Source: Nitrospirota bacterium (lineage in GTDB: Bacteria; Nitrospirota; Thermodesulfovibrionia; Thermodesulfovibrionales; Magnetobacteriaceae). From it: a stretch of 64,000 bases of DNA. Of the stretch, positions 1-64,000 are shown one piece after another. Position 1 is the first letter of the stretch. Every line of letters starts with the position of its first letter. The notes under the pieces were generated by a model. It ran no database searches and was not told the origin of the DNA. It saw only the letters and a list, made by a program, of their open reading frames with translations. The stretch spans positions 1 to 64,000 of the forward strand of contig JADFXD010000001.1 of the NCBI GenBank assembly GCA_015233725.1, written 5' to 3'. Made by a program: the position numbers and the translations under genes.

Positions 1-52
1 TTTCTTCTCTTCTGGTAGGGCAGGTACTTATCACAGAAATATTTACAGTAAG
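1..52 (+). repeat. Tail of a GC-rich intergenic repeat (3' part only, cut by window edge)
   Basis: tttcttctcttctggtagggcaggtacttatcacagaaatatttacag; same tail style as after the copies at 3764 and 22969 (GGGCAGGTACTTA / GGCAGGTGTTTA); ATCACAGAAATATTTACAG recurs inverted near 11384-11402. Confidence 0.45.
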
Positions 53-60
53 CAAAATTC

Positions 61-215
61 TAATGTTTTTTTTGAACTTCTGTCCCTGTATGCAACCGAT
101 TGTCCTGGCGTTTGACCTTGACACGTTTTCCGTCCAGCTTGACCTGCTCGCCGCCGGGCTTCGCAGCCTTGAGGGCGACGCTGAAACCGACGCCCTGGCC
201 TACGGTGATATGGTT
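61..215 (-). pseudogene. Fragment of an FG-GAP/VCBS surface protein N-terminal region, paralogous to the 15207..18860 product
   Basis: Minus-strand frame reads HITVGQGVGFSVALKAAKPGGEQVKLDGKRVKVKRQDNRLHTGTEVQKKH*; compare [43 protein letters not shown] in 15207..18860; upstream in-frame stops. Confidence 0.6.
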
Positions 216-230
216 CTTTCAATTGTGTCT

Positions 231-995
231 CTATCTCTCTACCGGAAACACCCTCGCCAGCCACAACAACCACCCCTCCGACAAGTGGTCGGTCATCAGC
301 GACGACATGACGTCGTTGGCCTTGACGTTGAACTCCTTGATCTCGGCGCTCATCGGGGAGAGCATTTCCACGACCCTACCGGAGCTGGAAAGGAGTCTGG
401 CAAAGGGGTCGCCCCCCTTTACGTAATCGAGGTCTCTGAGGAAATCCACGTACATGAGCTCGCCGCAGGAGACCTGGTCGCGCAGGTCACAGCCCATCTC
501 CCAGAGGTTATCACCCATTGGTCTTGCCCACACCCCTTCTTTGTAGTATATGTGCGGGTTATCCGTCACCCGCAGCGGTACGATGTAGTCCCTGAACTCG
601 TTGATGTAGGACTGGCGCAGCACCCATCCCTTCTTGTCGAATATCTTATTGGCGATATTGATCATAAAGTCGGGGGTGAAGGGCTTCTCCACGTACTCAA
701 ACGCCCCGAGTTTGATACACGCCCTGGCGTCCTCGAGGGTTGGATAGCCGGTTATCATCACGACATCCGTCTTGGGGTTGATGATCTTTGCCTCTTTCAG
801 TACGCCTATACCGTTTATGTCTGGCAGCCTTATGTCTGAGATCAGGAGGTCGTACTGGTCCCTGCCGAGCTGATTAAGCGCCTCCTCACCCGTGTTGGCC
901 GTGACGATGTCAAAACCCTCAGCGCCCAATATCCGCCTACAGCTCATCGTTATGACCGAATCGTCATCAAGTATCAGGATTGAACCTTTTCCCAT
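231..995 (-). CDS. Response regulator: receiver domain + GcvH-like (lipoyl-type) C-terminal domain
   Basis: Receiver motifs ILILDDD, LLISDIRLPD, VVMITGY, EKPF; C-terminus YKEGVWARPMGDNLWEMGCDLRDQVSCGELMYVDFLRDLDYVKGGDPFARLLSSSGRVVEMLSPMSAEIKEFN...GEGWLLWL-type layout resembles glycine cleavage H protein. Confidence 0.8.
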   Translation of the reverse strand: MGKGSILILDDDSVITMSCRRILGAEGFDIVTANTGEEALNQLGRDQYDLLISDIRLPDINGIGVLKEAKIINPKTDVVMITGYPTLEDARACIKLGAFEYVEKPFTPDFMINIANKIFDKKGWVLRQSYINEFRDYIVPLRVTDNPHIYYKEGVWARPMGDNLWEMGCDLRDQVSCGELMYVDFLRDLDYVKGGDPFARLLSSSGRVVEMLSPMSAEIKEFNVKANDVMSSLMTDHLSEGWLLWLARVFPVER

Positions 996-1033
996 TGTCT
1001 TACCTCCATTTTTGCATATATTTCAACCCACCA

Positions 1034-1122
1034 AAAAAAAAAGAAAAGAAAAAGAAAGAAGGAGGGCGGCGCTGCCCCCTCCTCAGACCTCCCCTGCAAG
1101 GGCACCAGTGCCCTTGACCCCA
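1034..1122 (-). repeat. GC-rich two-hairpin intergenic repeat (copy 1)
   Basis: gaaagaaggagggcggcgctgccccctcctcagacctcccctgcaagggcaccagtgcccttgacccc. Confidence 0.85.
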
Positions 1123-1209
1123 TCATTCTTACTTGTAGGCATACCTGATATATACAATAATCTAAATTGTCTACCTAATAATTGTCTACCTAAATCTTCA
1201 ATCATCACT

Positions 1210-1602
1210 TCAATAATCAGACAAGGCGTTGTTGGCTGAACTGGCGGCGGCAAGTAGTTGTTCGGGCAGGAAGGGTTTTTTTAGGAAGAAGGTTGCACCT
1301 AATTCCACGGACTTGAGTTTAGTCTCATCTGTGACATATCCTGTCATCACAACGACCTGTAGGTAAGGCCATTTTTCTCTTATCACCGTTAGCAGTTCAA
1401 AGCCGTCCATCTCTGGCATCATCAGGTCTGTGATCACGAGGTCATAGGGGGCCGTTTCTATAAACCTCAGCGCCATTGGTCCCGATGATGCCACGACCAC
1501 GTCGTAGCCTCCCGTTTCGAGCACCCTCTTACAACTGATCCTTACTATCTCCTCGTCATCGATGACCAGGATCTTCTTTTTACCCATAGTATTGCCTTCC
1601 AA
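1210..1602 (-). CDS. Single-domain response regulator (receiver)
   Basis: KKILVIDDEEIVR, LVITDLMMPEMDG, VVMTGY, KKPF. Confidence 0.9.
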   Translation of the reverse strand: MEGNTMGKKKILVIDDEEIVRISCKRVLETGGYDVVVASSGPMALRFIETAPYDLVITDLMMPEMDGFELLTVIREKWPYLQVVVMTGYVTDETKLKSVELGATFFLKKPFLPEQLLAAASSANNALSDY

Positions 1603-1826
1603 TAGTATATTAGTATTTACGATACGTGGTTATTATTTTACCAGAAAATGAAAACCAAAGGAAAATCCACGACCCCCTATGGGAGGGGATAGAGAGTCAC
1701 AGCCACCACCGGGGAGATATTAATCCTTCATCGCTGCTTTTCGTATCGATGGCGGCTATTGTAGTTAGCGAATATGTACTTTCTCGTTATAATGCCCTAT
1801 TGTCAACCAGGCGTTGTATTTATCTC

Positions 1827-2261
1827 CTATTTCTTTTCTGTGAGTTTCACGGAAAATTCATAAACCCTCTTAACAGACTCCAGCACGCCACCAAGGTAGG
1901 ATTTTGTCTCTTCAGATAACTCAATGCCTCTCTTCTGGAGGTCTTTTAAGAAGGCCTCTGCTTCATTTTGGTTCCAGACACCCTTGGTCTTTTTTATGAA
2001 CTCCACCGTATGTTGGGATATATCTAACAAGACATTCGTGACGTTTTCAGTAGCCGCAGAAGCGTTGTACAGTTTCTTCATGGCCTCAAGCATCGAACCA
2101 ATATAACGCTGTACGTCCTCAGATATGTCCACTCCCTTTTGCTGTACACCAGACAAGAAATCCAACCAGGCCGAATGATCCCATGCTCCCCTTTGGCGCT
2201 CGACAAACTTGCCAGCAATCTGTACCAGGTCATCAAACACATCAGTTATCTTTGCTGCCAT
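1827..2261 (-). CDS. Helical protein with internal duplication, unknown function
   Basis: GAWDHSAWLDFLSGVQQKGVDISEDVQRYIGSMLEAMKKLY vs GVWNQNEAEAFLKDLQKRGIELSEETKSYLGGVLESVKRVYE. Confidence 0.75.
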   Translation of the reverse strand: MAAKITDVFDDLVQIAGKFVERQRGAWDHSAWLDFLSGVQQKGVDISEDVQRYIGSMLEAMKKLYNASAATENVTNVLLDISQHTVEFIKKTKGVWNQNEAEAFLKDLQKRGIELSEETKSYLGGVLESVKRVYEFSVKLTEKK

Positions 2262-2633
2262 ACATCGTCCTCCACTATAGTTGATTATTTAATCACTGTA
2301 CTTAAGAGTACAAGATACTATTATACAATATGAAGGAGATTTTTAAAAAGAGGCGAATTCATGGGTACATAATTTTTTCATGGCTCTTGCCAACTTTGAG
2401 TGGGTAAGATTAGCAACCCCACCTATGAGCAGTAGGGGAGGAGAAATGCTAAGTCTTGTCGTGTTCCCTTTAATCTCTATTGTTTTCGAGGGAAAGCCTA
2501 TAAAGGGCAAGGCGTTAGATTGCACTACCGCTCCCGTTGGTCGCTAACCTTAATCTGAGTTGCCCATACGAAATAAGAAGGAACCCGTATTTTGTAGTTA
2601 ATCAAATCGAAATCTGCTATATTGTAAAGGTAT

Positions 2634-3296
2634 TTACATTGACCAGCTTATGAGTTTTTGGAGTTTATTGATGTCGTTAAGTTTGATTCTGTCGCCGGTA
2701 GTCTGGATCAGGCCTTTATCGCGCAGCTTTATGATTGAGCGTGTAACCGAGACCCTGCTGGTGCCGGTCATATCGGCTATCTCCTGATGCGTCAGTGGTA
2801 TCTTGACGATGCCATTTTCCGAGTACTTCAGCAGGAGCGAGGCTATCCGGCCCTGTACATCCATAAAGGCCATGTCTTCAAGGAGGTTCTCCATACTGAG
2901 GCGCTTATCCCCAATCATTTGGATCAGTTTTATAGCAATGTCCGGTCTTTTCCTTAGAAATCCCTCAAAGATGCGTTTATCTATCTCAAAGCCTGTTGAC
3001 CTCTCCGTTGCCTCAGCCGTTGTGCTTCTCTCTTTTTCACCTGCCAGGGACATCTCGCCAAAGAACTCACCAGGCTCTATAACATCGAGAGTGAGCTTTC
3101 TGCCGTCGTGATAGAGCTTCGATATCTTGATACGACCACTATCGATAAAGTATATGCCATGCGACGCATCACCCTGTATAAACACCGTCTCGTCCTTGTT
3201 GTAGGAAAACCCCCTTGCATATGTATCAACGTACTGGAGCTCTGCCTCCGTTATATCACAAAACAACGAGTTGTGCCTTAAGCCGTCAACCTTCAT
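2634..3296 (-). CDS. Crp/Fnr family transcriptional regulator
   Basis: cNMP-binding fold (GIYFIDSGRIKISK...GEFFGEMSL) and C-terminal HTH (LTHQEIADMTGTSRVSVTRSI). Confidence 0.93.
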   Translation of the reverse strand: MKVDGLRHNSLFCDITEAELQYVDTYARGFSYNKDETVFIQGDASHGIYFIDSGRIKISKLYHDGRKLTLDVIEPGEFFGEMSLAGEKERSTTAEATERSTGFEIDKRIFEGFLRKRPDIAIKLIQMIGDKRLSMENLLEDMAFMDVQGRIASLLLKYSENGIVKIPLTHQEIADMTGTSRVSVTRSIIKLRDKGLIQTTGDRIKLNDINKLQKLISWSM

Positions 3297-3372
3297 AACA
3301 GTATAGAATTATAGCATATCCACAGAGGGTAAAATAAGTACCTGATTATAAAGTTTTCAGGAGGGTAAAGAA

Positions 3373-3642
3373 TTAATTTAGGGCGCTCTTTTTTTTGCGG
3401 TTATTTCTGAAGTATAGTAAAATGTCAATAGACACCATAAAGCCATTCAGGACGTATAAATAACTGACATAGTCAAAGCAATAAATGACCTTATGAGTAA
3501 AACCTGACATATATCCTAATAAAACGATAAATAGAAATTGGATACTCTTACCTTCATTTTTCCCTGACTTGTATGATTTATAGATTGAAAATGGCCATGC
3601 TGAACCAAAACATACCAACATTATTATCTCAAATATACTCAT
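3373..3642 (-). CDS. Small multi-pass membrane protein, unknown function
   Basis: 89 aa with several hydrophobic segments. Confidence 0.6.
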   Translation of the reverse strand: MSIFEIIMLVCFGSAWPFSIYKSYKSGKNEGKSIQFLFIVLLGYMSGFTHKVIYCFDYVSYLYVLNGFMVSIDILLYFRNNRKKKSALN

Positions 3643-3763
3643 TTGCAGCTTTCCTCATTTGTGCCTATTTCCTTCAACTGCTTATATTGTATCATCAATG
3701 TTGAGGTAACGTCAAGTAAGTACATGGACAAAAGTTTGTATATAACATTATGATTGAGCATTA

Positions 3764-3838
3764 TGGGGTCAAGGGCACTGGTGCCCTTGCAGGGGGTTCT
3801 GAAGGGGGGCGGCAGGCGTCCCCCTTTCTTTCCCTCTT
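3764..3838 (+). repeat. GC-rich two-hairpin intergenic repeat (copy 2)
   Basis: tggggtcaagggcactggtgcccttgcagggggttctgaaggggggcggcaggcgtccccctttctttccctct. Confidence 0.9.
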
Positions 3839-4001
3839 GCGTGTATATAATTAATTATGGGCAGGTACTTAAAAAATCAGACACACCCACAAGGACAGGT
3901 GTTAGTCGCCAGCCCGACATTGGTCTCCTACAGACTAAAACAATAAATCGTGATGCTATCCGCTAAATGTTTTTGCTGTAATATCCGACATAACTCTGTA
4001 G

Positions 4002-5729
4002 ATGAAACGGATCATGGAGTTAAGGACGCAAATAAGCGTAGCAACAATTGTGCCACTGTTGCTTACTGTATCTATTGTTATTGGCGTTGGATACCTGATG
4101 TTAAACAAGTCACCACAGATGCAGACACTGGGCTATGCCCCTGGGCTGATTACCCTGGGATCGTGTCTGCTCTATTTCTGGCTGGTTGTCTTTGACAACA
4201 ACCGGACCAAAAGACAGATCAGCCAGTACCTGAGCTCAATGAACCAGCCTGTTGACAGGCCAAAAGCTGAGGGTCAGGTTGAGGGTCAGGTAGAGGTTCG
4301 GGCACACCTTGAGAGGATTATCACCCTCCTTGAGCAATCCAACGAGCTGGCCCGTGGAGGCAACAAGGAGCTAATGACTGCCATATCCGAGGTCGTCCAC
4401 GATGGCCTGAAAAAACACGCAACCACCATACTAAGGTCAAATAATCAGCACATCGAGTACATGGTCTCAAGCATTGCCAGCATTGTATCTGAACACCTTA
4501 AACCAGGCATCGATGACATTATCTCCGAATTAACAAGGACGAACAAAACCCTCAGACAATCAGACACCCAGGGCATCCAGACCTCCATACAGCAACTGGT
4601 TAATGCAATCAGCGATATAAAATCCTTCAAGGATGACCTCTTCGTTGAACTTGCCAGGCTCGCCGAGACCCTGAACGTAAAGCAGGGCGAGTATGACGGA
4701 GAGATAAAAGGCATCATCGGGCAACTACAACTATTGCCTGGACAGATGCACTCTACATATACACAGTTAGCAACAGACCTCAGCGCCGCAATAAATGACA
4801 TGCGAGGCATCTACACAGATGCCAGGGAATCGACCACCTCACTGGCAGCCGCCTCCACCGATGTCAGGCTCCTCACCGCGGGGTTGGCCAAGTCCACATA
4901 CTCACAAGAGAGGTTGTGCCTGAGCTTCAATGACCTGTTCAAGAAAGTGGATGACATAAGCATACTCAACACCCAGTTGCTTGAAAAGGAAAAAAACACG
5001 ATTAAGGCCCTCGAGACCACCATAGAAAAGACCCTCACCAACCTCGTTATACAAACAGATATCTTTACAGTGCGTACAACCGAGGGACTCAACAGATTCA
5101 TCAACGACGTAACCTCCGGCCTGTCAAAGACCTCAGGCAGTATAGACAATCAAAACACACGGCTTATAGAGTGGACAAACAGCATTGACCAGCATATTAG
5201 CAAGCTCTCCACACAAAACACAACCACGCAGGAGGGCTTTAAAAAACTCATCGCCCTCATAAACAGCGCTATCGAGAAACAGGCTAATACACTTGGAAAC
5301 AGCTCCAAGGCGGTAAACCTGATAAGGGAGTCTGCCGTTTTATTGCTAACCGCCTCTGCGGATGTTAGGCTAATCACCGAGGGGTTGGTCAAGTCTACAG
5401 ATATACAGGAGAGGTTGGGCGTAAACTTCAATAACCTGCTCAAGGAGATAGAAGCCAAGGGCATACGCAACTCCCAGTTGCTGGAAAAAGAGATTAACAC
5501 GTTTAATGCGCTCGAGGACACCATAGAGAGGTTACTGAGCAACCTCGTTACACAGACAGATGCCTTTACAGGGCGTACAACCGAGGGACTCAACAGATTC
5601 ATCAACGACATAACCTCCGGCCTGTCAGGCTCGGTAAACGGCCTCCGCGGGGTCATTAACATTCAGACCGAGCTGGTTGATGAGATATCATCCACGATGG
5701 TACAACTCAACGACAAGCTCAAGGGGTAA
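4002..5729 (+). CDS. Membrane-anchored long coiled-coil protein (about 2 N-terminal TMs) with internal repeats; partner of EH_Signature-like protein
   Basis: N-terminal hydrophobic VATIVPLLLTVSIVIGVGYLML and APGLITLGSCLLYFWLVVF, then about 480 aa helical; repeat DVRLLTAGLAKSTYSQERL...TTEGLNRFINDVTSGLS vs DVRLITEGLVKSTDIQERL...TTEGLNRFINDITSGLS. Confidence 0.8.
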   Translation: MKRIMELRTQISVATIVPLLLTVSIVIGVGYLMLNKSPQMQTLGYAPGLITLGSCLLYFWLVVFDNNRTKRQISQYLSSMNQPVDRPKAEGQVEGQVEVRAHLERIITLLEQSNELARGGNKELMTAISEVVHDGLKKHATTILRSNNQHIEYMVSSIASIVSEHLKPGIDDIISELTRTNKTLRQSDTQGIQTSIQQLVNAISDIKSFKDDLFVELARLAETLNVKQGEYDGEIKGIIGQLQLLPGQMHSTYTQLATDLSAAINDMRGIYTDARESTTSLAAASTDVRLLTAGLAKSTYSQERLCLSFNDLFKKVDDISILNTQLLEKEKNTIKALETTIEKTLTNLVIQTDIFTVRTTEGLNRFINDVTSGLSKTSGSIDNQNTRLIEWTNSIDQHISKLSTQNTTTQEGFKKLIALINSAIEKQANTLGNSSKAVNLIRESAVLLLTASADVRLITEGLVKSTDIQERLGVNFNNLLKEIEAKGIRNSQLLEKEINTFNALEDTIERLLSNLVTQTDAFTGRTTEGLNRFINDITSGLSGSVNGLRGVINIQTELVDEISSTMVQLNDKLKG

Positions 5730-5734
5730 CGTTA

Positions 5735-7231
5735 TTGTCCGACATTGACATAGAGGCCATTGAGAAGTCGATCAGCTCAATTGGACAATCAGGGCTGACC
5801 TATGATTGCGCCGCCCTTGATGGGCTCGCCAATAAAGACCAGGACCACCCAGCTACCCCTGTCTTAAATCCCCCCCCACGTTACAGGTCTGAGCTCAGGA
5901 GGATCAAGAACAAGATCAACGCCTCTATGGCCATACACAATCGTATGCCCGAGCTGACCCATCGGGAGCTTAGGCTCCTGGCATATGATCACGACCTGCC
6001 GATAAACAATAAATCTATCTACCTAAGGTTATTAGAGGCAATAAAAACATCAGGGATAAGCTCCTGTCTGCTCTACAAGAATCTGCTCTTTGTGTATTTC
6101 AAGAGGTACAGGTATTTCATTGAACATCAAGCCCTCTTGCTACCCCTGAAGGAGCTGTGGCTGTCATGGGGGCAAGGCGCTCAGGATGCCTGCGATCTCT
6201 CTAATGTAGCAGGGGCAGTGGAGGTGTACTTCTCCAGTGAGGCACCGCTTAACATCGCCAGGTGCATACTAGGCGAAAAGGAGAAAGACCCCCGAAATCA
6301 ATCTATGCACCCGGCAATCAATACCCTCCTGCTAAGACACCACTTATTGCCCGGCACTGATGACCTGTTGACAGAGACATATAACAGTATTATTAATCTA
6401 TGCCTGGATGGCTTTAGCAATCCCCTCTACCTCAACGTCTTGTTGTATGAGGTACTGCTGCCAAATAGCCAATCGGAGAACCAACCAGAGGGCCAATCAA
6501 ACAAGGGCATCATCGATAAGGCACGCTCCAGAGAGATCGTCTCCGAGCTGCTACGACTCGCCGACTCCTTCGTCACAGACAAGGCCGCCTGCGAAAAGAA
6601 ACTAAAGAGATACTTCATGACCCAGTATGGCCTTGGAGACCCTCGCAATCCCTGCTGTACAGATAACTGGAGCGGTGTGGATGAGCAATCAATCAGTATA
6701 TTCAGGAGGTGGTTGGTCGAGGACGATATAGTATTCTTCTTCAAATTCCTATCGGATGACCGCAACGATGCCTATGGCCGGAGGTCGTTATGGTTGCGCC
6801 TTGCAAACTCAATACAGGACAGTCGCATATTTATCTCCAACTACCACTACAATGCCCGTAGAGAGGTCATCGAAAGAGCAAGGCAAGACGGCAGGGAACC
6901 CTCCTCTTTGCACTGCGACAGCGGCAGGCTTAATTCAAGCTGCATAGCGTTTAACCTTGACAACCTCCTCTATGCCATAGAGTTTACCGAACCTGATACC
7001 GCCCTGTATATCTACCATAAGGAGGTATTTGACATAGACCTGACACAAGACAAACTCAATATCTCAGACCTTAAAAAGATAGATGCCCCCACGGCAACTC
7101 AAAACACTCAAATGATGCAGTTTTACTACCACACGAGCTACCCCGCCCTGCGCTTCTATCACAGCAACAACTGGCAACTCTTTGTGGAAAAGTATCTGTC
7201 ACTCTACAACATAAAGGCACACCCCAGTTAA
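5735..7231 (+). CDS. EH_Signature-like (ZorC-like) protein
   Basis: C-terminal block SIFRRWLVEDDIVFFFKFL...GRRSLWLRLANSI...NLLYAIEFTEPDTALYIYHKE...ALRFYHSNNWQLFVEKYLS: invariant-like E and H-x3-W motifs; starts 5 bp after upstream CDS. Confidence 0.6.
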   Translation: MSDIDIEAIEKSISSIGQSGLTYDCAALDGLANKDQDHPATPVLNPPPRYRSELRRIKNKINASMAIHNRMPELTHRELRLLAYDHDLPINNKSIYLRLLEAIKTSGISSCLLYKNLLFVYFKRYRYFIEHQALLLPLKELWLSWGQGAQDACDLSNVAGAVEVYFSSEAPLNIARCILGEKEKDPRNQSMHPAINTLLLRHHLLPGTDDLLTETYNSIINLCLDGFSNPLYLNVLLYEVLLPNSQSENQPEGQSNKGIIDKARSREIVSELLRLADSFVTDKAACEKKLKRYFMTQYGLGDPRNPCCTDNWSGVDEQSISIFRRWLVEDDIVFFFKFLSDDRNDAYGRRSLWLRLANSIQDSRIFISNYHYNARREVIERARQDGREPSSLHCDSGRLNSSCIAFNLDNLLYAIEFTEPDTALYIYHKEVFDIDLTQDKLNISDLKKIDAPTATQNTQMMQFYYHTSYPALRFYHSNNWQLFVEKYLSLYNIKAHPS

Positions 7232-7233
7232 AG

Positions 7234-7263
7234 AATGAGGGAGGGCAAGGCCCTCCCTTCTCT
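7234..7263 (+). terminator. Hairpin between convergent genes; 3'-half of the repeat family
   Basis: gggagggcaaggccctcccttctctc, near-identical to the second hairpin of the copy at 30134. Confidence 0.6.
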
Positions 7264-7273
7264 CTTACCGTCT

Positions 7274-9643
7274 CTACCGTTTTGTTGTGAGTGCCTTAAG
7301 TGCCCAGAACGTGTAGATGTTTGTCCAGAAGTCCTGCCTGTCCTTGAGGCCTAGGCTCAACAGGAAGGGTCTTATCTGGTTTGCGTACATGGAGGCGATC
7401 ACGACAAAGGGACGTCTGCTGGTCTGGGCCAACTGCTGTAGGTGAGACGGCTGATGTATTGCCAGCCCCATGAGGTGCTTGTCACACCTGTTGGGGTCGC
7501 TGTCGATGAGGCCATCTACGTGTATGTTTGAGTTCAGGAGCATGTTGAGGGTCAACTCCCCTGCCTGACCTGCCCCCCAGATGTATAAGGGCCGCTTGCT
7601 AAAGAGGTTGTTGACCGTGACCGTCTGCTTTAACCGGTTGAGGTAGCTCTGTTGATGGTACAGGCGGATTTCGAGGTTTTCGTGGGCTGGCAGTTGCCCC
7701 TTGCGGGAGAGGGCATCGGGCGTGGTCCAGTACAGACCGGTGACCTCCGGTATGTGGTGTATTTCATACCTCTGCCCCAGACGTAGCCAGAAGTCCTGAT
7801 CCCCGATGGCCTTGTATCTGGCGTCAAAGTATCCGATGTCGTCGTGGACGCCCCTGCGCCACATGGGGTGTGGGCCTATCAGGCAGTTGCACAAGAGGTC
7901 CTCGTAGCAGAACTCAGGCCATCTGTAGATGTCACAGCAGTGGTGGTTGTCAAAGGTTTGATGGGGCACCTCAGTGAGATAAGAGTCACCGTAGACGAGC
8001 ATACAGTTGGGGTTGTCGTTGAGGTGACCGGCCAGGAGCTCCAAGGCATCCATTCTCAGGCGGTCGTTTGTGCTAAAGGTAGTGATGTATTGACCACGAG
8101 CTATCTTTACAGCGATATTCCACGCCTCATACACACCGATCCTGGTGCCGGTTCTGACGTAGGTGATATTGTGATACTGGCGCTGATACTCATGCACTAT
8201 CGCACGCTCATCCTGTGTGGAGGCCGCATCTACGACGATGATCTCTGTGCCCTGGGCGATGGTCTGCCCTTGAAGGTCTTCCAGGCACTCGCGCATAAAC
8301 CCCTCCGAGTTGTACGTGGAGACCAGGACACTCACAAGGGGGGAGTCATCTCCAGCGTAGATAGTTGGTAAGGCGCCCTCTTGCATCCCACTCACTTTAT
8401 GGGAGGGGCCAGGGGAGAGATAGTTGATGACCTCAACGTCCCTTGAGGTGAGGTAACTGTCGGACCATCTCCACCGATGGCTAGGAGGTTGACAGTGCCG
8501 TTGCCCAGGGTCGCTAAATTGACCGGCGCCTCTGGTATTATCGACGACAATCCGTGGCCTTGTCAGTTGGCCATCTGTCGGGGACAAGGTCATCTTCATG
8601 GCCTGTACAATGGCCTCCGGCGATATATCGCTGACACAATGGGCAGAGCGATATATGCAGTTCCAGTTGCATCCGTAGCACTCTAGTGGCAGACACACGG
8701 CCGTTGTCAATGGGCTGTAGGGTATGAAGCGCCCAAAGTGTCCACCGCCAAGCACCACCACGTTGGCAACCCCCAGGGCAGAGGCCATGTGCGCCCCGGA
8801 GGAGTCGCAACCCAGGTAGAGGCGACACCTGCCAATTATCGCGGCACACTGACGAAGCGTCGTCTTACCGGTGAGGTCGTGGCAGTAGGGCAGCTCTGCC
8901 CTTATGAGGTGGGCCGCCTCGGAGGCATCCCCGCCTCCAACGATCACACAGTTGTAGCCCTTAAAGTGGCCAATGACCTGGGCATAGGCCTTGTATATAT
9001 TGTGGTGGTTTTTTGCCCAGGGAAAGAGCGCTATCGTATCTTGCGGCAAGAGCGCGTTTTCCTTGAAGAAGTCATCGGCAAAGGCCATGTCCTGCCCACA
9101 GAGCCATAGGAGCGGTCTGAGACCGTCCCGTGTGGTATCGATACCGATGCCCCTTAAGAACTCCTCGTGCCTGTACATCTCGGTGCGTTGTTGACAGCAG
9201 GTGTAGATTAACTTTGTGTAAAGCGTGTTATTGGTCTGTCGCAGTTGTGTGGTCATACCGTTTGCAAGGTCTCCGTTGAAGGCGATCCTCTCTGTGGCCA
9301 TGCTGCCGATGGTAAGGATGTCGGTCAGTGGTTCTCGTGAAAAGACCGAATTCAATGCTATATCCGGCTTAAGAAGGCGCAGCCTCTCTATCAGCTCGTC
9401 CCGATACGCCTCGTTGGCGTAGGCCATCGCCCGGTCAAAGGTGATGACGCCATCGATCTCAGGGCAATGCTCATAGAGTTCAGCAACGTGGCCCTGGCAG
9501 AGGACTGTTATGGCGTGATCGGGGAATCTCTTTTTTATCTCAGGCAGCATCGATGAGGCAAGGATATTGTCCCCGATGGAGTCTGTTCGTACCCACAGTA
9601 AGGTCATATTTCTACTGCCATTGCCGTTTTGCACCTTTGTCAT
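7274..9643 (-). CDS. Multidomain glycosyltransferase: GT9 (heptosyltransferase-like) + GT2 + C-terminal Rossmann-like domain
   Basis: LLWVRTDSIGDNILASSMLPEIKKRFP (GT9); VSVLVSTYNSEGFMRECLEDLQGQT...EIIVVDAAS (GT2); PLYIWGAGQAGELTLNMLL (Rossmann). Confidence 0.88.
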   Translation of the reverse strand: MTKVQNGNGSRNMTLLWVRTDSIGDNILASSMLPEIKKRFPDHAITVLCQGHVAELYEHCPEIDGVITFDRAMAYANEAYRDELIERLRLLKPDIALNSVFSREPLTDILTIGSMATERIAFNGDLANGMTTQLRQTNNTLYTKLIYTCCQQRTEMYRHEEFLRGIGIDTTRDGLRPLLWLCGQDMAFADDFFKENALLPQDTIALFPWAKNHHNIYKAYAQVIGHFKGYNCVIVGGGDASEAAHLIRAELPYCHDLTGKTTLRQCAAIIGRCRLYLGCDSSGAHMASALGVANVVVLGGGHFGRFIPYSPLTTAVCLPLECYGCNWNCIYRSAHCVSDISPEAIVQAMKMTLSPTDGQLTRPRIVVDNTRGAGQFSDPGQRHCQPPSHRWRWSDSYLTSRDVEVINYLSPGPSHKVSGMQEGALPTIYAGDDSPLVSVLVSTYNSEGFMRECLEDLQGQTIAQGTEIIVVDAASTQDERAIVHEYQRQYHNITYVRTGTRIGVYEAWNIAVKIARGQYITTFSTNDRLRMDALELLAGHLNDNPNCMLVYGDSYLTEVPHQTFDNHHCCDIYRWPEFCYEDLLCNCLIGPHPMWRRGVHDDIGYFDARYKAIGDQDFWLRLGQRYEIHHIPEVTGLYWTTPDALSRKGQLPAHENLEIRLYHQQSYLNRLKQTVTVNNLFSKRPLYIWGAGQAGELTLNMLLNSNIHVDGLIDSDPNRCDKHLMGLAIHQPSHLQQLAQTSRRPFVVIASMYANQIRPFLLSLGLKDRQDFWTNIYTFWALKALTTKR

Positions 9644-9848
9644 ATATGCGTCAATCCTTCTTCATGAACTACCTGAATATATACTTAAGTATGACACATA
9701 ATTAAACCCTGATTCAACATTAGAATTGCTGCTAACGATAATTAAAGACTCTTAAAAAATATATACATATTGCCCTTGACATCAACTGCTTCCTAACTGG
9801 TAAAATAAGTATGCCGCAGTTGTGGTGATTCTGTTTGAAGGGAAAGGC

Positions 9849-10619
9849 ATGGAAAGCGTAAAGATAAATAAAATAGATACTAACGCCTCGGAAGATGAAC
9901 TAAGCCAGGCTGTCTTCTTGCTCCATCACGATGATGGCATGTTGCGAATGGAGCGTGATAACCGCAATATGAAAAATATAATGGACGACGTCTTAACCAG
10001 CGACTCCAACTGCATCGACGTTGGCGCACACGCAGGTGAGGTCCTGGACTGGATCGTTCAACGCGCCCCTGTGGGAAGCCACTATGCCTTTGAACCCCTC
10101 CCACGCTTTATCCCCCAGTTAAAGACCAGGTTTCCAGGCGTTAAGGTCTATCAGTGCGCACTGAGTAACAGCGCTGGCATCAGCAAGTTTTGCCACTTTG
10201 TTAATATCCCAGGCTGGAGCGGCCTCAGACCACAACCCTGCCCCATTGAACCGGTCGCTGAGGAGATCGAGGTGGAGGTCAACCTGATGGATGATATAAT
10301 ACCACAACAATTGCAGATCAGACTCATAAAGATTGACGTGGAAGGCGGAGAATACGGTGTCATAGACGGGGCTAAAAAGACCGTCAGGCGATGTAAACCT
10401 TATATTATCTTTGAACACGCCAAGGTGCACGCCTTTGGTTATGGCACCACGCCTCAGATGCTATACGACCTCATCGTGGAGGACTGCGGATTGGCCGTCT
10501 TCAGCCTCGATGGTAATGGGCCTCACTCAAAGAACACCTTCGTATCAATATACGAAGAGGCATTCATCACCCGATACAAAAGACATACCGAGACAAACTT
10601 CCTGGCAAGACCAATCTAA
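9849..10619 (+). CDS. FkbM-family methyltransferase
   Basis: CIDVGAHAGEV, FEPLPRF, LIKIDVEGGEYGVIDGA; SD gaaggga before ATG 9849. Confidence 0.88.
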   Translation: MESVKINKIDTNASEDELSQAVFLLHHDDGMLRMERDNRNMKNIMDDVLTSDSNCIDVGAHAGEVLDWIVQRAPVGSHYAFEPLPRFIPQLKTRFPGVKVYQCALSNSAGISKFCHFVNIPGWSGLRPQPCPIEPVAEEIEVEVNLMDDIIPQQLQIRLIKIDVEGGEYGVIDGAKKTVRRCKPYIIFEHAKVHAFGYGTTPQMLYDLIVEDCGLAVFSLDGNGPHSKNTFVSIYEEAFITRYKRHTETNFLARPI

Positions 10620-10640
10620 CAAAGAAGGGGGACACTGTAA

Positions 10641-11372
10641 GTGAAAGAACATCCAGGGAAAAAGAGCTTGAAGATAGCCGGGGAGGTCGATCCATCACGT
10701 GATCTCACAAAAATAGACACAGATTCAGATTATTCTAAACATATAGGATGGCTTTTTAGGGAAATCAGGCCACGTAAGATTGTAGAGACCGGTACCTACC
10801 TGGGTACTGGTTCAACCGCCATAATAGCATCTACCCTTAAAGAACTTGCCATTGAAGACTGTGTGTTTTACTCAATAGAGGTAAATCCATTTCATTATAA
10901 GCACGCTGTCGAGAACCTGACTGAAAGCAAATTGATCGATTATGTAACACCCGTAAACGGCCTCTCTATTGCTCGCAACCTCCTGCCTAAGATGGAGGAG
11001 ATAGAAGAGAAACTTGTAAGAAACCTCGAGTTTGAAGACATATTCGTTGATCATAAACAAGAGGATCGCTCAATACTATATTTTAATGAGACAAACTTTG
11101 AAGACCTCCCCGATGATCTTTTGGGCAAATACATCGCAGAATTTGACTATCAACCGGATTTTATAATGCTTGACAGCGCCGGACATATCGGATTTATCGA
11201 ATTTAGCTATGTCGTCTCCATCCTCAAAGGGCCGTGTGTCTTTGCCATAGACGACATCTATCACGTCAAACATCACAAGAGCCTATTGGCTATGAGATCA
11301 GACAAAAGATTTGAAATAATAAAGGAATCAAAAGAAAAATTCGGATTCTGCACCGCAAGATTCACCCCATAA
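10641..11372 (+). CDS. Class I SAM-dependent methyltransferase-like protein
   Basis: KIVETGTYLGTGSTAIIA..., YSIEVNPFHYKHAVENL, FIMLDSAGH; GTG start. Confidence 0.7.
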   Translation: MKEHPGKKSLKIAGEVDPSRDLTKIDTDSDYSKHIGWLFREIRPRKIVETGTYLGTGSTAIIASTLKELAIEDCVFYSIEVNPFHYKHAVENLTESKLIDYVTPVNGLSIARNLLPKMEEIEEKLVRNLEFEDIFVDHKQEDRSILYFNETNFEDLPDDLLGKYIAEFDYQPDFIMLDSAGHIGFIEFSYVVSILKGPCVFAIDDIYHVKHHKSLLAMRSDKRFEIIKESKEKFGFCTARFTP

Positions 11373-11432
11373 AAAAAAATTCCTGTAAATATTTCTGTGA
11401 TGAAGCAGGCACATATTTGGAGTTAAGAATTA

Positions 11433-11508
11433 TGGGGTCAAGGGGCACTGGTGCCCTTGCAGGGGGTTCTAAAGGGGGGCGGCAGGCGTCCCCCTTTCTT
11501 TCTTCTTT
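11433..11508 (+). repeat. GC-rich two-hairpin intergenic repeat (copy 3)
   Basis: tggggtcaaggggcactggtgcccttgcagggggttctaaaggggggcggcaggcgtccccctttctttctt. Confidence 0.9.
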
Positions 11509-11550
11509 ACTTACTTCAGGATATCATCACAGGATTTTTTACAGTAAGTC

Positions 11551-12657
11551 TTATTTTATGAAGGAGTCGTTGAGCTTGCTGCGTTGACGCATTAAGTCTA
11601 TTATGGCAACCTGTTTAGTCCTTGCGTCCTCATTGCGACATAGCGCCTTACGTATGTTGCCTGCGAGTGCCCAACTGGTGATAGACTCCGGTATTCCAAG
11701 GCTTATTGTACCGATGTCGTCAGCCAGTTCCTGCAGCTTCTCTCCCCTGATGACAGACAACGGATAAGCGCCGGCCAAAAAACTCAATACCGTGAAATGA
11801 TACCGCCACGAGATGGTTACATCGCAAAAGGACAGTAACGAGATCATCTGCTGGGGTGTAAGGTACGTGTTTGGCGCCATAATCGGTCTTGACTTCATCA
11901 GTGAGGCAACGGACAAGGCGGCCTCTTTGTCATAAGACAGTCCCTCGCGAACCTCGTTGCACAGAAACGCTATCTGTATGGCGTCCGTCTGTGCCAGATC
12001 GTCCAGGGCCTGAGCGAATTGTGCCTTTATCCATGCGTTATTATGCCAGCGCTCGTTGACCATGTTAACACCAACCAGTGGAGAGTCCTGTCTCCAACCT
12101 ATCTGCTGCCAGTATCGTTGTGCCCATGCCCTATCAACACCCTCAAGGGGGGTCAACCAGGCCAGATCGGCTGCAACTAAGACACGCTCGTGTGCAACGC
12201 CCAGACCCACAAGATTGTCCCTGCTTCTTGCACTGCGCAACGTCCATGATGTCATTGGCAAAAAGCCACGATTAAACAGCTCTATTGCCCCATGAGATTT
12301 TATATGGTCTGCCCCCACTCCAACGGCATGACATGGCACTGCCATTGTGTGACAGCTCTTGTATTTGTTACCCAATATCCTCAGAGGCCACTCTAATCCC
12401 TCCATCTCATTAACTATCGTGGCGCCAACGATAAACACCACATCGGCCCCTCTATATAGTTTATTGCATGTTGCCTCATCCCTGTAGTCAACAAACCGTA
12501 AACCAACCGGCAACTGCTTAAGCACAGGCTCGTCCGGGTCCCAGACCTCTATGGTTGACCCCTCCGGCAGTGGATAGAGAGACAAAAACCCCTGCATCAT
12601 CGCCTCATCACCAATGTTACCAGCGCCAAGCCCCGAAAACGCTACGTGTACCTTCAT
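11551..12657 (-). CDS. Polysaccharide pyruvyl transferase family protein
   Basis: N-term VAFSGLGAGNIGDEAMMQGFL; GADVVFIVGATIVNEM; C-term ISWRYHFTVLSFLAGAYPLSV. Confidence 0.8.
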   Translation of the reverse strand: MKVHVAFSGLGAGNIGDEAMMQGFLSLYPLPEGSTIEVWDPDEPVLKQLPVGLRFVDYRDEATCNKLYRGADVVFIVGATIVNEMEGLEWPLRILGNKYKSCHTMAVPCHAVGVGADHIKSHGAIELFNRGFLPMTSWTLRSARSRDNLVGLGVAHERVLVAADLAWLTPLEGVDRAWAQRYWQQIGWRQDSPLVGVNMVNERWHNNAWIKAQFAQALDDLAQTDAIQIAFLCNEVREGLSYDKEAALSVASLMKSRPIMAPNTYLTPQQMISLLSFCDVTISWRYHFTVLSFLAGAYPLSVIRGEKLQELADDIGTISLGIPESITSWALAGNIRKALCRNEDARTKQVAIIDLMRQRSKLNDSFIK

Positions 12658-12665
12658 CCTCTCAC

Positions 12666-12744
12666 AAAAAGAGAAGAAGAAAGAAGGGGGCGGCTCCGCC
12701 CCCCCTCAGACCCCCCTGCAAGGGCACCAGTGCCCTTGACCCCA
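12666..12744 (-). repeat. GC-rich two-hairpin intergenic repeat (copy 4)
   Basis: aagaaggggggcggctccgccccccctcagacccccctgcaagggcaccagtgcccttgacccc type; ends 8-9 bp before the start codon at 12657. Confidence 0.9.
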
Positions 12745-12800
12745 TTATCTCTTTGCTCACAACGCATCTTAAATATATCCAACATTTCAATTGCTTCCCG

Positions 12801-14153
12801 TTATATCCAATTACTTACCTGAAGTGGCAACATTGTCATACCGTGAAATGGTAACTCCATTGTCTCGTCGAAGGTTACTATAATGGGGCCCAGGCCCTCG
12901 AACCTGTCGTGATAGCAGGTTGCTGTCTCTGTGGGTTCTGAGGCGCCGATACCAAAGGTATAGTACCCTGGTTTGACGGTAAAAGTCAACTTAAGGCGTA
13001 CTACGCAGCAATCACCGGCGGACATATCCGGCAGCCTGTGTCCGACCTGTCTTGCGCCGCCTGCAAAGACGAAATTGCCAAGTCGGTCAAACAACGTCAC
13101 CGCTACATTGGGGTCAATTATCGTCTCGTTTGCCTTGACCAGGACGTAGAAGTCCAGGCTGTGCATAAGTTCAACGGCCAGCGTGTCTAATCCAGCCTCA
13201 TTTATCACCCTGAGACCAAGAAGCATCATGCCGCCGGCGCCGTGTCTTACAGCCCTGCCGTCATTATCCACGGTGGATATGTTGTCCAGGACGTTATGAG
13301 CTAGGATATCCTGGGGTGTCATCGACGTCTCGACACAGGAGGCATCTGACTCAGGGGGTGGGGCAGGGGCTGTGCTGATGTACTTCTTCTTTATGTTTAG
13401 GGATACGGAATACCTGTTGATAGATTCCACGGCCGGGCCAATGAAGTCAACCTCTCCGTTTCTTAGTATCACGGCCCTGTCGCACAGAAATCGTATGGCC
13501 TCCATGTCGTGGGAGACAAACAGGCATGTGGTACCATCATCTATTATCTGACGTATGGCCTTGAAGCACTTCTGCTGGAAGAATATGTCGCCAACGCTCA
13601 GGGCCTCATCCACAACCAGGATGTCCGGCCTTATAACAACGGCGCAGGCAAAGGCAAGACGCACATACATCCCCGTTGAGTATATCTTCATTGGTTGGTC
13701 TATAAACCCTCCGATATCGGCAAACTCCACGATAGATGGCATCATGGAGTCCATCTCACCCCTGGAATAACCCATCAGGGCGCCGTTTGCGTAGACGTTT
13801 GACCTGCCCGTGAATTCCGGATTAAACGCGGCCCCAAGCTCCAGGAGCGCCGAAATACGGCCATGTTTGATCACCGTCCCCGAGGTCATACGTAGGATGC
13901 CGCAGATTATCTGCAACAACGTGCTCTTGCCACAACCGTTGCTGCCCAGGATGCCCACTGCCTCTGCGTGGTTTACGTCGAAGGTTACGTCCTTTAGCGC
14001 CCAGAACTCCTGATGATAGCTATGTCTGTTGAGGCTTAACAGTTCCTTTATCCTGTCCCTGGAATTTGCATATATCCGGTATTTCTTGCTCAGGCCTATG
14101 ACGGAGATTGCCTTAGCGGGTGACACCGCTTGTGCAGAGGTGGTGTTGTTCAT
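12801..14153 (-). CDS. Polysaccharide ABC transporter ATP-binding protein (Wzt-like, with C-terminal carbohydrate-binding-type domain)
   Basis: GILGSNGCGKSTLLQIICGI; ILVVDEALSVGDIFFQQKC; C-terminal about 170 aa beta-type region. Confidence 0.9.
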   Translation of the reverse strand: MNNTTSAQAVSPAKAISVIGLSKKYRIYANSRDRIKELLSLNRHSYHQEFWALKDVTFDVNHAEAVGILGSNGCGKSTLLQIICGILRMTSGTVIKHGRISALLELGAAFNPEFTGRSNVYANGALMGYSRGEMDSMMPSIVEFADIGGFIDQPMKIYSTGMYVRLAFACAVVIRPDILVVDEALSVGDIFFQQKCFKAIRQIIDDGTTCLFVSHDMEAIRFLCDRAVILRNGEVDFIGPAVESINRYSVSLNIKKKYISTAPAPPPESDASCVETSMTPQDILAHNVLDNISTVDNDGRAVRHGAGGMMLLGLRVINEAGLDTLAVELMHSLDFYVLVKANETIIDPNVAVTLFDRLGNFVFAGGARQVGHRLPDMSAGDCCVVRLKLTFTVKPGYYTFGIGASEPTETATCYHDRFEGLGPIIVTFDETMELPFHGMTMLPLQVSNWI

Positions 14154-14965
14154 AGCATCTCAGCGAAGTCCTGTTTCAGGTACTTAAACACAATGCCTCC
14201 AACCAGACAGATGACAACACTCAATGCAACAAGATAGATCAATCCGCCATAAAAGCCATCCGGTAGCCTCTGCACGCTTAACATGGCAACACGATACCCC
14301 TGCACCACGTGATACAGGGGGTTTATCCGTAAAAGCGGTTGCAACCCTTCAGGGATACTTGATGGCTCGTACACAATGGGCGTATAGAAAAACCACAGCC
14401 CGATTACGACGTTGAGCACCTGTCCGACATCTCGCACATAGACGTAGGCCGCGGAGAGGCACCACCCCAGCCCAATGGTAAAGAGACTCAGGAGAACAAC
14501 GTAAAGGGGCAGGTAAAAGAGCATGAGCGGCAGCCTGCCGTCTATCACGATAATCAGTGACATGACTATGATAAACATGATCCCGTGCTTTACCAGGTTG
14601 GCCAACAGGTTGCATAGCAATAAGAGTTCTGAGGGAAAGACGCTCTTTGTAATAAGCGTCCTGTTTTCTATCAGTATGGTCAAGGAGCGCTGCATCGTCT
14701 CGGAGAAGAAAAACCACGGTAAGATACCACTGAGCAGCCACAATAAAAAATTGCCTGTCCCCGCGTGTTGCCCCAACTTGGATTTCAATACAAATGAAAA
14801 GACAAACGTATAAGTGGCCACAGTGGCCACAGGGTGTATGACAGCCCACGAAGAGCCTATGAGCGAATCCGCGTAACGACTCTTTAGCTCCCGCACCACC
14901 AGGCACTTTAGCATGTGTCTGTTTGTTACAATCTTATCTACGAAGCGTCTCGCCAGGCCAATCAT
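14150..14965 (-). CDS. Polysaccharide ABC transporter permease (Wzm-like)
   Basis: LVVRELKSRYADSLIGSSWAVIHPVATVATYTFVFSFV; 4 bp overlap with ATPase gene. Confidence 0.9.
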   Translation of the reverse strand: MIGLARRFVDKIVTNRHMLKCLVVRELKSRYADSLIGSSWAVIHPVATVATYTFVFSFVLKSKLGQHAGTGNFLLWLLSGILPWFFFSETMQRSLTILIENRTLITKSVFPSELLLLCNLLANLVKHGIMFIIVMSLIIVIDGRLPLMLFYLPLYVVLLSLFTIGLGWCLSAAYVYVRDVGQVLNVVIGLWFFYTPIVYEPSSIPEGLQPLLRINPLYHVVQGYRVAMLSVQRLPDGFYGGLIYLVALSVVICLVGGIVFKYLKQDFAEML

Positions 14966-15092
14966 CGTGTTTATATACTAACAAAATATCTTGGAGATTT
15001 GCTCGATATAAGATTTCATGGATAGGGAGATCGCATTGGAAATTTTGCCGTGCTGATTCATGTATACAATATGAGATAACATGTACTTATTA

Positions 15093-15206
15093 TGGGGTCA
15101 AGGGCACTGGTGCCTCTTATTGCCAGTGCGGCTCGCACCTTGCAGGGGGGTCCAGGGAAGTACTGGAGCCGCCCCCCTTCTCTTTTTTTCTGCTTTTTCT
15201 TCTCTT
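15093..15206 (+). repeat. GC-rich two-hairpin intergenic repeat (copy 5, with 20-odd nt insertion in hairpin 1)
   Basis: ggggtcaagggcactggtgcctcttattgccagtgcggctcgcaccttgcaggggggtccagggaagtactggagccgccccccttctcttttt. Confidence 0.85.
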
Positions 15207-18200
15207 TTACTTAATGAGCCAATTGTTGGGGACGCCTTTTTCGACCAACGCCTCGCTGGCTATACTTGTACCGTTCATAAACCAGATCGCGACGTCTCCA
15301 TTGGTACCTTGCCAGAGGATATCGGCCTTGCCATCGCCGTTGTAGTCGCCTGTGTCCTTGAGCTGCCAACTGCCGGATGAGGCAACAAAGGCCTTGGCCG
15401 TTACGGTTGTCCCGTCGATGAGCCAGAGCGCTACGTTGCCAGTTGAGTTATCCTGCCACAGGATATCGGCCTTGCCGTCGCCGTTGAAGTCAGCTACCGC
15501 TTTTATCTGCCAGTTGGCCGCAACTGCGTGCTCAACGTAGGCCTTGCCCTTAATGCCAAGACCGTTCATAAACCAGATCGCGACGTCTCCATTGGTACCT
15601 TGCCAGAGGATATCGGCCTTGCCATCGCCGTCGAAATCGCCAACGCCCTTGATCTGCCACACTGAGGGCACACCCTTTTCAGCATAATCACTTGTCGATA
15701 TGCTTGTGCCATTCATAAGCCATATAACTACATCGCCGCTTGTATTTTGCCAGAGGATATCGGCCTTGCCATCGCCGTTGAAATCGCCAACGCCCTTAAA
15801 TTGCCAATTAGCTGGCAGGCCCTTTACTACATAATTATTTGTCGCTATAGTCGTACCATCCATAAGCCAGGCTACAACGTCTCCATTGGAGGCTTGCCAG
15901 AGGATATCGGCCTTGCCGTTACCATCAAGGTCGCCCTTTGCCAGGACGTGCCAATCACCAGGTACACCCTTGGCTGAATAGCCCTTGGAGGAAACATTTG
16001 ATCCATTGATAAGCCAGATAACCGTGTCTCCATTAGAGCTGTCTTGCCAAGATATGTCACTCTTGCCATCGCCGTCAAAGTCGTTTTTAGCGCTACCATT
16101 AGAAGCCTTGGAAAAACTGGCGGTAACGGTCTTTGACGCCGTCATATTCACAACGCAAGTAAGACCAGATGTCGAATCGCAGCCTGTCCATGCCTTAAGC
16201 GTAGAGGCTGAATCAGGTGTAGCTGTGAGGGTATCCCCAGCGCCATCGGCGTATGTTGCCACGCCAGTGTTAAGATTCCATAGGATTATCCCACTTAATG
16301 CAGTAACCACGCCGCTACCATTGCCTGTAACGTTTATGGTAAGCGTCCTGTTTAAGGCAAAGTTGGCAGTCACGTTCATATTCTTTGACATTGTCAACGT
16401 GCATATCAGACTCTTTCCAACTGTAGCGCAGTCACCGCCCCAGCTAACAAATGTTGAGTTATCAGAGGTGACGGCTGTCAGTTTCGCCACGGTAGTTGGG
16501 TCTGTATATGTTGCCGTGCCTGAATTGCCAGACCACGCCAGATTTCCGGGGGACACCGTGATGTTGCCGCTGCCTGTGCCTGTCTTGGTCACGGTGAGGT
16601 TAGCTGGTGTAGGTGTAGGGGTGGGAGTCGGCGTAGGGGTTGGTGTTGGAGTTGGGGTTGGTGTGGGAGTGGGCGTAGGGGTTGGCGTCGCCGTAGGTGT
16701 TGGGGTCGCCGTAGGTGTTGGGGTTGGCGTTGGGGTGTGAGTCGGAGTTGGGGTCGGAGTTGGCGTGGACGTTGGGGTCGGAGTTGGAGTAGGTGTGGGA
16801 GTCGGCGTTGGTGTTGGAGAGGCAAAGACATACACGGCGCCTCTGTTTGTACCTCCTGCTGTTGATTGATAAGCCCCTGTCACAATTGTCTTACCGTCTG
16901 TGGTTATCGATAATGAATTGCCTAACCTCTCACCATCAACGGCATTTGATGCAGTTAATTTGGCCGTCTCAGTGGCGGTTGTCCATCCACCGGCAGGCCT
17001 TACAAACACGTAGGCAGCGCCTCTCTCAATGCCCCCTGATGTTACTGCCGCACTAGGAGCCCCTGCCACAACCGTGCTACCGTCTGAGCTTATGGATACG
17101 GAAAACCCTAATGCATCGCTATCAGCGCCATCTGAGGCGGTTAGTTTGGCCGTTTCATTGCCGCTTTTCCATCCCCCTGCAGGTCTTGCAAACGCGTAGA
17201 CAGCGCCTCTATAAGTGCCTCCTGCTGCCGCCTGAGGAGCGCTGGCCACAACCGTACCGCCATCTGAGCTTATGGATACGGACCAGCCAAAATTATTATA
17301 ATCAGCGCCATCTGAGGCGGTTAATTTGGCCGTCTGAGTGCCGGTTGTCCATCCCCCGGAAGGCCTTACAAACACGTAGGCAGCGCCTCTCAGTATGCCT
17401 CCTGTGACTACTGCCGCATTTTGAGCGCCTACCACAATTGTGCTATTGTCAGGGCTTATGGATACGGAACTGCCTAAGTTATCACCACTAGCACCATCTG
17501 ATGCGGTTAGCTTGGCCGTTTGATTGCCGGAGCCATCTACCCATCCTCCACCTTTTGCAAATACGTACACGGCGCCTGTAAATGATAATGCACTATTGGC
17601 CCCTGAGACAATCGTGTTGCCGTCTGAGCTTATGGATACGGAATTCCCTAAACCGTCGCCAACAACGCCACCTAACGCTGTTAGTTTCACCGTCTGAGTG
17701 CCGGTTGTCCATCCCCCACCGGGTCTTACAAATACATACACAGAGCCTTTAGTAGGGAATGGAGAGTCTGGGTCAGCTCCCCCAACAACTCCAGCCACAA
17801 TCGTGCCGCCATCTGAGCTTATTGACAACGCCCATCCTAAATCATCCCAATCGGCGCCATCTGATGCGGTTAGCCTGGCCACCTGAGTGCCGTTAGACCA
17901 TCCTCCAGCGGACTTTACAAACACATACGCAGCGCCCCTATTATTGCCCCCTGATACCACTGATACCCCAGGAGCGCCGGCCACAACCGTGCTGCCGTCC
18001 GCGCTCATTGCCACGGAACTGCCTAAGCTATCATAATCAACGCCATCCGACGCCGTTAGTTTCGCTGCCTGTACCCAGGGGTCTATTACTATCGGAAACT
18101 GTGCGCCATTTAGCGCCACCTTTATATCTATGCCCTCAGGGCTCTTGTCAAACCACGCATTCAGCTCCTTACCGGTCTTGTCGTAGGCGTACAGCCCCCC

Positions 18201-18860
18201 GTATAACAGCCCGACGTTGCCGCGCTTATCCTTGACCTCGATACCCTTTTTGTCGCTGATGTATAGCTCCCCTTGCGTCTTTAACTCCAACGTCAGGGTC
18301 TCTGCCTCTGCCGAGGGCCTTTCCATTATCGTCCAACCCTGCTGTATTCCGCCGGGGCCATTGACGTACCAGCTCTTTATCCCGCCCTCGGTGTACTCAA
18401 GCCTGTTGTCTCTACGATTGACCTCAACCGTATGTCCGTGCATCTGGCCGCGCGTTTTGACCCGCTCGTTGCCGGCTTTCACCCCCTTGAGGGCGATACC
18501 AAAACCAACGTCCTTGCCCTTTATGCTCAGACCGTCTTTGCTTACCAGCGCCTTGAGCCGCTGGGCATGATTATTTAGCTCGTAGGACTTGCCCCTTTGA
18601 CGTATCTGGTACGACTCGGTGTCTTTGCCGATCGCCTCGGATATCTTGTACTGTAATGGCGCCTCAAGGTTGTCAGGCCTTGCCTTTGTCTCCTTACCTG
18701 CTATGGGTTTTGGCGCTGACTTTACCTCCCTGACCTCTGATGCCTCTGGTCGTAAGAGTAGCACACACGCCAGAGATATTAATGCGATAAACCATTTACT
18801 AGCACTGCCTAAAGACTTCATACCAATCCTCCTAATCTTTTTTTTATGTGACATTGCCAA
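15207..18860 (-). CDS. Large secreted FG-GAP/VCBS-repeat protein with Thr-Pro linker and InlB-type repeats
   Basis: Signal-like N-terminus; repeated [29 protein letters not shown]; TPTPTP tract; repeated [12 protein letters not shown]. Confidence 0.88.
16604..16815 (-). repeat. Low-complexity Thr-Pro coding tandem repeat
   Basis: Repeated gttggggtyggngtnggngt on + strand, encoding TPTPTPTP on - strand. Confidence 0.9.
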
Positions 18861-18929
18861 ATGACAACATTACCAGCCCATTTGCAGGACTACCACAGGC
18901 AAGACAGCAACGCTGGATGTTTACCCCTC

Positions 18930-19343
18930 TTATTGGGGATAGTTGAATGGGTTTTCCCGGCGTATCTGCATCAGTTTGATGGGCTGTCGTGTCAGGACGA
19001 AGATGCAGAGGCCTTTTTCGTTTGATTCGTTGTCGCCGTTTTTCCAGGTCCCCTTCCATGCCACGTTGACCTCTATTGTTGAGTCCATGACATCGACCCG
19101 CTTGGGTGTAAACGTCAGCGAGGCCGTATCAAAGTCCTTCGTTGCCGAGAGGTAACCCAGATAGCCCTCGGGGGTTGATAGCTCCTTAAGGGCGGACTTG
19201 TCGTGTTGCTGATACAGTTGTCTTATTTGCTCGATTACCTCAATGGCCGATGTTGTGATCTTTGACTCATTGGGGGTAATCTTTACCTCATCCTTGCTGC
19301 ATGACAACAGGACAAGCAGCAGCAATAGCAATACCTTTTTCAT
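18930..19343 (-). CDS. Small lipoprotein, unknown function
   Basis: MKKVLLLLLLVLLSCSKDE lipobox; start M16 of the listed ORF. Confidence 0.75.
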   Translation of the reverse strand: MKKVLLLLLLVLLSCSKDEVKITPNESKITTSAIEVIEQIRQLYQQHDKSALKELSTPEGYLGYLSATKDFDTASLTFTPKRVDVMDSTIEVNVAWKGTWKNGDNESNEKGLCIFVLTRQPIKLMQIRRENPFNYPQ

Positions 19344-19397
19344 AAATAACCTCCCTGGCAATCTCCATAATAATCTCCCTTGGGCCATGTGATGCCT

Positions 19398-20162
19398 TCA
19401 ATTATCAAGTGCATAGAAGCTGCCACTTCTCAGGACAAATATGCTGTCAGTGACCTCTTTTAGAAACTCGATTTCGTGCGATATTATTACATGTGACATT
19501 GAATAATTATTGAGGAATGCGACAATTCTCTCTATCGAGTCTGAATCCAGCCCTGCCGTGGGTTCATCCAGGAGCAAGACCTCTGGTGTCATAGCCGCGA
19601 TGGTGGCAAGGGCGCACAATCGTTTCTCTCCACCCGAGAGCCTATGCGTGACCCTGTGTTCAAAGCCCGCAAGCCCCAGCATTTCGCATGTCCTAGTGAC
19701 GGTCTGCAATGCCTCTGCGTGGGTCATACCGAGGTTCAACGGCCCAAAGGCCACGTCCTCTAATACAGTAGGACAAAACAACTGGTCATCGGAGTCCTGA
19801 AACAGCAGACCGATCCTCCGTCTGACTTCAATGAAGTCCTCTTCTTCTGAACGCTTCTTTCCAAACACCGCTACACTGCCACTCTGTGGCCTAAGTAATC
19901 CCATAACGACATGAAAGAGCGTTGTCTTACCGCTTCCATTTGAACCAGTCAGCCCGATACGCTGTCCCTGCCACAGCTGGAAGTCCACGCCATCGAGCAC
20001 CCTCTTGCCATTGCCATAGGTAAACCTTACGTCCTTTAAATCGATGACCTTGTCTACGGCCTTATCCTTGAGCCTGGCTCCAGTACTGTGCCCGACCCCA
20101 CTACTGAGCTTGCCCCCACTACTGTGTCTGGCCCCACTTGTTATGTTGTGATTGTTGGTCAT
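19398..20162 (-). CDS. Energy-coupling/CbiO-like ABC transporter ATP-binding protein
   Basis: GLTGSNGSGKTTLFHVVMGLL; LSGGEKRLCALATI; LLLDEPTAGLD; GLLFQDSDDQLFCPTVLEDVAFGP. Confidence 0.88.
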   Translation of the reverse strand: MTNNHNITSGARHSSGGKLSSGVGHSTGARLKDKAVDKVIDLKDVRFTYGNGKRVLDGVDFQLWQGQRIGLTGSNGSGKTTLFHVVMGLLRPQSGSVAVFGKKRSEEEDFIEVRRRIGLLFQDSDDQLFCPTVLEDVAFGPLNLGMTHAEALQTVTRTCEMLGLAGFEHRVTHRLSGGEKRLCALATIAAMTPEVLLLDEPTAGLDSDSIERIVAFLNNYSMSHVIISHEIEFLKEVTDSIFVLRSGSFYALDN

Positions 20163-21022
20163 TAGACAGTATGTCTTACCTGCAAGAACACCTTTGCCTC
20201 GTCAACCTTTGTGTTCAAGGTACTGAAGATATCTTTTTCCATCGACCTGGACAGACCAAGCCTCTGCCAGTCGACCTCGCTTAAATCCGTTGGTTGGGGG
20301 AGCCCTATACCGTCGTCATAGCCGTGGATCTTGCAATAGCGATTAGACATATACACGGCAGCGGGCATCTTGCTGTCATCCTTGACGGTGTTGTCATGGT
20401 GATGCTGGATAGATGTGACAAGTTCACCGGAGAGCGCCCACTTTTCTACAATCAAGCCGCCAATTTCGGCATGGTTAAGCGTAAAGAACCTCTTCTCTTT
20501 AACAATCAGTTGATCATAGTCCCCCAACTTCTTGATCAGGGAGAAATAATCCTTTGGAAAGTGCTTTATGAGAAATATCTTTCCAATATCATGGATAAGA
20601 CCGGCAATGAAAAACTCCTCCTGCTTGATAGGGTCAGATATAACATGCAGCGCAATAAGCTTACAGGCGACCGCACAGGCAAGGCTATGTTCCCAGAACT
20701 TGTTTACGTTAAAAGACACGCCCTCACCCGGGTTAAACGACGACAATACCTCGGCGCTCAAGGCCAGGTTCTTTATGGTATTCATCCCCAGGAGGATTAT
20801 CGCCCTGTTGATCGATACAACCTGCTGCGGCATGGCAAAGTACGCCGAGTTGATAAGATTGAGCACCTTGGCCGTTAACACGGGGTCTAACTTTATCGCG
20901 TTGACGAGGTCACGAGCGGAGGCATTATCGTTTCCTGTTATTGCTATTATCCTGGCAATAGTAGGAGATAATGCGGGTATCTTCTCTATATATGACAGTA
21001 TCTTCTTTTGAATAGTAGTCAT
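20162..21022 (-). CDS. HDOD-domain protein
   Basis: LSPTIARIIAITGNDNASARDLVNAIKLDPVLTAKVLNLINSAYF; HDIGKI-type core. Confidence 0.88.
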   Translation of the reverse strand: MTTIQKKILSYIEKIPALSPTIARIIAITGNDNASARDLVNAIKLDPVLTAKVLNLINSAYFAMPQQVVSINRAIILLGMNTIKNLALSAEVLSSFNPGEGVSFNVNKFWEHSLACAVACKLIALHVISDPIKQEEFFIAGLIHDIGKIFLIKHFPKDYFSLIKKLGDYDQLIVKEKRFFTLNHAEIGGLIVEKWALSGELVTSIQHHHDNTVKDDSKMPAAVYMSNRYCKIHGYDDGIGLPQPTDLSEVDWQRLGLSRSMEKDIFSTLNTKVDEAKVFLQVRHTV

Positions 21023-21169
21023 TTCCCGATTAATTGTTCTATCATCTTTCCCTCTATAACAATGTCCTTATCATAATTTAACATACATAACTATAACAGA
21101 AACACATTACAGGTTTCAACAGGAAAGATATTTTTCTCTTGAAATATTGACCGTACCTTTATTATTAAG

Positions 21170-21241
21170 TAGGCACGAGGGGTATCGAACCCCTGACCTC
21201 TACCGTGTCAAGGTAGCGCTCTTCCACTGAGCTACGCGCCT
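21170..21241 (-). tRNA. tRNA-Val (anticodon GAC)
   Basis: aggcgcgtagctcagtggaagagcgctaccttgacacggtagaggtcaggggttcgatacccctcgtgcct; cloverleaf, anticodon loop ttgacac. Confidence 0.93.
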
Positions 21242-21410
21242 TCTCTGCCTGGAGCGTACAGACTGTACAAAGCCAGCACGAAAATATTATGCAATATATT
21301 ATCGACCATTGTCAATAGCCCCAAAAAAACGGTCGCATAAGAAAATCATGAGATACGTTGCTATAATTACATGGGCATAAATATATTTATAACATCAGGA
21401 TTGAGAATTA

Positions 21411-21487
21411 AGGGGTCAAGGGCACTGGTGCCCTTGCAGGGGAGGTCTGAGGAGGGGGCGGAGCCGCCCTCCTTCTCTCTTTTTTCT
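21411..21487 (+). repeat. GC-rich two-hairpin intergenic repeat (copy 6)
   Basis: aggggtcaagggcactggtgcccttgcaggggaggtctgaggagggggcggagccgccctccttctctctttttt. Confidence 0.9.
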
Positions 21488-21597
21488 GTCGGCAGCAAAG
21501 GCGTGACCTCAACTACGATTGCCCTGGATGGGTAGGTTTGTTATATACCTTGCAACACTGTTATAATTTCAGAGAGAGAATATTAAGGAGTATTAAA

Positions 21598-22752
21598 GTG
21601 AACATTTTAATTGATGGCTTTCCATTGATGTTTGTAAAGACCGGCATAGGGTTCTATATCCATAATATAATCAAGGAACTCGTGAGGCTCGCACCTGAAA
21701 ATGCCTATTACCTCTACGATACCCTTGCCAAAGAGCGCTTGCACACTATCGTAAGGGTGGATCGCAGGCTCTCTGCCCTGGAGAGATTCTCAAGGATATC
21801 GTCCGTACAATTTCCGTATATGACTGCCGCACGGGTTGCCCTATTCCTATCCTCCCTGACCACGGGAGGCAACAGACTGAGCCTAAATAACACCGATGTA
21901 TTTTGGGGTACCAACTGCAGGGGGATATATAAAAAGCACATGAGAACCGTCGTCACGATCCACGACATGGCACACGAGTACTTCCCAGAGGCCGTTCATC
22001 CAGACGTGCTGTCATACATCAAGAGGTACATGGCCGAGGCTGCCTCTAACGCACACACACTCATAGCGGTTTCAGAAAATACCAGGATGGATATCATGAA
22101 ATTCCTTAAGGTAGACCCCTCCAGGATCAAGGTTGTACACGAAGGCGTCTCCGATGAGTTTCGCATTATTCAAGACCCTGATTTACTTAACACCATAAAG
22201 GACAGGTACAACCTGCCTGATAACTTTATTTTTGCCCTTGGGACCATTCAACCCAGGAAAAACATCCCAAGACTCCTGGAGGCCTTTGCCCTACTCTGTG
22301 ACAACCCCTCCTTTAAGCACTGGTTGGTTATCAGTGGCGCCTATGGTTGGAAGAACAAGACCGTCTACTCTTCTATAGCCAACCTGAGAATTACCAACAG
22401 GGTCAGGTTCACGGGCTACGTTGCACAAGGCGACCTGCCGGGCATCTATAACCTCGCCGACGTCTTTGTGTATCCAAGCCTCTATGAGGGCTTTGGACTG
22501 CCGGTGCTTGAGGCAATGGCGTGCGGCGTACCGGTGGTTACGTCAAAGGTATCCTCAATACCTGAGGTTGCCGGCAACTGTGCCCTCATGGTAGACCCCA
22601 CGAAGGTCGATGACATCGCAATGGCCATTGAAGCGATACTCTCGGACAATGAGCTCAGACAATCTCTATCCACACAGGCCCCGCAACAGGCACGCAAGTT
22701 TACATGGCAAAGATGCGCCACAGAAACCCTGCTAACCCTACAAGGGGATTAA
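21598..22752 (+). CDS. Glycosyltransferase family 4
   Basis: FALGTIQPRKNIPRLLEAFALL, VRFTGYVAQGDLPGIYNLADVFVYPSLYEGFGLPVLEAMACGVPVV; GTG start 21598 after aaggag. Confidence 0.9.
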   Translation: MNILIDGFPLMFVKTGIGFYIHNIIKELVRLAPENAYYLYDTLAKERLHTIVRVDRRLSALERFSRISSVQFPYMTAARVALFLSSLTTGGNRLSLNNTDVFWGTNCRGIYKKHMRTVVTIHDMAHEYFPEAVHPDVLSYIKRYMAEAASNAHTLIAVSENTRMDIMKFLKVDPSRIKVVHEGVSDEFRIIQDPDLLNTIKDRYNLPDNFIFALGTIQPRKNIPRLLEAFALLCDNPSFKHWLVISGAYGWKNKTVYSSIANLRITNRVRFTGYVAQGDLPGIYNLADVFVYPSLYEGFGLPVLEAMACGVPVVTSKVSSIPEVAGNCALMVDPTKVDDIAMAIEAILSDNELRQSLSTQAPQQARKFTWQRCATETLLTLQGD

Positions 22753-22919
22753 AAAGACGCAGATTCAGATTTGAATGAATATAAAGAAGATACCAATCTT
22801 CCAAAAATCAACCTTTAACCTTATTGCTCAGAGATATGGTATACTTAATTCACAGATATGAGGGTTTGTTTTTTTTTGTAATAGCTATTGAAATATTGTG
22901 TGTAAACATGCAACATAAT

Positions 22920-23069
22920 TGGGTCAAGGGGACTTCTTTTTGGCCGGTCCCCATATGTATCACTTTTATGGGGGTCAAGGGCACTGGTGCCCTTGCAGGG
23001 GGTTCTAAAGGGGGCCAGGAGCGTCCTGAGCGACAAAGAAGCTCCGCCGCCCCTTTCTTTCTTTTCTCC
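22920..23069 (+). repeat. GC-rich two-hairpin repeat (copy 7), preceded by a partial copy (22920-22951) and carrying a nested CCAGGAGCGTCCTGA unit
   Basis: gggtcaaggggac...ggtcccc...ggggtcaagggcactggtgcccttgcagggggttctaaagggggccaggagcgtcctgagcgacaaagaagctccgccgcccctttctttcttttct. Confidence 0.85.
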
Positions 23070-23097
23070 TAAGTATATAATAGGCAGGTGTTTAAAG

Positions 23098-26000
23098 TTG
23101 GAAGAGTTTCCCCACTCAATAGTACTGAAGGCCTCCGCAGGGTCGGGCAAGACCCGCGCCCTTACGAAACGCTTTGTGAGGTTTCTATTATCGGCGGAGA
23201 TACGCAATAACTCGCTACGAAACATCATCGCCATTACGTTTTCCAACAACGCCTCCAGGGAGATGAGACAACGCATCGTGCTGTGGCTCAAGGAACTCTC
23301 CATCGGCAAGGTCGAGACACTCAACGAACTCTCCGCCGAGCTCGGCACGGATAACGACACGCTGCAACAGCACGCTGAAATAGTCCTCGATGAGATATTT
23401 GACAGCTTTTCGTTCTTCCAGGTGAGGACGATAGACAGTTTTATGACCTCAATATTTAAGGCCTCCGCACTGGATATGGGCTATAACCCTGACTTCGATA
23501 TCCTCCTGGACTACGAGGGGCTTATGGAGTACGCCTTTGAGGTCTTCCTGCGACGCATTCGACACAACTCCCAGGAGGCCCTGCTCATGCAAGGCGTCGT
23601 TGACCTGATCCACGACAGCCGTCAGGACGACAGGGCATTCCTGTGGGAGCCTACCGCAACCATACTCAGGGAGATCAAGGCAATATATCGCAAGCTGGCC
23701 TCTACGGGCGCACGACTGGTCATCAGCGACCACTACAGGGCAATGGAGACCGTTAAACACGCCCTCAGACAACAGGCCGAGGCCCTGCAAGAGATGATCG
23801 AACGCTCACAGCTTGAGACAAGCGGCGTCAGCGCCTTTGCCAACATCCTGGAAAATATCAGAACCTCCAGGTTTGCAGACCTCATCAACCGCGGCCTGAA
23901 AAACCCACCCGTTAAAAAACCCTCAAAGAAGAACCTCGCTGCTGTTGCCTTCTACGACGAAATCTGCACGCACTGGAGCGAGCTGACACAGACGATCAGG
24001 CGCTACATCCAGTTGTACTCTCAGGTGTACTACACGCCGTTTATAAGGGTCTACAAGGCATTTGAGGCCGGCCTTGACCAGGTCAAGAGGCAGCAGGGGA
24101 TGATCTTTATCGATGACATCGCCCAGAACCTGTCGTTATACCTCAACGACGGCATAGTCCCCGACGTGTACTTCAGGCTCGGACAGAACCTCTGCCACTA
24201 CCTCATAGACGAGTTCCAGGACACGTCGCCGATCCAGTGGAAGAACCTCACCCCGCTTGTGGAAAACTCCCTCTCTCAGGGTGGAAGTCTCTTTGTCGTT
24301 GGCGATACAAAGCAGGCCATCTATGGATTTCGCAACGCCGATTATCAGATCATGAAGCACCTGGAGCAGTCACCGCCGTTTCCCTGCGCCGAGCATCATG
24401 TCCAAGAGCTCAATACCAACCACAGGAGCCTCCAGACGATCCTCAGCTTCAACGAGGCGGTCTTTAAAAGGCTCCTGCCGCAGGATGACGACTACAGCGT
24501 AGCCGGCAACATGAGCGGCCTGACCAACTACACACAGCTTGTAAGGCCCGGCAGTCTGGCAAACGGCTACGCGGAGGTCCGGATCGTTGAACTCGATGAG
24601 GAGACCCAACCCGAAAAGGCCATCCTACAGGCCCACGTCGAGGAACTCAGGGGCCGCGGCTACAGGTATCGCGACATCGCCATCCTGACAGGCACAAACG
24701 ACAACGTCGTAGAGACCGCCGCCTGGCTCAACGAACGGGGGATAGACTTTGTCTCCTTCAGCAGCCTCGACATCCGCACGCGCAGGGTCACGGCCGAGCT
24801 GGTGTCGCTGTTGAAATTCCTGGACTCACCGCTGGATGACCTGTCCTTTGCGACCTTTTGCCTTGGGGATATCTTCGCCTCTGCGGCGGCCAATGATGGC
24901 AGGGAGATTGACAGGGGCCTCTTACATGCGTTTTTCCTTGAAAGCAGGGACAACGCCCCACGGTACAAGGCCTTCCAGGAGCGCTTTGCAGACCTCTGGC
25001 AGACGTACCTTGATGGGCTTTTTAAGTCAGTGGGATACATGCCCCTGTACGACCTCGTAACCGACGTCTATGGGGTCTTCAGGGTCTTTGAGACGTTTAA
25101 GGACGAGGAGGCCACGCTGGTTAAACTCCTGGAGGTCATCAAGAACTACGAGGACATCGGCAATGAGACGATCCGCGACTTCCTCGACTACGCCTCAGAC
25201 CAGGACAGGAACGAATCAGACTGGAACATCGACGTCCCCAAGAGCAAGGACGCCGTCACCATAATGACCGTCCACAAAGCAAAGGGCCTGGGCTTTCCCG
25301 TGGTCATAGCCCTCCTGTACGGGCAGCAGAACAAGGGCTTTGACTACCTTATAAACAGAGAAGGTGATGCCCAAGACAATGCCCAAGTGGATAACTCATG
25401 GGTCACCATATTAAAGGTCAACAGGAAGATTGTCTCGGCCGTACCGGAGTTCCTATCTGCCGCCTACGAGGAGGAGGTCATCAAGGACAAGGTCAACCGC
25501 CTCAATGCCCTGTACGTGGCCTTTACGCGGGCGAAGGCGGAGCTCTATGTCATTGGGGTCAAGGGGGCCAAGGCCTCATACCCGTTTAATCTCCTGCCCG
25601 TGGATGAGTTCCAGCCTTCCGATAAGCCGGACGTCGTCCACTTCCAGGGTGACGACATTGAATCGGCAGCCTTTCCGCTGCTTTACCATCAGAGGGGAGC
25701 GGCCTTTGTGCCGCGGCAGCGTCAGGCGTTAGACGTTGCCCCCTTTATGCCAGGGGTGGTTGACCCCTCCTTTATGCGGGGGGTCGCTGACCCCCGGCAG
25801 CGCGGCGAACTCATCCACCGGATACTGAGCCTCATCGATTACACCGGCGATGTTGTGTCGCAACTGGAGGTGATTATCGAGCGCGTGCTTATCACATCGG
25901 CCTATGTCGCGCTCAGGGCGGAGATAGCCGATATTCTGAGGCGCTTTTTCATGATGGGTGACATCAGGGAGGTCATTGCCAGCGTCCCTGGAAGGGAGTT

Positions 26001-26283
26001 TCTCAAGGAGCAGGAGTTTGCCACCCCAAGTGGTATGCTCTTCAGGATGGACCTCGTGATTGTTGACGCTGACCAGGAGCGCATTTTGGGCATGGGGTCG
26101 CTGACCCCTCCTGGAGCGGTAAAGAAGGTGGTGGTTGTGGACTTCAAGGTCAGCGCCGAGGATTCCCCCTCTCATCAGCAGCAGGTCAGCAACTACGTCA
26201 GGATACTCAAGGACTATTTCAGGGGACGGAGTATCGAGGGCATCATCGCCTACATAGAACAGCCACGGCTTAGGAGGGTGTAG
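23098..26283 (+). CDS. UvrD-like helicase with C-terminal RecB-type nuclease (AddA-like)
   Basis: VLKASAGSGKTRALTKRF; HYLIDEFQDTSPIQW; VGDTKQAIYGFRNAD; VTIMTVHKAKGLGFPVV; C-term GELIHRIL...VVVDFKVS. TTG start inferred; listed ORF start at 22987 lies in the repeat. Confidence 0.88.
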   Translation: MEEFPHSIVLKASAGSGKTRALTKRFVRFLLSAEIRNNSLRNIIAITFSNNASREMRQRIVLWLKELSIGKVETLNELSAELGTDNDTLQQHAEIVLDEIFDSFSFFQVRTIDSFMTSIFKASALDMGYNPDFDILLDYEGLMEYAFEVFLRRIRHNSQEALLMQGVVDLIHDSRQDDRAFLWEPTATILREIKAIYRKLASTGARLVISDHYRAMETVKHALRQQAEALQEMIERSQLETSGVSAFANILENIRTSRFADLINRGLKNPPVKKPSKKNLAAVAFYDEICTHWSELTQTIRRYIQLYSQVYYTPFIRVYKAFEAGLDQVKRQQGMIFIDDIAQNLSLYLNDGIVPDVYFRLGQNLCHYLIDEFQDTSPIQWKNLTPLVENSLSQGGSLFVVGDTKQAIYGFRNADYQIMKHLEQSPPFPCAEHHVQELNTNHRSLQTILSFNEAVFKRLLPQDDDYSVAGNMSGLTNYTQLVRPGSLANGYAEVRIVELDEETQPEKAILQAHVEELRGRGYRYRDIAILTGTNDNVVETAAWLNERGIDFVSFSSLDIRTRRVTAELVSLLKFLDSPLDDLSFATFCLGDIFASAAANDGREIDRGLLHAFFLESRDNAPRYKAFQERFADLWQTYLDGLFKSVGYMPLYDLVTDVYGVFRVFETFKDEEATLVKLLEVIKNYEDIGNETIRDFLDYASDQDRNESDWNIDVPKSKDAVTIMTVHKAKGLGFPVVIALLYGQQNKGFDYLINREGDAQDNAQVDNSWVTILKVNRKIVSAVPEFLSAAYEEEVIKDKVNRLNALYVAFTRAKAELYVIGVKGAKASYPFNLLPVDEFQPSDKPDVVHFQGDDIESAAFPLLYHQRGAAFVPRQRQALDVAPFMPGVVDPSFMRGVADPRQRGELIHRILSLIDYTGDVVSQLEVIIERVLITSAYVALRAEIADILRRFFMMGDIREVIASVPGREFLKEQEFATPSGMLFRMDLVIVDADQERILGMGSLTPPGAVKKVVVVDFKVSAEDSPSHQQQVSNYVRILKDYFRGRSIEGIIAYIEQPRLRRV

Positions 26284-26365
26284 AAGAGAGAAGGAAGAAG
26301 AAAGAAGGGGAGGCTCTGCCTCCCCTCAGACCCCTCCGCAAGGGAGCACGGCCCCCTTGACCCCG
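26284..26365 (-). repeat. GC-rich two-hairpin intergenic repeat (copy 8)
   Basis: aagaaaggggaggctctgcctcccctcagacccctccgcaagggagcacggcccccttgaccccg type, directly after the stop codon at 26283. Confidence 0.85.
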
Positions 26366-26442
26366 TAAAGGGTTGGTTGGCAGGTTTGGGGTTGGTGAGG
26401 TGGGGTCGTAAATTTCAGTATGCGTTTGGTATAATTGACACT

Positions 26443-26812
26443 ATGTGTAGAGATTGGGATAAGTATAAACCGACAAATGACTTGAACCTTCAAGAGTTGA
26501 AGGAGGCCATCAAGTCTGGTCGGGCGATTGCGTTTATCGGGGCGGGGTGTTAGATGCCGCTTGGGTATTCGTTGTGGGCAGGGCTGATCAAAAAGATGTT
26601 GGAAGATGAGCTTATAAGTACGATACAAGAATGTTTACCGGACTTATACTTGAAGCCCCAAGATGCAAAAGATATTTTGAAGGAGATATCTACTAATCAT
26701 GGCTTGTTAAAAGAGCAAGCGTATGGTTGGTACAGTTTTATTCATCTGACGGTACAAGAATATTTTACCGCTTGTGATATATATGAAAGAAGGAACTATG
26801 ATATTGCCATAG
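26443..26812 (+). pseudogene. Remnant of SIR2-domain...NACHT/STAND-like gene
   Basis: MCRDWDKYKPTNDLNLQELKEAIKSGRAIAFIGAGC*MPLGYSLWAGLIKKMLEDE | LISTIQECLPDLYLKPQDAKDILKEISTNHGLLKEQAYGWYSFIHLTVQEYFTACDIYER; in-frame TAG, truncated, runs into repeat. Confidence 0.6.
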
Positions 26813-26814
26813 GA

Positions 26815-26886
26815 AGGGGTCAAGGGGTCCATGACCCTTTGCAGGGGGGGTCAAGGGGGGGGCGGAGCCGCCCCCCTTTTTCTCTC
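26815..26886 (+). repeat. GC-rich two-hairpin intergenic repeat (copy 9)
   Basis: aaggggtcaaggggtccatgaccctttgcaggggggg...ggggcggagccgcccccctttttctctc, directly before ATG 26889. Confidence 0.85.
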
Positions 26887-26888
26887 AT

Positions 26889-29747
26889 ATGGAGGGTGCC
26901 ATAAACGTAACGCTCCTGTCGGCGACAAGCGACCTCGTAGCGGAGACCATCGCCAAACTTACCGCGCCGCCCCCCACGGCAGCGGGACACGACTACAGCG
27001 CCAACCTCGTCATATTCCCAGGCAAACGACCCGCCCACTTCCTCAGAAAGACCCTGGGCGAAAGGATCGGCGGCAGCTTCATCCCGCCAAGGGTCTTTTC
27101 GATGGACAGCTTCGTGGACTTCATCTACGAGGACGCCCTGGGACTTTTTGCCCCTGCCATCGAGGGCATCGACGCAGTGGCAATCCTGTACAGGTGCCAT
27201 AGGGAAGGCGCACAGAACATTTCTTATTGGCCGTCGTGCCCCACGACCCGAAACTGGGAACACTTCGTCACGCCCGATAGCTTCTTTGGCATCGGCATGA
27301 GCATATATCGCGACATCGAGGAGCTATGCATAGAAAAAAAGGGCATCGACATCACCGCCAGGGTCGAGGAAATCTTCAAGGAACAGTGCCCGCTGCACAG
27401 TATGCAGAATATCCAAAGGCTGTCGTTCTTCTACGAGGAGTTCTACAAGACCGTCAAGGCGCTAAACTACTCCACCCGATCGCTTAGATACGCAACCGTC
27501 TCCGAAAAGATCATGGACGCAGACCTCTCCCGCTACGACAAGATAATCGTGGCGGGCTTCTATGGCCTGACGACATCGGAGATAGACCTGTTCAATGGCC
27601 TTGGCAATAACACCAACGCTGAGTTCATCTTCCAGGACGGACCTGGCATACACGAACGCCTCAAGGCCATTGGGTTCAACGACATTACCCCAATTGCAAA
27701 GGACACCACGGAGCCTCGGATCGAGTTCTACCGCTCCCCCGACACCCACGGCCAGGTGTTTGCCTTCAACTCGCTGCTGGCTAAACAACAAAACCTCAAC
27801 GAGCGCACCGTCATAGCCCTGCCCTCATCGGAGACGCTCTTCCCGCTGCTATTGCAGGGGCTCTCCGTCTTTGATGACGCCGACTACAACGTCTCCCTGG
27901 GATACCCCCTGTACCGGACGCCAATCTACGGCTTTTTCAACAACCTCATGCAACTGATAACCTCGATGGATGGCAATCGCCTGTACATCCACGATTATCT
28001 GAGGTTTGTCCTGCACCCATACACAAAAAACATCCTGATAGGTGCCAGGGCAGATGTCACCAGGATCATGTTTCATACCATCGAGGAGGAGCTATCTCCA
28101 AATCGGACAAAGACCTTCTTCTCCCTAGACGAGTTAGAGGACGACACGGAGCTGTTTGACGCCATCGCAAAGATACTGCGCAACTCCAGCGACATTAACG
28201 ACTCCAACGACGTTAAGGACATTAATGCACACCTGATCAACATACACCAAAACACCATCAGGCGCTTTATGGCCTTTACGGACACGGCGGACTTTGCCAC
28301 CCAGTGCATAGCCGTCCTGAGCTATATCTACAAGGGGAGCACCGCCCCGATCCATCCGTACTTTTACCCGTTTGCCGAGGCCTTTGTAACGACCCTGTAC
28401 AAGATCGCCAACTCCCAGATGGCGGAGATACGTTTCATGCAGCCTGCCGGTTACTTTAATCTCTTTAAGAAGTACATAGCCACCTGTTACTGTCCCTTTA
28501 CGGGCACGCCGCTTAAGGGGATGCAGGTGTTGGGGTTTTTGGAGACCCGCAACATCCAGTTTGACCGCGTGTATATCCTCGATGTCAACGAGGGCGTATT
28601 GCCCGGGGCGAACCTTGATGATTCGCTGTTGCCCTTTAGCGCCCGTCAGCAGTTGGGGCTTCCAACTGCACTCGATAGGGAAAAGTCCTCGGCCTACTAC
28701 CTGGAGACGCTCATAGCGGGGGCCAAGGAGGTCGCCATATTCTTCGTGGAAAACGACAAAAAGGAAAAGAGCAGGTTCGTAGAGAGGCTCCTCTGGAAAA
28801 AACAAAGACGCAACAACAGCCTCAACGACGACACCCTCGTAAGAGCCATCCAGTACAGGATCGAGCTCATGAACAGCGCCCCTGCCCCGGTGCCCAAGAC
28901 CGATGTCATGCTCGCCCTCTTGAGGGATAATATCCGCTACAGCGCCTCCGCCCTGGAGAGCTATCTGGTGTGTCCGCTGAGGTTTTATTACAAGTACGTC
29001 CTGAGGCTCGACAAAAAGGACAAGGCCGCTCAGGACATAGAGCCGTTGGATATCGGGAGCTTTGTGCATCACGTCCTGGCGCAGTATTTCAGGAGGCTTG
29101 TTGAAGTCCCCCTTACGCCTGAGCATATTGACCAGGCGTACATGATCTCCTGTGTTGAGGTGGCGTTTAGCGAGTTCTACGGTCAGGACCCCAGTGGAGC
29201 GGCCTATCTCCTGAGGCGTCAGGTCAGGAGGCACCTGCTCGACTTTCTCAGTGGTTACACGTTGCCGATTGTAGCGAGCACCAAGACGGTGATCAAGTGT
29301 GTTGAGGAGGCCGTCAGCGTCAGGATGGGGCGGTTCAGGCTCTACGGGGTGTTGGACAGGGTTGACGTCAGGGATGGTGCTGTCTTGATCCTGGATTACA
29401 AGACCTCCGCCAGGATACACATGTCCCTGGGCAAACTCGACCTGGATGATCGTGATAGTTGGTCGGCGGTCTCCAATTGCGTTCAGTTGCCATTTTACCG
29501 GATGCTCTATGCGCAGAGGTTTGGTATCCCCCCGGAGTCGCTCAGTTGTGCGCATATCTTTCTGGGTCGCTCCGTGATCGACGAGGGCATCGAGGTGCCC
29601 TTTCCCCCGGAGTTCTACGGCATCATCGAGGGGTTGATCCATCGCGTCCTCGGTGAGATCGTGGAGCCGTCGATCCCCTTTGAGTCAGCCGGGGACGTAA
29701 AGACGGCCTGCCTGAGTTGCGTCTACCGCTGCATCTGCAGCACGTGA
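26889..29747 (+). CDS. PD-(D/E)XK nuclease family protein (AddB-like)
   Basis: SALESYLVCPLRFYYKYVLRL; VLILDYKTS; C-terminal CLSCVYRCIC (probable Fe-S cysteines). Confidence 0.82.
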   Translation: MEGAINVTLLSATSDLVAETIAKLTAPPPTAAGHDYSANLVIFPGKRPAHFLRKTLGERIGGSFIPPRVFSMDSFVDFIYEDALGLFAPAIEGIDAVAILYRCHREGAQNISYWPSCPTTRNWEHFVTPDSFFGIGMSIYRDIEELCIEKKGIDITARVEEIFKEQCPLHSMQNIQRLSFFYEEFYKTVKALNYSTRSLRYATVSEKIMDADLSRYDKIIVAGFYGLTTSEIDLFNGLGNNTNAEFIFQDGPGIHERLKAIGFNDITPIAKDTTEPRIEFYRSPDTHGQVFAFNSLLAKQQNLNERTVIALPSSETLFPLLLQGLSVFDDADYNVSLGYPLYRTPIYGFFNNLMQLITSMDGNRLYIHDYLRFVLHPYTKNILIGARADVTRIMFHTIEEELSPNRTKTFFSLDELEDDTELFDAIAKILRNSSDINDSNDVKDINAHLINIHQNTIRRFMAFTDTADFATQCIAVLSYIYKGSTAPIHPYFYPFAEAFVTTLYKIANSQMAEIRFMQPAGYFNLFKKYIATCYCPFTGTPLKGMQVLGFLETRNIQFDRVYILDVNEGVLPGANLDDSLLPFSARQQLGLPTALDREKSSAYYLETLIAGAKEVAIFFVENDKKEKSRFVERLLWKKQRRNNSLNDDTLVRAIQYRIELMNSAPAPVPKTDVMLALLRDNIRYSASALESYLVCPLRFYYKYVLRLDKKDKAAQDIEPLDIGSFVHHVLAQYFRRLVEVPLTPEHIDQAYMISCVEVAFSEFYGQDPSGAAYLLRRQVRRHLLDFLSGYTLPIVASTKTVIKCVEEAVSVRMGRFRLYGVLDRVDVRDGAVLILDYKTSARIHMSLGKLDLDDRDSWSAVSNCVQLPFYRMLYAQRFGIPPESLSCAHIFLGRSVIDEGIEVPFPPEFYGIIEGLIHRVLGEIVEPSIPFESAGDVKTACLSCVYRCICST

Positions 29748-29850
29748 AGAGAAGAAAGAAGGGGAGCGGCTCCGCTTCTTTTTCGCTCCAGGACGCTCCT
29801 GGCTCCCCTCAGACCCCTCCTGCAAGGGGTCACGGACCCCTTGACCCCTT
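29748..29850 (-). repeat. GC-rich two-hairpin repeat (copy 10) with nested CCAGGACGCTCCTGG
   Basis: gaagagaagaaagaaggggagcggctccgcttctttttcgctccaggacgctcctggctcccctcagacccctcctgcaaggggtcacggaccccttgacccc. Confidence 0.85.
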
Positions 29851-29962
29851 CTTGCGGGGGCTTGAGGCTGAGATAACCACTTTTGCAATTACTTATATTG
29901 TGCGTAATAAAATTTTGGACATGAGATTCTAAATGTATGTTATAATATAAGAACATGGCGAT

Positions 29963-30052
29963 GGAGAGGTGGCTGAGCGGTTGAAAGCGACGGTCTTGAA
30001 AATCGTTGTAGGGGCGACTCTACCGTGGGTTCGAATCCCACCTTCTCCGCCA
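29963..30052 (+). tRNA. tRNA-Ser (anticodon TGA), CCA encoded
   Basis: ggagaggtggctgagcggttgaaagcgacggtcttgaaaatcg...gtgggttcgaatcccaccttctccgcca; long variable arm. Confidence 0.95.
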
Positions 30053-30133
30053 GACTTTTTTTCCCTATGTTTTTTCTCTTTTCTTGTATAAGTAAGGGAA
30101 CATAAATTTTATAACTTTAGGATTAAGTAATGA

Positions 30134-30202
30134 TGGGGTCAAGGGGACTGGTCCCCTTGTGGGTGGGTCTGAGGGAGGGCAAAGCCCTCCCTTCTTTCCC
30201 TC
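30134..30202 (+). repeat. GC-rich two-hairpin intergenic repeat (copy 11)
   Basis: tggggtcaaggggactggtccccttgtgggtgggtctgagggagggcaaagccctcccttctttccctc. Confidence 0.9.
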
Positions 30203-32539
30203 TTGCGTGTCTATAACAATTATGGGCAGGTCTTTATTAGGCTGATTATTGTATCGTGTGTATTGGTGATAGCTTGCCTGCTAGCGCCGCATATGGCGAC
30301 AGGACAGGACGGGCAGCTTGTTTACTGGTACGAGGGCGACGTCAAACGACATGCGTGGCAAGGCTGCCAGGGACAGTACGCCGTGTTGCCGGAGGGGACA
30401 GACTACACCTCACACGTCTATTACACAGACAGGGGCATGAAGACAAAGATGGCATTAAGCGGTGAGGTCATCGTAAGGTACGCCACCCACTATACGCAGG
30501 GTCAGGTCGCGGCTATCGAGGAGCAGTTTGGATTAAGGCGCAAGAGCGTCCTGCCGCTTGCTCAGGATAACTCCAGGGTGTATGTGTATGAGGCCACCGA
30601 TGGCCCAATTGGCGACCCCATCGACCTGGCTAACGCCATCCGCGAATCCGCCCCGGTGATATATAGCTACCCCAACTGGTTAAGACACGTCAGCCACCGC
30701 GCAATCTCTAATGATGCGGTATCCGTACCGTCGCCCAAGGACACTGCCACACCCAACGACCCTTTATTCCCCCAACAATGGCATCTCAAAAACACCGGTC
30801 AGGGTGGAGGGCTCCCTGGAGCCGACATCAACGTCTCAGGCCTCTGGGATACGTACCGGGCAACACCGTCTCAGACCATTGCCGTCGTAGACAACGGCCT
30901 GGAGATAGGACACGAGGACCTCAAGGACAACGTCCTGCCCAACAAGAGCTACAATTACCTCAACAAGACCACAGACCCAACTCCCACCAGCAAGGATGAC
31001 TACCACGGTACCAGTTGTGCCGGTGTGGCAGCGGCCAGGGGGTTTAACGCAATTGGCGTAACAGGCGTGGCCCCGGCAGCGGGGCTTGTCGGATACAACC
31101 TGCTGATGAACTTCACGGATGACAACGGATTTGACGCCATGACGCGAGGCTGGGACGAGGGCAGGATATACACCAATAGCTGGGGCCCCGATGACACCGG
31201 CGATATACTTGAAGCCCCCGCCCCCAGTTTCGTTGATGCCCTTAGCTTTGGCACCAGCAAGGGCAGAGGCGGCCTCGGTAACATCTACACCTGGGCCGGC
31301 GGTAACGGTAAGACCAACAACGATAACTCCAATGACGACGGCTACGCTAACTCGCGTTACGTCTTTGCCATTGGCGCATCGACAAACATGGGTACGCAGG
31401 CGTATTATTCCGAGGATGGCGCAAATATCCTGGTAAACGCCCCCTCAAGTGGAGGCACCCTGGGTATCACAACGACCACGCTGACCGACAACGGTAAGTA
31501 CAAAACTGACTTTAGCGGTACCTCGGCTGTGGCGCCGATGGCGGCAGGCGCTGTGGCAATCATCCTGGAGGCCAATCCTGCGCTTTCGTGGCGGGATGTG
31601 CGCTACATACTTGCAAGTTCGGCACGCAAGAACGACCCCTCCGACTCCGAATGGACTATCAATGGCGCCGGACTGCACGTCAACCACAAGTACGGCTTTG
31701 GAACCATTGACGTATCGGAGGCCGTAAATCAGGCAAAGACGTGGTCCCCCCTGCCGCCTGAGACCTCTATCACAAAGACCTCCATCCTCAACAAACCCAT
31801 ACCCGATAACAACTCTGTAGGTATCGATGACACAATAAGCGTATCGGAGGCTCAAAACATGCAAAATGACCTTCCAGGAGACTTTATAGTTGAGTTCGTT
31901 GAGGTCTACCTCAACGCCCCCGACCACCCCTGTTTTGCCGACCTCGACGTGACCTTGACCTCACCGTCGGGGACACAGAGCGTCCTGGCCAAGGCACATT
32001 CAATCACGTGTCCGTCCGAGTACGCCTTTGACAACTGGCGCTTTGGCTCAACACGCCACCTCGGTGAACCAGCAACGGGCAATTGGACGCTGCACGTCGC
32101 GGATCGCATGGCCGGCAACACGGGAACGCTTAAATCCTGGGGCATCAAGCTCTATGGCCACAGCAAGGGGCTTATCCCCAAGGTCATGGTCAACGGCAAG
32201 TCTCTACAGACAACCGCCAGTTCCACGGACAATATCGCCATCACGGTCAGCCTTGCAGCGGGACAATTCACCGGTAAGAACGCCGACTGGTGGCTCTATG
32301 CTGTCGGTCCAAATGGCGTAAGCTACCACTTCAGCGCCGCCACCTGGGCCTGGGTCAGCGGCACTGGAGTAAGCTACCAGGGACAGCTATTTAGCCTGCC
32401 CACAAGTAACGTCTTTAACGGCGGTGGTCTACCCCCCGGGAGCTATACCGTTACATTCGGTGTTGACTTGACCCCGGATGGGGTCGTTGACACTAACTTC
32501 TTCGTATCCAATAGCGTCGATTTCACCGTAACCCCCTAG
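30203..32539 (+). CDS. Secreted S8 (subtilisin/kexin-like) serine protease with P/homo-B domain
   Basis: IAVVDNGLEIGHEDL (Asp), DDYHGTSCAGVAAA (His), DFSGTSAVAPMAAG (Ser); P-domain SPSGTQSVL...GNWTLHVADRMAGNTGTLKSWGIKLYG. Exact start uncertain (TTG in repeat tail). Confidence 0.9.
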   Translation: MRVYNNYGQVFIRLIIVSCVLVIACLLAPHMATGQDGQLVYWYEGDVKRHAWQGCQGQYAVLPEGTDYTSHVYYTDRGMKTKMALSGEVIVRYATHYTQGQVAAIEEQFGLRRKSVLPLAQDNSRVYVYEATDGPIGDPIDLANAIRESAPVIYSYPNWLRHVSHRAISNDAVSVPSPKDTATPNDPLFPQQWHLKNTGQGGGLPGADINVSGLWDTYRATPSQTIAVVDNGLEIGHEDLKDNVLPNKSYNYLNKTTDPTPTSKDDYHGTSCAGVAAARGFNAIGVTGVAPAAGLVGYNLLMNFTDDNGFDAMTRGWDEGRIYTNSWGPDDTGDILEAPAPSFVDALSFGTSKGRGGLGNIYTWAGGNGKTNNDNSNDDGYANSRYVFAIGASTNMGTQAYYSEDGANILVNAPSSGGTLGITTTTLTDNGKYKTDFSGTSAVAPMAAGAVAIILEANPALSWRDVRYILASSARKNDPSDSEWTINGAGLHVNHKYGFGTIDVSEAVNQAKTWSPLPPETSITKTSILNKPIPDNNSVGIDDTISVSEAQNMQNDLPGDFIVEFVEVYLNAPDHPCFADLDVTLTSPSGTQSVLAKAHSITCPSEYAFDNWRFGSTRHLGEPATGNWTLHVADRMAGNTGTLKSWGIKLYGHSKGLIPKVMVNGKSLQTTASSTDNIAITVSLAAGQFTGKNADWWLYAVGPNGVSYHFSAATWAWVSGTGVSYQGQLFSLPTSNVFNGGGLPPGSYTVTFGVDLTPDGVVDTNFFVSNSVDFTVTP

Positions 32540-32787
32540 GGATTACAGGTCTTTGACGGCTTTCTAAGCCACATAGGTACAGGCAAGCCTCTGCTTGTCA
32601 TGCCCTGTATGACCTGATCCTTTACGCTGGGACGTGGCCCGCTACAGAACATCCTGCTGTATCCTATCCTCAGGTTAAGCGCCGACAATCCGTACACCAG
32701 GATAATCGGTAAGAGGATCGGTAAGAACGCTATGGCTATCGGTAACAAAACCAGCGTCACTGCAATTAATATCGTCTTTTTCATCAT
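32536..32787 (-). CDS. Small membrane protein, unknown function
   Basis: 83 aa with hydrophobic N-terminus; minor overlap with 30203..32539. Confidence 0.5.
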   Translation of the reverse strand: MMKKTILIAVTLVLLPIAIAFLPILLPIILVYGLSALNLRIGYSRMFCSGPRPSVKDQVIQGMTSRGLPVPMWLRKPSKTCNP

Positions 32788-32867
32788 GGTGCTATTATAT
32801 AATAAAAGGGATGTATTTTAAAAGGGATGACTTTGTTAAAGGAGGGAGGGGCCCTTGCCTTCCTTGA

Positions 32868-33497
32868 CTATGATCTGTTCTTGTGTCTTAGGCGTGCCCT
32901 GAAATCCCAGGGTGGTTCTGGGTTGGCATCTTGCCACAGGCCGGCTCGTGCGGCCCTGGCCTGGCGCTGGGCATTGATGTAATCGTCCATGTATGGGGGT
33001 TTGAGGTAATGCTTGTACGCCCAGGCATAACCAAGAGCTATCATCCTGAGATTTATATCCGCGTTGTTGAGTCTCAATATACAGACCTCACGGTTATAGG
33101 TCTTCTCCCCGGTGAGTGTGACCTCTACGTCCTTGCCCAGTATAAGCTGTTCTAACTGCCTGGTTGCCTCTACGCCATAGGGTTGACCCGGGGCGTTGGG
33201 CTTGGCCGTCTCAGGGGAATCGATACCATACAACCGACATGTGTAAGACTGCCTCCCAGGACCCGCCGATAAAACAACGGTATCACCGTCTTTGACTCGT
33301 ACAACCCTTTCCCTGTGGTATTGCTGTTGCTGCTGATGTTGTTGTTGCCTCTTTGGATAGAACCTCCCCCGTAGACCAAATCTCCTGAATGACAGCGATA
33401 GCAGCAGTAATAAAACTAAAAAAACAACAACTGCTCTATTTTTCTTGCGTCCTGATATCCTTCTTTCTTTAGCCTTCTTCGGTTGTGGATTGTTCAA
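32868..33497 (-). CDS. Thermonuclease (SNase)-like protein, membrane anchored
   Basis: VVRVKDGDTVVL, CRLYGIDSPE, YNREVCILRL; N-terminal TM; poly-Gln linker. Confidence 0.88.
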   Translation of the reverse strand: MNNPQPKKAKERRISGRKKNRAVVVFLVLLLLLSLSFRRFGLRGRFYPKRQQQHQQQQQYHRERVVRVKDGDTVVLSAGPGRQSYTCRLYGIDSPETAKPNAPGQPYGVEATRQLEQLILGKDVEVTLTGEKTYNREVCILRLNNADINLRMIALGYAWAYKHYLKPPYMDDYINAQRQARAARAGLWQDANPEPPWDFRARLRHKNRS

Positions 33498-33684
33498 AGT
33501 CTTTTAGCACGCTGTTTAGGTCTTCTTCTGTCTTGCGCAGGCGCCCCTTGCAGTCCTTTATCAGCTCTATGGCGCTCTTGACGCGTTGTGTCAGGACATC
33601 TACGTCGATGGTCTCCTTTTCTATCTCGGTGATGATCACCTCTATCTCTTTAATAGCCTGAGAATAGGTCTTTTCTTCTTTCAT
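33469..33684 (-). CDS. xseB: Exodeoxyribonuclease VII small subunit
   Basis: TYSQAIKEIEVIITEIEKETIDVDVLTQRVKSAIELIKDCKGRLRKTEEDL; overlaps xseA. Confidence 0.88.
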   Translation of the reverse strand: MKEEKTYSQAIKEIEVIITEIEKETIDVDVLTQRVKSAIELIKDCKGRLRKTEEDLNSVLKDFEQSTTEEG

Positions 33685-35032
33685 CCTTTACCTCTTTGGG
33701 TTTATCCTCAACTACCCTCATGCGTAACTTGGGATGGACGATGCTATGAATCACGCCCTGCATCAGTTGTGTGCTTATGACATCACCTGTCTTGACCTCA
33801 TCCGCTGCCTTTAACACCTTACCGTTGAGAGAGGTTATGCTGTAGCCGCGTCTCAGGACGTTTTCGGGGTTGAGGTGGGTGATGCTGTCGTTGAGGGCAT
33901 TGAGGCGTTCTGATTGGCGCACGATGTAGCGCCTTGCGCTAAACAGGAGGGTTGTCGTCCTGGTAAACAGGTCGTTGCTACGACGCTGGACGTCCTTTAC
34001 GTCCCTGGCCAAGAGTATCCTGAGCCTGTCTGTCATTGACTGAAGCACTCCCATGTGCCTTGATATCAACCGCCCTGAGCCATAGATCACCTTAACGTAA
34101 TTATTTAAGGCATACTTGTTTTTCAACACCACCGCGCTGGCTGCCGTCTTAAGCGCCTTTGCAAGTGATTCGACCCTTTCTTCAAATGCCCTCAGACGCT
34201 CTATCAGAAACGCCGCCGCCGCCGTTGGGGTCTTGACCGTCATGTGCGCAACGGCGTCAACCACCGTCTTGTCCCTCTCGTGGCCGATGCCCGATATTAC
34301 CGGTATGGACATCATGGCAACCTGCCTTCCGATGGGATAGCTGTCAAAACAATCCAGGTCAGCCGCCCCACCACCACCCCTGACGACAACCACAATGTCG
34401 ATGTCGTCTCTGGCCTCTTCACAGGCAAGCAGCGCCCTTATGATCGAGGCCTCAGCGCCATCCCCCTGCATGACGGCCGCAAACAGACTGACCCTGAAGG
34501 CATACCCAAAGGAGTTTGTCATCAGGTGCCGTGTGAAGTCCTCATATCCGGCCGCCTTCAACGAGGATATAACGGCTATGCGCTGGGGAACCAGCGGCAT
34601 CACCAAAGCCCTGTTTCTGTCTAAGAGCCCCTCTGCTGTCAGGCGATCAATGATCTCCTGCCTCTTTCTTGCCATATCGCCGAGGGTGTAGGAGGGGTCG
34701 ATCTTTAATATATTAAGGCTCAGGCCGTAGCGCTCATGGTAGTTCAGATTGGCCTCTATGAGTATCTTTATCCCCTTGGAGGGCACCTTGCCGGTAACTG
34801 CCTGAAACTCCCTGACGATCCCCTTGTACCGCGACGACCAGATAGCCGCCCGCAGTTGTGCCTTAATGGCCGAGTCATCCTTTTCTACGAGCTCCATGTA
34901 GCAGTGTCCCTTGGCATCGACGTTGAGCGATGCTATCTCGGCGGTTATATAATAGGAATCAGAGAAGGTCTGCGATATAACGTCTCTTATGTAGAGATTA
35001 AACTCGTACAGGCTTAATATTGCCCTTGGCAC
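33650..35032 (-). CDS. xseA: Exodeoxyribonuclease VII large subunit
   Basis: OB-fold N-term; IAVISSLKAAGYEDF, DIVVVVRGGGGAADLDCFDSYPIGRQVAMMSIPVISGIGHERDKTVVDAVAHMTVKTPTAAA. Confidence 0.95.
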   Translation of the reverse strand: MPRAILSLYEFNLYIRDVISQTFSDSYYITAEIASLNVDAKGHCYMELVEKDDSAIKAQLRAAIWSSRYKGIVREFQAVTGKVPSKGIKILIEANLNYHERYGLSLNILKIDPSYTLGDMARKRQEIIDRLTAEGLLDRNRALVMPLVPQRIAVISSLKAAGYEDFTRHLMTNSFGYAFRVSLFAAVMQGDGAEASIIRALLACEEARDDIDIVVVVRGGGGAADLDCFDSYPIGRQVAMMSIPVISGIGHERDKTVVDAVAHMTVKTPTAAAAFLIERLRAFEERVESLAKALKTAASAVVLKNKYALNNYVKVIYGSGRLISRHMGVLQSMTDRLRILLARDVKDVQRRSNDLFTRTTTLLFSARRYIVRQSERLNALNDSITHLNPENVLRRGYSITSLNGKVLKAADEVKTGDVISTQLMQGVIHSIVHPKLRMRVVEDKPKEVKDERRKDLFSGY

Positions 35033-36054
35033 CGTGTTGCCTCTATTCTCAGTGTCTTGATCTTTTCTTCTGATGCAGGGGGCACTATCTTTATCGCTAT
35101 TAAATCGTCCATGCCCCTGAAGACGGAGACATCCACCATGTCCTTGTGTCTCTTGCCACTGTAGCGGGCCGTCAGAGAGGCCGCAACCCTCAACATGGCC
35201 TCATCGATCCCGCCCTGCCGAGCCGTTAGCAACGTGATCGGACTTCCGGTGGATTTGACCTGCATGGTGATGTCGTTGTCTGTCACCTGGGTCTCTAAAA
35301 AGTCGTTATCGGCCTCATTCCTGCCCACTATGGCCTTACAGTCTGCCGAGAGCCTGAAGTGTCTGCCGGCTCGCAGGATGTTTATATCACGCATGGAGGG
35401 GTCAGGGTCGTGTGCCAGCAACTCCTTCAGCCGGTAGGAGTACGTCACATCTGTAAGCAGGCATCCACCTGCCGGAGGCTGATAGTCCTTGAGTCCGATG
35501 CTTGCCGCCAGGCCCATCTGCGGCTTTCTGGTGCGGCCATTAAAGCCGTACAACTGTCGTCTATCGACAAGGCCAATGGTCTCAGGGATAGTAGGTTTAA
35601 GGTGCCTTGCGCACAGTGGCCGCAGCACCAGTCCCTCTACCCCGGCCTGTCTGTCTATCACGGGGAAGCTGTCTTTTCTCTGACTCATCGGGCGTTGTCC
35701 GACTACCTCCCCGGTAACGAGGAAGTCCGCCCCCACAAGCCCCATTAGTCGTCTGGCCTCCTTGAGCATCAGGATGCGGCAGTCAACGCATGGATTCATG
35801 TTCTTTCCGTGTCCATACCTTGGGTTTTTCACGAGGTCCACGAAGGGCTGCCCCAGGTGGCAGAACTTGACCCTGAAGCCAAAGACGGCCGCATCCGGGA
35901 TATCGTCGTTGAGGTAGGCCGTGTTCTCTGCGTTGTTGCAACCAAAGAGCGTAAGGAAACGCACTGCCGTCACCTCCACCCCCAGCCCCACCATCACGAT
36001 GGCAGCAAGTGTGCTGTCCAGTCCACCAGAGTATAATGCTATCGCCTTTGCCAT
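35014..36054 (-). CDS. ThiI/MnmA-like tRNA thiolation family protein (PP-loop)
   Basis: AIALYSGGLDSTLAAIVM; MNPCVDCRILMLKEA; FLVTGEVVGQRPMSQ; PPAGGCLLTD. Confidence 0.82.
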   Translation of the reverse strand: MAKAIALYSGGLDSTLAAIVMVGLGVEVTAVRFLTLFGCNNAENTAYLNDDIPDAAVFGFRVKFCHLGQPFVDLVKNPRYGHGKNMNPCVDCRILMLKEARRLMGLVGADFLVTGEVVGQRPMSQRKDSFPVIDRQAGVEGLVLRPLCARHLKPTIPETIGLVDRRQLYGFNGRTRKPQMGLAASIGLKDYQPPAGGCLLTDVTYSYRLKELLAHDPDPSMRDINILRAGRHFRLSADCKAIVGRNEADNDFLETQVTDNDITMQVKSTGSPITLLTARQGGIDEAMLRVAASLTARYSGKRHKDMVDVSVFRGMDDLIAIKIVPPASEEKIKTLRIEATRCQGQY

Positions 36055-36111
36055 CTCGCCTGACCCTCTATATATTAACATCTTTTCGCATTAAGTTAAA
36101 AGAGGGGCAGG

Positions 36112-36147
36112 GTAAAAGAAAAAAGGGGGGGCAGCTCCACTCCTCCT
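36112..36147 (-). repeat. Degenerate half-copy of the GC-rich repeat
   Basis: gtaaaagaaaaaagggggggcagctccactcctcctc. Confidence 0.4.
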
Positions 36148-36774
36148 CTAAGTCTTTTTTAGGTTGCCAAGGAAACCCCTCAAGCCGTCTAACTCATCAG
36201 ATCCAAAGTTCCAATAGCCTCTTTGAGCGCCAAGACCAACCGAATTAACGATATCGGGCATGATGGCGAGGTAGGCCTGGGCCTTTGCCTTTGGGATGTT
36301 TTTGGGTGGTTGTTGCAGAGCCTCAGCGCAGCCATCTATGAATCTCTCAACACACTGGCACGCATGATGATCCTTGGCGAGCATTAGACACAGGTCTTCC
36401 AGCATCCCTGAATCGGCGTTACCAGGCATGATGTAAATGCCTACCGCCGGGGTTCCTTTTTCGGGACTGGTGAACTGATTCATTTTATCGGGTGTTGGGA
36501 ATTTTAGAGTTTGCAATATGTTAATTACGCTTCTAAATGTGTTCTCAGCGCTTTCTTCAGCATCGCGGATGATGCCTAAAAATTGCACGCCTTTAAAATT
36601 AGTAGTTTTCTTTTTCAAAGCGGGTAGTTTATTACTGAATTGGTCTTTACCGCCTACGTCGTTAATTTCACATCCCTCTATCCCCATATGTTTCAATAAA
36701 GCCTCAAAGAAATTTTTTTCATCTTTTCCTTCAACAGCCAAGATTATTTTACTTACTATTTTATCTGACTCCAT
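36148..36774 (-). CDS. DUF3226/TOPRIM-like protein
   Basis: KIILAVEGKDEKNFFEALLKHM (VEG-D motif), FLGIIRDAEES; ATG overlaps stop of the upstream ATPase (TGATG). Confidence 0.7.
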   Translation of the reverse strand: MESDKIVSKIILAVEGKDEKNFFEALLKHMGIEGCEINDVGGKDQFSNKLPALKKKTTNFKGVQFLGIIRDAEESAENTFRSVINILQTLKFPTPDKMNQFTSPEKGTPAVGIYIMPGNADSGMLEDLCLMLAKDHHACQCVERFIDGCAEALQQPPKNIPKAKAQAYLAIMPDIVNSVGLGAQRGYWNFGSDELDGLRGFLGNLKKT

Positions 36775-37853
36775 CAACGCATTTCCCAATTGCTATCGAG
36801 AGAAGCCATAATTAAATTATTGTTGTAGTCAATTACGTCAAAGATTCCATTCTCTCGTTCTATTCTGTACATTCTTATCTCATCATCCTCAGTGTTCCTT
36901 GCACTGTATGATTCAGCCAACGCCTGTATACATTCCATAGAGTGAGTGGTTGCAAATACCTGAACATCAAATTCCTTCGCAATCTCATATACGGCATCCC
37001 ATAGATCGCGTAGAGCCGAGTAGTGAAGACCCTTTTCTATCTCATCAATTAAGGCAATCCCACCAGCACCTTTTTCACCACGCGAGTCAACAATCATTGC
37101 AACAATAGAAAAAATCCTTATAACACCATCTCCCATTACACCTAGAGGAATCAGTTTATTTAAGCCTACATCACAGTAGATGACATTACCAACATTTACT
37201 AAACTCTCAATGGATGGTTCTATCTTTTTTAGTACCTTTATAAGTCTTCCAGTGAGTTTTCGTACTTGAATCCTATCAAAAGCACCCACCATAGAATTCA
37301 AATCACTATTAGATGCAAAAAACCGTACATAAAATTTTCCCTTATCTATTGGATCAGCTACAGTATCTGCATGTTTTACTATAATTCCCTTGTCATTCTT
37401 ATATATATAACTTTCGGTATTATAATACTTTTGTTCTTTCTCCATTCTATAATCAAAGACAAAACCAACAAGCGCATTTGATACTTCTGGATAATCATTA
37501 TTCTGTTCAAAGAACTTAATAGAAGTCTTAGGTATAATTATCAAATTTCTAAGCTCTGACAGTGATAATACCTCTCCTCTAATTTCAATGTTTGTAGTAA
37601 TATCCAGGTTATGTAAAAAAAATGATAGATTGTCGCTTACTTTATGCAGCTCCCGCTGCCAAATCATATCTAATAATATATCTGGCTTTGTTGGCGCTGC
37701 AAGGAGGTACAACCCTTCCAGTATTGAGGTTTTGCCGCAATTGTTTTTTCCGACAAACAGGTTTATACGTCTAAAGTCATCAATCTCGATATGCTTTATC
37801 GCCCTAAAGTTATCGATTGTAATATTATTCAGCATATCTTTCTCCGGTGTCAC
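36774..37853 (-). CDS. AAA/OLD-like (AAA_15-type) ATPase
   Basis: NLFVGKNNCGKTSILEGLYLL; GIALIDEIEKGLHYSALRDLWDAV; VQVFATTHSMECIQAL. Confidence 0.88.
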   Translation of the reverse strand: MTPEKDMLNNITIDNFRAIKHIEIDDFRRINLFVGKNNCGKTSILEGLYLLAAPTKPDILLDMIWQRELHKVSDNLSFFLHNLDITTNIEIRGEVLSLSELRNLIIIPKTSIKFFEQNNDYPEVSNALVGFVFDYRMEKEQKYYNTESYIYKNDKGIIVKHADTVADPIDKGKFYVRFFASNSDLNSMVGAFDRIQVRKLTGRLIKVLKKIEPSIESLVNVGNVIYCDVGLNKLIPLGVMGDGVIRIFSIVAMIVDSRGEKGAGGIALIDEIEKGLHYSALRDLWDAVYEIAKEFDVQVFATTHSMECIQALAESYSARNTEDDEIRMYRIERENGIFDVIDYNNNLIMASLDSNWEMR

Positions 37854-37854
37854 C

Positions 37855-38763
37855 TCACCCTGTCATGTCTCTGATCATGCCAACTGTATGCAGCTTACCA
37901 TCTATGCTAATCAGCGAGACAGATAACTCAATGGGAAACCCTCCCCCAACCTTATTGACCGCCTCCAGTTGCACTGCCTTGCCATGACCGCTACCTTGAC
38001 CTGCTTGCCGCAACACCTCAAATGCCTCTATGTAGCGTTGATGGTACTGCTGCGGAGCGATTAACCCGTGGAGTCCCTTGCCTATTGCCTCTTGCTGCGT
38101 ATAACCAAACATTGACTCTGCCGCATTGTTCCAAAACGATATAACACCCTCGCTATCCATAACAACAATGGCACCTGGGGCAGAGAGACATATCTTCTTA
38201 AATACCTCTTCACCCTCTCTCAGATACACCCTAAACTGCTCCTCTACCTGCTGACGCCTCTTGACCTCTAACTGGAGGAGCTCTCTTGCCTGGGCTAACT
38301 CAAGGGTCTGGTTCTTAACAGTCTCTTCAATTTCCTTGTGACAATGCTCAATATGCCGTTCGTTATGAATCTTCTTGCACGCCCTGTGCAACACGGCTAT
38401 CAGTTTGGTTGGCTCCAGGGGCTTTAAGATAAAATAGTTGATACCGATAGAGATTAACTCCAACAGGTATTGATAGTCGTTATATGCGGTGGTAACAATA
38501 ACTATCTGCTCGCTGTTAATCTCCCTGATCCGCTTTGTCATCTTGATCCCATTCATCACAGGCATGTAGATATCCGCAATGACTATATCAAACTTGCCCG
38601 ACATGTACGCCTCAACCCCTTCCTTACCATTTGAAGCGCTAACCACACTATCAAAGTACCTCAAGAGTATCTTGGCCGTTGTGCTCCTGACAACATCATC
38701 ATCCTCAACATACAAGATCGATATCCCCGTTGAATATTCCTTCAGTTGATCAACAATCTCCAT
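37855..38763 (-). CDS. Response regulator with C-terminal PAS domain
   Basis: SILYVEDDDVVR, IVIADIYMPVMNG, ILKPLEP; PAS APGAIVVMDSEGVISFWNNAAESMFGYTQQEAIGK. Confidence 0.88.
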   Translation of the reverse strand: MEIVDQLKEYSTGISILYVEDDDVVRSTTAKILLRYFDSVVSASNGKEGVEAYMSGKFDIVIADIYMPVMNGIKMTKRIREINSEQIVIVTTAYNDYQYLLELISIGINYFILKPLEPTKLIAVLHRACKKIHNERHIEHCHKEIEETVKNQTLELAQARELLQLEVKRRQQVEEQFRVYLREGEEVFKKICLSAPGAIVVMDSEGVISFWNNAAESMFGYTQQEAIGKGLHGLIAPQQYHQRYIEAFEVLRQAGQGSGHGKAVQLEAVNKVGGGFPIELSVSLISIDGKLHTVGMIRDMTG

Positions 38764-38899
38764 ACCCTTATTATAACCTGCATCTTATAAAAAAATCCAT
38801 CTTTTGAGATTTCTTTTATCCTCGATTAAAAAAAAACGGCCACGATTATGATGAAGCATTACAGCACACACCCCAACCCAGGCTCAAGCCTACGCAGGA

Positions 38900-39001
38900 A
38901 GGGGTCAAGGGGTCCGTGACCCCTTGCAGGGGGTTCTGAAGGGGCCAGGAGCGTGCCTTGAGCGACAAAGAAGCAGCGCCGCCCCTTTCTTTCTTCTTCT
39001 G
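38900..39001 (+). repeat. GC-rich two-hairpin repeat (copy 14) with nested CCAGGAGCGTGCCTTGAGCG
   Basis: aggggtcaaggggtccgtgaccccttgcagggggttctgaaggggccaggagcgtgccttgagcgacaaagaagcagcgccgcccctttctttcttcttct. Confidence 0.88.
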
Positions 39002-39173
39002 TCTGTTGTCATTGCCGCCTGATAAATGTTATTGTACCTGTACGTTACAAAGAAACTAAGGAGGATTTGTTAAGATGAGACCAGGACTGAGGGCCGGCAC
39101 AGGCAGGCAACCACGATGGGTTGTCAAAGGAGCTGAAATGACCATGCTGATAAATATTACAGTGTGAGAGATT

Positions 39174-41456
39174 ATGGAAAAAGACATAAAAGTACGGCTG
39201 ACTAGACGCGACATCGTTGACAAGGCTGCCACCGTTGTCATATCGCTGGGTGGGATTGCCGTTATATTAAGCATCCTCGCCATCATGTTTTTCATAATGT
39301 ACGAGGTTTACCCCCTGTGGAAGACCCCAAAGGCAACGTTGATCAAGAAAATTGACACATCAGGATTCATCTCCCAAGAGATACTCGCGGCAGGCGTTGA
39401 GCAATACAAGGAGGTGGCCTACGTTATAACAAAAAACGCCACAGTGGACTTTATCTCCCTAAAAGAAGGCAAAGTCCTTAAAAGCGTGGCACTAGAGAAA
39501 TTGGCAGGCAAGGATATAGTCTCTGTAACATCGCTGCATGACAACGAGCAGTACAGCATTGGCACGGCAGATGGCTACGTCGTTTTAGTCAGGATCAGGG
39601 TGGCCTCCTCGTTTGACGCCCAGGGGCAGCGCGTCCTTGAGTCAAGCCTTACAGAGGGTACCCCTGAGCTAATTGCCAGCGGCCCCATCAAACAGGCCAT
39701 AGCCGTGAACTCGGATGAGGCTGACAGCCAGGAGCGTCCTGGAACGAACGCAGTTGCGGCAATTACAACCAAGGGAGAGGTGCTGTTAAACATACACGAG
39801 CAAAAACACTCACTCATAGACGAGGGCACGACAGAGACGTTTAAACACGACCTCACCACCCAACTCAATGGCGACATTCCCACTGCCATCGCCATTGACC
39901 AGCGTCTTGAAAACCTCTACGTTGGCACACAAATGGGTCTGCTCTACCACTGGGATATCAGGGATGCCTCAGCTCCTCCTACCACCTTGAGGGTTGCAAG
40001 CGTTAAGGATACGTCAGCAATCACGGCGCTGGGCTTTCTGGTTGGACAGAGGTCGCTTATCGTGGGTCGTAAGTCGGGCGATGTCTCCGTGTGGTTTCCA
40101 GTAAGCGACCAGGAGCGTCCTGGAGCGCCAAAGAGTAACGAGGCCGGGGGTCAAAAGCAACTGACCAGGGTCCACGTCTTTGAGCCGCACAAGGCAGCCG
40201 TTGTCATGCTGGTGCCAACAAAGCGCAACAGGAGCTTTTTGAGCGTTGACACAACCGGAGACGTGATCCTACACCACAGCCCTACAACTAAGACGCTCTT
40301 GAGGCTTAACGTCAACAACATGCCGTTAAGCGCTATAGTCTACTGCTCACGTGGTGATGGCGTGATAGCCGTTGATCAGGCCTCGGCCATGTACCGCTGG
40401 GATATAGATATCTTTTATCCGGAGGTGACGATTAAGACGCTGTTTACCAAGGTCTGGTATGAGGGACACGACAGACCGGAGTATTCGTGGCAGTCCTCCG
40501 GGGCAGGGGATGACTTTGAGGCCAAGTTGAGCTTTATGCCGTTGATATTTGGTACGCTTAAGGGGACGCTCTATGCCATGTTGTTTGCCGTGCCGATAGC
40601 CATAGGCGGGGCCATATGCGTGTCTCAGTTTATGCACCAAAGCCTGCGAGCCATTATTAAGCCCGTGATCGAGATAATGGCAGCCATGCCAAGCGTTGTA
40701 ATAGGCTTTGTGGCCGGTCTGTGGATGGCGCCACTTGTAGAGAGGCTCGTTCCAACGATATTTCTTATACCAGGGCAGGTTATCGTCATGGCGTTGTTGA
40801 CGCTGTTTGTGTGGCGTCTTATGCCTCTTTCCTATCGCTTTAAATTTAGACGGGGGACGGAGTTCCTGATACTGCTGCCGGTATTTATCGCTGGATTGCC
40901 GATGTTTCTGTGGCTTAATGAGGTAATTCAAGGGGCATTTCTGCACGGGGACTTCCGCCTGTGGCTGTACAACGCGTTGGGGGTAACCTACGACCAGCGC
41001 AACTGCCTGATAGTGGGGTCTGCCATGAGCTTTGCCGTCATCCCGATAATATTCACAATAGCCGAGGATGCGATATCAAACGTCCCCTCACATCTGGTAT
41101 CGGCCTCCCTGGCGTTGGGCGCCAACAGATGGCAGACCGTGGCAAGGGTGGTGTTACCAGCAGCCAGCGCCGGTATCTTCTCAGCCGTGATGATAGGCCT
41201 ATCCAGGGCGGTTGGCGAGACAATGATCGTCCTGATGGCAACAGGCAATACACCCATAATGGATTGGAGCATATTTAACGGCTTCAGGGCCATGTCGGCA
41301 AACCTGGCCGTAGAGATGCCCGAGGCCCCACAAGGGGGAACCCTCTACCGCACCCTGTTTCTGTCCGCCCTGCTGTTGTTCTTCTTTACCTTCGTGCTAA
41401 ACACCGCCGCCGAAATCATACGAATCAGGATCAAACGACGCCTAAGCCAACTATAA
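39174..41456 (+). CDS. Phosphate ABC transporter permease PstC-like, with large WD40-like insert
   Basis: C-terminal AIPIAIGGAICVSQF-type TM region with MAAMPSVVIGFVAGLWMAP and LALGANRWQTVARVVLPAASAGIFSAVMIGLSRAVGETM; about 350 aa beta-propeller-like N-terminal region. Confidence 0.85.
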   Translation: MEKDIKVRLTRRDIVDKAATVVISLGGIAVILSILAIMFFIMYEVYPLWKTPKATLIKKIDTSGFISQEILAAGVEQYKEVAYVITKNATVDFISLKEGKVLKSVALEKLAGKDIVSVTSLHDNEQYSIGTADGYVVLVRIRVASSFDAQGQRVLESSLTEGTPELIASGPIKQAIAVNSDEADSQERPGTNAVAAITTKGEVLLNIHEQKHSLIDEGTTETFKHDLTTQLNGDIPTAIAIDQRLENLYVGTQMGLLYHWDIRDASAPPTTLRVASVKDTSAITALGFLVGQRSLIVGRKSGDVSVWFPVSDQERPGAPKSNEAGGQKQLTRVHVFEPHKAAVVMLVPTKRNRSFLSVDTTGDVILHHSPTTKTLLRLNVNNMPLSAIVYCSRGDGVIAVDQASAMYRWDIDIFYPEVTIKTLFTKVWYEGHDRPEYSWQSSGAGDDFEAKLSFMPLIFGTLKGTLYAMLFAVPIAIGGAICVSQFMHQSLRAIIKPVIEIMAAMPSVVIGFVAGLWMAPLVERLVPTIFLIPGQVIVMALLTLFVWRLMPLSYRFKFRRGTEFLILLPVFIAGLPMFLWLNEVIQGAFLHGDFRLWLYNALGVTYDQRNCLIVGSAMSFAVIPIIFTIAEDAISNVPSHLVSASLALGANRWQTVARVVLPAASAGIFSAVMIGLSRAVGETMIVLMATGNTPIMDWSIFNGFRAMSANLAVEMPEAPQGGTLYRTLFLSALLLFFFTFVLNTAAEIIRIRIKRRLSQL

Positions 41457-41492
41457 TCAGGATTGAGAATTTAAGTAAGAGGATGAGAATTA

Positions 41493-41596
41493 AGGGGTCA
41501 AGGGGTCTGTGACCCCTTGCAGGGGAGGTCTGAGGGGGGCCAGGAGCGTGCCTTGAGCGGTAGCAGCGCCGCCCCCCTTCTTCTTTTCTTTCTTTT
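41493..41596 (+). repeat. GC-rich two-hairpin repeat (copy 15)
   Basis: ggggtcaaggggtctgtgaccccttgcaggggaggtctgaggggggccaggagcgtgccttgagcggtagcagcgccgccccccttcttcttttctttctttt. Confidence 0.88.
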
Positions 41597-43489
41597 TTAG
41601 GCGGTAGAGAGTTGTAGGTTGTTGTGAGTTCTTGCCTTGTTTTTATCGCACTCCCAGAACACCCTTTTCTTACATCTTTCGCAGGTATTCAGGTCTAAAC
41701 ACTCTAAAACCTTTTCTATGGCGGCCTCTTTCTCCTTAAAGATATGGTCGGCACCTATGATATGGTAAGCGCCACTCTGGTAGAGGATGTGCATCAGACG
41801 CCACTTAATACCATAGAAGTAGACATCCCCACCCTCCTTGCGCCATTCCTGTACCAGACGTACGAGGGACTCCACACCGGAGACGTCTATGTGATTGACG
41901 CTTGATAGCATAATGAGGAGCCTCTTCTGCTGTGGCATGTGTGCCTTGAGTATGGCTATCTGCTCCTCCACGTATGTCATGGCGGCAAAGTAGAGGTCGC
42001 CATCCACTCTGATTATGCCAAACTGCGGGCACTGTTGCGCCTCGCTGGTAGCGGCAACTAATTGCCTGGAGTGCAGCTCTGGCACCCTCGATAACACCTT
42101 TGGCGTGGCGGTATTCTTTAGATAGATAACTATTGACATCAGGGCGCCCACGTATATGGCAAACTCAAGCTCTAGGAACAGGGTGGACAGAAACGTGACC
42201 GTCAGGATCATAGCCTCGGTCAGAGACGTCTTTATGATTGCCTTTATGTGGTGAAAGTCCACGAGGTTGTAGGCAACAACCAGGATGACCGCCGCCATTG
42301 ACGCTATAGGGAGGTATGCCGCAAATGAGGCAACAAACAGCAGTATGAGAAACAACCAGACAGAGGCAAATATCCCGGCTGCGGCTGTCTTTGCCCCAGC
42401 GCGATAGTTAACGCCCGTCCTGGTAAATGACCCACTTGAGGCATATGAAGAGAAAAAGGCACCCACGATGTTTGATATACCCTGACCTATAAACTCCTGG
42501 CTACCATTGAGCCTCTGCCCCGACTGCAACGCCACCGAACGCGCAATGGAGACGGCCTCCATCAGGCCCATCATGGCAATGGCCAAGGCCGTGGGCATCA
42601 ACATCTTGATCGAGGCTAATGAGAAATCGGGCATCGACAGAGGCGGTAGAGGGGAGGGAAGCGCCCCAACGACCTTTACACCTATGCCGGGATTGTTCCA
42701 CCCCATTGCCACCGTCAAGATGCCACCGCTGACCATGCCAAAGAGCATAGCAGGCCACGTGGGCTTCAGCCTTCTCATTACGATAATTATGGCCAACGTA
42801 AATGCCGCCACATAGACGGAATAGGGGTTGAAGGCATGGATGTGTTCCATGAGCAGCTTGATGTTTTCGACAAGCTCTGCCGCATTTTTGAAGCTCAGGC
42901 CAAATACGTGCTTAAACTGACTGAATGCTATGAGCACCGCCGCACCAGCCGTAAAACCAATAACCACCGAGTGGGATACAAAGTTTATCAGAGAGCCTAA
43001 CCGTGCCGCACCCAGTGTGAATTGAATCACACCAACAAGGACAGTCAACAGCAGCACGAGCTTGATGTACTGCTCCGACCCCGGTGCAGCCAACGCACCG
43101 ATAGAGCCAAAGATGACAAGGGATATGGCCGTCGTAGGGCCCGAGATCAAGTGCCTTGAGGAGCCAAAGAGCGCCGCTATTATTGCCGGCACTATGGCCG
43201 TATACAGACCGTACTGGGGCGGCATCCCGGCTATCATGGCAAATGCCACACCCTGGGGCAACACCACTACGGCGCCGGTCAGCCCCGCAAGCAGGTCAGC
43301 CTTCCACGCCTGCTTTAGCTCGGGAAACCACTTTAGAAACGGAAATACCTTGGCCAATATTATCTTCATTAAGGGCTCAGTCTGTATGTATTTTACCTCA
43401 TCAGCGCTCTGAGGTTGCTCCACATCAGGGTTGTCGTTTATATCTTGTTCATATACTGCAACGCTTCTTGTACTCATATTATACCTCAC
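41597..43489 (-). CDS. SulP-family anion transporter with STAS domain
   Basis: DLLAGLTGAVVVLPQGVAFAMIAGMPPQYGLYTAIVPAI; C-term STAS LLIMLSSVNHIDVSGVESL; cysteine pair ERCKKRVFWEC. Confidence 0.92.
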   Translation of the reverse strand: MRYNMSTRSVAVYEQDINDNPDVEQPQSADEVKYIQTEPLMKIILAKVFPFLKWFPELKQAWKADLLAGLTGAVVVLPQGVAFAMIAGMPPQYGLYTAIVPAIIAALFGSSRHLISGPTTAISLVIFGSIGALAAPGSEQYIKLVLLLTVLVGVIQFTLGAARLGSLINFVSHSVVIGFTAGAAVLIAFSQFKHVFGLSFKNAAELVENIKLLMEHIHAFNPYSVYVAAFTLAIIIVMRRLKPTWPAMLFGMVSGGILTVAMGWNNPGIGVKVVGALPSPLPPLSMPDFSLASIKMLMPTALAIAMMGLMEAVSIARSVALQSGQRLNGSQEFIGQGISNIVGAFFSSYASSGSFTRTGVNYRAGAKTAAAGIFASVWLFLILLFVASFAAYLPIASMAAVILVVAYNLVDFHHIKAIIKTSLTEAMILTVTFLSTLFLELEFAIYVGALMSIVIYLKNTATPKVLSRVPELHSRQLVAATSEAQQCPQFGIIRVDGDLYFAAMTYVEEQIAILKAHMPQQKRLLIMLSSVNHIDVSGVESLVRLVQEWRKEGGDVYFYGIKWRLMHILYQSGAYHIIGADHIFKEKEAAIEKVLECLDLNTCERCKKRVFWECDKNKARTHNNLQLSTA

Positions 43490-43493
43490 TCAC

Positions 43494-43907
43494 TTATTTT
43501 ACCACAAGCACTGGGCAAGTAGAGTTGTTTATAACTTTATGCACGAGGTCACCACCCATTAATCTCTTAAACCAGTTCATCTTCCGGGTACCCATGACAA
43601 TGAGGTCACAATTCTCCTCATCGGCAACCTCCACTATCTTAGTGGCAGTGTCACCGTAGACCACCCTAGTGTTAAAGCGCCTGTGTTCTTCCCTTGATAA
43701 CATGTCAGCCTCAGGGATAGATGCATCCTTTTCTGAGTTTATGATATCATCGATATTACCAAATCCAACGAGGTCTACGTCCCCTTCATAGGTGGGCAGC
43801 ACCTTGAGGATCGTCGCGTAGCAGTGCTGACTCTTTGCCAGCTTGATGGCCTCACCCGTTGTATCGCCTGTTGCAGCTATCAACATCTTTCTAACGTTTT
43901 TCATCAC
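43494..43907 (-). CDS. Universal stress protein (UspA family)
   Basis: MLIAATGDTTGEAIKLAKS; CDLIVMGTRKMNWFKRLMGGDLVHKVINNSTCPVLVVK. Confidence 0.9.
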   Translation of the reverse strand: MMKNVRKMLIAATGDTTGEAIKLAKSQHCYATILKVLPTYEGDVDLVGFGNIDDIINSEKDASIPEADMLSREEHRRFNTRVVYGDTATKIVEVADEENCDLIVMGTRKMNWFKRLMGGDLVHKVINNSTCPVLVVK

Positions 43908-44018
43908 TAATCTCCTTCTTATTTGTTTAATTTATCTAACAAACAGTGAGTATCATAAAACATGCCAGGAACTAAATGATTGATTTTAAAGATTATTTTA
44001 TTGTCTGGTGATAGGCAG

Positions 44019-44066
44019 TGTTTAGATGTTAAACAATCACACAGAGGGATGTTTAGAATCTAAACA
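44019..44066. promoter_or_regulatory. Paired palindromic operator-like sites upstream of the uspA-sulP genes
   Basis: TGTTTAGATGTTAAACA (44019-44035) and TGTTTAGAATCTAAACA (44050-44066; perfect 8-bp arms). Confidence 0.55.
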
Positions 44067-44114
44067 ATGAAAATTGTCCACACCGCAAGAGCAGGAGCGT
44101 CCTGGCAAAAAAGA

Positions 44115-44197
44115 AGGGGTCAAGGGGGCAGTGTGACCCCTTGCAGGGGGTTCTAAAGGGGGGCAGCGCCGCCCCTTTCTTTCTTCTTTTTTTCTTT
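44115..44197 (+). repeat. GC-rich two-hairpin repeat (copy 16)
   Basis: aggggtcaagggggcagtgtgaccccttgcagggggttctaaaggggggcagcgccgcccctttctttcttcttttt. Confidence 0.88.
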
Positions 44198-46312
44198 TTA
44201 GTCGAAGTCTATTTCGTAGATTCTGAGGACCTGGAGGTGTTGACCCTTTATGAACATGAACCTGTAGTGTGTGTATTCCCTGTTATTGGCAATGGAAAAG
44301 ACCCGCTTTTCAAACGGCGGCCACCTCTGGGCATCCACCTGCTTATCCAGCAGCACCCAGGAGTTGTCTTCGCCCAGGGCCATAAACTCCCACGATAGAG
44401 GCATCTTCCCTGAGTCTTCTCCACTGGAGATGGAGTACCTGCTTATCACCCTTGGCTTGTAAAACACGATATCCGCAGGGATAGGCCTCTCGATCAAGGC
44501 CTCCCAGAAGTCATCCTTCTTCGTGGAGCCATCAAAGGCGTATTTAACCGTATTCTTGGTCGTGTCCTCGCTGACGACGCTCATCAACTCACTCTGACAG
44601 GGTTTCTGGTATTCCAGGGGGATTATGGGCACCTTGGTGTCTGCCGTGGCATTTAACAATGCGTTCATGTCAATAAAGACCGTGTCTCTTGATGAGCAAG
44701 TTGGCTCTCCAACCTCAGTTACCGTTGCTATTATGGTCCCGGAGGGGGTGTCATCGGCGCAGATGGAGGGCTGCTGGGAGGGGCAGTACTTAACCGCCGT
44801 GACAGGGGCCTTGAGGTCAATCAGGGCAGCGCTCAATACATACTGTATATCCTGGGTGAATGACGTTGCATTACAGTTAAACTCGTCGCCAATGCTTCCT
44901 CGGCCATTAAAGCCGGTTTCGTTGTTTAGAGGCTTGACCACGTGTATGCGTGTTATGGGTTTGCCTGCAAATGGGGCAATAGCGGCCTTTATAAACTCAA
45001 ACTCCATGTTTGAGTTCCTGGCATTGAGATAGACATTGAATGACGCTGTTATAGCGCCATATACGACAAGCGCCATCGCAAAGATAAGGGTTGCCGTCTT
45101 TCTTATTGCCCGTACGGGTGCGGCTGCACCAGCGATAGAAGCCCGCACTTGCCGGTTGTGGTCCTGGGTGATTGAGCTCAACACGGATGTAAACATCCAG
45201 TGGATCAATAGCAGGGCAAAGGCCATCTCAGCGAACAAGAATCTCCTCATGACCAGTTTTGTGGGGGTCAATATCCAGGGAGTCAGGATAACAAATAACA
45301 ACGCAACCGCATAAATGATGACAATGCTTGAGTCAAGGCGTTTTTTCCTGATCGAGGCGATCAACAACCCTGCCAGCACAGCAACGACTATCAGGAACAC
45401 GACGTAACCAACAACCTTGGGCAGGTAAATGCTCCAGAAGTTAAACACAATGGGGAATAAGTCATGGATCAGGGGCGAGAGCTTTTGGGTCAGGTTCTGT
45501 ATCGATATCTCCACCCTGTAGTTGGGGTCGAGCTTGATCTCTTCAAGTATCTGTTGCCTGAATCTTGCGGGGATAAACAGTTTATTGTTTAAGTAGTACA
45601 CGACACTGTTGATGCCAAAGAAGCAGACGTCCCGGAGGATTACGCGCAGGATCAATCGTGTTTGGGGGAGCAGACCATTTCTCTGCGTACATGCGCTAAC
45701 CGCTACAAAGCTGGCCACAAGGAAGAAAAACGCATGTGGCTGATACATAAACATAGTCATCAGCAGCAGTACAAAGGCCAATGCGGTCTTGGCTGTCCAG
45801 ATCAGTAGGGTTTTTCTATCAGGTGGCCTTATCAACCAGGCTTGATGCAACAGCATATAACTCATCAACGCCATAGAAGGGGCCATAGCGCTTGGGGGCC
45901 AGGTCAAAAAGACATGGAACTGAGGTCCGGGCAGCATGAAGATTGACACACTGAGCAAGAATCCCACAGTAGGCGACACCCCATGCCATAGCAACAACAA
46001 GGCCAACAGCGCAACCCCACAGCAATAGAGCAAGACGACAACAAACTTTACCCTTTGCAGGTCATTGACGGATTTTATGTACTGAAACAGATAACATTCT
46101 ATGAGGGAGGACAACGGGCGTCCTATCTTTAGGGATAGCTTGAAGGCGTTGTAGTTAGAGCATTCGCCCTTGAAGGAAGGCTTTAGGGAGTCACCTATGA
46201 AGTTGGCGTTGTCATGGAAGACTGACGGTAGCAGGAGGTATGACGAAAAGACTAACGACAGCAGGACAGTGGCTGATAAGAGATATGCAGTAAACCTACG
46301 GACGCTTAACAA
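44198..46312 (-). CDS. Polytopic membrane protein with C-terminal discoidin-like domain
   Basis: About 10 hydrophobic segments; C-term LSWEFMALGEDNSWVLLDKQVDAQRWPPFEKRVFSIANNREYTHYRFMFIKGQHLQVLRIYEIDFD. Confidence 0.72.
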   Translation of the reverse strand: MLSVRRFTAYLLSATVLLSLVFSSYLLLPSVFHDNANFIGDSLKPSFKGECSNYNAFKLSLKIGRPLSSLIECYLFQYIKSVNDLQRVKFVVVLLYCCGVALLALLLLWHGVSPTVGFLLSVSIFMLPGPQFHVFLTWPPSAMAPSMALMSYMLLHQAWLIRPPDRKTLLIWTAKTALAFVLLLMTMFMYQPHAFFFLVASFVAVSACTQRNGLLPQTRLILRVILRDVCFFGINSVVYYLNNKLFIPARFRQQILEEIKLDPNYRVEISIQNLTQKLSPLIHDLFPIVFNFWSIYLPKVVGYVVFLIVVAVLAGLLIASIRKKRLDSSIVIIYAVALLFVILTPWILTPTKLVMRRFLFAEMAFALLLIHWMFTSVLSSITQDHNRQVRASIAGAAAPVRAIRKTATLIFAMALVVYGAITASFNVYLNARNSNMEFEFIKAAIAPFAGKPITRIHVVKPLNNETGFNGRGSIGDEFNCNATSFTQDIQYVLSAALIDLKAPVTAVKYCPSQQPSICADDTPSGTIIATVTEVGEPTCSSRDTVFIDMNALLNATADTKVPIIPLEYQKPCQSELMSVVSEDTTKNTVKYAFDGSTKKDDFWEALIERPIPADIVFYKPRVISRYSISSGEDSGKMPLSWEFMALGEDNSWVLLDKQVDAQRWPPFEKRVFSIANNREYTHYRFMFIKGQHLQVLRIYEIDFD

Positions 46313-46496
46313 TTAATCGCTCTTTTGGTAATTGCTCTTTGGGTAATCACCCTTTTGGGGCACTTGCATGAACCTTCCTCTGGCTGACCTTTTGGCCCCC
46401 CTTTGGTAGTCTTTATGTTGATATATAGGCATAGGACCTTAGAGATATTATCAAAGCCGCTCCTTACAGTCGCTGGGGTTGTTTATCTCTAAGGCA

Positions 46497-46931
46497 TTAC
46501 GCTTTTGTAGAGAACAAACTTTCCTGGGTTTTCTTCATCGCCTCCGCCATTTTAAGATAGTCTTCAGGTGGAATCTGCCTTATTACCTTACCCTGATAAT
46601 CGGCGACACGTATAACCACGCTATGAGTAATATCATCTATAGCGAAATAGGCCTTGGTGTAGTTTTTCTCATACTGTTGCTCTTGAGCCTTTTTATCTAC
46701 CTGGCCACCCTCTGTTTTCTGTTCAACGCTTTTAGCGGTTACTTGAGTCTTGTCCTCAACAGCAGGCGTTTTAGTGTCGTCAGGCTTAACACTTGACAAC
46801 GACACCGTAACTTGATCGTTACCCTGTTGAACAGCAGCAGTTGCCGCGTCTTTATTTTCAGGCGCCTTATTTGCTGGCTGGCTCCAGCCTGCAACCGGCG
46901 TTGTGCTTATGCCAAGGCCATTAATCTCCAT
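46497..46931 (-). CDS. flaG: FlaG-family flagellar protein
   Basis: C-term AYFAIDDITHSVVIRVADYQGKVIRQIPPEDYLKMAEAM. Confidence 0.8.
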   Translation of the reverse strand: MEINGLGISTTPVAGWSQPANKAPENKDAATAAVQQGNDQVTVSLSSVKPDDTKTPAVEDKTQVTAKSVEQKTEGGQVDKKAQEQQYEKNYTKAYFAIDDITHSVVIRVADYQGKVIRQIPPEDYLKMAEAMKKTQESLFSTKA

Positions 46932-47046
46932 ATTGCCTCACCTCCTGGTTCACATAATTCGCAGCTCATACTCCCTTACTCCAGCACCTTGCCAAACCCG
47001 CTACTCTCAAGGCATGGCCTCATTTCCACAAACCTCATGGCCCATA

Positions 47047-47289
47047 TCAGGCTATGGAATTAACCAGGCTCTCCGTTGCCTCTTTTGGGGCACTCGTAGA
47101 GGTGGTATTGTCTGTAGTCTCACTGGCCTTTGCCTTTGCCGTATCAGAGATAGTTACTGACACACCGCTTGTGGCCCCAGCGCTGTTTTGTTCCCTTGCC
47201 TTCTCCGCCGGACCTTCGGTCTTTTCCTCCTGTGCCTTATTCGCGCTATATGTATACGCTGCTTGATTATTTACTGCACCTATTGCCAT
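47047..47289 (-). CDS. Small Ala/Thr-rich protein, probable flagellum-associated
   Basis: 80 aa; SD aaggaggt; sigma28-type promoter upstream; adjacent to flaG. Confidence 0.65.
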   Translation of the reverse strand: MAIGAVNNQAAYTYSANKAQEEKTEGPAEKAREQNSAGATSGVSVTISDTAKAKASETTDNTTSTSAPKEATESLVNSIA

Positions 47290-47335
47290 ACTACTTACCT
47301 CCTTAATCTATGCGATTTTAAAACTCTTGATCTAT

Positions 47336-47362
47336 TTATCGGTAAAGTTTCCTAAAACTTTA
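47336..47362 (-). promoter_or_regulatory. Sigma28 (FliA)-type promoter
   Basis: Minus strand TAAAGTTT-N11-ACCGATAA, close to consensus TAAAGTTT-N11-GCCGATAA. Confidence 0.75.
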
Positions 47363-47398
47363 ATGCCCTGCAAAAAAAATATATTTGACTTCCATACA

Positions 47399-48586
47399 TC
47401 ACTCCCTTTTAGGGTGTTTTATCTCGCCAAAGGTGATCCTGAACGTCGTTCCAGGGTTGGTTTCACACTGTATGGAGCCTTCCAGTTGGTCTAGCGCCAG
47501 GGCGTTTACAAGCCTTAATCCCAGGGTTTGTGCGTTTTTGAGGTCTATACCGGATGAGATGCCAATGCCCGTATCGCTGATCTTCAGGGTAAATGTCCCG
47601 TCGGGTTGTACCTTTAGCTCTACGGTAATGTTGCCCTCCATCTCTGCCACAAAGGCATATTTCAGGGAGTTCGATACGATCTCGTTTATAATTAACCCGC
47701 ATGGCACTGCCGTATCAATCCCTATGGAGCACTCGTCTATGTCGGTTATCAGATGTATCTTCTGTGTGTTGAGGCAGTAGGAGGCATACAGATGATTCAG
47801 GAGGTTTTCCACATATTTCCCGAAATCTATCCTCTCCATGTTGTCTGACTGATAGAGTTTTTCATGGATGAGGGCCATGGCCTTTAGTCTCCTCTGGCTG
47901 TCCCGAAACATATCCAGGGACTCCTCGCTGGTGATATAGCGCATCTGGAGGTCTAGCAGGCTGGAGACTATCTGGAGGTTGTTCTTTACCCGGTGGTGGA
48001 TCTCGCGCAGGAGCACCTCTTTCTCCCTCAACGAGTGTTTCAGGCTCTCCTCTGCCTTGAGGCGTTCGTGTATCTCTACGTGGAGCTGTTCGTTGGTGGT
48101 CTTAAGCTGTGAGGTTCGTTTTTCAACGAGGTCTTCCAACATATAACGATACTTCCAGAGTTCTTCTTCCATTTTATTACGGGCGTGGAGTTGTCTTTTG
48201 AGGTCCTTTTCCACTTGCTTTAGCGAGATAGAGTTTTTGACCAACCCCCTTAGTTCGTAGAGGTTAAACGGTTTATGTAAAAACGCGCTTACGCCCAGCT
48301 CAAAACACCTCTCCATGTCCTCATCGCTGCCGTGACCTGTGAGCACAATGACCGAATATGGGTCCGTTGGGGTAAGTTCTATCTTTTGCAAGAACTCTAC
48401 GCCATCCATAACCGGCATCTTAAGGTCCAGGATTATGAGGATTGGGTTGATCTCGTGAAACAGCTTTATGCCATCGAGGCCGTTTTTGGCCTCATAGATG
48501 GTGTAGCCGTATATCCTTATGTGTTTTTTGATAGCGTCTATTACGATCTGCTCGTCATCGAGTATGAGTATCTTGTGATTATACAT
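47399..48586 (-). CDS. Response regulator-histidine kinase (HisKA_2/HATPase type)
   Basis: ILILDDEQIVIDA, LIILDLKMPVMDG; LREIHHRVKNNLQIVSSLLDLQ; CGLIINEIVSNSLKYAF. Confidence 0.9.
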   Translation of the reverse strand: MYNHKILILDDEQIVIDAIKKHIRIYGYTIYEAKNGLDGIKLFHEINPILIILDLKMPVMDGVEFLQKIELTPTDPYSVIVLTGHGSDEDMERCFELGVSAFLHKPFNLYELRGLVKNSISLKQVEKDLKRQLHARNKMEEELWKYRYMLEDLVEKRTSQLKTTNEQLHVEIHERLKAEESLKHSLREKEVLLREIHHRVKNNLQIVSSLLDLQMRYITSEESLDMFRDSQRRLKAMALIHEKLYQSDNMERIDFGKYVENLLNHLYASYCLNTQKIHLITDIDECSIGIDTAVPCGLIINEIVSNSLKYAFVAEMEGNITVELKVQPDGTFTLKISDTGIGISSGIDLKNAQTLGLRLVNALALDQLEGSIQCETNPGTTFRITFGEIKHPKRE

Positions 48587-51194
48587 CGGTTGTGTTACCA
48601 GCGACGGGGATATTAATGGTAAAGGTCGTGCCCTTGTTAATATTATTAGTCTCGCTCCTTACAGTCGCTGGGGTCTCACTCCTTACAGCCGCTGGCCTGG
48701 ACTCGCAGGTGATAGTGCCATTGTGTCCGGTGATTATCCCATATACAATGGAGAGACCCAGACCTGTGCCCATGCCAACCTCCTTGGTTGTGTAGAATGG
48801 TTCAAAAATCCTGTCCAAAATCTCCTCCTCTATGCCAATGCCGTTGTCAGTAATTTTTATAACGATAGATTTTTTATCTTCCGACCCCCTTATGTCTATA
48901 CATATCTCAGCAGAATCCTTGTCTTGAGACAGGGCATCCATAGCGTTTTGCAAGAGATTGATAAACACCTGCTCCAGTTGGTTGGCGCTTCCGATAACGG
49001 GGGGTAGGTCAGGCTCTATTTTTTTTGTGAGGACTATGTTGCTCAGGCGTATACGCTCACCCATGAGCAGGAGGCAGTTGCGTAAGACCGTTTCGATGCT
49101 TACCGGTTCCATCTCGACATCGTCACGTCGACCAAAGGTGCGTAAATGCTGGATTATATCAACGATCCTGTTTACCTGCTTATATGCCACAACGGCCTCT
49201 CTCTTAAGCTCATCGGTCCCAGCCACTGTAAGGAGCGAACCCAATCTTAATGCCCCCTGTTTGATCTCGAGGATCAGGCCCTGCAGGAAGCTGCTGATAT
49301 AGGTAAGGGGCTGGTTTATCTCATGCGCAATCCCCGTGGATATCTCGCCCAGTGTGGCCATCTTGGAGGAGGTCAACATCTTCAACTGTATCTTGTGGGA
49401 TTCCTCCTCGAGTTTTCTTATCTCCCGCATGTCGTGCGCAACGATTATAGTGTCGTTGATCCCCTCATCGTTAATGCTACTATCGTTGATGTCTTGGGGG
49501 CTACTATGCCCGAGTCTGGAGAGATTGACCAGGACGGGGATATCCTCTGAATCTGCGATCTTCATCGACGTAAACAGGTCCTTGACGTTACCCTTTGCCT
49601 GTGCCCCGTTGATGGCCTCCAGGATGTTGCCCCCAAATACGGAGTCAACCCTCTTGCCCACCAGTTGGTCATCGTCGTAGCCCAGAAGTGTGCAGGCGGA
49701 GTGGTTTACCGTCTGGATAATGAGGTCGCTATTGACAACCATAAGGGCGTCCGTAAGCGACAACAGGACACTTTCGAGGTATGTATTTGCGTGGAGCAGT
49801 TGTGCCGTCCTCTCCCTGACCCTTGTCTCGAGTTCGTCGTTGTATTTCTTTAAGGCCTCCTCGGCCCTCTTGATATCGGTGATGTCATGGAATATCCCAC
49901 GCGTTACAGAGGGGACGCCGTTTTCAAATATGCAGTTGACACTGCCCAGAACCACAATGTTTCTGCCATCCCTGGTGACAAATACCGTCTCAAATCTACT
50001 GGATATGCTGCCTATCAAAAAGCAGTTGAAGTTGTGAAGGGCATTGTCAAAGTGATCGGGGTGGATCACATCAGAGAGGGTCAGCGATTCCACCTCGTCT
50101 TCCCTATAGCCGAGGGTGTTAAGCCATGAGCGATTTACGTACTTGAAACTCCCATCGGGGGTAACCACGTGGATCATGTCCGAGGCGTTGTCAAAGAAGT
50201 CCTGGAGTTGCTCGGTGTTTTTCCTGAGCTGTTCCTCGGCCAATTTCTTCTCCGTGATGTCCGAGATAAGGCCGTCGTAGGCGATGAGGTTTCCATTGGA
50301 GTCGTACCTGGCAACGGGGGTATTTCTTACCCATCTGATGGAGGCATCCTTATGGATAATGCGATGTTCTATGGAGAGTGCCGGTCCTCCTTTTAACATC
50401 TTGTACGCGAGATCAGTTACTGCCTTACGGTCCTCGCCGTGGATCATGCGGTACCACAGATAGGGGTCCTCGTCATACTCCTCCGTGGTGTATCCCGTTA
50501 CGGCCACGCAGCCGGGGCCATGTGTAGTGGCGATGGCGCGACCGTCCTTGACCTCCACCGTATAGATGTAATCTGTAATAGCTCCCAGCAGGCGTTTATA
50601 GCGGTTTTCGCTGTGTATTAAGGCCTCCTCGGCCAGTTTGCGCTGCGTTATATCCGAGATGAGGCCGTCATAGGCGATCAGGCGACTGTCCTGGTCGTGA
50701 CGAGGCACTATGGTGTTTCTTACCCAACGGACGGAGCCATTTTTGTGGATGATGCGATGGTCTATAGGAGGCGATGTCTCACCCGCGATCACTCGTCTGA
50801 CCTGGTTTTTGACCATCTCACGGTCAGGCAGGGCAATCATACGATACCACAGGTATTGGTCTGCCACGTACTCCTCGGAGGTATAGCCGGTAACGGCCAC
50901 GCAACCAGCCGAGTGACTTGTCGATACCGCCCGTGCGTCCTTGACCTCCACGGTATACATGTAGTCGGTGATTGCCCCAACAAGGCGCTTGTATCTGTTT
51001 TCGCTCAAGCGCAGGGCCTCTTCCACCTGCTTGCGCTCTCTGATCTCCTCCTGCAGCTCCTTGTTCACCCTGTCAAGCTCCTTTGTGCGCTGATAGATGT
51101 GCTGTCGCAGGGCGATATTGGCCTCAAAGAGCGAGTTAATGTTACTCTCTACCCGATCCTTGAGTATCTGCCTGAGATTATCTACAAACGACAT
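48579..51194 (-). CDS. Multi-PAS sensor histidine kinase
   Basis: Two near-duplicate PAS units (NRYKRLxGAITDYxYTVEVKD...), GEISTGIAHEINQPLTYISSFLQGL, QVFINLLQNAMDAL, GMGTGLGLSIVYGI. Confidence 0.92.
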   Translation of the reverse strand: MSFVDNLRQILKDRVESNINSLFEANIALRQHIYQRTKELDRVNKELQEEIRERKQVEEALRLSENRYKRLVGAITDYMYTVEVKDARAVSTSHSAGCVAVTGYTSEEYVADQYLWYRMIALPDREMVKNQVRRVIAGETSPPIDHRIIHKNGSVRWVRNTIVPRHDQDSRLIAYDGLISDITQRKLAEEALIHSENRYKRLLGAITDYIYTVEVKDGRAIATTHGPGCVAVTGYTTEEYDEDPYLWYRMIHGEDRKAVTDLAYKMLKGGPALSIEHRIIHKDASIRWVRNTPVARYDSNGNLIAYDGLISDITEKKLAEEQLRKNTEQLQDFFDNASDMIHVVTPDGSFKYVNRSWLNTLGYREDEVESLTLSDVIHPDHFDNALHNFNCFLIGSISSRFETVFVTRDGRNIVVLGSVNCIFENGVPSVTRGIFHDITDIKRAEEALKKYNDELETRVRERTAQLLHANTYLESVLLSLTDALMVVNSDLIIQTVNHSACTLLGYDDDQLVGKRVDSVFGGNILEAINGAQAKGNVKDLFTSMKIADSEDIPVLVNLSRLGHSSPQDINDSSINDEGINDTIIVAHDMREIRKLEEESHKIQLKMLTSSKMATLGEISTGIAHEINQPLTYISSFLQGLILEIKQGALRLGSLLTVAGTDELKREAVVAYKQVNRIVDIIQHLRTFGRRDDVEMEPVSIETVLRNCLLLMGERIRLSNIVLTKKIEPDLPPVIGSANQLEQVFINLLQNAMDALSQDKDSAEICIDIRGSEDKKSIVIKITDNGIGIEEEILDRIFEPFYTTKEVGMGTGLGLSIVYGIITGHNGTITCESRPAAVRSETPATVRSETNNINKGTTFTINIPVAGNTTDV

Positions 51195-51203
51195 CTCGCC
51201 TTT

Positions 51204-51282
51204 GAGAAAAAAGAAAAAAGGGGGACGCCTGGCCGCCCCCCCTCAGACCCTCCTGCAAGGGCACCAGTGCCCTTGACCCCAT
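51204..51282 (-). repeat. GC-rich two-hairpin repeat (copy 17)
   Basis: gagaaaaaagaaaaaagggggacgcctggccgccccccctcagaccctcctgcaagggcaccagtgcccttgacccc. Confidence 0.88.
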
Positions 51283-51301
51283 AATGCTCAATCCTCATAG
51301 C

Positions 51302-52450
51302 TCAATTCTCATAGCTCTCTGGCGTCCCTGCTGATGACTTCACAACCTTCTCGGGGTTGTAGTCAATCTGCGCCAGGAGCTCCTTGACATACCATAACTC
51401 TTTTGTAACAGCGGCGGGGATAGCGGGGGTCTTACCATTTTTTGAGACCACGCCATCTGCCAGGTACATCTTTTTGATCTGCTCCAGGCTCTCAAGGCGT
51501 TGGGGGAGGTTCTGGGCGTACCATGTCTTCTTATACTGGGCGTACTCCCTGTCAGCCGGAGATATCTTCCTGGTTTTTGATACCTTTGTTTTAGATGTGG
51601 CCGATTTGGAGTTCAATCGGGAGTCAAGTTGGGAGTTCAACACGTATTCTTTCAGAACCTCCCGGATGGCAAATATCTTGCTTACGTAATTGGCGCTCTC
51701 GCTATTGTCCACGTTGGCGGCAAAGGGTTTAGGGTTACCCCCGAATTTTCTATAGTAGTGACTAACAGTCTTAGGAGACCGATTGTACGCCCAAAAGGCC
51801 CACAACCATCTGTCGCTGTTGGTGACCTTGTTGCCATTTGTCTTATACGCCCTGTCCCAGGCCAGGGTGAGGTTATAATTATCCTTTAAGAGCCTGATGG
51901 CCGCCTCCGTGCTGCGTTGAGCGTGGCTCCTGTAGTCGATGTCCTCGTCAATGAGACCGTAGGACTTGGCAGTGGCCGGCATAAACTGCCAGTACCCCTT
52001 TGCCCCGGCCCGTGACAACGCCTGTGAGTCCCACGCGGACTCGGCCAGGGCCAGAAACACTATCTCAAAGGGGATATCGTTATCCTTGCACTTCTGGTAG
52101 ATCATCTTCAGATGTCCGGCATCCAACATCTTATGCCACCCAACAAGCAGATGCTGATAGGTGGTTATGAGTTCCATACCCTTATCGTTTCTGTACTTGA
52201 CTAACTTCTTATCAAAGTCGAGGTCTCTTTCGCTGAAGATATTTCGCCACTTTATAACCTGTTGCTGGTTTGTCTTTCCCGTGGGGGGATATATGTGGGG
52301 CGACTGATGAAACAACCGCATCAGAAGCTCACTGTTAGTGACCTCGGGTGGTTTGCCAACAACCACCTTCGATACATTCGCATTGGCGACCGTATAAAGA
52401 ATTATCACTGGTAAGCCTAATCCTGCAAGCACTCTGTAGAGCATAATCAA
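51302..52450 (-). CDS. Lytic transglycosylase (MltD-like)
   Basis: IPFEIVFLALAESAWDSQALSRAGAKGYWQFMPATAKSYGL. Confidence 0.85.
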   Translation of the reverse strand: MIMLYRVLAGLGLPVIILYTVANANVSKVVVGKPPEVTNSELLMRLFHQSPHIYPPTGKTNQQQVIKWRNIFSERDLDFDKKLVKYRNDKGMELITTYQHLLVGWHKMLDAGHLKMIYQKCKDNDIPFEIVFLALAESAWDSQALSRAGAKGYWQFMPATAKSYGLIDEDIDYRSHAQRSTEAAIRLLKDNYNLTLAWDRAYKTNGNKVTNSDRWLWAFWAYNRSPKTVSHYYRKFGGNPKPFAANVDNSESANYVSKIFAIREVLKEYVLNSQLDSRLNSKSATSKTKVSKTRKISPADREYAQYKKTWYAQNLPQRLESLEQIKKMYLADGVVSKNGKTPAIPAAVTKELWYVKELLAQIDYNPEKVVKSSAGTPESYEN

Positions 52451-52663
52451 CCTCCTTATCTAAAGTTATTATATAAAATAATAGTTATATATATTGTACT
52501 CGCTACACGGCACCTGTTGTCAAGAGTTTTTTACAGCAAGAAAAATATTTGTTAATAAGGTGTTTGGCACTTGAAACTAAAGAAACACTTTTTATCCAGG
52601 AGCAATCGAATTTGAGATTAGCAGATTTCGATTTGATTAAATACAAGATACGTATCTCTTTTA

Positions 52664-52735
52664 TGGGGTCAAGGGCACTGGTGCCCTTGCAGGGGGGGGC
52701 CAGGGAATTACTGGAGCAGCCCCCCTTTTTTTTCT
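52664..52735 (+). repeat. GC-rich two-hairpin repeat (copy 18)
   Basis: ggggtcaagggcactggtgcccttgcaggggggggccagggaattactggagcagcccccctttttttt. Confidence 0.88.
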
Positions 52736-53461
52736 TTATTTCTTGCATTTGCGGTTGATTGCGCTGCATATACCGTGGAGCATGTCCACTTCCCAGTGGG
52801 TGAGTCCGTAGCGACCGATGAGGTGCCTGACATTTCGTATAATGTCTGACTCAAGGTCCTCCGAGCCTCTCATGTCAAGATCGAGTCCCCTCAGCGCCTC
52901 TTCGATGCGGTCGTAGAGGCGGTTGAGCTGCACCTGGGGCACAAGCTCGGTCACCGGGTGCCTCTGAAGCGTATCGTCTCCACAGGAGAGCTCGTAGGCG
53001 ACGAGCAAGACCGCCTGTGCCAGGTTAAGCGATGGTTGCTCCCGTGAGGTGGCGATCGTCATCAGGGAGCCGCACTGGTTGATCTCAGTACTGAGGAGGC
53101 CGTTGTCCTCGCGCCCAAAGAGTATGGCGACCCTGTTGTTACTCGATGCCCCGGAGATACCCGCAACCGCCTCCTTGATGGGAGAGATCACCCCGCGCGT
53201 CTTGCCCATGTGTCGTGTCGTGCCAACGACGATGGCCTTGTCGCCGATTGCCTCCGCGAGGCTCCTATAGACCGTGGCGCCCTCCAGGACGTCAACCGCC
53301 CCGTGGGCAAAGGCGTAGGCCTCGGCGTTGAGGTAGTCGCAGGGTGGGTCAACGAGGCAAAGCCTGGCAAAGCCCATGTTCTTTATAGCCCTGGCCGCCG
53401 CTCCGATATTGCCAGCCTCCCGCGGCTGCACCAGCGTAAAGTAAATGTTATCTCTTACCAT
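52736..53461 (-). CDS. trmJ: tRNA/rRNA methyltransferase, TrmJ-like SPOUT
   Basis: IYFTLVQPREAGNIGAAARAIKNMGFARLCLVDPP; AILFGREDNGLLSTEINQC; PSLNLAQAVLLVAYEL. Confidence 0.9.
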   Translation of the reverse strand: MVRDNIYFTLVQPREAGNIGAAARAIKNMGFARLCLVDPPCDYLNAEAYAFAHGAVDVLEGATVYRSLAEAIGDKAIVVGTTRHMGKTRGVISPIKEAVAGISGASSNNRVAILFGREDNGLLSTEINQCGSLMTIATSREQPSLNLAQAVLLVAYELSCGDDTLQRHPVTELVPQVQLNRLYDRIEEALRGLDLDMRGSEDLESDIIRNVRHLIGRYGLTHWEVDMLHGICSAINRKCKK

Positions 53462-53469
53462 AAAACGAC

Positions 53470-53550
53470 GAAGAAGAAGAAAAGAAAGAAAGGGGCGCCT
53501 GGCCGCCCCCCTTTAAAACCCCCTGCAAGGGGGCCAGCCCCCTTGACCCC
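53470..53550 (-). repeat. GC-rich two-hairpin repeat (copy 19)
   Basis: gaagaagaaaagaaagaaaggggcgcctggccgcccccctttaaaaccccctgcaagggggccagcccccttgacccc. Confidence 0.88.
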
Positions 53551-53684
53551 TTTTTGCGTGGGCTGGGGGGGTGAGTTGTGGCGTGGGGGGATGTATACAT
53601 TCTCTCATCGTATTTGCAAACCTCTGATTAGATATTATACAATATATTGTCGCTTTATTTTTTTAAGGTATAATGGAGGGTGTT

Positions 53685-56600
53685 GTGAAACATTCAAGGA
53701 TGTTTGTCTTATTATTTTGCATGTTAGCCTTTTATCTGGTTGTGCCTCACGCAGCTATGGCGGTTGGCATCACCGAGTACGCCATACCCACAGCGGGTAG
53801 TCAGCCGTATGGTATAACCTCTGGCGCTGATGGCAATCTATGGTTTACTGAATTTAACACTAACAAGATAGGGAAGATCACCACAGCAGGGGTTATTACC
53901 GAGTACACCATACCCACGGCGGGTAGTCAGCCGTATGGTATAACCTCTGGCGCTGATGGCAATCTATGGTTTACTGAACAACACGGTAACAAGATAGGGA
54001 AGATTACCACGGCAGGGGTCATCACAGAGTACGCCGTACCCACGGTGGGTAGTATGCCGTATGGTATAACCTCCGGCGCTGATGGCAATCTATGGTTTGC
54101 TGAATGGGCGGCTGACAAGATAGGGAAGATCACCACGGCAGGGGTCATCACAGAGTACGCTATACCCACGGTGGGTGGTCAACCTGGCGATATGACCTCC
54201 GGTGCAGATGGCAATCTATGGTTTACTGAATATAACGGTAACAATATAGGGAAGGTCACCACAGCAGGGGGTATCACAGAGTACGCTGTACCCACGGTGG
54301 GTGGTGGGCCGTATGGTATAACCTCCGGCGCTGATGGCAATCTATGGTTCACTGAATATAACGGTAACAATATAGGGAAGGTCACCACAGCAGGGGGCAT
54401 CACCGAGTACGCTGTACCCACGGTGGGTAGTCAGCCTTTTGGTATAACCTCTGGCGCTGATGACAATCTATGGTTTACTGAATATAACGCTAACAAGATA
54501 GGGAAGATCACCACGGCAGGGGTCATCACCGAGTACACCATACCAACAACGGGCGGTGGGCCTGCTGGTATAACCTCTGGAGCTGATGACAATCTGTGGT
54601 TTGTTGAAAATAGCAGTAACAATATAGGGAAGGTCACCATCAGCACACACGCGCCCACACCCGCGCCAGATATTAATTATTACAACCTAACCGTAACCAG
54701 GGCAGGGACAGGCAGCGGCAGCGTAACGGGCGCCCCCATGCCTATAACAACCTGGTCGGGCAACACCGGTGTTGTAAACCGGCCCGAGCTCTCTTATGAA
54801 ACCCTGATTGCAGTTGCATCGGATAATTCAACATTCACCGGCTACAGCGGCGATTGTACAGGGATGACCGCTAACTGTACCCTATCGATGACAAAGAATA
54901 TGAGCGTCACGGCGACGTTTACCCTGAAATCCCATAGGCTCACCGTAACCAGGTCGGGCACAGGCAGCGGTGATATCACGGTCTCCCCAGGAGACCTGAT
55001 GTGGTCAGGCAATGCTGGTACGGCAGATTATACAGACGCTGCTACGGTGATAACCCTCACGGCAGTTGCATCTGATGGTTCAACGTTTGATGGCTGGGGT
55101 GGCGACTGCTCAACAACAGCCACTACCTGTACGGTAACTATGTCTAAGGATACGAACGTCACGGCGTCGTTCACCCTACAACCCAGGACACTAACCGTGA
55201 CCAGGGCAGGCAACGGCAGCGGTGATATCACGGTCTCCCCTGTGAATTTGACGTGGTCTGGTAATGCTGGCACGGCTACTTACTTACAAGGCACGGTAGT
55301 CATCCTCATCGCGACGGCATATTCGGGGTCAATCTTCACGGGTTGGGGTGGCGACTGCTCAGGGACAGCCCCCGCCTGTACGGTAACTATGTCAAGGACT
55401 ATGAACGTGACGGCGAATTTCGCCTTAGTCAGGACGCTTAAGCTAACTATCACGGGCGATGGCAGTGGTACGGTTACAGCCTCAAAGGGGGTAATCTTAT
55501 GGAACCTTAAGACGGGAGCAGCTACATATGCCGATGGTACGCAGGAGTCCCTGACGGCATCTGCCTCTGCTGGTTCAACCTTTGCCGGCTACAGTGGCGA
55601 TTGCACAGGGACAGCCCCCACCTGCACGCTCACGATGACAAAGGATATGAGCGTCACGGCGACGTTTTCCTCACAATCCAGGAAGCTCACCGTAACCAGG
55701 TCGGGCTCAGGCGTCGGCAACGTCACGGCCTCCACTGGGAATTTGACCTGGTCTGGCAATTCAGGCACGGCAGTGTATACAATCGCTACCGTGGTAACCC
55801 TCACGGCTACGGTATCTTCGGGGTCGATCTTTACGGGTTGGGGTGGCGATTGCTCAGGGACAGCCCCCACCTGTACGCTAACCATGACAAAGGATACGAA
55901 CGTCACGGCGACGTTTGCCTCACAATCCAGGAAGCTCACCGTAACCAAGTATGGCTCAGGCGTCGGCAACGTCACGGCCTCCACTGGGAATTTGACGTGG
56001 TCTGGCGATTCAGGTACGGCAGATTATACAATCGCTACCGTGGTAACCCTCACGGCTACGGCAGAGCCTGATTCGACGCTCAAGGCATGGACAGGCTGCG
56101 ACACCACAAATGGCGCCACATGCGTTGTGACGATGACGGCATCAAAGGCCGTTACCGTACGCTTTTCCAAGGGTGTCGATGCCGTTAAAGGTGACTTTGA
56201 CGGCGATGGCAAGAGCGATCTTTTACTGGTAGACGACTCTAACGGTAATATCTATATCTTGCTTAGTAGTGCAGTACAAACCTCATCTGGAGTAAACGCC
56301 TCATCCAAAGGCTATCCGGGCAAGGCTGCCTCCAGCCATTGGCATGTCTTGGCAACGGGTGACTTCAACGGCGATGGCAAGGCCGATATCCTCTGGCAAG
56401 ACTCCTCAACCGGCGACGTTGTGGTCTGGCTTATGGATGGCACAACCACAACGAAAGAGGCTTACGTGCGCAGGGGGATGTCGGTGGATTGGGTGTTTAA
56501 GGGCGTTGGCGACTTCAACGGCGATGGCAAGAGCGGCATCCTGTGGCACAACACCTCCAATGGTGGCATAGAGGTCTGGCTTATGGACGGTGATACGATA

Positions 56601-57104
56601 AAGACAGCCGGTATGCCTGCCATCGTGCACTTATCGAAGTGGCGGATACAAGCGATAGCTGACTTCGACGGCGACGGCAAGACCGACATACTGTGGTATA
56701 ACACCTCCGATGGCAGCCTCTACATGTGGTTTATGGATGGCTGTCTTATATCGTCAAGTGTCTCCATCGCCGCCACATCCGATATCACCTGGCAGATACA
56801 AGCGGTGGCCGACTTAAACGGCGATGGCAAGGCAGACATCATCTGGCAGAACAGTTCAACTGGCGATGTCGGGGTCTGGATTATGGATGGGGTTACCGTA
56901 AAATCTATGGACACTGTCTACAAGACCTTACCCAATAACTGGCAGTTCAGGAGCACCGGCGACTTCAACGGCGACGGCAAGGCCGACCTACTCTGGCAAG
57001 ACTCCTCAACCGGCGACGTCGCGGCATGGTTTATGGGCGGGACAACCATAGCCAGCACAGGGGGCATCGCAAGAGGCATTCCAAGCAACTGGCTTGTTAA
57101 ATAA
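53685..57104 (+). CDS. Secreted Vgb-like beta-propeller + InlB-type repeats + FG-GAP repeat protein
   Basis: 7x EYAIPTxGSQPYGITSGADGNLWFTExNxNKIGKITTAGVIT; LTVTRxGxGSGDITVSPxxLTWSGNxGTA repeats; [13 protein letters not shown] repeats; GTG start 53685 after ggaggg. Confidence 0.88.
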   Translation: MKHSRMFVLLFCMLAFYLVVPHAAMAVGITEYAIPTAGSQPYGITSGADGNLWFTEFNTNKIGKITTAGVITEYTIPTAGSQPYGITSGADGNLWFTEQHGNKIGKITTAGVITEYAVPTVGSMPYGITSGADGNLWFAEWAADKIGKITTAGVITEYAIPTVGGQPGDMTSGADGNLWFTEYNGNNIGKVTTAGGITEYAVPTVGGGPYGITSGADGNLWFTEYNGNNIGKVTTAGGITEYAVPTVGSQPFGITSGADDNLWFTEYNANKIGKITTAGVITEYTIPTTGGGPAGITSGADDNLWFVENSSNNIGKVTISTHAPTPAPDINYYNLTVTRAGTGSGSVTGAPMPITTWSGNTGVVNRPELSYETLIAVASDNSTFTGYSGDCTGMTANCTLSMTKNMSVTATFTLKSHRLTVTRSGTGSGDITVSPGDLMWSGNAGTADYTDAATVITLTAVASDGSTFDGWGGDCSTTATTCTVTMSKDTNVTASFTLQPRTLTVTRAGNGSGDITVSPVNLTWSGNAGTATYLQGTVVILIATAYSGSIFTGWGGDCSGTAPACTVTMSRTMNVTANFALVRTLKLTITGDGSGTVTASKGVILWNLKTGAATYADGTQESLTASASAGSTFAGYSGDCTGTAPTCTLTMTKDMSVTATFSSQSRKLTVTRSGSGVGNVTASTGNLTWSGNSGTAVYTIATVVTLTATVSSGSIFTGWGGDCSGTAPTCTLTMTKDTNVTATFASQSRKLTVTKYGSGVGNVTASTGNLTWSGDSGTADYTIATVVTLTATAEPDSTLKAWTGCDTTNGATCVVTMTASKAVTVRFSKGVDAVKGDFDGDGKSDLLLVDDSNGNIYILLSSAVQTSSGVNASSKGYPGKAASSHWHVLATGDFNGDGKADILWQDSSTGDVVVWLMDGTTTTKEAYVRRGMSVDWVFKGVGDFNGDGKSGILWHNTSNGGIEVWLMDGDTIKTAGMPAIVHLSKWRIQAIADFDGDGKTDILWYNTSDGSLYMWFMDGCLISSSVSIAATSDITWQIQAVADLNGDGKADIIWQNSSTGDVGVWIMDGVTVKSMDTVYKTLPNNWQFRSTGDFNGDGKADLLWQDSSTGDVAAWFMGGTTIASTGGIARGIPSNWLVK
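53775..54648 (+). repeat. Seven tandem 126-bp coding repeats (42-aa Vgb-type propeller blades)
   Basis: gagtac... recurs at 53775, 53901, 54027 and onward at 126-bp spacing with high identity. Confidence 0.92.
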
Positions 57105-57342
57105 AGTAGGGGAAGAAGAAAAGAAGATAAGGATGTGGAGCTGCGTAGACGACATGAATTAATCGCCTCCTTCTTTTTTTTTATTCCCGTTGTAGACAAA
57201 ACATGGTGATTATCTTTAAAATACATACCATGATTTACACACAAGGAGGTGACAGCTGGTGTTGTAGGTGGCTATATTGATATGTGTTGGCTGTATTTAG
57301 CTTGTTAAAGGCAATGACCAAAGATGCTTAGAGGAGATATGG

Positions 57343-58653
57343 ATGAAGATAACAGTTGTATTGATGTTTGTTCTTTCTTTTATTATGACTAACGCAGCCT
57401 TTGCCGGTGATAAACCATCGGCAGACAATACGTCTTATGAGGCGTATATGTCTAAGGGGAAGGCCTATTTGCAGGAGAAGAAGTATGAAGAGGCCGTCAA
57501 GGCATACCGTGAGGCGCTCAAAGGCAAGCCCTCCGATGAGGCGGCCAATCTTGCCCTCGGCATTGCGTTAAGCCGGCTGTCGCAAGACACCGCTCAGTTG
57601 CACCTCAAGAAGGCCCTCATGGTAAATCCCAATAACCCGCAGACAAACCTTGAGCTTGGCGTGTATTACTACAACAAGGAAATATACGTCGAGGCAAGAG
57701 ACTACCTCGAGACTACGGTCGAGACAGGAAAGGGTACCGAGTATGAAACAACGGCGCTTGGGTACTTAAAAAAGATAGACCGTCAGATAGGTGCAAGGCC
57801 CTGGTTTATCAACCTCACATTAGGCGGCCAGTATGACAGTAACGTTGTCCTCAGCCACGATGCCTCGGCGATGCCAGCAGGTATCAGCAGAAAGGCCGAC
57901 TGGAAGGAGCTTGTTTATATCAACGGCAGGTACAAGTTTGTCGATACCGAGCGCATAGAGGCCTCCGCCGGTTACAGCTTTTACCAGACGCTGCAAACCC
58001 GTCTGTCAGCCTTTAACATAACCCAGAACACGGCTGACCTCTCCCTTAGATACCACATCATGCCAGCGTTAAGCGTAGGGGCACAGTATGCCTTTGAGTA
58101 TATACTGTTTGGCGGCAAGACCTACGACCATGCGCACTCCATCGGACCATCGCTGTTTATCTCGGAGGGGAATGGGTTCACTACCGAGGTCAAATACACA
58201 TACCGCAGCACACGTTTTTATAATGGCGATCTGTTCCTGACAAACTCAGACAGAAATGGCGCCGACAACGCCATCGGCATAGCCCAACTATTCCCCCTTA
58301 CAGAGGCGGCTAACCTCGAGCTGGGGTATGACTTTGATAAGGCTGACGCTGAAATAGACTACTGGAGATACAACGGCAACAAGCTACATGCCAACCTGAT
58401 GTACAATCTCCCCTACAGGATATTGCTCAATCTCTATGCCGAGTATTATCCCAAGAGGTATGAAGGAATATTCAGCACGTATAACAAGACAAGGGACGAC
58501 GACACGCAGACGTACAGCTTAACGGCCACCAAGCTGTTTACAGACAGTATTGGGGTTACCCTCGGTCAGACGTACGTGTACAACAAGTCAAATATAAACA
58601 GTTATGACTACAAGAGGAGTCTTTCAAGTCTCTTGTTAAACCTGAGGTTTTAG
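57343..58653 (+). CDS. TPR protein with C-terminal outer-membrane beta-barrel
   Basis: Signal peptide; TPR YLQEKKYEEAVKAYREALKGKPSDEAANLALGIAL; barrel-like alternation, C-terminal F (LLLNLRF). Confidence 0.83.
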   Translation: MKITVVLMFVLSFIMTNAAFAGDKPSADNTSYEAYMSKGKAYLQEKKYEEAVKAYREALKGKPSDEAANLALGIALSRLSQDTAQLHLKKALMVNPNNPQTNLELGVYYYNKEIYVEARDYLETTVETGKGTEYETTALGYLKKIDRQIGARPWFINLTLGGQYDSNVVLSHDASAMPAGISRKADWKELVYINGRYKFVDTERIEASAGYSFYQTLQTRLSAFNITQNTADLSLRYHIMPALSVGAQYAFEYILFGGKTYDHAHSIGPSLFISEGNGFTTEVKYTYRSTRFYNGDLFLTNSDRNGADNAIGIAQLFPLTEAANLELGYDFDKADAEIDYWRYNGNKLHANLMYNLPYRILLNLYAEYYPKRYEGIFSTYNKTRDDDTQTYSLTATKLFTDSIGVTLGQTYVYNKSNINSYDYKRSLSSLLLNLRF

Positions 58654-58655
58654 TT

Positions 58656-59396
58656 ATGAAGAAGATAGTTTTTCCCTTGCTCGTGATATGCTGTATCTCA
58701 ATAGTTACAGTGGCAAATGGGGCCGAGGACATCGGCAAGGTCGTTGCCCTGCGTGGGCAGGCTCAGATCGAGCGCAACAAGCAGGAGCTGGCGGCGAAGG
58801 TTCAGGATGGCATCCTGATGATTGACACCGTGGCAACAAAGGAGGCATCAAAGACAAAGGTGCTCTTTATCGATGACAGCGTGTTAACGGTTGGAGAGAA
58901 GTCCAGGGTTGTTATCAAGGAGTTTGTCTACGGCAAGGACGACAGGAGTAAGGCCGTCTTTAACCTGATTGATGGCAAGATGAGAAGCGTCGTTGGCAGG
59001 TCAAACACGGAGGTACAGACGCCAACCCTTGTGGCCGCGGCCAGGGGGACGGTTATATACTTTGAAACCGGCGTGAAAAACTCCGTGCCCTATACCACAG
59101 TCTTGTGCCTTGAAGGACAGGTGGATATACGAAGCATCGACCCGACCATCACCGGCACCGTGACAATTACCCCCGGCATGATGACAACTGTATCATCGGG
59201 ACAGGCTATAGGATCGCCCGTTAAGGCCACCGAGGATGCGTTAAGCAACGCTGCCCTGCCAGGGGGAGGTGCGACCTCTAATGCGCCAACAAATAGTTTA
59301 GCCAATGCAGGCAGGGCTGCTTTAATGTCTCCCCTGATTCCACAGCAACCCGTATCGAAGACTACGCCGGTGAAAATTGGTGTGGTCTTCCCATAA
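58656..59396 (+). CDS. FecR-domain protein
   Basis: IGKVVALRGQAQIERNKQELAAKVQDGILMIDTVATKEASKTKVLFIDDSVLTVGEKSRVVIKEF. Confidence 0.87.
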   Translation: MKKIVFPLLVICCISIVTVANGAEDIGKVVALRGQAQIERNKQELAAKVQDGILMIDTVATKEASKTKVLFIDDSVLTVGEKSRVVIKEFVYGKDDRSKAVFNLIDGKMRSVVGRSNTEVQTPTLVAAARGTVIYFETGVKNSVPYTTVLCLEGQVDIRSIDPTITGTVTITPGMMTTVSSGQAIGSPVKATEDALSNAALPGGGATSNAPTNSLANAGRAALMSPLIPQQPVSKTTPVKIGVVFP

Positions 59397-59412
59397 AACG
59401 TAGAGGATAAAT

Positions 59413-60330
59413 ATGAAAAACTGGAAACTATCTACCTGCAATATTAATGTAATGATGCTAACCCCTTTTATCGCCATGCTCCTGGCCATCGTTGTACATA
59501 GTTGTGGAGGCGGAGGGGGCTCTTCCACAGGCGTTACATCCGAGACGACCTCCGTATCGATGGCGATCGCGATGGGGTCTCTTACGACTAAGGAGGGCGA
59601 CATTGCTGAAAAGGCTATACCGGCTGACGTTACGGCCATCAGGATTAGCATAACCGCCGCGGATATGACCCCTATTGAGCGTCTGATACAGCTCAACGGC
59701 GCAACACAAATCACGGAGACCTTTGACGTGCCCAACGGTAAGAACAGACTGTTTTTAGTAGAGGCGCTCAATGCCTCATCCGTTGTCTTATATAATGGTA
59801 GCAAGTCTGTAGACCTGGATGGCTCACCCATCACGCTTGAGATAACTATGCTGCCAGTACCCACTCCTACGTCGACACCACAACCTACTCCTACACCCAC
59901 TCCAACGCCACAGCCAACTCCTACGTCGACACCACAACCTACTCCTACACCCACTCCAACGCCACAGCCAACTCCTACGCCTACACCACAGCCAACTTCT
60001 ACGCCCACTCCTACTCCTACGCCCACTCCAACTCCTACGCCAACACCTACTCCTACACCACAGCCAACTCCTACTCCAAATCCGACATTTGAACCTACGC
60101 CCACTCCACAACCAACTCCTACGCCCACTCCACAACCAACTTCTACGCCCACACCACAACCAACTCCTACGCCCACACCACAACCCACTCCAACGCCACA
60201 GCCAACTCCTACACCTACACCACAGCCAACTCCAACGCCTACACCAGAACCAACACCAACACCGACTCCAACAACACCACCTTCACCTACTCCAAGGCCA
60301 TCAACAGCGCCAATAAAACTAAGGCACTGA
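59413..60330 (+). CDS. Lipoprotein-like protein with long Pro-Thr repeat tail
   Basis: [15 protein letters not shown] lipobox-like; about 140-aa [12 protein letters not shown] tail. Confidence 0.75.
59862..60290 (+). repeat. Low-complexity Pro-Thr coding repeat (ccaactcctacgccyacwcca)
   Basis: Degenerate tandem 6/18/24-nt units. Confidence 0.9.
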
Positions 60331-60394
60331 AGATGACTCATGGGGATGTGATATATAGAGGGGGGGATAACTCCCCCCTTATCTCCACTGCGAC

Positions 60395-62416
60395 ATGAAG
60401 CAAGTATCCTTAATCCTCTTTCTTGTAGCGCTGTTATCAACGCTTACGTTTTCACTGTTAGAGGTCTACGACCCCGCAATAATAAGGGATAAGATCGAGG
60501 CAAAGACGTATGACATCAGGATGTCTCTGCTGTGGAAACTTAAGACTTACCACCCCACAGGGGAGATAATCATCGTCTACATAGACGAGAAAAGCATTGC
60601 CGACATTGGCAGATGGCCCTGGCCGCGCAGCATTATGGCTGAACTGCTCAACAGGATATCCTCGGACAGACCCAGGGTTATCGGCATAGATATCATGTTT
60701 AGCGAACGCCAGGACGCTAGCAACGACGCAAGGCTGGCAAGGGCTATCAAGGATGCTGGCAATGTCGTCCTGGCAACTGCCTTTATGGTGCCCACAGGCG
60801 GGCAGGATGTCAGGGCAGCGGCAAATCGATCGGATTCACTCCCTACGGTTGCGGGGCCTGATTATCTGTGGGACTCTGCCTTTATGACGGTCAAGACCGT
60901 CTCGGGGATTGACTGGAAGCGGTGGGTGATAAAGGCGGATAAGGTCAACCTGCCAATCAGCGACCTTGCCGCACACGCCTACCTGGGACACGTCTATTCC
61001 AATCCCGACCTCGATGGCGTAATGAGGTGGGAGTACCTGTATCTCAATTACGGCGTTGACTGCTATCCCCACTTTGCCCTGCAGGTGGCGCGGGTGGCCA
61101 AGGGGATTGACATCAAGGACATGGTCCTCTTTGGCGCCTCTGGCATCAGACTTGGACAACAGTTCATCCCAACTGGCCTCAATGGCAGGACGCTTATACA
61201 CTACGTGCCACCAGGTGAGGGCTATCGCTCCATCCCGGCATCCGATGTGATCAGGGGGACAAGGACACCGGGGTTGTTCACTGACAAGGTAGTCCTGCTT
61301 GGCACCTCTGCCCTGGCCACATACGACGTTATGGTTACGCCCTTCTCCGCCAATACCCCTGGCGTTGCCATTAACGCAAACGTCGTGGATAACATCCTGC
61401 ACAACAGCTTCCTGAAAAAAAGCCCGGGTGTAATAGAGCTGTCCTTCATTATTATCACAGGTATCTTTTTAGGGGTGTTGTTGCCGAGGTTGGGGGCGTT
61501 TGTTGGTTCTGCTGTCTCGATACTGGTCATTGCATTGTATGTAGCCGCTGGCATTTATCTCCTGGCATATGCCGGGTTATGGATAAACTATACGTATCCG
61601 CTTACGAATATGTCTCTGATATTTTTTTCGCAGACATTAGTCAAGTTCTTCTTAGAGGAGAGGAGAGCCAGGGATATAAAGAGGATGTTTTCGAGGTATG
61701 TCTCACCCAAGATAGTGGAGGAGCTCGTCAACCACCCCGATGAGACCAGCCTTGGTGGGCGCAAGCGGCTTATTACGGTGTTGTTTTCAGACATTGCCGG
61801 CTTTACGAATCTCTCCGAAAACCTCTCCCCGGAGGAGGTGGTCAGCAGGCTCAACGAGTATTTCACGGAGATGGTGGGGCTGATATTCCAGTACAATGGC
61901 ACCCTGAACAAGTTCATCGGGGATGCGCTGATGGCCTTCTGGGGGGCGCCCCTGTCACAGCCCGATCAGGCCGAGTTGGCGGTCAGGTGCGCACTACATA
62001 TGATAACCCGTATAAAGGAGCTTCAAGCCAAGTGGCACTCCGAGGGCAAGATAACAATCGATATCGGTATCGGCATCAATTCCGGAGAGGTGTTGGTAGG
62101 AAACATCGGGGCAGAGGGCATGCAGATGGACTACACGATAATCGGCGACGACGTAAACCTCGGCTCCCGCATAGAGGCCCTCACGCGAAAGTACAAGACC
62201 CACATGTTGATCTCGGAGTTTACCGTGCAGTTACTCAGGGAGGGCATCGCCAACAACACGATCAAGGGCATCTCCCTGCGAGGCATAGAAAGGGTCGTCG
62301 TCAAGGGCAAGAAAAAACCCGTGACCATCTACGAGGTAACCTCCCTCGACCCGCAATCCCCCTCCACCCTCACCGAACCAGAAGAAGATAGGATCGTCGA
62401 GTATAAGGAAAAATAA
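60395..62416 (+). CDS. CHASE2-domain adenylate/guanylate cyclase
   Basis: CHASE2 DKIEAKTYDIRMSLLWKL...IVYIDEKSIADIGRWPWPRSIMAELLNRI; cyclase ITVLFSDIAGFTNLSENLSPEEVVSRLNEYF, NKFIGDALMAFWGAP. Confidence 0.93.
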   Translation: MKQVSLILFLVALLSTLTFSLLEVYDPAIIRDKIEAKTYDIRMSLLWKLKTYHPTGEIIIVYIDEKSIADIGRWPWPRSIMAELLNRISSDRPRVIGIDIMFSERQDASNDARLARAIKDAGNVVLATAFMVPTGGQDVRAAANRSDSLPTVAGPDYLWDSAFMTVKTVSGIDWKRWVIKADKVNLPISDLAAHAYLGHVYSNPDLDGVMRWEYLYLNYGVDCYPHFALQVARVAKGIDIKDMVLFGASGIRLGQQFIPTGLNGRTLIHYVPPGEGYRSIPASDVIRGTRTPGLFTDKVVLLGTSALATYDVMVTPFSANTPGVAINANVVDNILHNSFLKKSPGVIELSFIIITGIFLGVLLPRLGAFVGSAVSILVIALYVAAGIYLLAYAGLWINYTYPLTNMSLIFFSQTLVKFFLEERRARDIKRMFSRYVSPKIVEELVNHPDETSLGGRKRLITVLFSDIAGFTNLSENLSPEEVVSRLNEYFTEMVGLIFQYNGTLNKFIGDALMAFWGAPLSQPDQAELAVRCALHMITRIKELQAKWHSEGKITIDIGIGINSGEVLVGNIGAEGMQMDYTIIGDDVNLGSRIEALTRKYKTHMLISEFTVQLLREGIANNTIKGISLRGIERVVVKGKKKPVTIYEVTSLDPQSPSTLTEPEEDRIVEYKEK

Positions 62417-62507
62417 CCCAAAGAAAAAGAAAAGAAGAGAAGGGGGCGGCTCCGCCCCCCCTTCAACCCCCCTGCAAGGGGACCAGTCCCCTTGACCCCA
62501 TAATGCT
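62417..62507 (-). repeat. GC-rich two-hairpin repeat (copy 20)
   Basis: aagaaaaagaaaagaagagaagggggcggctccgcccccccttcaacccccctgcaaggggaccagtccccttgaccccataatgctc. Confidence 0.88.
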
Positions 62508-62564
62508 CGAGCCTTTTTCCTTTTTATTATGCCGATTTTTTTACATCGAACGCAAAAAAAAGAA

Positions 62565-62594
62565 TTGACGCGTTTTGTTTAGTCATTGTATAAT
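62565..62594 (+). promoter_or_regulatory. Sigma70-type promoter
   Basis: TTGACG-N18-TATAAT; ATG at 62603, 9 nt after the -10. Confidence 0.55.
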
Positions 62595-62602
62595 GAATCA
62601 TT

Positions 62603-63298
62603 ATGATTAGTTACAGTGATCTAGTACCTGAACTTATAGTGTTTGAGGTAAGATATCCTCATCGTTATCTTTATTTGGATAATTGTGGGAAGATATTGAA
62701 GGAGATTTCTGAACATCTGAAAGACATCGGTCAAGCAGATATGTCGATAAATTCAGCATCAATAAATTTTCCGAAAAAGAAATTATCAGTTGCTTTTTCA
62801 CCAGAGTTAATTGTTATTCAAATAATGTATTCAAAAGATGTCAAAATGTTAGGAGAATATTCTAACTTGATTGTAAACACTATTTGTAGGCTTTTAGAAA
62901 TTAATGTGTTTTCTCGTATAGGTAATCGATTTCAATTTATTAAACCTACTAATTCTCCTGATGATTTCTCAAAGATATTTGCTAAAAATAAACTAATAAA
63001 TATACCTGGCGAGGTTATTAATAAACTTGGGAGTAAAGTAAAAGATCAAGCAGTTAAATTCACGATTGACAAAGATGAAAACTTTGGATATAATTTTAGG
63101 TTTGCCTACACTAAAAGGGATTATCCTCATATAAATATAAAAGATTTTGATACTTCAAAATTTATCAGTGAGGGTATTTTTTTTGACATTGATATTTTTA
63201 CGACTAAATCAGTCTTATTATCAACTCTTGATTGCAGCGAATTGATAAGAAAGCATATAAAAGATTATGAGTTTCTTATTAATATGTTTATAGAGTAA
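62603..63298 (+). CDS. Unknown protein, weakly TIGR04255-like
   Basis: 231 aa; N-term PELIVFEVRYP; AT-rich. Confidence 0.6.
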   Translation: MISYSDLVPELIVFEVRYPHRYLYLDNCGKILKEISEHLKDIGQADMSINSASINFPKKKLSVAFSPELIVIQIMYSKDVKMLGEYSNLIVNTICRLLEINVFSRIGNRFQFIKPTNSPDDFSKIFAKNKLINIPGEVINKLGSKVKDQAVKFTIDKDENFGYNFRFAYTKRDYPHINIKDFDTSKFISEGIFFDIDIFTTKSVLLSTLDCSELIRKHIKDYEFLINMFIE

Positions 63299-63313
63299 AT
63301 CTGAGGTGAATTT

Positions 63314-63922
63314 ATGATCACAAATGATAAAGAGGATAACATTCAAGACAACACAAACGAGTTCAGGACACAGACAATTGATTTTTTTCAAAAAGCTTCT
63401 GTTGCTTCAGGTAAGATAGATGTGGCAGAAAAATATTCGACTAAGGTATTAACAAACATTAGCGATTTTGAAGCTGAATTAAGTTCTCTGACCAAAACAA
63501 TGTCTAAAGAGGATTTGTATAAATCTTTGTCAGAAGATTATGAGCGACCGAATTTAGAGATAATTACTCTATTGAGTAAATATAAGCTACACTTAGATGA
63601 AGCAATCAAGAATTATGATGATGAGATTGATCGAGAGAATGAAATGGCATTATTTTCAAGATTATTCTATAAACTTGATTATTTTAAATATGATAATCCC
63701 AACTATGAGGATATAGTAAATGCAATGAGAATTGCTGTATTTTACAAAAAGGATACCTTTAAGATAAAGGAAATTATGGTCTTAAGAAATACTATTGAAG
63801 AACTTATTGATAATGTAAATATAACGGATGAGAAGTACTTTGATATATTGGATAAACTATCAGAACATTGTAATATTGCAGGTCCATTATCAACGGTAAA
63901 TGTTCAACCCGATAAAATCTGA
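63314..63922 (+). CDS. Unknown helical protein, co-oriented with 62603..63298
   Basis: 202 aa; 15 bp spacing; AT-rich. Confidence 0.6.
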   Translation: MITNDKEDNIQDNTNEFRTQTIDFFQKASVASGKIDVAEKYSTKVLTNISDFEAELSSLTKTMSKEDLYKSLSEDYERPNLEIITLLSKYKLHLDEAIKNYDDEIDRENEMALFSRLFYKLDYFKYDNPNYEDIVNAMRIAVFYKKDTFKIKEIMVLRNTIEELIDNVNITDEKYFDILDKLSEHCNIAGPLSTVNVQPDKI

Positions 63923-63931
63923 AACCTGCTT

Positions 63932-64000
63932 GTGGCAGATAATATATATTTAGAAACAACTGCTTTAATAGATCATGTTCTAAAGGGGTGGTACCCTGAA
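63932..64000 (+). CDS. Start of a third ORF (possible PIN-like), cut by window edge
   Basis: GTG start frame VADNIYLETTALIDHVLKGWYPE; no stop in window. Confidence 0.35.
   Translation, partial: MADNIYLETTALIDHVLKGWYPE

What the first reader, a model, noticed from the sequence alone, without database searches (positions are those of the whole stretch)
4002..7231. Two-gene membrane coiled-coil + EH_Signature-like locus: candidate minimal Zorya-related or novel defence system
The second protein shows the E (AIEFTEPDTALYIY) and H-x3-W (FYHSNNWQLFVEKYL) blocks that I associate with the EH_Signature domain of ZorC. Its partner, 5 bp upstream, has two predicted N-terminal TM segments and about 480 aa of cytoplasmic helical repeats. 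This recalls the long ZorA tail but lacks a recognisable MotA channel. There is no ZorB (OmpA-like) or ZorD helicase nearby: the next genes on both sides are unrelated and in opposite orientation. An EH_Signature protein paired only with a membrane-anchored coiled coil would be an unusual architecture.
Basis: partly seen in the sequence, partly recalled or inferred. Interest (0 to 1): 0.75.

Follow-up and report, generated by a model that had tools for sequence, protein, structure and literature searches.

The report
Motor-less Zorya relative in Magnetobacterium
A conserved two-gene unit of a giant magnetic bacterium pairs a relative of ZorC, a phage-defence protein, with a long membrane-anchored rod whose tip resembles that of the Zorya motor protein, but the motor, the cell-wall anchor and the nuclease of Zorya are all missing, so it may be a stripped-down defence system or a Zorya part reused for another job.

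Summary
Gene 1 (4002-5729, 575 aa) has a two-helix membrane anchor and a ~507-aa helical tail. Gene 2 (5735-7231, 498 aa) is a true EH_Signature protein: Pfam E 2.3e-25, 90 bits against a 27.5 cut-off. It is homologous to ZorC almost end to end, and its E416 aligns with E400 of E. coli ZorC. The host belongs to the genus of Ca. Magnetobacterium casense. The same two genes, and only those two, occur in all three genomes of that genus that are at least 88% complete, in three different places, under purifying selection. Every other EH_Signature locus I could read (7 in the phylum sample, 4 from plasmids) sits in a ZorA-ZorB-ZorC operon. Gene 1 has no MotA domain, but its last ~77 residues match the last ~77 of type I ZorA tails without gaps and better than all controls. 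I read it as a Zorya type I-derived module that keeps the rod tip and the EH protein and has lost motor, wall anchor and nuclease. It is not a Zorya system: three of four defining features fail. Defence is plausible but unproven, since no locus lies in a defence island; a domesticated role remains a serious rival.

The parts
4002..5729 (+). Gene 1: 575-aa membrane-anchored rod protein (two TM helices, about 507-aa helical cytoplasmic tail)
   Evidence: ORF; TM scan; orthologs 1113 aa in M. casense and split over two contigs in MYbinv3
4032..4088 (+). TM helix 1 (residues 11-29)
   Evidence: Kyte-Doolittle 19-residue mean 2.48; similar position in the orthologs
4137..4193 (+). TM helix 2 (residues 46-64); basic residues follow (RTKRQ), consistent with a cytoplasmic tail
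   Evidence: topology inferred from the positive-inside rule
4827..5201 (+). Tail repeat copy 1 (residues 276-400), period 167 aa
   Evidence: 53.6% identical over 125 aa to copy 2; offset 167 found; about five copies in M. casense
5328..5702 (+). Tail repeat copy 2 (residues 443-567)
5496..5726 (+). Tail tip (last 77 residues), similar to the C-terminal tip of type I ZorA
   Evidence: hhalign 42.2, probability 94, gap-free and co-terminal; best of 292 windows including controls
5735..7231 (+). Gene 2: 498-aa EH_Signature protein, ZorC homolog
6056..7192 (+). EH_Signature domain match (residues 108-486)
   Evidence: PF15611 E 2.3e-25
6980..6982 (+). Codon of E416, the E of the signature; aligns with E400 of E. 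coli ZorC (8r68)
7160..7174 (+). H476-x3-W480, the H block of the signature
   Evidence: H476 and W480 invariant in three orthologs; aligned with the conserved ZorC H and W by profile comparison
5721..5726 (+). AAGGGG, Shine-Dalgarno-like site for gene 2 within the end of gene 1
   Evidence: sequence; inference
3970..3993 (+). Upstream block TTTTTGCTGTAATATCCGACATAA, 22 of 24 bases the same in M. casense; likely promoter or operator
   Evidence: function inferred

Best explanation
This is a two-gene module derived from, or sharing ancestry with, Zorya type I. Gene 1 is a membrane-anchored rod: two TM helices hold it in the inner membrane, and a helical tail with 167-aa repeats reaches into the cytoplasm and ends in a ZorA-tail-like tip. 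Gene 2 is a ZorC-like EH_Signature protein. I propose that the rod docks gene 2 at its tip, and perhaps at tip-like segments of the internal repeats, and so holds a DNA-binding or DNA-acting EH protein close to the inner membrane. There it would act on incoming phage DNA, with E416 and H476 needed. Shown: gene structure, EH/ZorC homology, conservation of the pair, absence of MotA, ZorB and ZorD next to the pair, and repeat expansion. Suggested: tip homology. Inferred: oligomeric rod, docking, DNA as target, defence as purpose.
For: EH_Signature match far over cut-off. Profile comparison with six ZorC: probability 99.4, E 5e-21, 382 columns. E416 aligns with E400 of solved ZorC. The gene-1 tip matches ZorA type I tips gap-free and co-terminally, score 42.2 against shuffles 14.8 +/- 3.1 (max 25.8 of 200) and at most 28.6 for reversed, chemoreceptor and long-tail MotA windows. 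The gene-1 tail (507 aa) is as long as ZorA tails (377-543 aa), with a comparable hydrophobic period. The pair is kept as exactly two genes in three species beside three different sets of neighbours, under purifying selection but evolving much faster than guaB (69% against 93.5% aa identity). The other EH_Signature loci seen are Zorya operons.
Against: No defence genes around any of the three loci. All Zorya I components are required for protection there (PMC11890865), so it is unclear how the pair would sense phage or cut DNA; no nuclease was found in it. The unit is present in all three well-sequenced members of one genus and was found nowhere else, which looks more like a lineage trait than a mobile defence gene. 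At single-sequence level the tip match is within coiled-coil noise for two of three orthologs.
Confidence: 0.5

Rival explanations
1. Domesticated, non-defence module: a Zorya-derived rod and EH protein reused in Magnetobacterium for cell organisation, e.g. tethering DNA or magnetosome bundles to the membrane.
For: Found only in one magnetotactic genus and present in all three of its genomes that are at least 88% complete. Housekeeping neighbours. Coiled-coil proteins, some membrane-bound, organise magnetosomes in other bacteria (PMC11344931, PMC12748827).
Against: No magnetosome genes were recognised beside the pair in the three loci read. Faster evolution than a housekeeping gene. I know of no non-defence role of a ZorC relative.
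Confidence: 0.3
2. Split Zorya: the pair supplies tail and EH protein, while a ZorAB-like motor encoded elsewhere supplies sensing.
For: M. casense and MYbinv3 carry stand-alone long-tail MotA plus OmpA pairs whose OmpA protein matches ZorB at E 2e-16 and 8e-17.
Against: The window's genome has no such gene, though it is only 88.6% complete. The long-tail MotA C-termini do not look like ZorA tips. No ZorD: the SNF2 protein of all three genomes has strong relatives in 150 of 396 genomes of the phylum.
Confidence: 0.1
3. Decayed remnant of a Zorya operon without function.
For: Only part of the Zorya set is left.
Against: Intact ORFs, dN/dS about 0.2, a conserved upstream block and the same two-gene form in three species.
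Confidence: 0.03
4. The gene 1-ZorA resemblance is mere coiled-coil similarity, and gene 1 is an unrelated membrane rod that has partnered with an EH_Signature protein (this bears on the origin of gene 1 and can be true together with either function above).
For: Chemoreceptors also hit PADLOC ZorA models, down to E 4e-7. phmmer finds no gene 1-ZorA match.
Against: The tip match is position-specific, co-terminal and above all controls. The reversed gene 1 gives no PADLOC hit.
Confidence: 0.2

Closest known systems
Zorya type I (ZorA, ZorB, ZorC, ZorD)
   Same: EH_Signature protein homologous to ZorC almost end to end; membrane protein with a tail of the same length and a ZorA-like tip, encoded upstream of the EH gene
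   Different: no MotA channel, no ZorB peptidoglycan anchor, no ZorD helicase-nuclease; two TM helices; tail with 167-aa repeats that vary in number
ZorC (E. coli, PDB 8r68)
   Same: aligned core with E400 matching E416; phmmer E 3e-5
   Different: only 13-21% identity to ZorC proteins of the phylum; far below NCBIfam's ZorC equivalog cut-off (37.7 against 490 bits)
Zorya types II and III
   Same: membrane protein with a long cytoplasmic tail next to an effector gene
   Different: both have ZorA and ZorB, and ZorE or ZorF/G instead of an EH protein
CcfM and Mad/Man coiled-coil proteins of magnetotactic bacteria
   Same: coiled-coil proteins in magnetotactic cells; CcfM is a membrane protein
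   Different: no EH_Signature partner is reported; compared from papers only, not by sequence

Membership tests
EH_Signature (PF15611) | profile match over the curated cut-off | tested here: met
   90.2 bits against 27.5, E 2.3e-25
EH_Signature (PF15611) | conserved E and H | tested here: met
   E416 and H476 invariant in orthologs; E416 aligns with ZorC E400; H by profile alignment, spacing to W varies among ZorCs
Zorya type I | ZorC | tested here: inconclusive
   homologous (PADLOC ZorC E 4.8e-10) but below the NCBIfam ZorC equivalog cut-off
Zorya type I | ZorA with MotA/ExbB domain | tested here: not met
   gene 1 has no MotA match; the genome has only short MotA/ExbB proteins of 221, 278 and 282 aa
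Zorya type I | ZorA cytoplasmic tail | tested here: inconclusive
   tip similarity above controls, single-sequence scores mostly in the noise
Zorya type I | ZorB (OmpA-like) in the locus | tested here: not met
   no such gene next to the pair in the three loci read
Zorya type I | ZorD SNF2 helicase with nuclease | tested here: not met
   none in the locus; the SNF2 proteins elsewhere are generic
Anti-phage defence system | reduces phage plating | not testable with these tools
   needs experiment
Anti-phage defence system | lies in defence islands or on mobile elements | tested here: not met
   three loci, no defence neighbours; no relative of gene 2 in the plasmid collection or among viral contigs

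The most novel reading that the evidence does not exclude
A motor-independent, two-gene immune system in which a passive membrane rod of adjustable length, ending in a ZorA-type tip, presents a ZorC-like protein to incoming phage DNA. This would show that the tail-ZorC module works without the Zorya motor and nuclease, and that the EH protein is itself an effector or DNA trap.
Probability: 0.35. Interest if true: 0.8.

Novelty: new variant of a known kind. Interest (0 to 1): 0.58.

Why it matters
How the Zorya motor signals to its effectors through the ZorA tail is open. A natural pair that keeps only the rod (with a ZorA-like tip) and the EH protein points to the tip as the EH docking site and offers a small, testable complex. 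It would also show whether an EH_Signature protein can act without ZorD. The varying number of 167-aa repeats (two against about five) is a natural experiment on rod length.

Tried and rejected
Structure prediction of gene 2 and gene 1 with three-sequence alignments gave unusable models (mean pLDDT 42), so no fold search was made. PADLOC ZorA hits of gene 1 were not taken as proof, because chemoreceptors give hits down to E 4e-7. phmmer of gene 1 against ZorAs found nothing. Scoring the tip HMM on single sequences did not separate two of the three orthologs from reversed controls. A conserved SNF2/DpdE-like protein was considered as a ZorD in trans and rejected as generic. A test of mobility by empty sites was not conclusive, because flanks are scattered over contigs in all drafts. 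Two weak gene 1 hits elsewhere look like chance coiled-coil matches: one lies in an ORF that appears to be an ABC-ATPase, the other in a short frame with a stop inside. No relatives of gene 2 were found in plasmids, in viral contigs, or in the genome collection outside the genus.

Full report
What is there. Gene 1 (4002-5729) and gene 2 (5735-7231) lie on the + strand, 5 nt apart, between minus-strand neighbours. Upstream are a Crp/Fnr-type regulator (2634-3296) and an 89-aa membrane ORF; downstream is a two-domain glycosyltransferase (7274-9643). Gene 2 starts at TTG; the M. casense ortholog has a TTG at the same place and the MYbinv3 ortholog an ATG.

Gene 2 is an EH_Signature protein. Pfam PF15611 gives E 2.3e-25 and 90.2 bits against a cut-off of 27.5, over residues 108-486. 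PADLOC's and NCBIfam's ZorC models give E about 1e-10 to 1e-9, well below the ZorC equivalog cut-off (37.7 against 490 bits). A profile of the three orthologs against a profile of six ZorC from the phylum gives probability 99.4, E 5e-21, 382 columns, residues 63-495, so the homology runs almost end to end. The only PDB match is E. coli ZorC, 8r68, E 3e-5, where E416 aligns with E400. From my own knowledge (not checked here), E400 and H443 of ZorC were mutated in the original Zorya work and are needed. H476 aligns with the conserved H of ZorC in the profile alignment, but its distance to the W varies among ZorCs.

Gene 1 is a membrane rod. It has two hydrophobic helices at 11-29 and 46-64 followed by basic residues. 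The tail of 507 aa has four prolines and a strong hydrophobic period of 3.56. AlphaFold with three sequences is near all-helical, but its confidence is too low to use. The tail contains a 167-residue repeat: two copies in the window, about five in M. casense, where the first three are 78-87% identical to one another. In MYbinv3 the assembly breaks inside the gene.

Relation to ZorA. There is no MotA domain. Generic hits of the tail to ZorA models are weak evidence, because chemoreceptors of the same genome also hit ZorA models, down to E 4e-7. A stricter test was position-specific. The last 80 residues of the three gene-1 orthologs, against the last 95 residues of ten type I ZorAs, score 42.2 (probability 94), gap-free over 77 columns and co-terminal. 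Other ZorA windows score at most 23.0 and hydropathy-preserving shuffles 14.8 +/- 3.1, maximum 25.8 of 200. Among 292 windows of gene 1, chemoreceptors and long-tail MotAs, forward and reversed, the three best are the C-terminal gene-1 windows, and the best control is 28.6. With an HMM on single sequences, a held-out Klebsiella ZorA scores 43 bits, MYbinv3 gene 1 22 bits, and the other two 11.5-14 bits at the same terminal register; reversed controls reach 16. I call the tip homology likely but not proven.

Distribution. The search of 396 Nitrospirota genomes finds the pair only in the window's genus. One of the two other genomes is Ca. Magnetobacterium casense MYR-1 and the other Nitrospirae bacterium MYbinv3. 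A fourth genus member, 56% complete, has no hit. The other EH_Signature loci of the sample over the cut-off (seven loci in six genomes) are in ZorA-ZorB-ZorC operons. In one the contig ends inside zorC, so its helicase cannot be seen; the others have a large gene of ZorD size directly downstream, in one case cut by the contig end. Four distinct plasmid loci have ZorA, ZorB, the EH protein and a helicase gene annotated in a row. Gene 2 has no relatives in plasmids or viral contigs.

Surroundings. The three loci have different neighbours: Crp regulator and glycosyltransferase; guaB and cutA (named from their sequences); DUF362 and a PfkB kinase. None has defence neighbours. Only the two genes and a short upstream block are shared. 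dN/dS of gene 2 between the window and M. casense is 0.21, with 69% aa identity against 93.5% for guaB.

What else the cell has. The window's genome (88.6% complete) encodes only short MotA/ExbB proteins. M. casense and MYbinv3 carry stand-alone long-tail MotA plus ZorB-like OmpA pairs without effector genes, absent from the window's genome. The large SNF2 protein shared by the three genomes has strong relatives in 150 of 396 genomes of the phylum, so it is not a dedicated ZorD.

Reading. The pair keeps the two ends of the Zorya I signalling path, the tail tip and the EH protein, and lacks the sensor-motor and the nuclease. In Zorya I, deletion of any component or of the ZorA tail abolishes protection (PMC11890865), so the pair cannot work exactly as Zorya does. 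The most economical mechanism is a membrane-anchored rod that docks the EH protein near the membrane. What it does there, defence or a domesticated role, is not settled. I put a defence function at about one half.

Noticed in passing
L043:7495-9782 (M. casense); L044:6812-9588 and L045:8995-10845 (MYbinv3): Stand-alone long-tailed MotA proteins, two of them paired with a ZorB-like OmpA protein (PADLOC ZorB1 E 2e-16 and 8e-17), with no Zorya effector gene next to them; absent from the window's genome. L045's lies beside a different multi-gene cluster.
   Followed up: partly
PMC6783814, Ca. Magnetaquicoccus inordinatus UR-1, between mamD-like and feoA1: The paper reports an EH signature protein, a MotB and an 'apolipoprotein A1/A4/E' protein of unknown function near the magnetosome genes; by domain content this looks like an unrecognised Zorya ZorC-ZorB-ZorA set inside or next to a magnetosome island.
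   Followed up: no
L085:3559-7713, L086:9100-13236, L087:311-4435: A 1374-1384 aa SNF2 protein, 75% identical across the three Magnetobacterium genomes, each in a different neighbourhood; best PADLOC match DpdE (E 5e-191 for a 953-aa part), but relatives are widespread in the phylum.
   Followed up: partly
L018:4853-4960: A roughly 105-bp dispersed repeat, tens of copies in MYbinv3 and a few in the window's genome, with further short repeats near 5085-5135 and 13585-13695; possibly MITE-like, and may contribute to shuffled gene order.
   Followed up: no
window 15207-18860 and 53673-57104: Large proteins with FG-GAP and Flg_new_2 (InlB-like) repeats, the second also with a virginiamycin B lyase-type propeller; likely surface or secreted proteins. 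The first lies near ABC-2/Wzt-type polysaccharide export genes.
   Followed up: no
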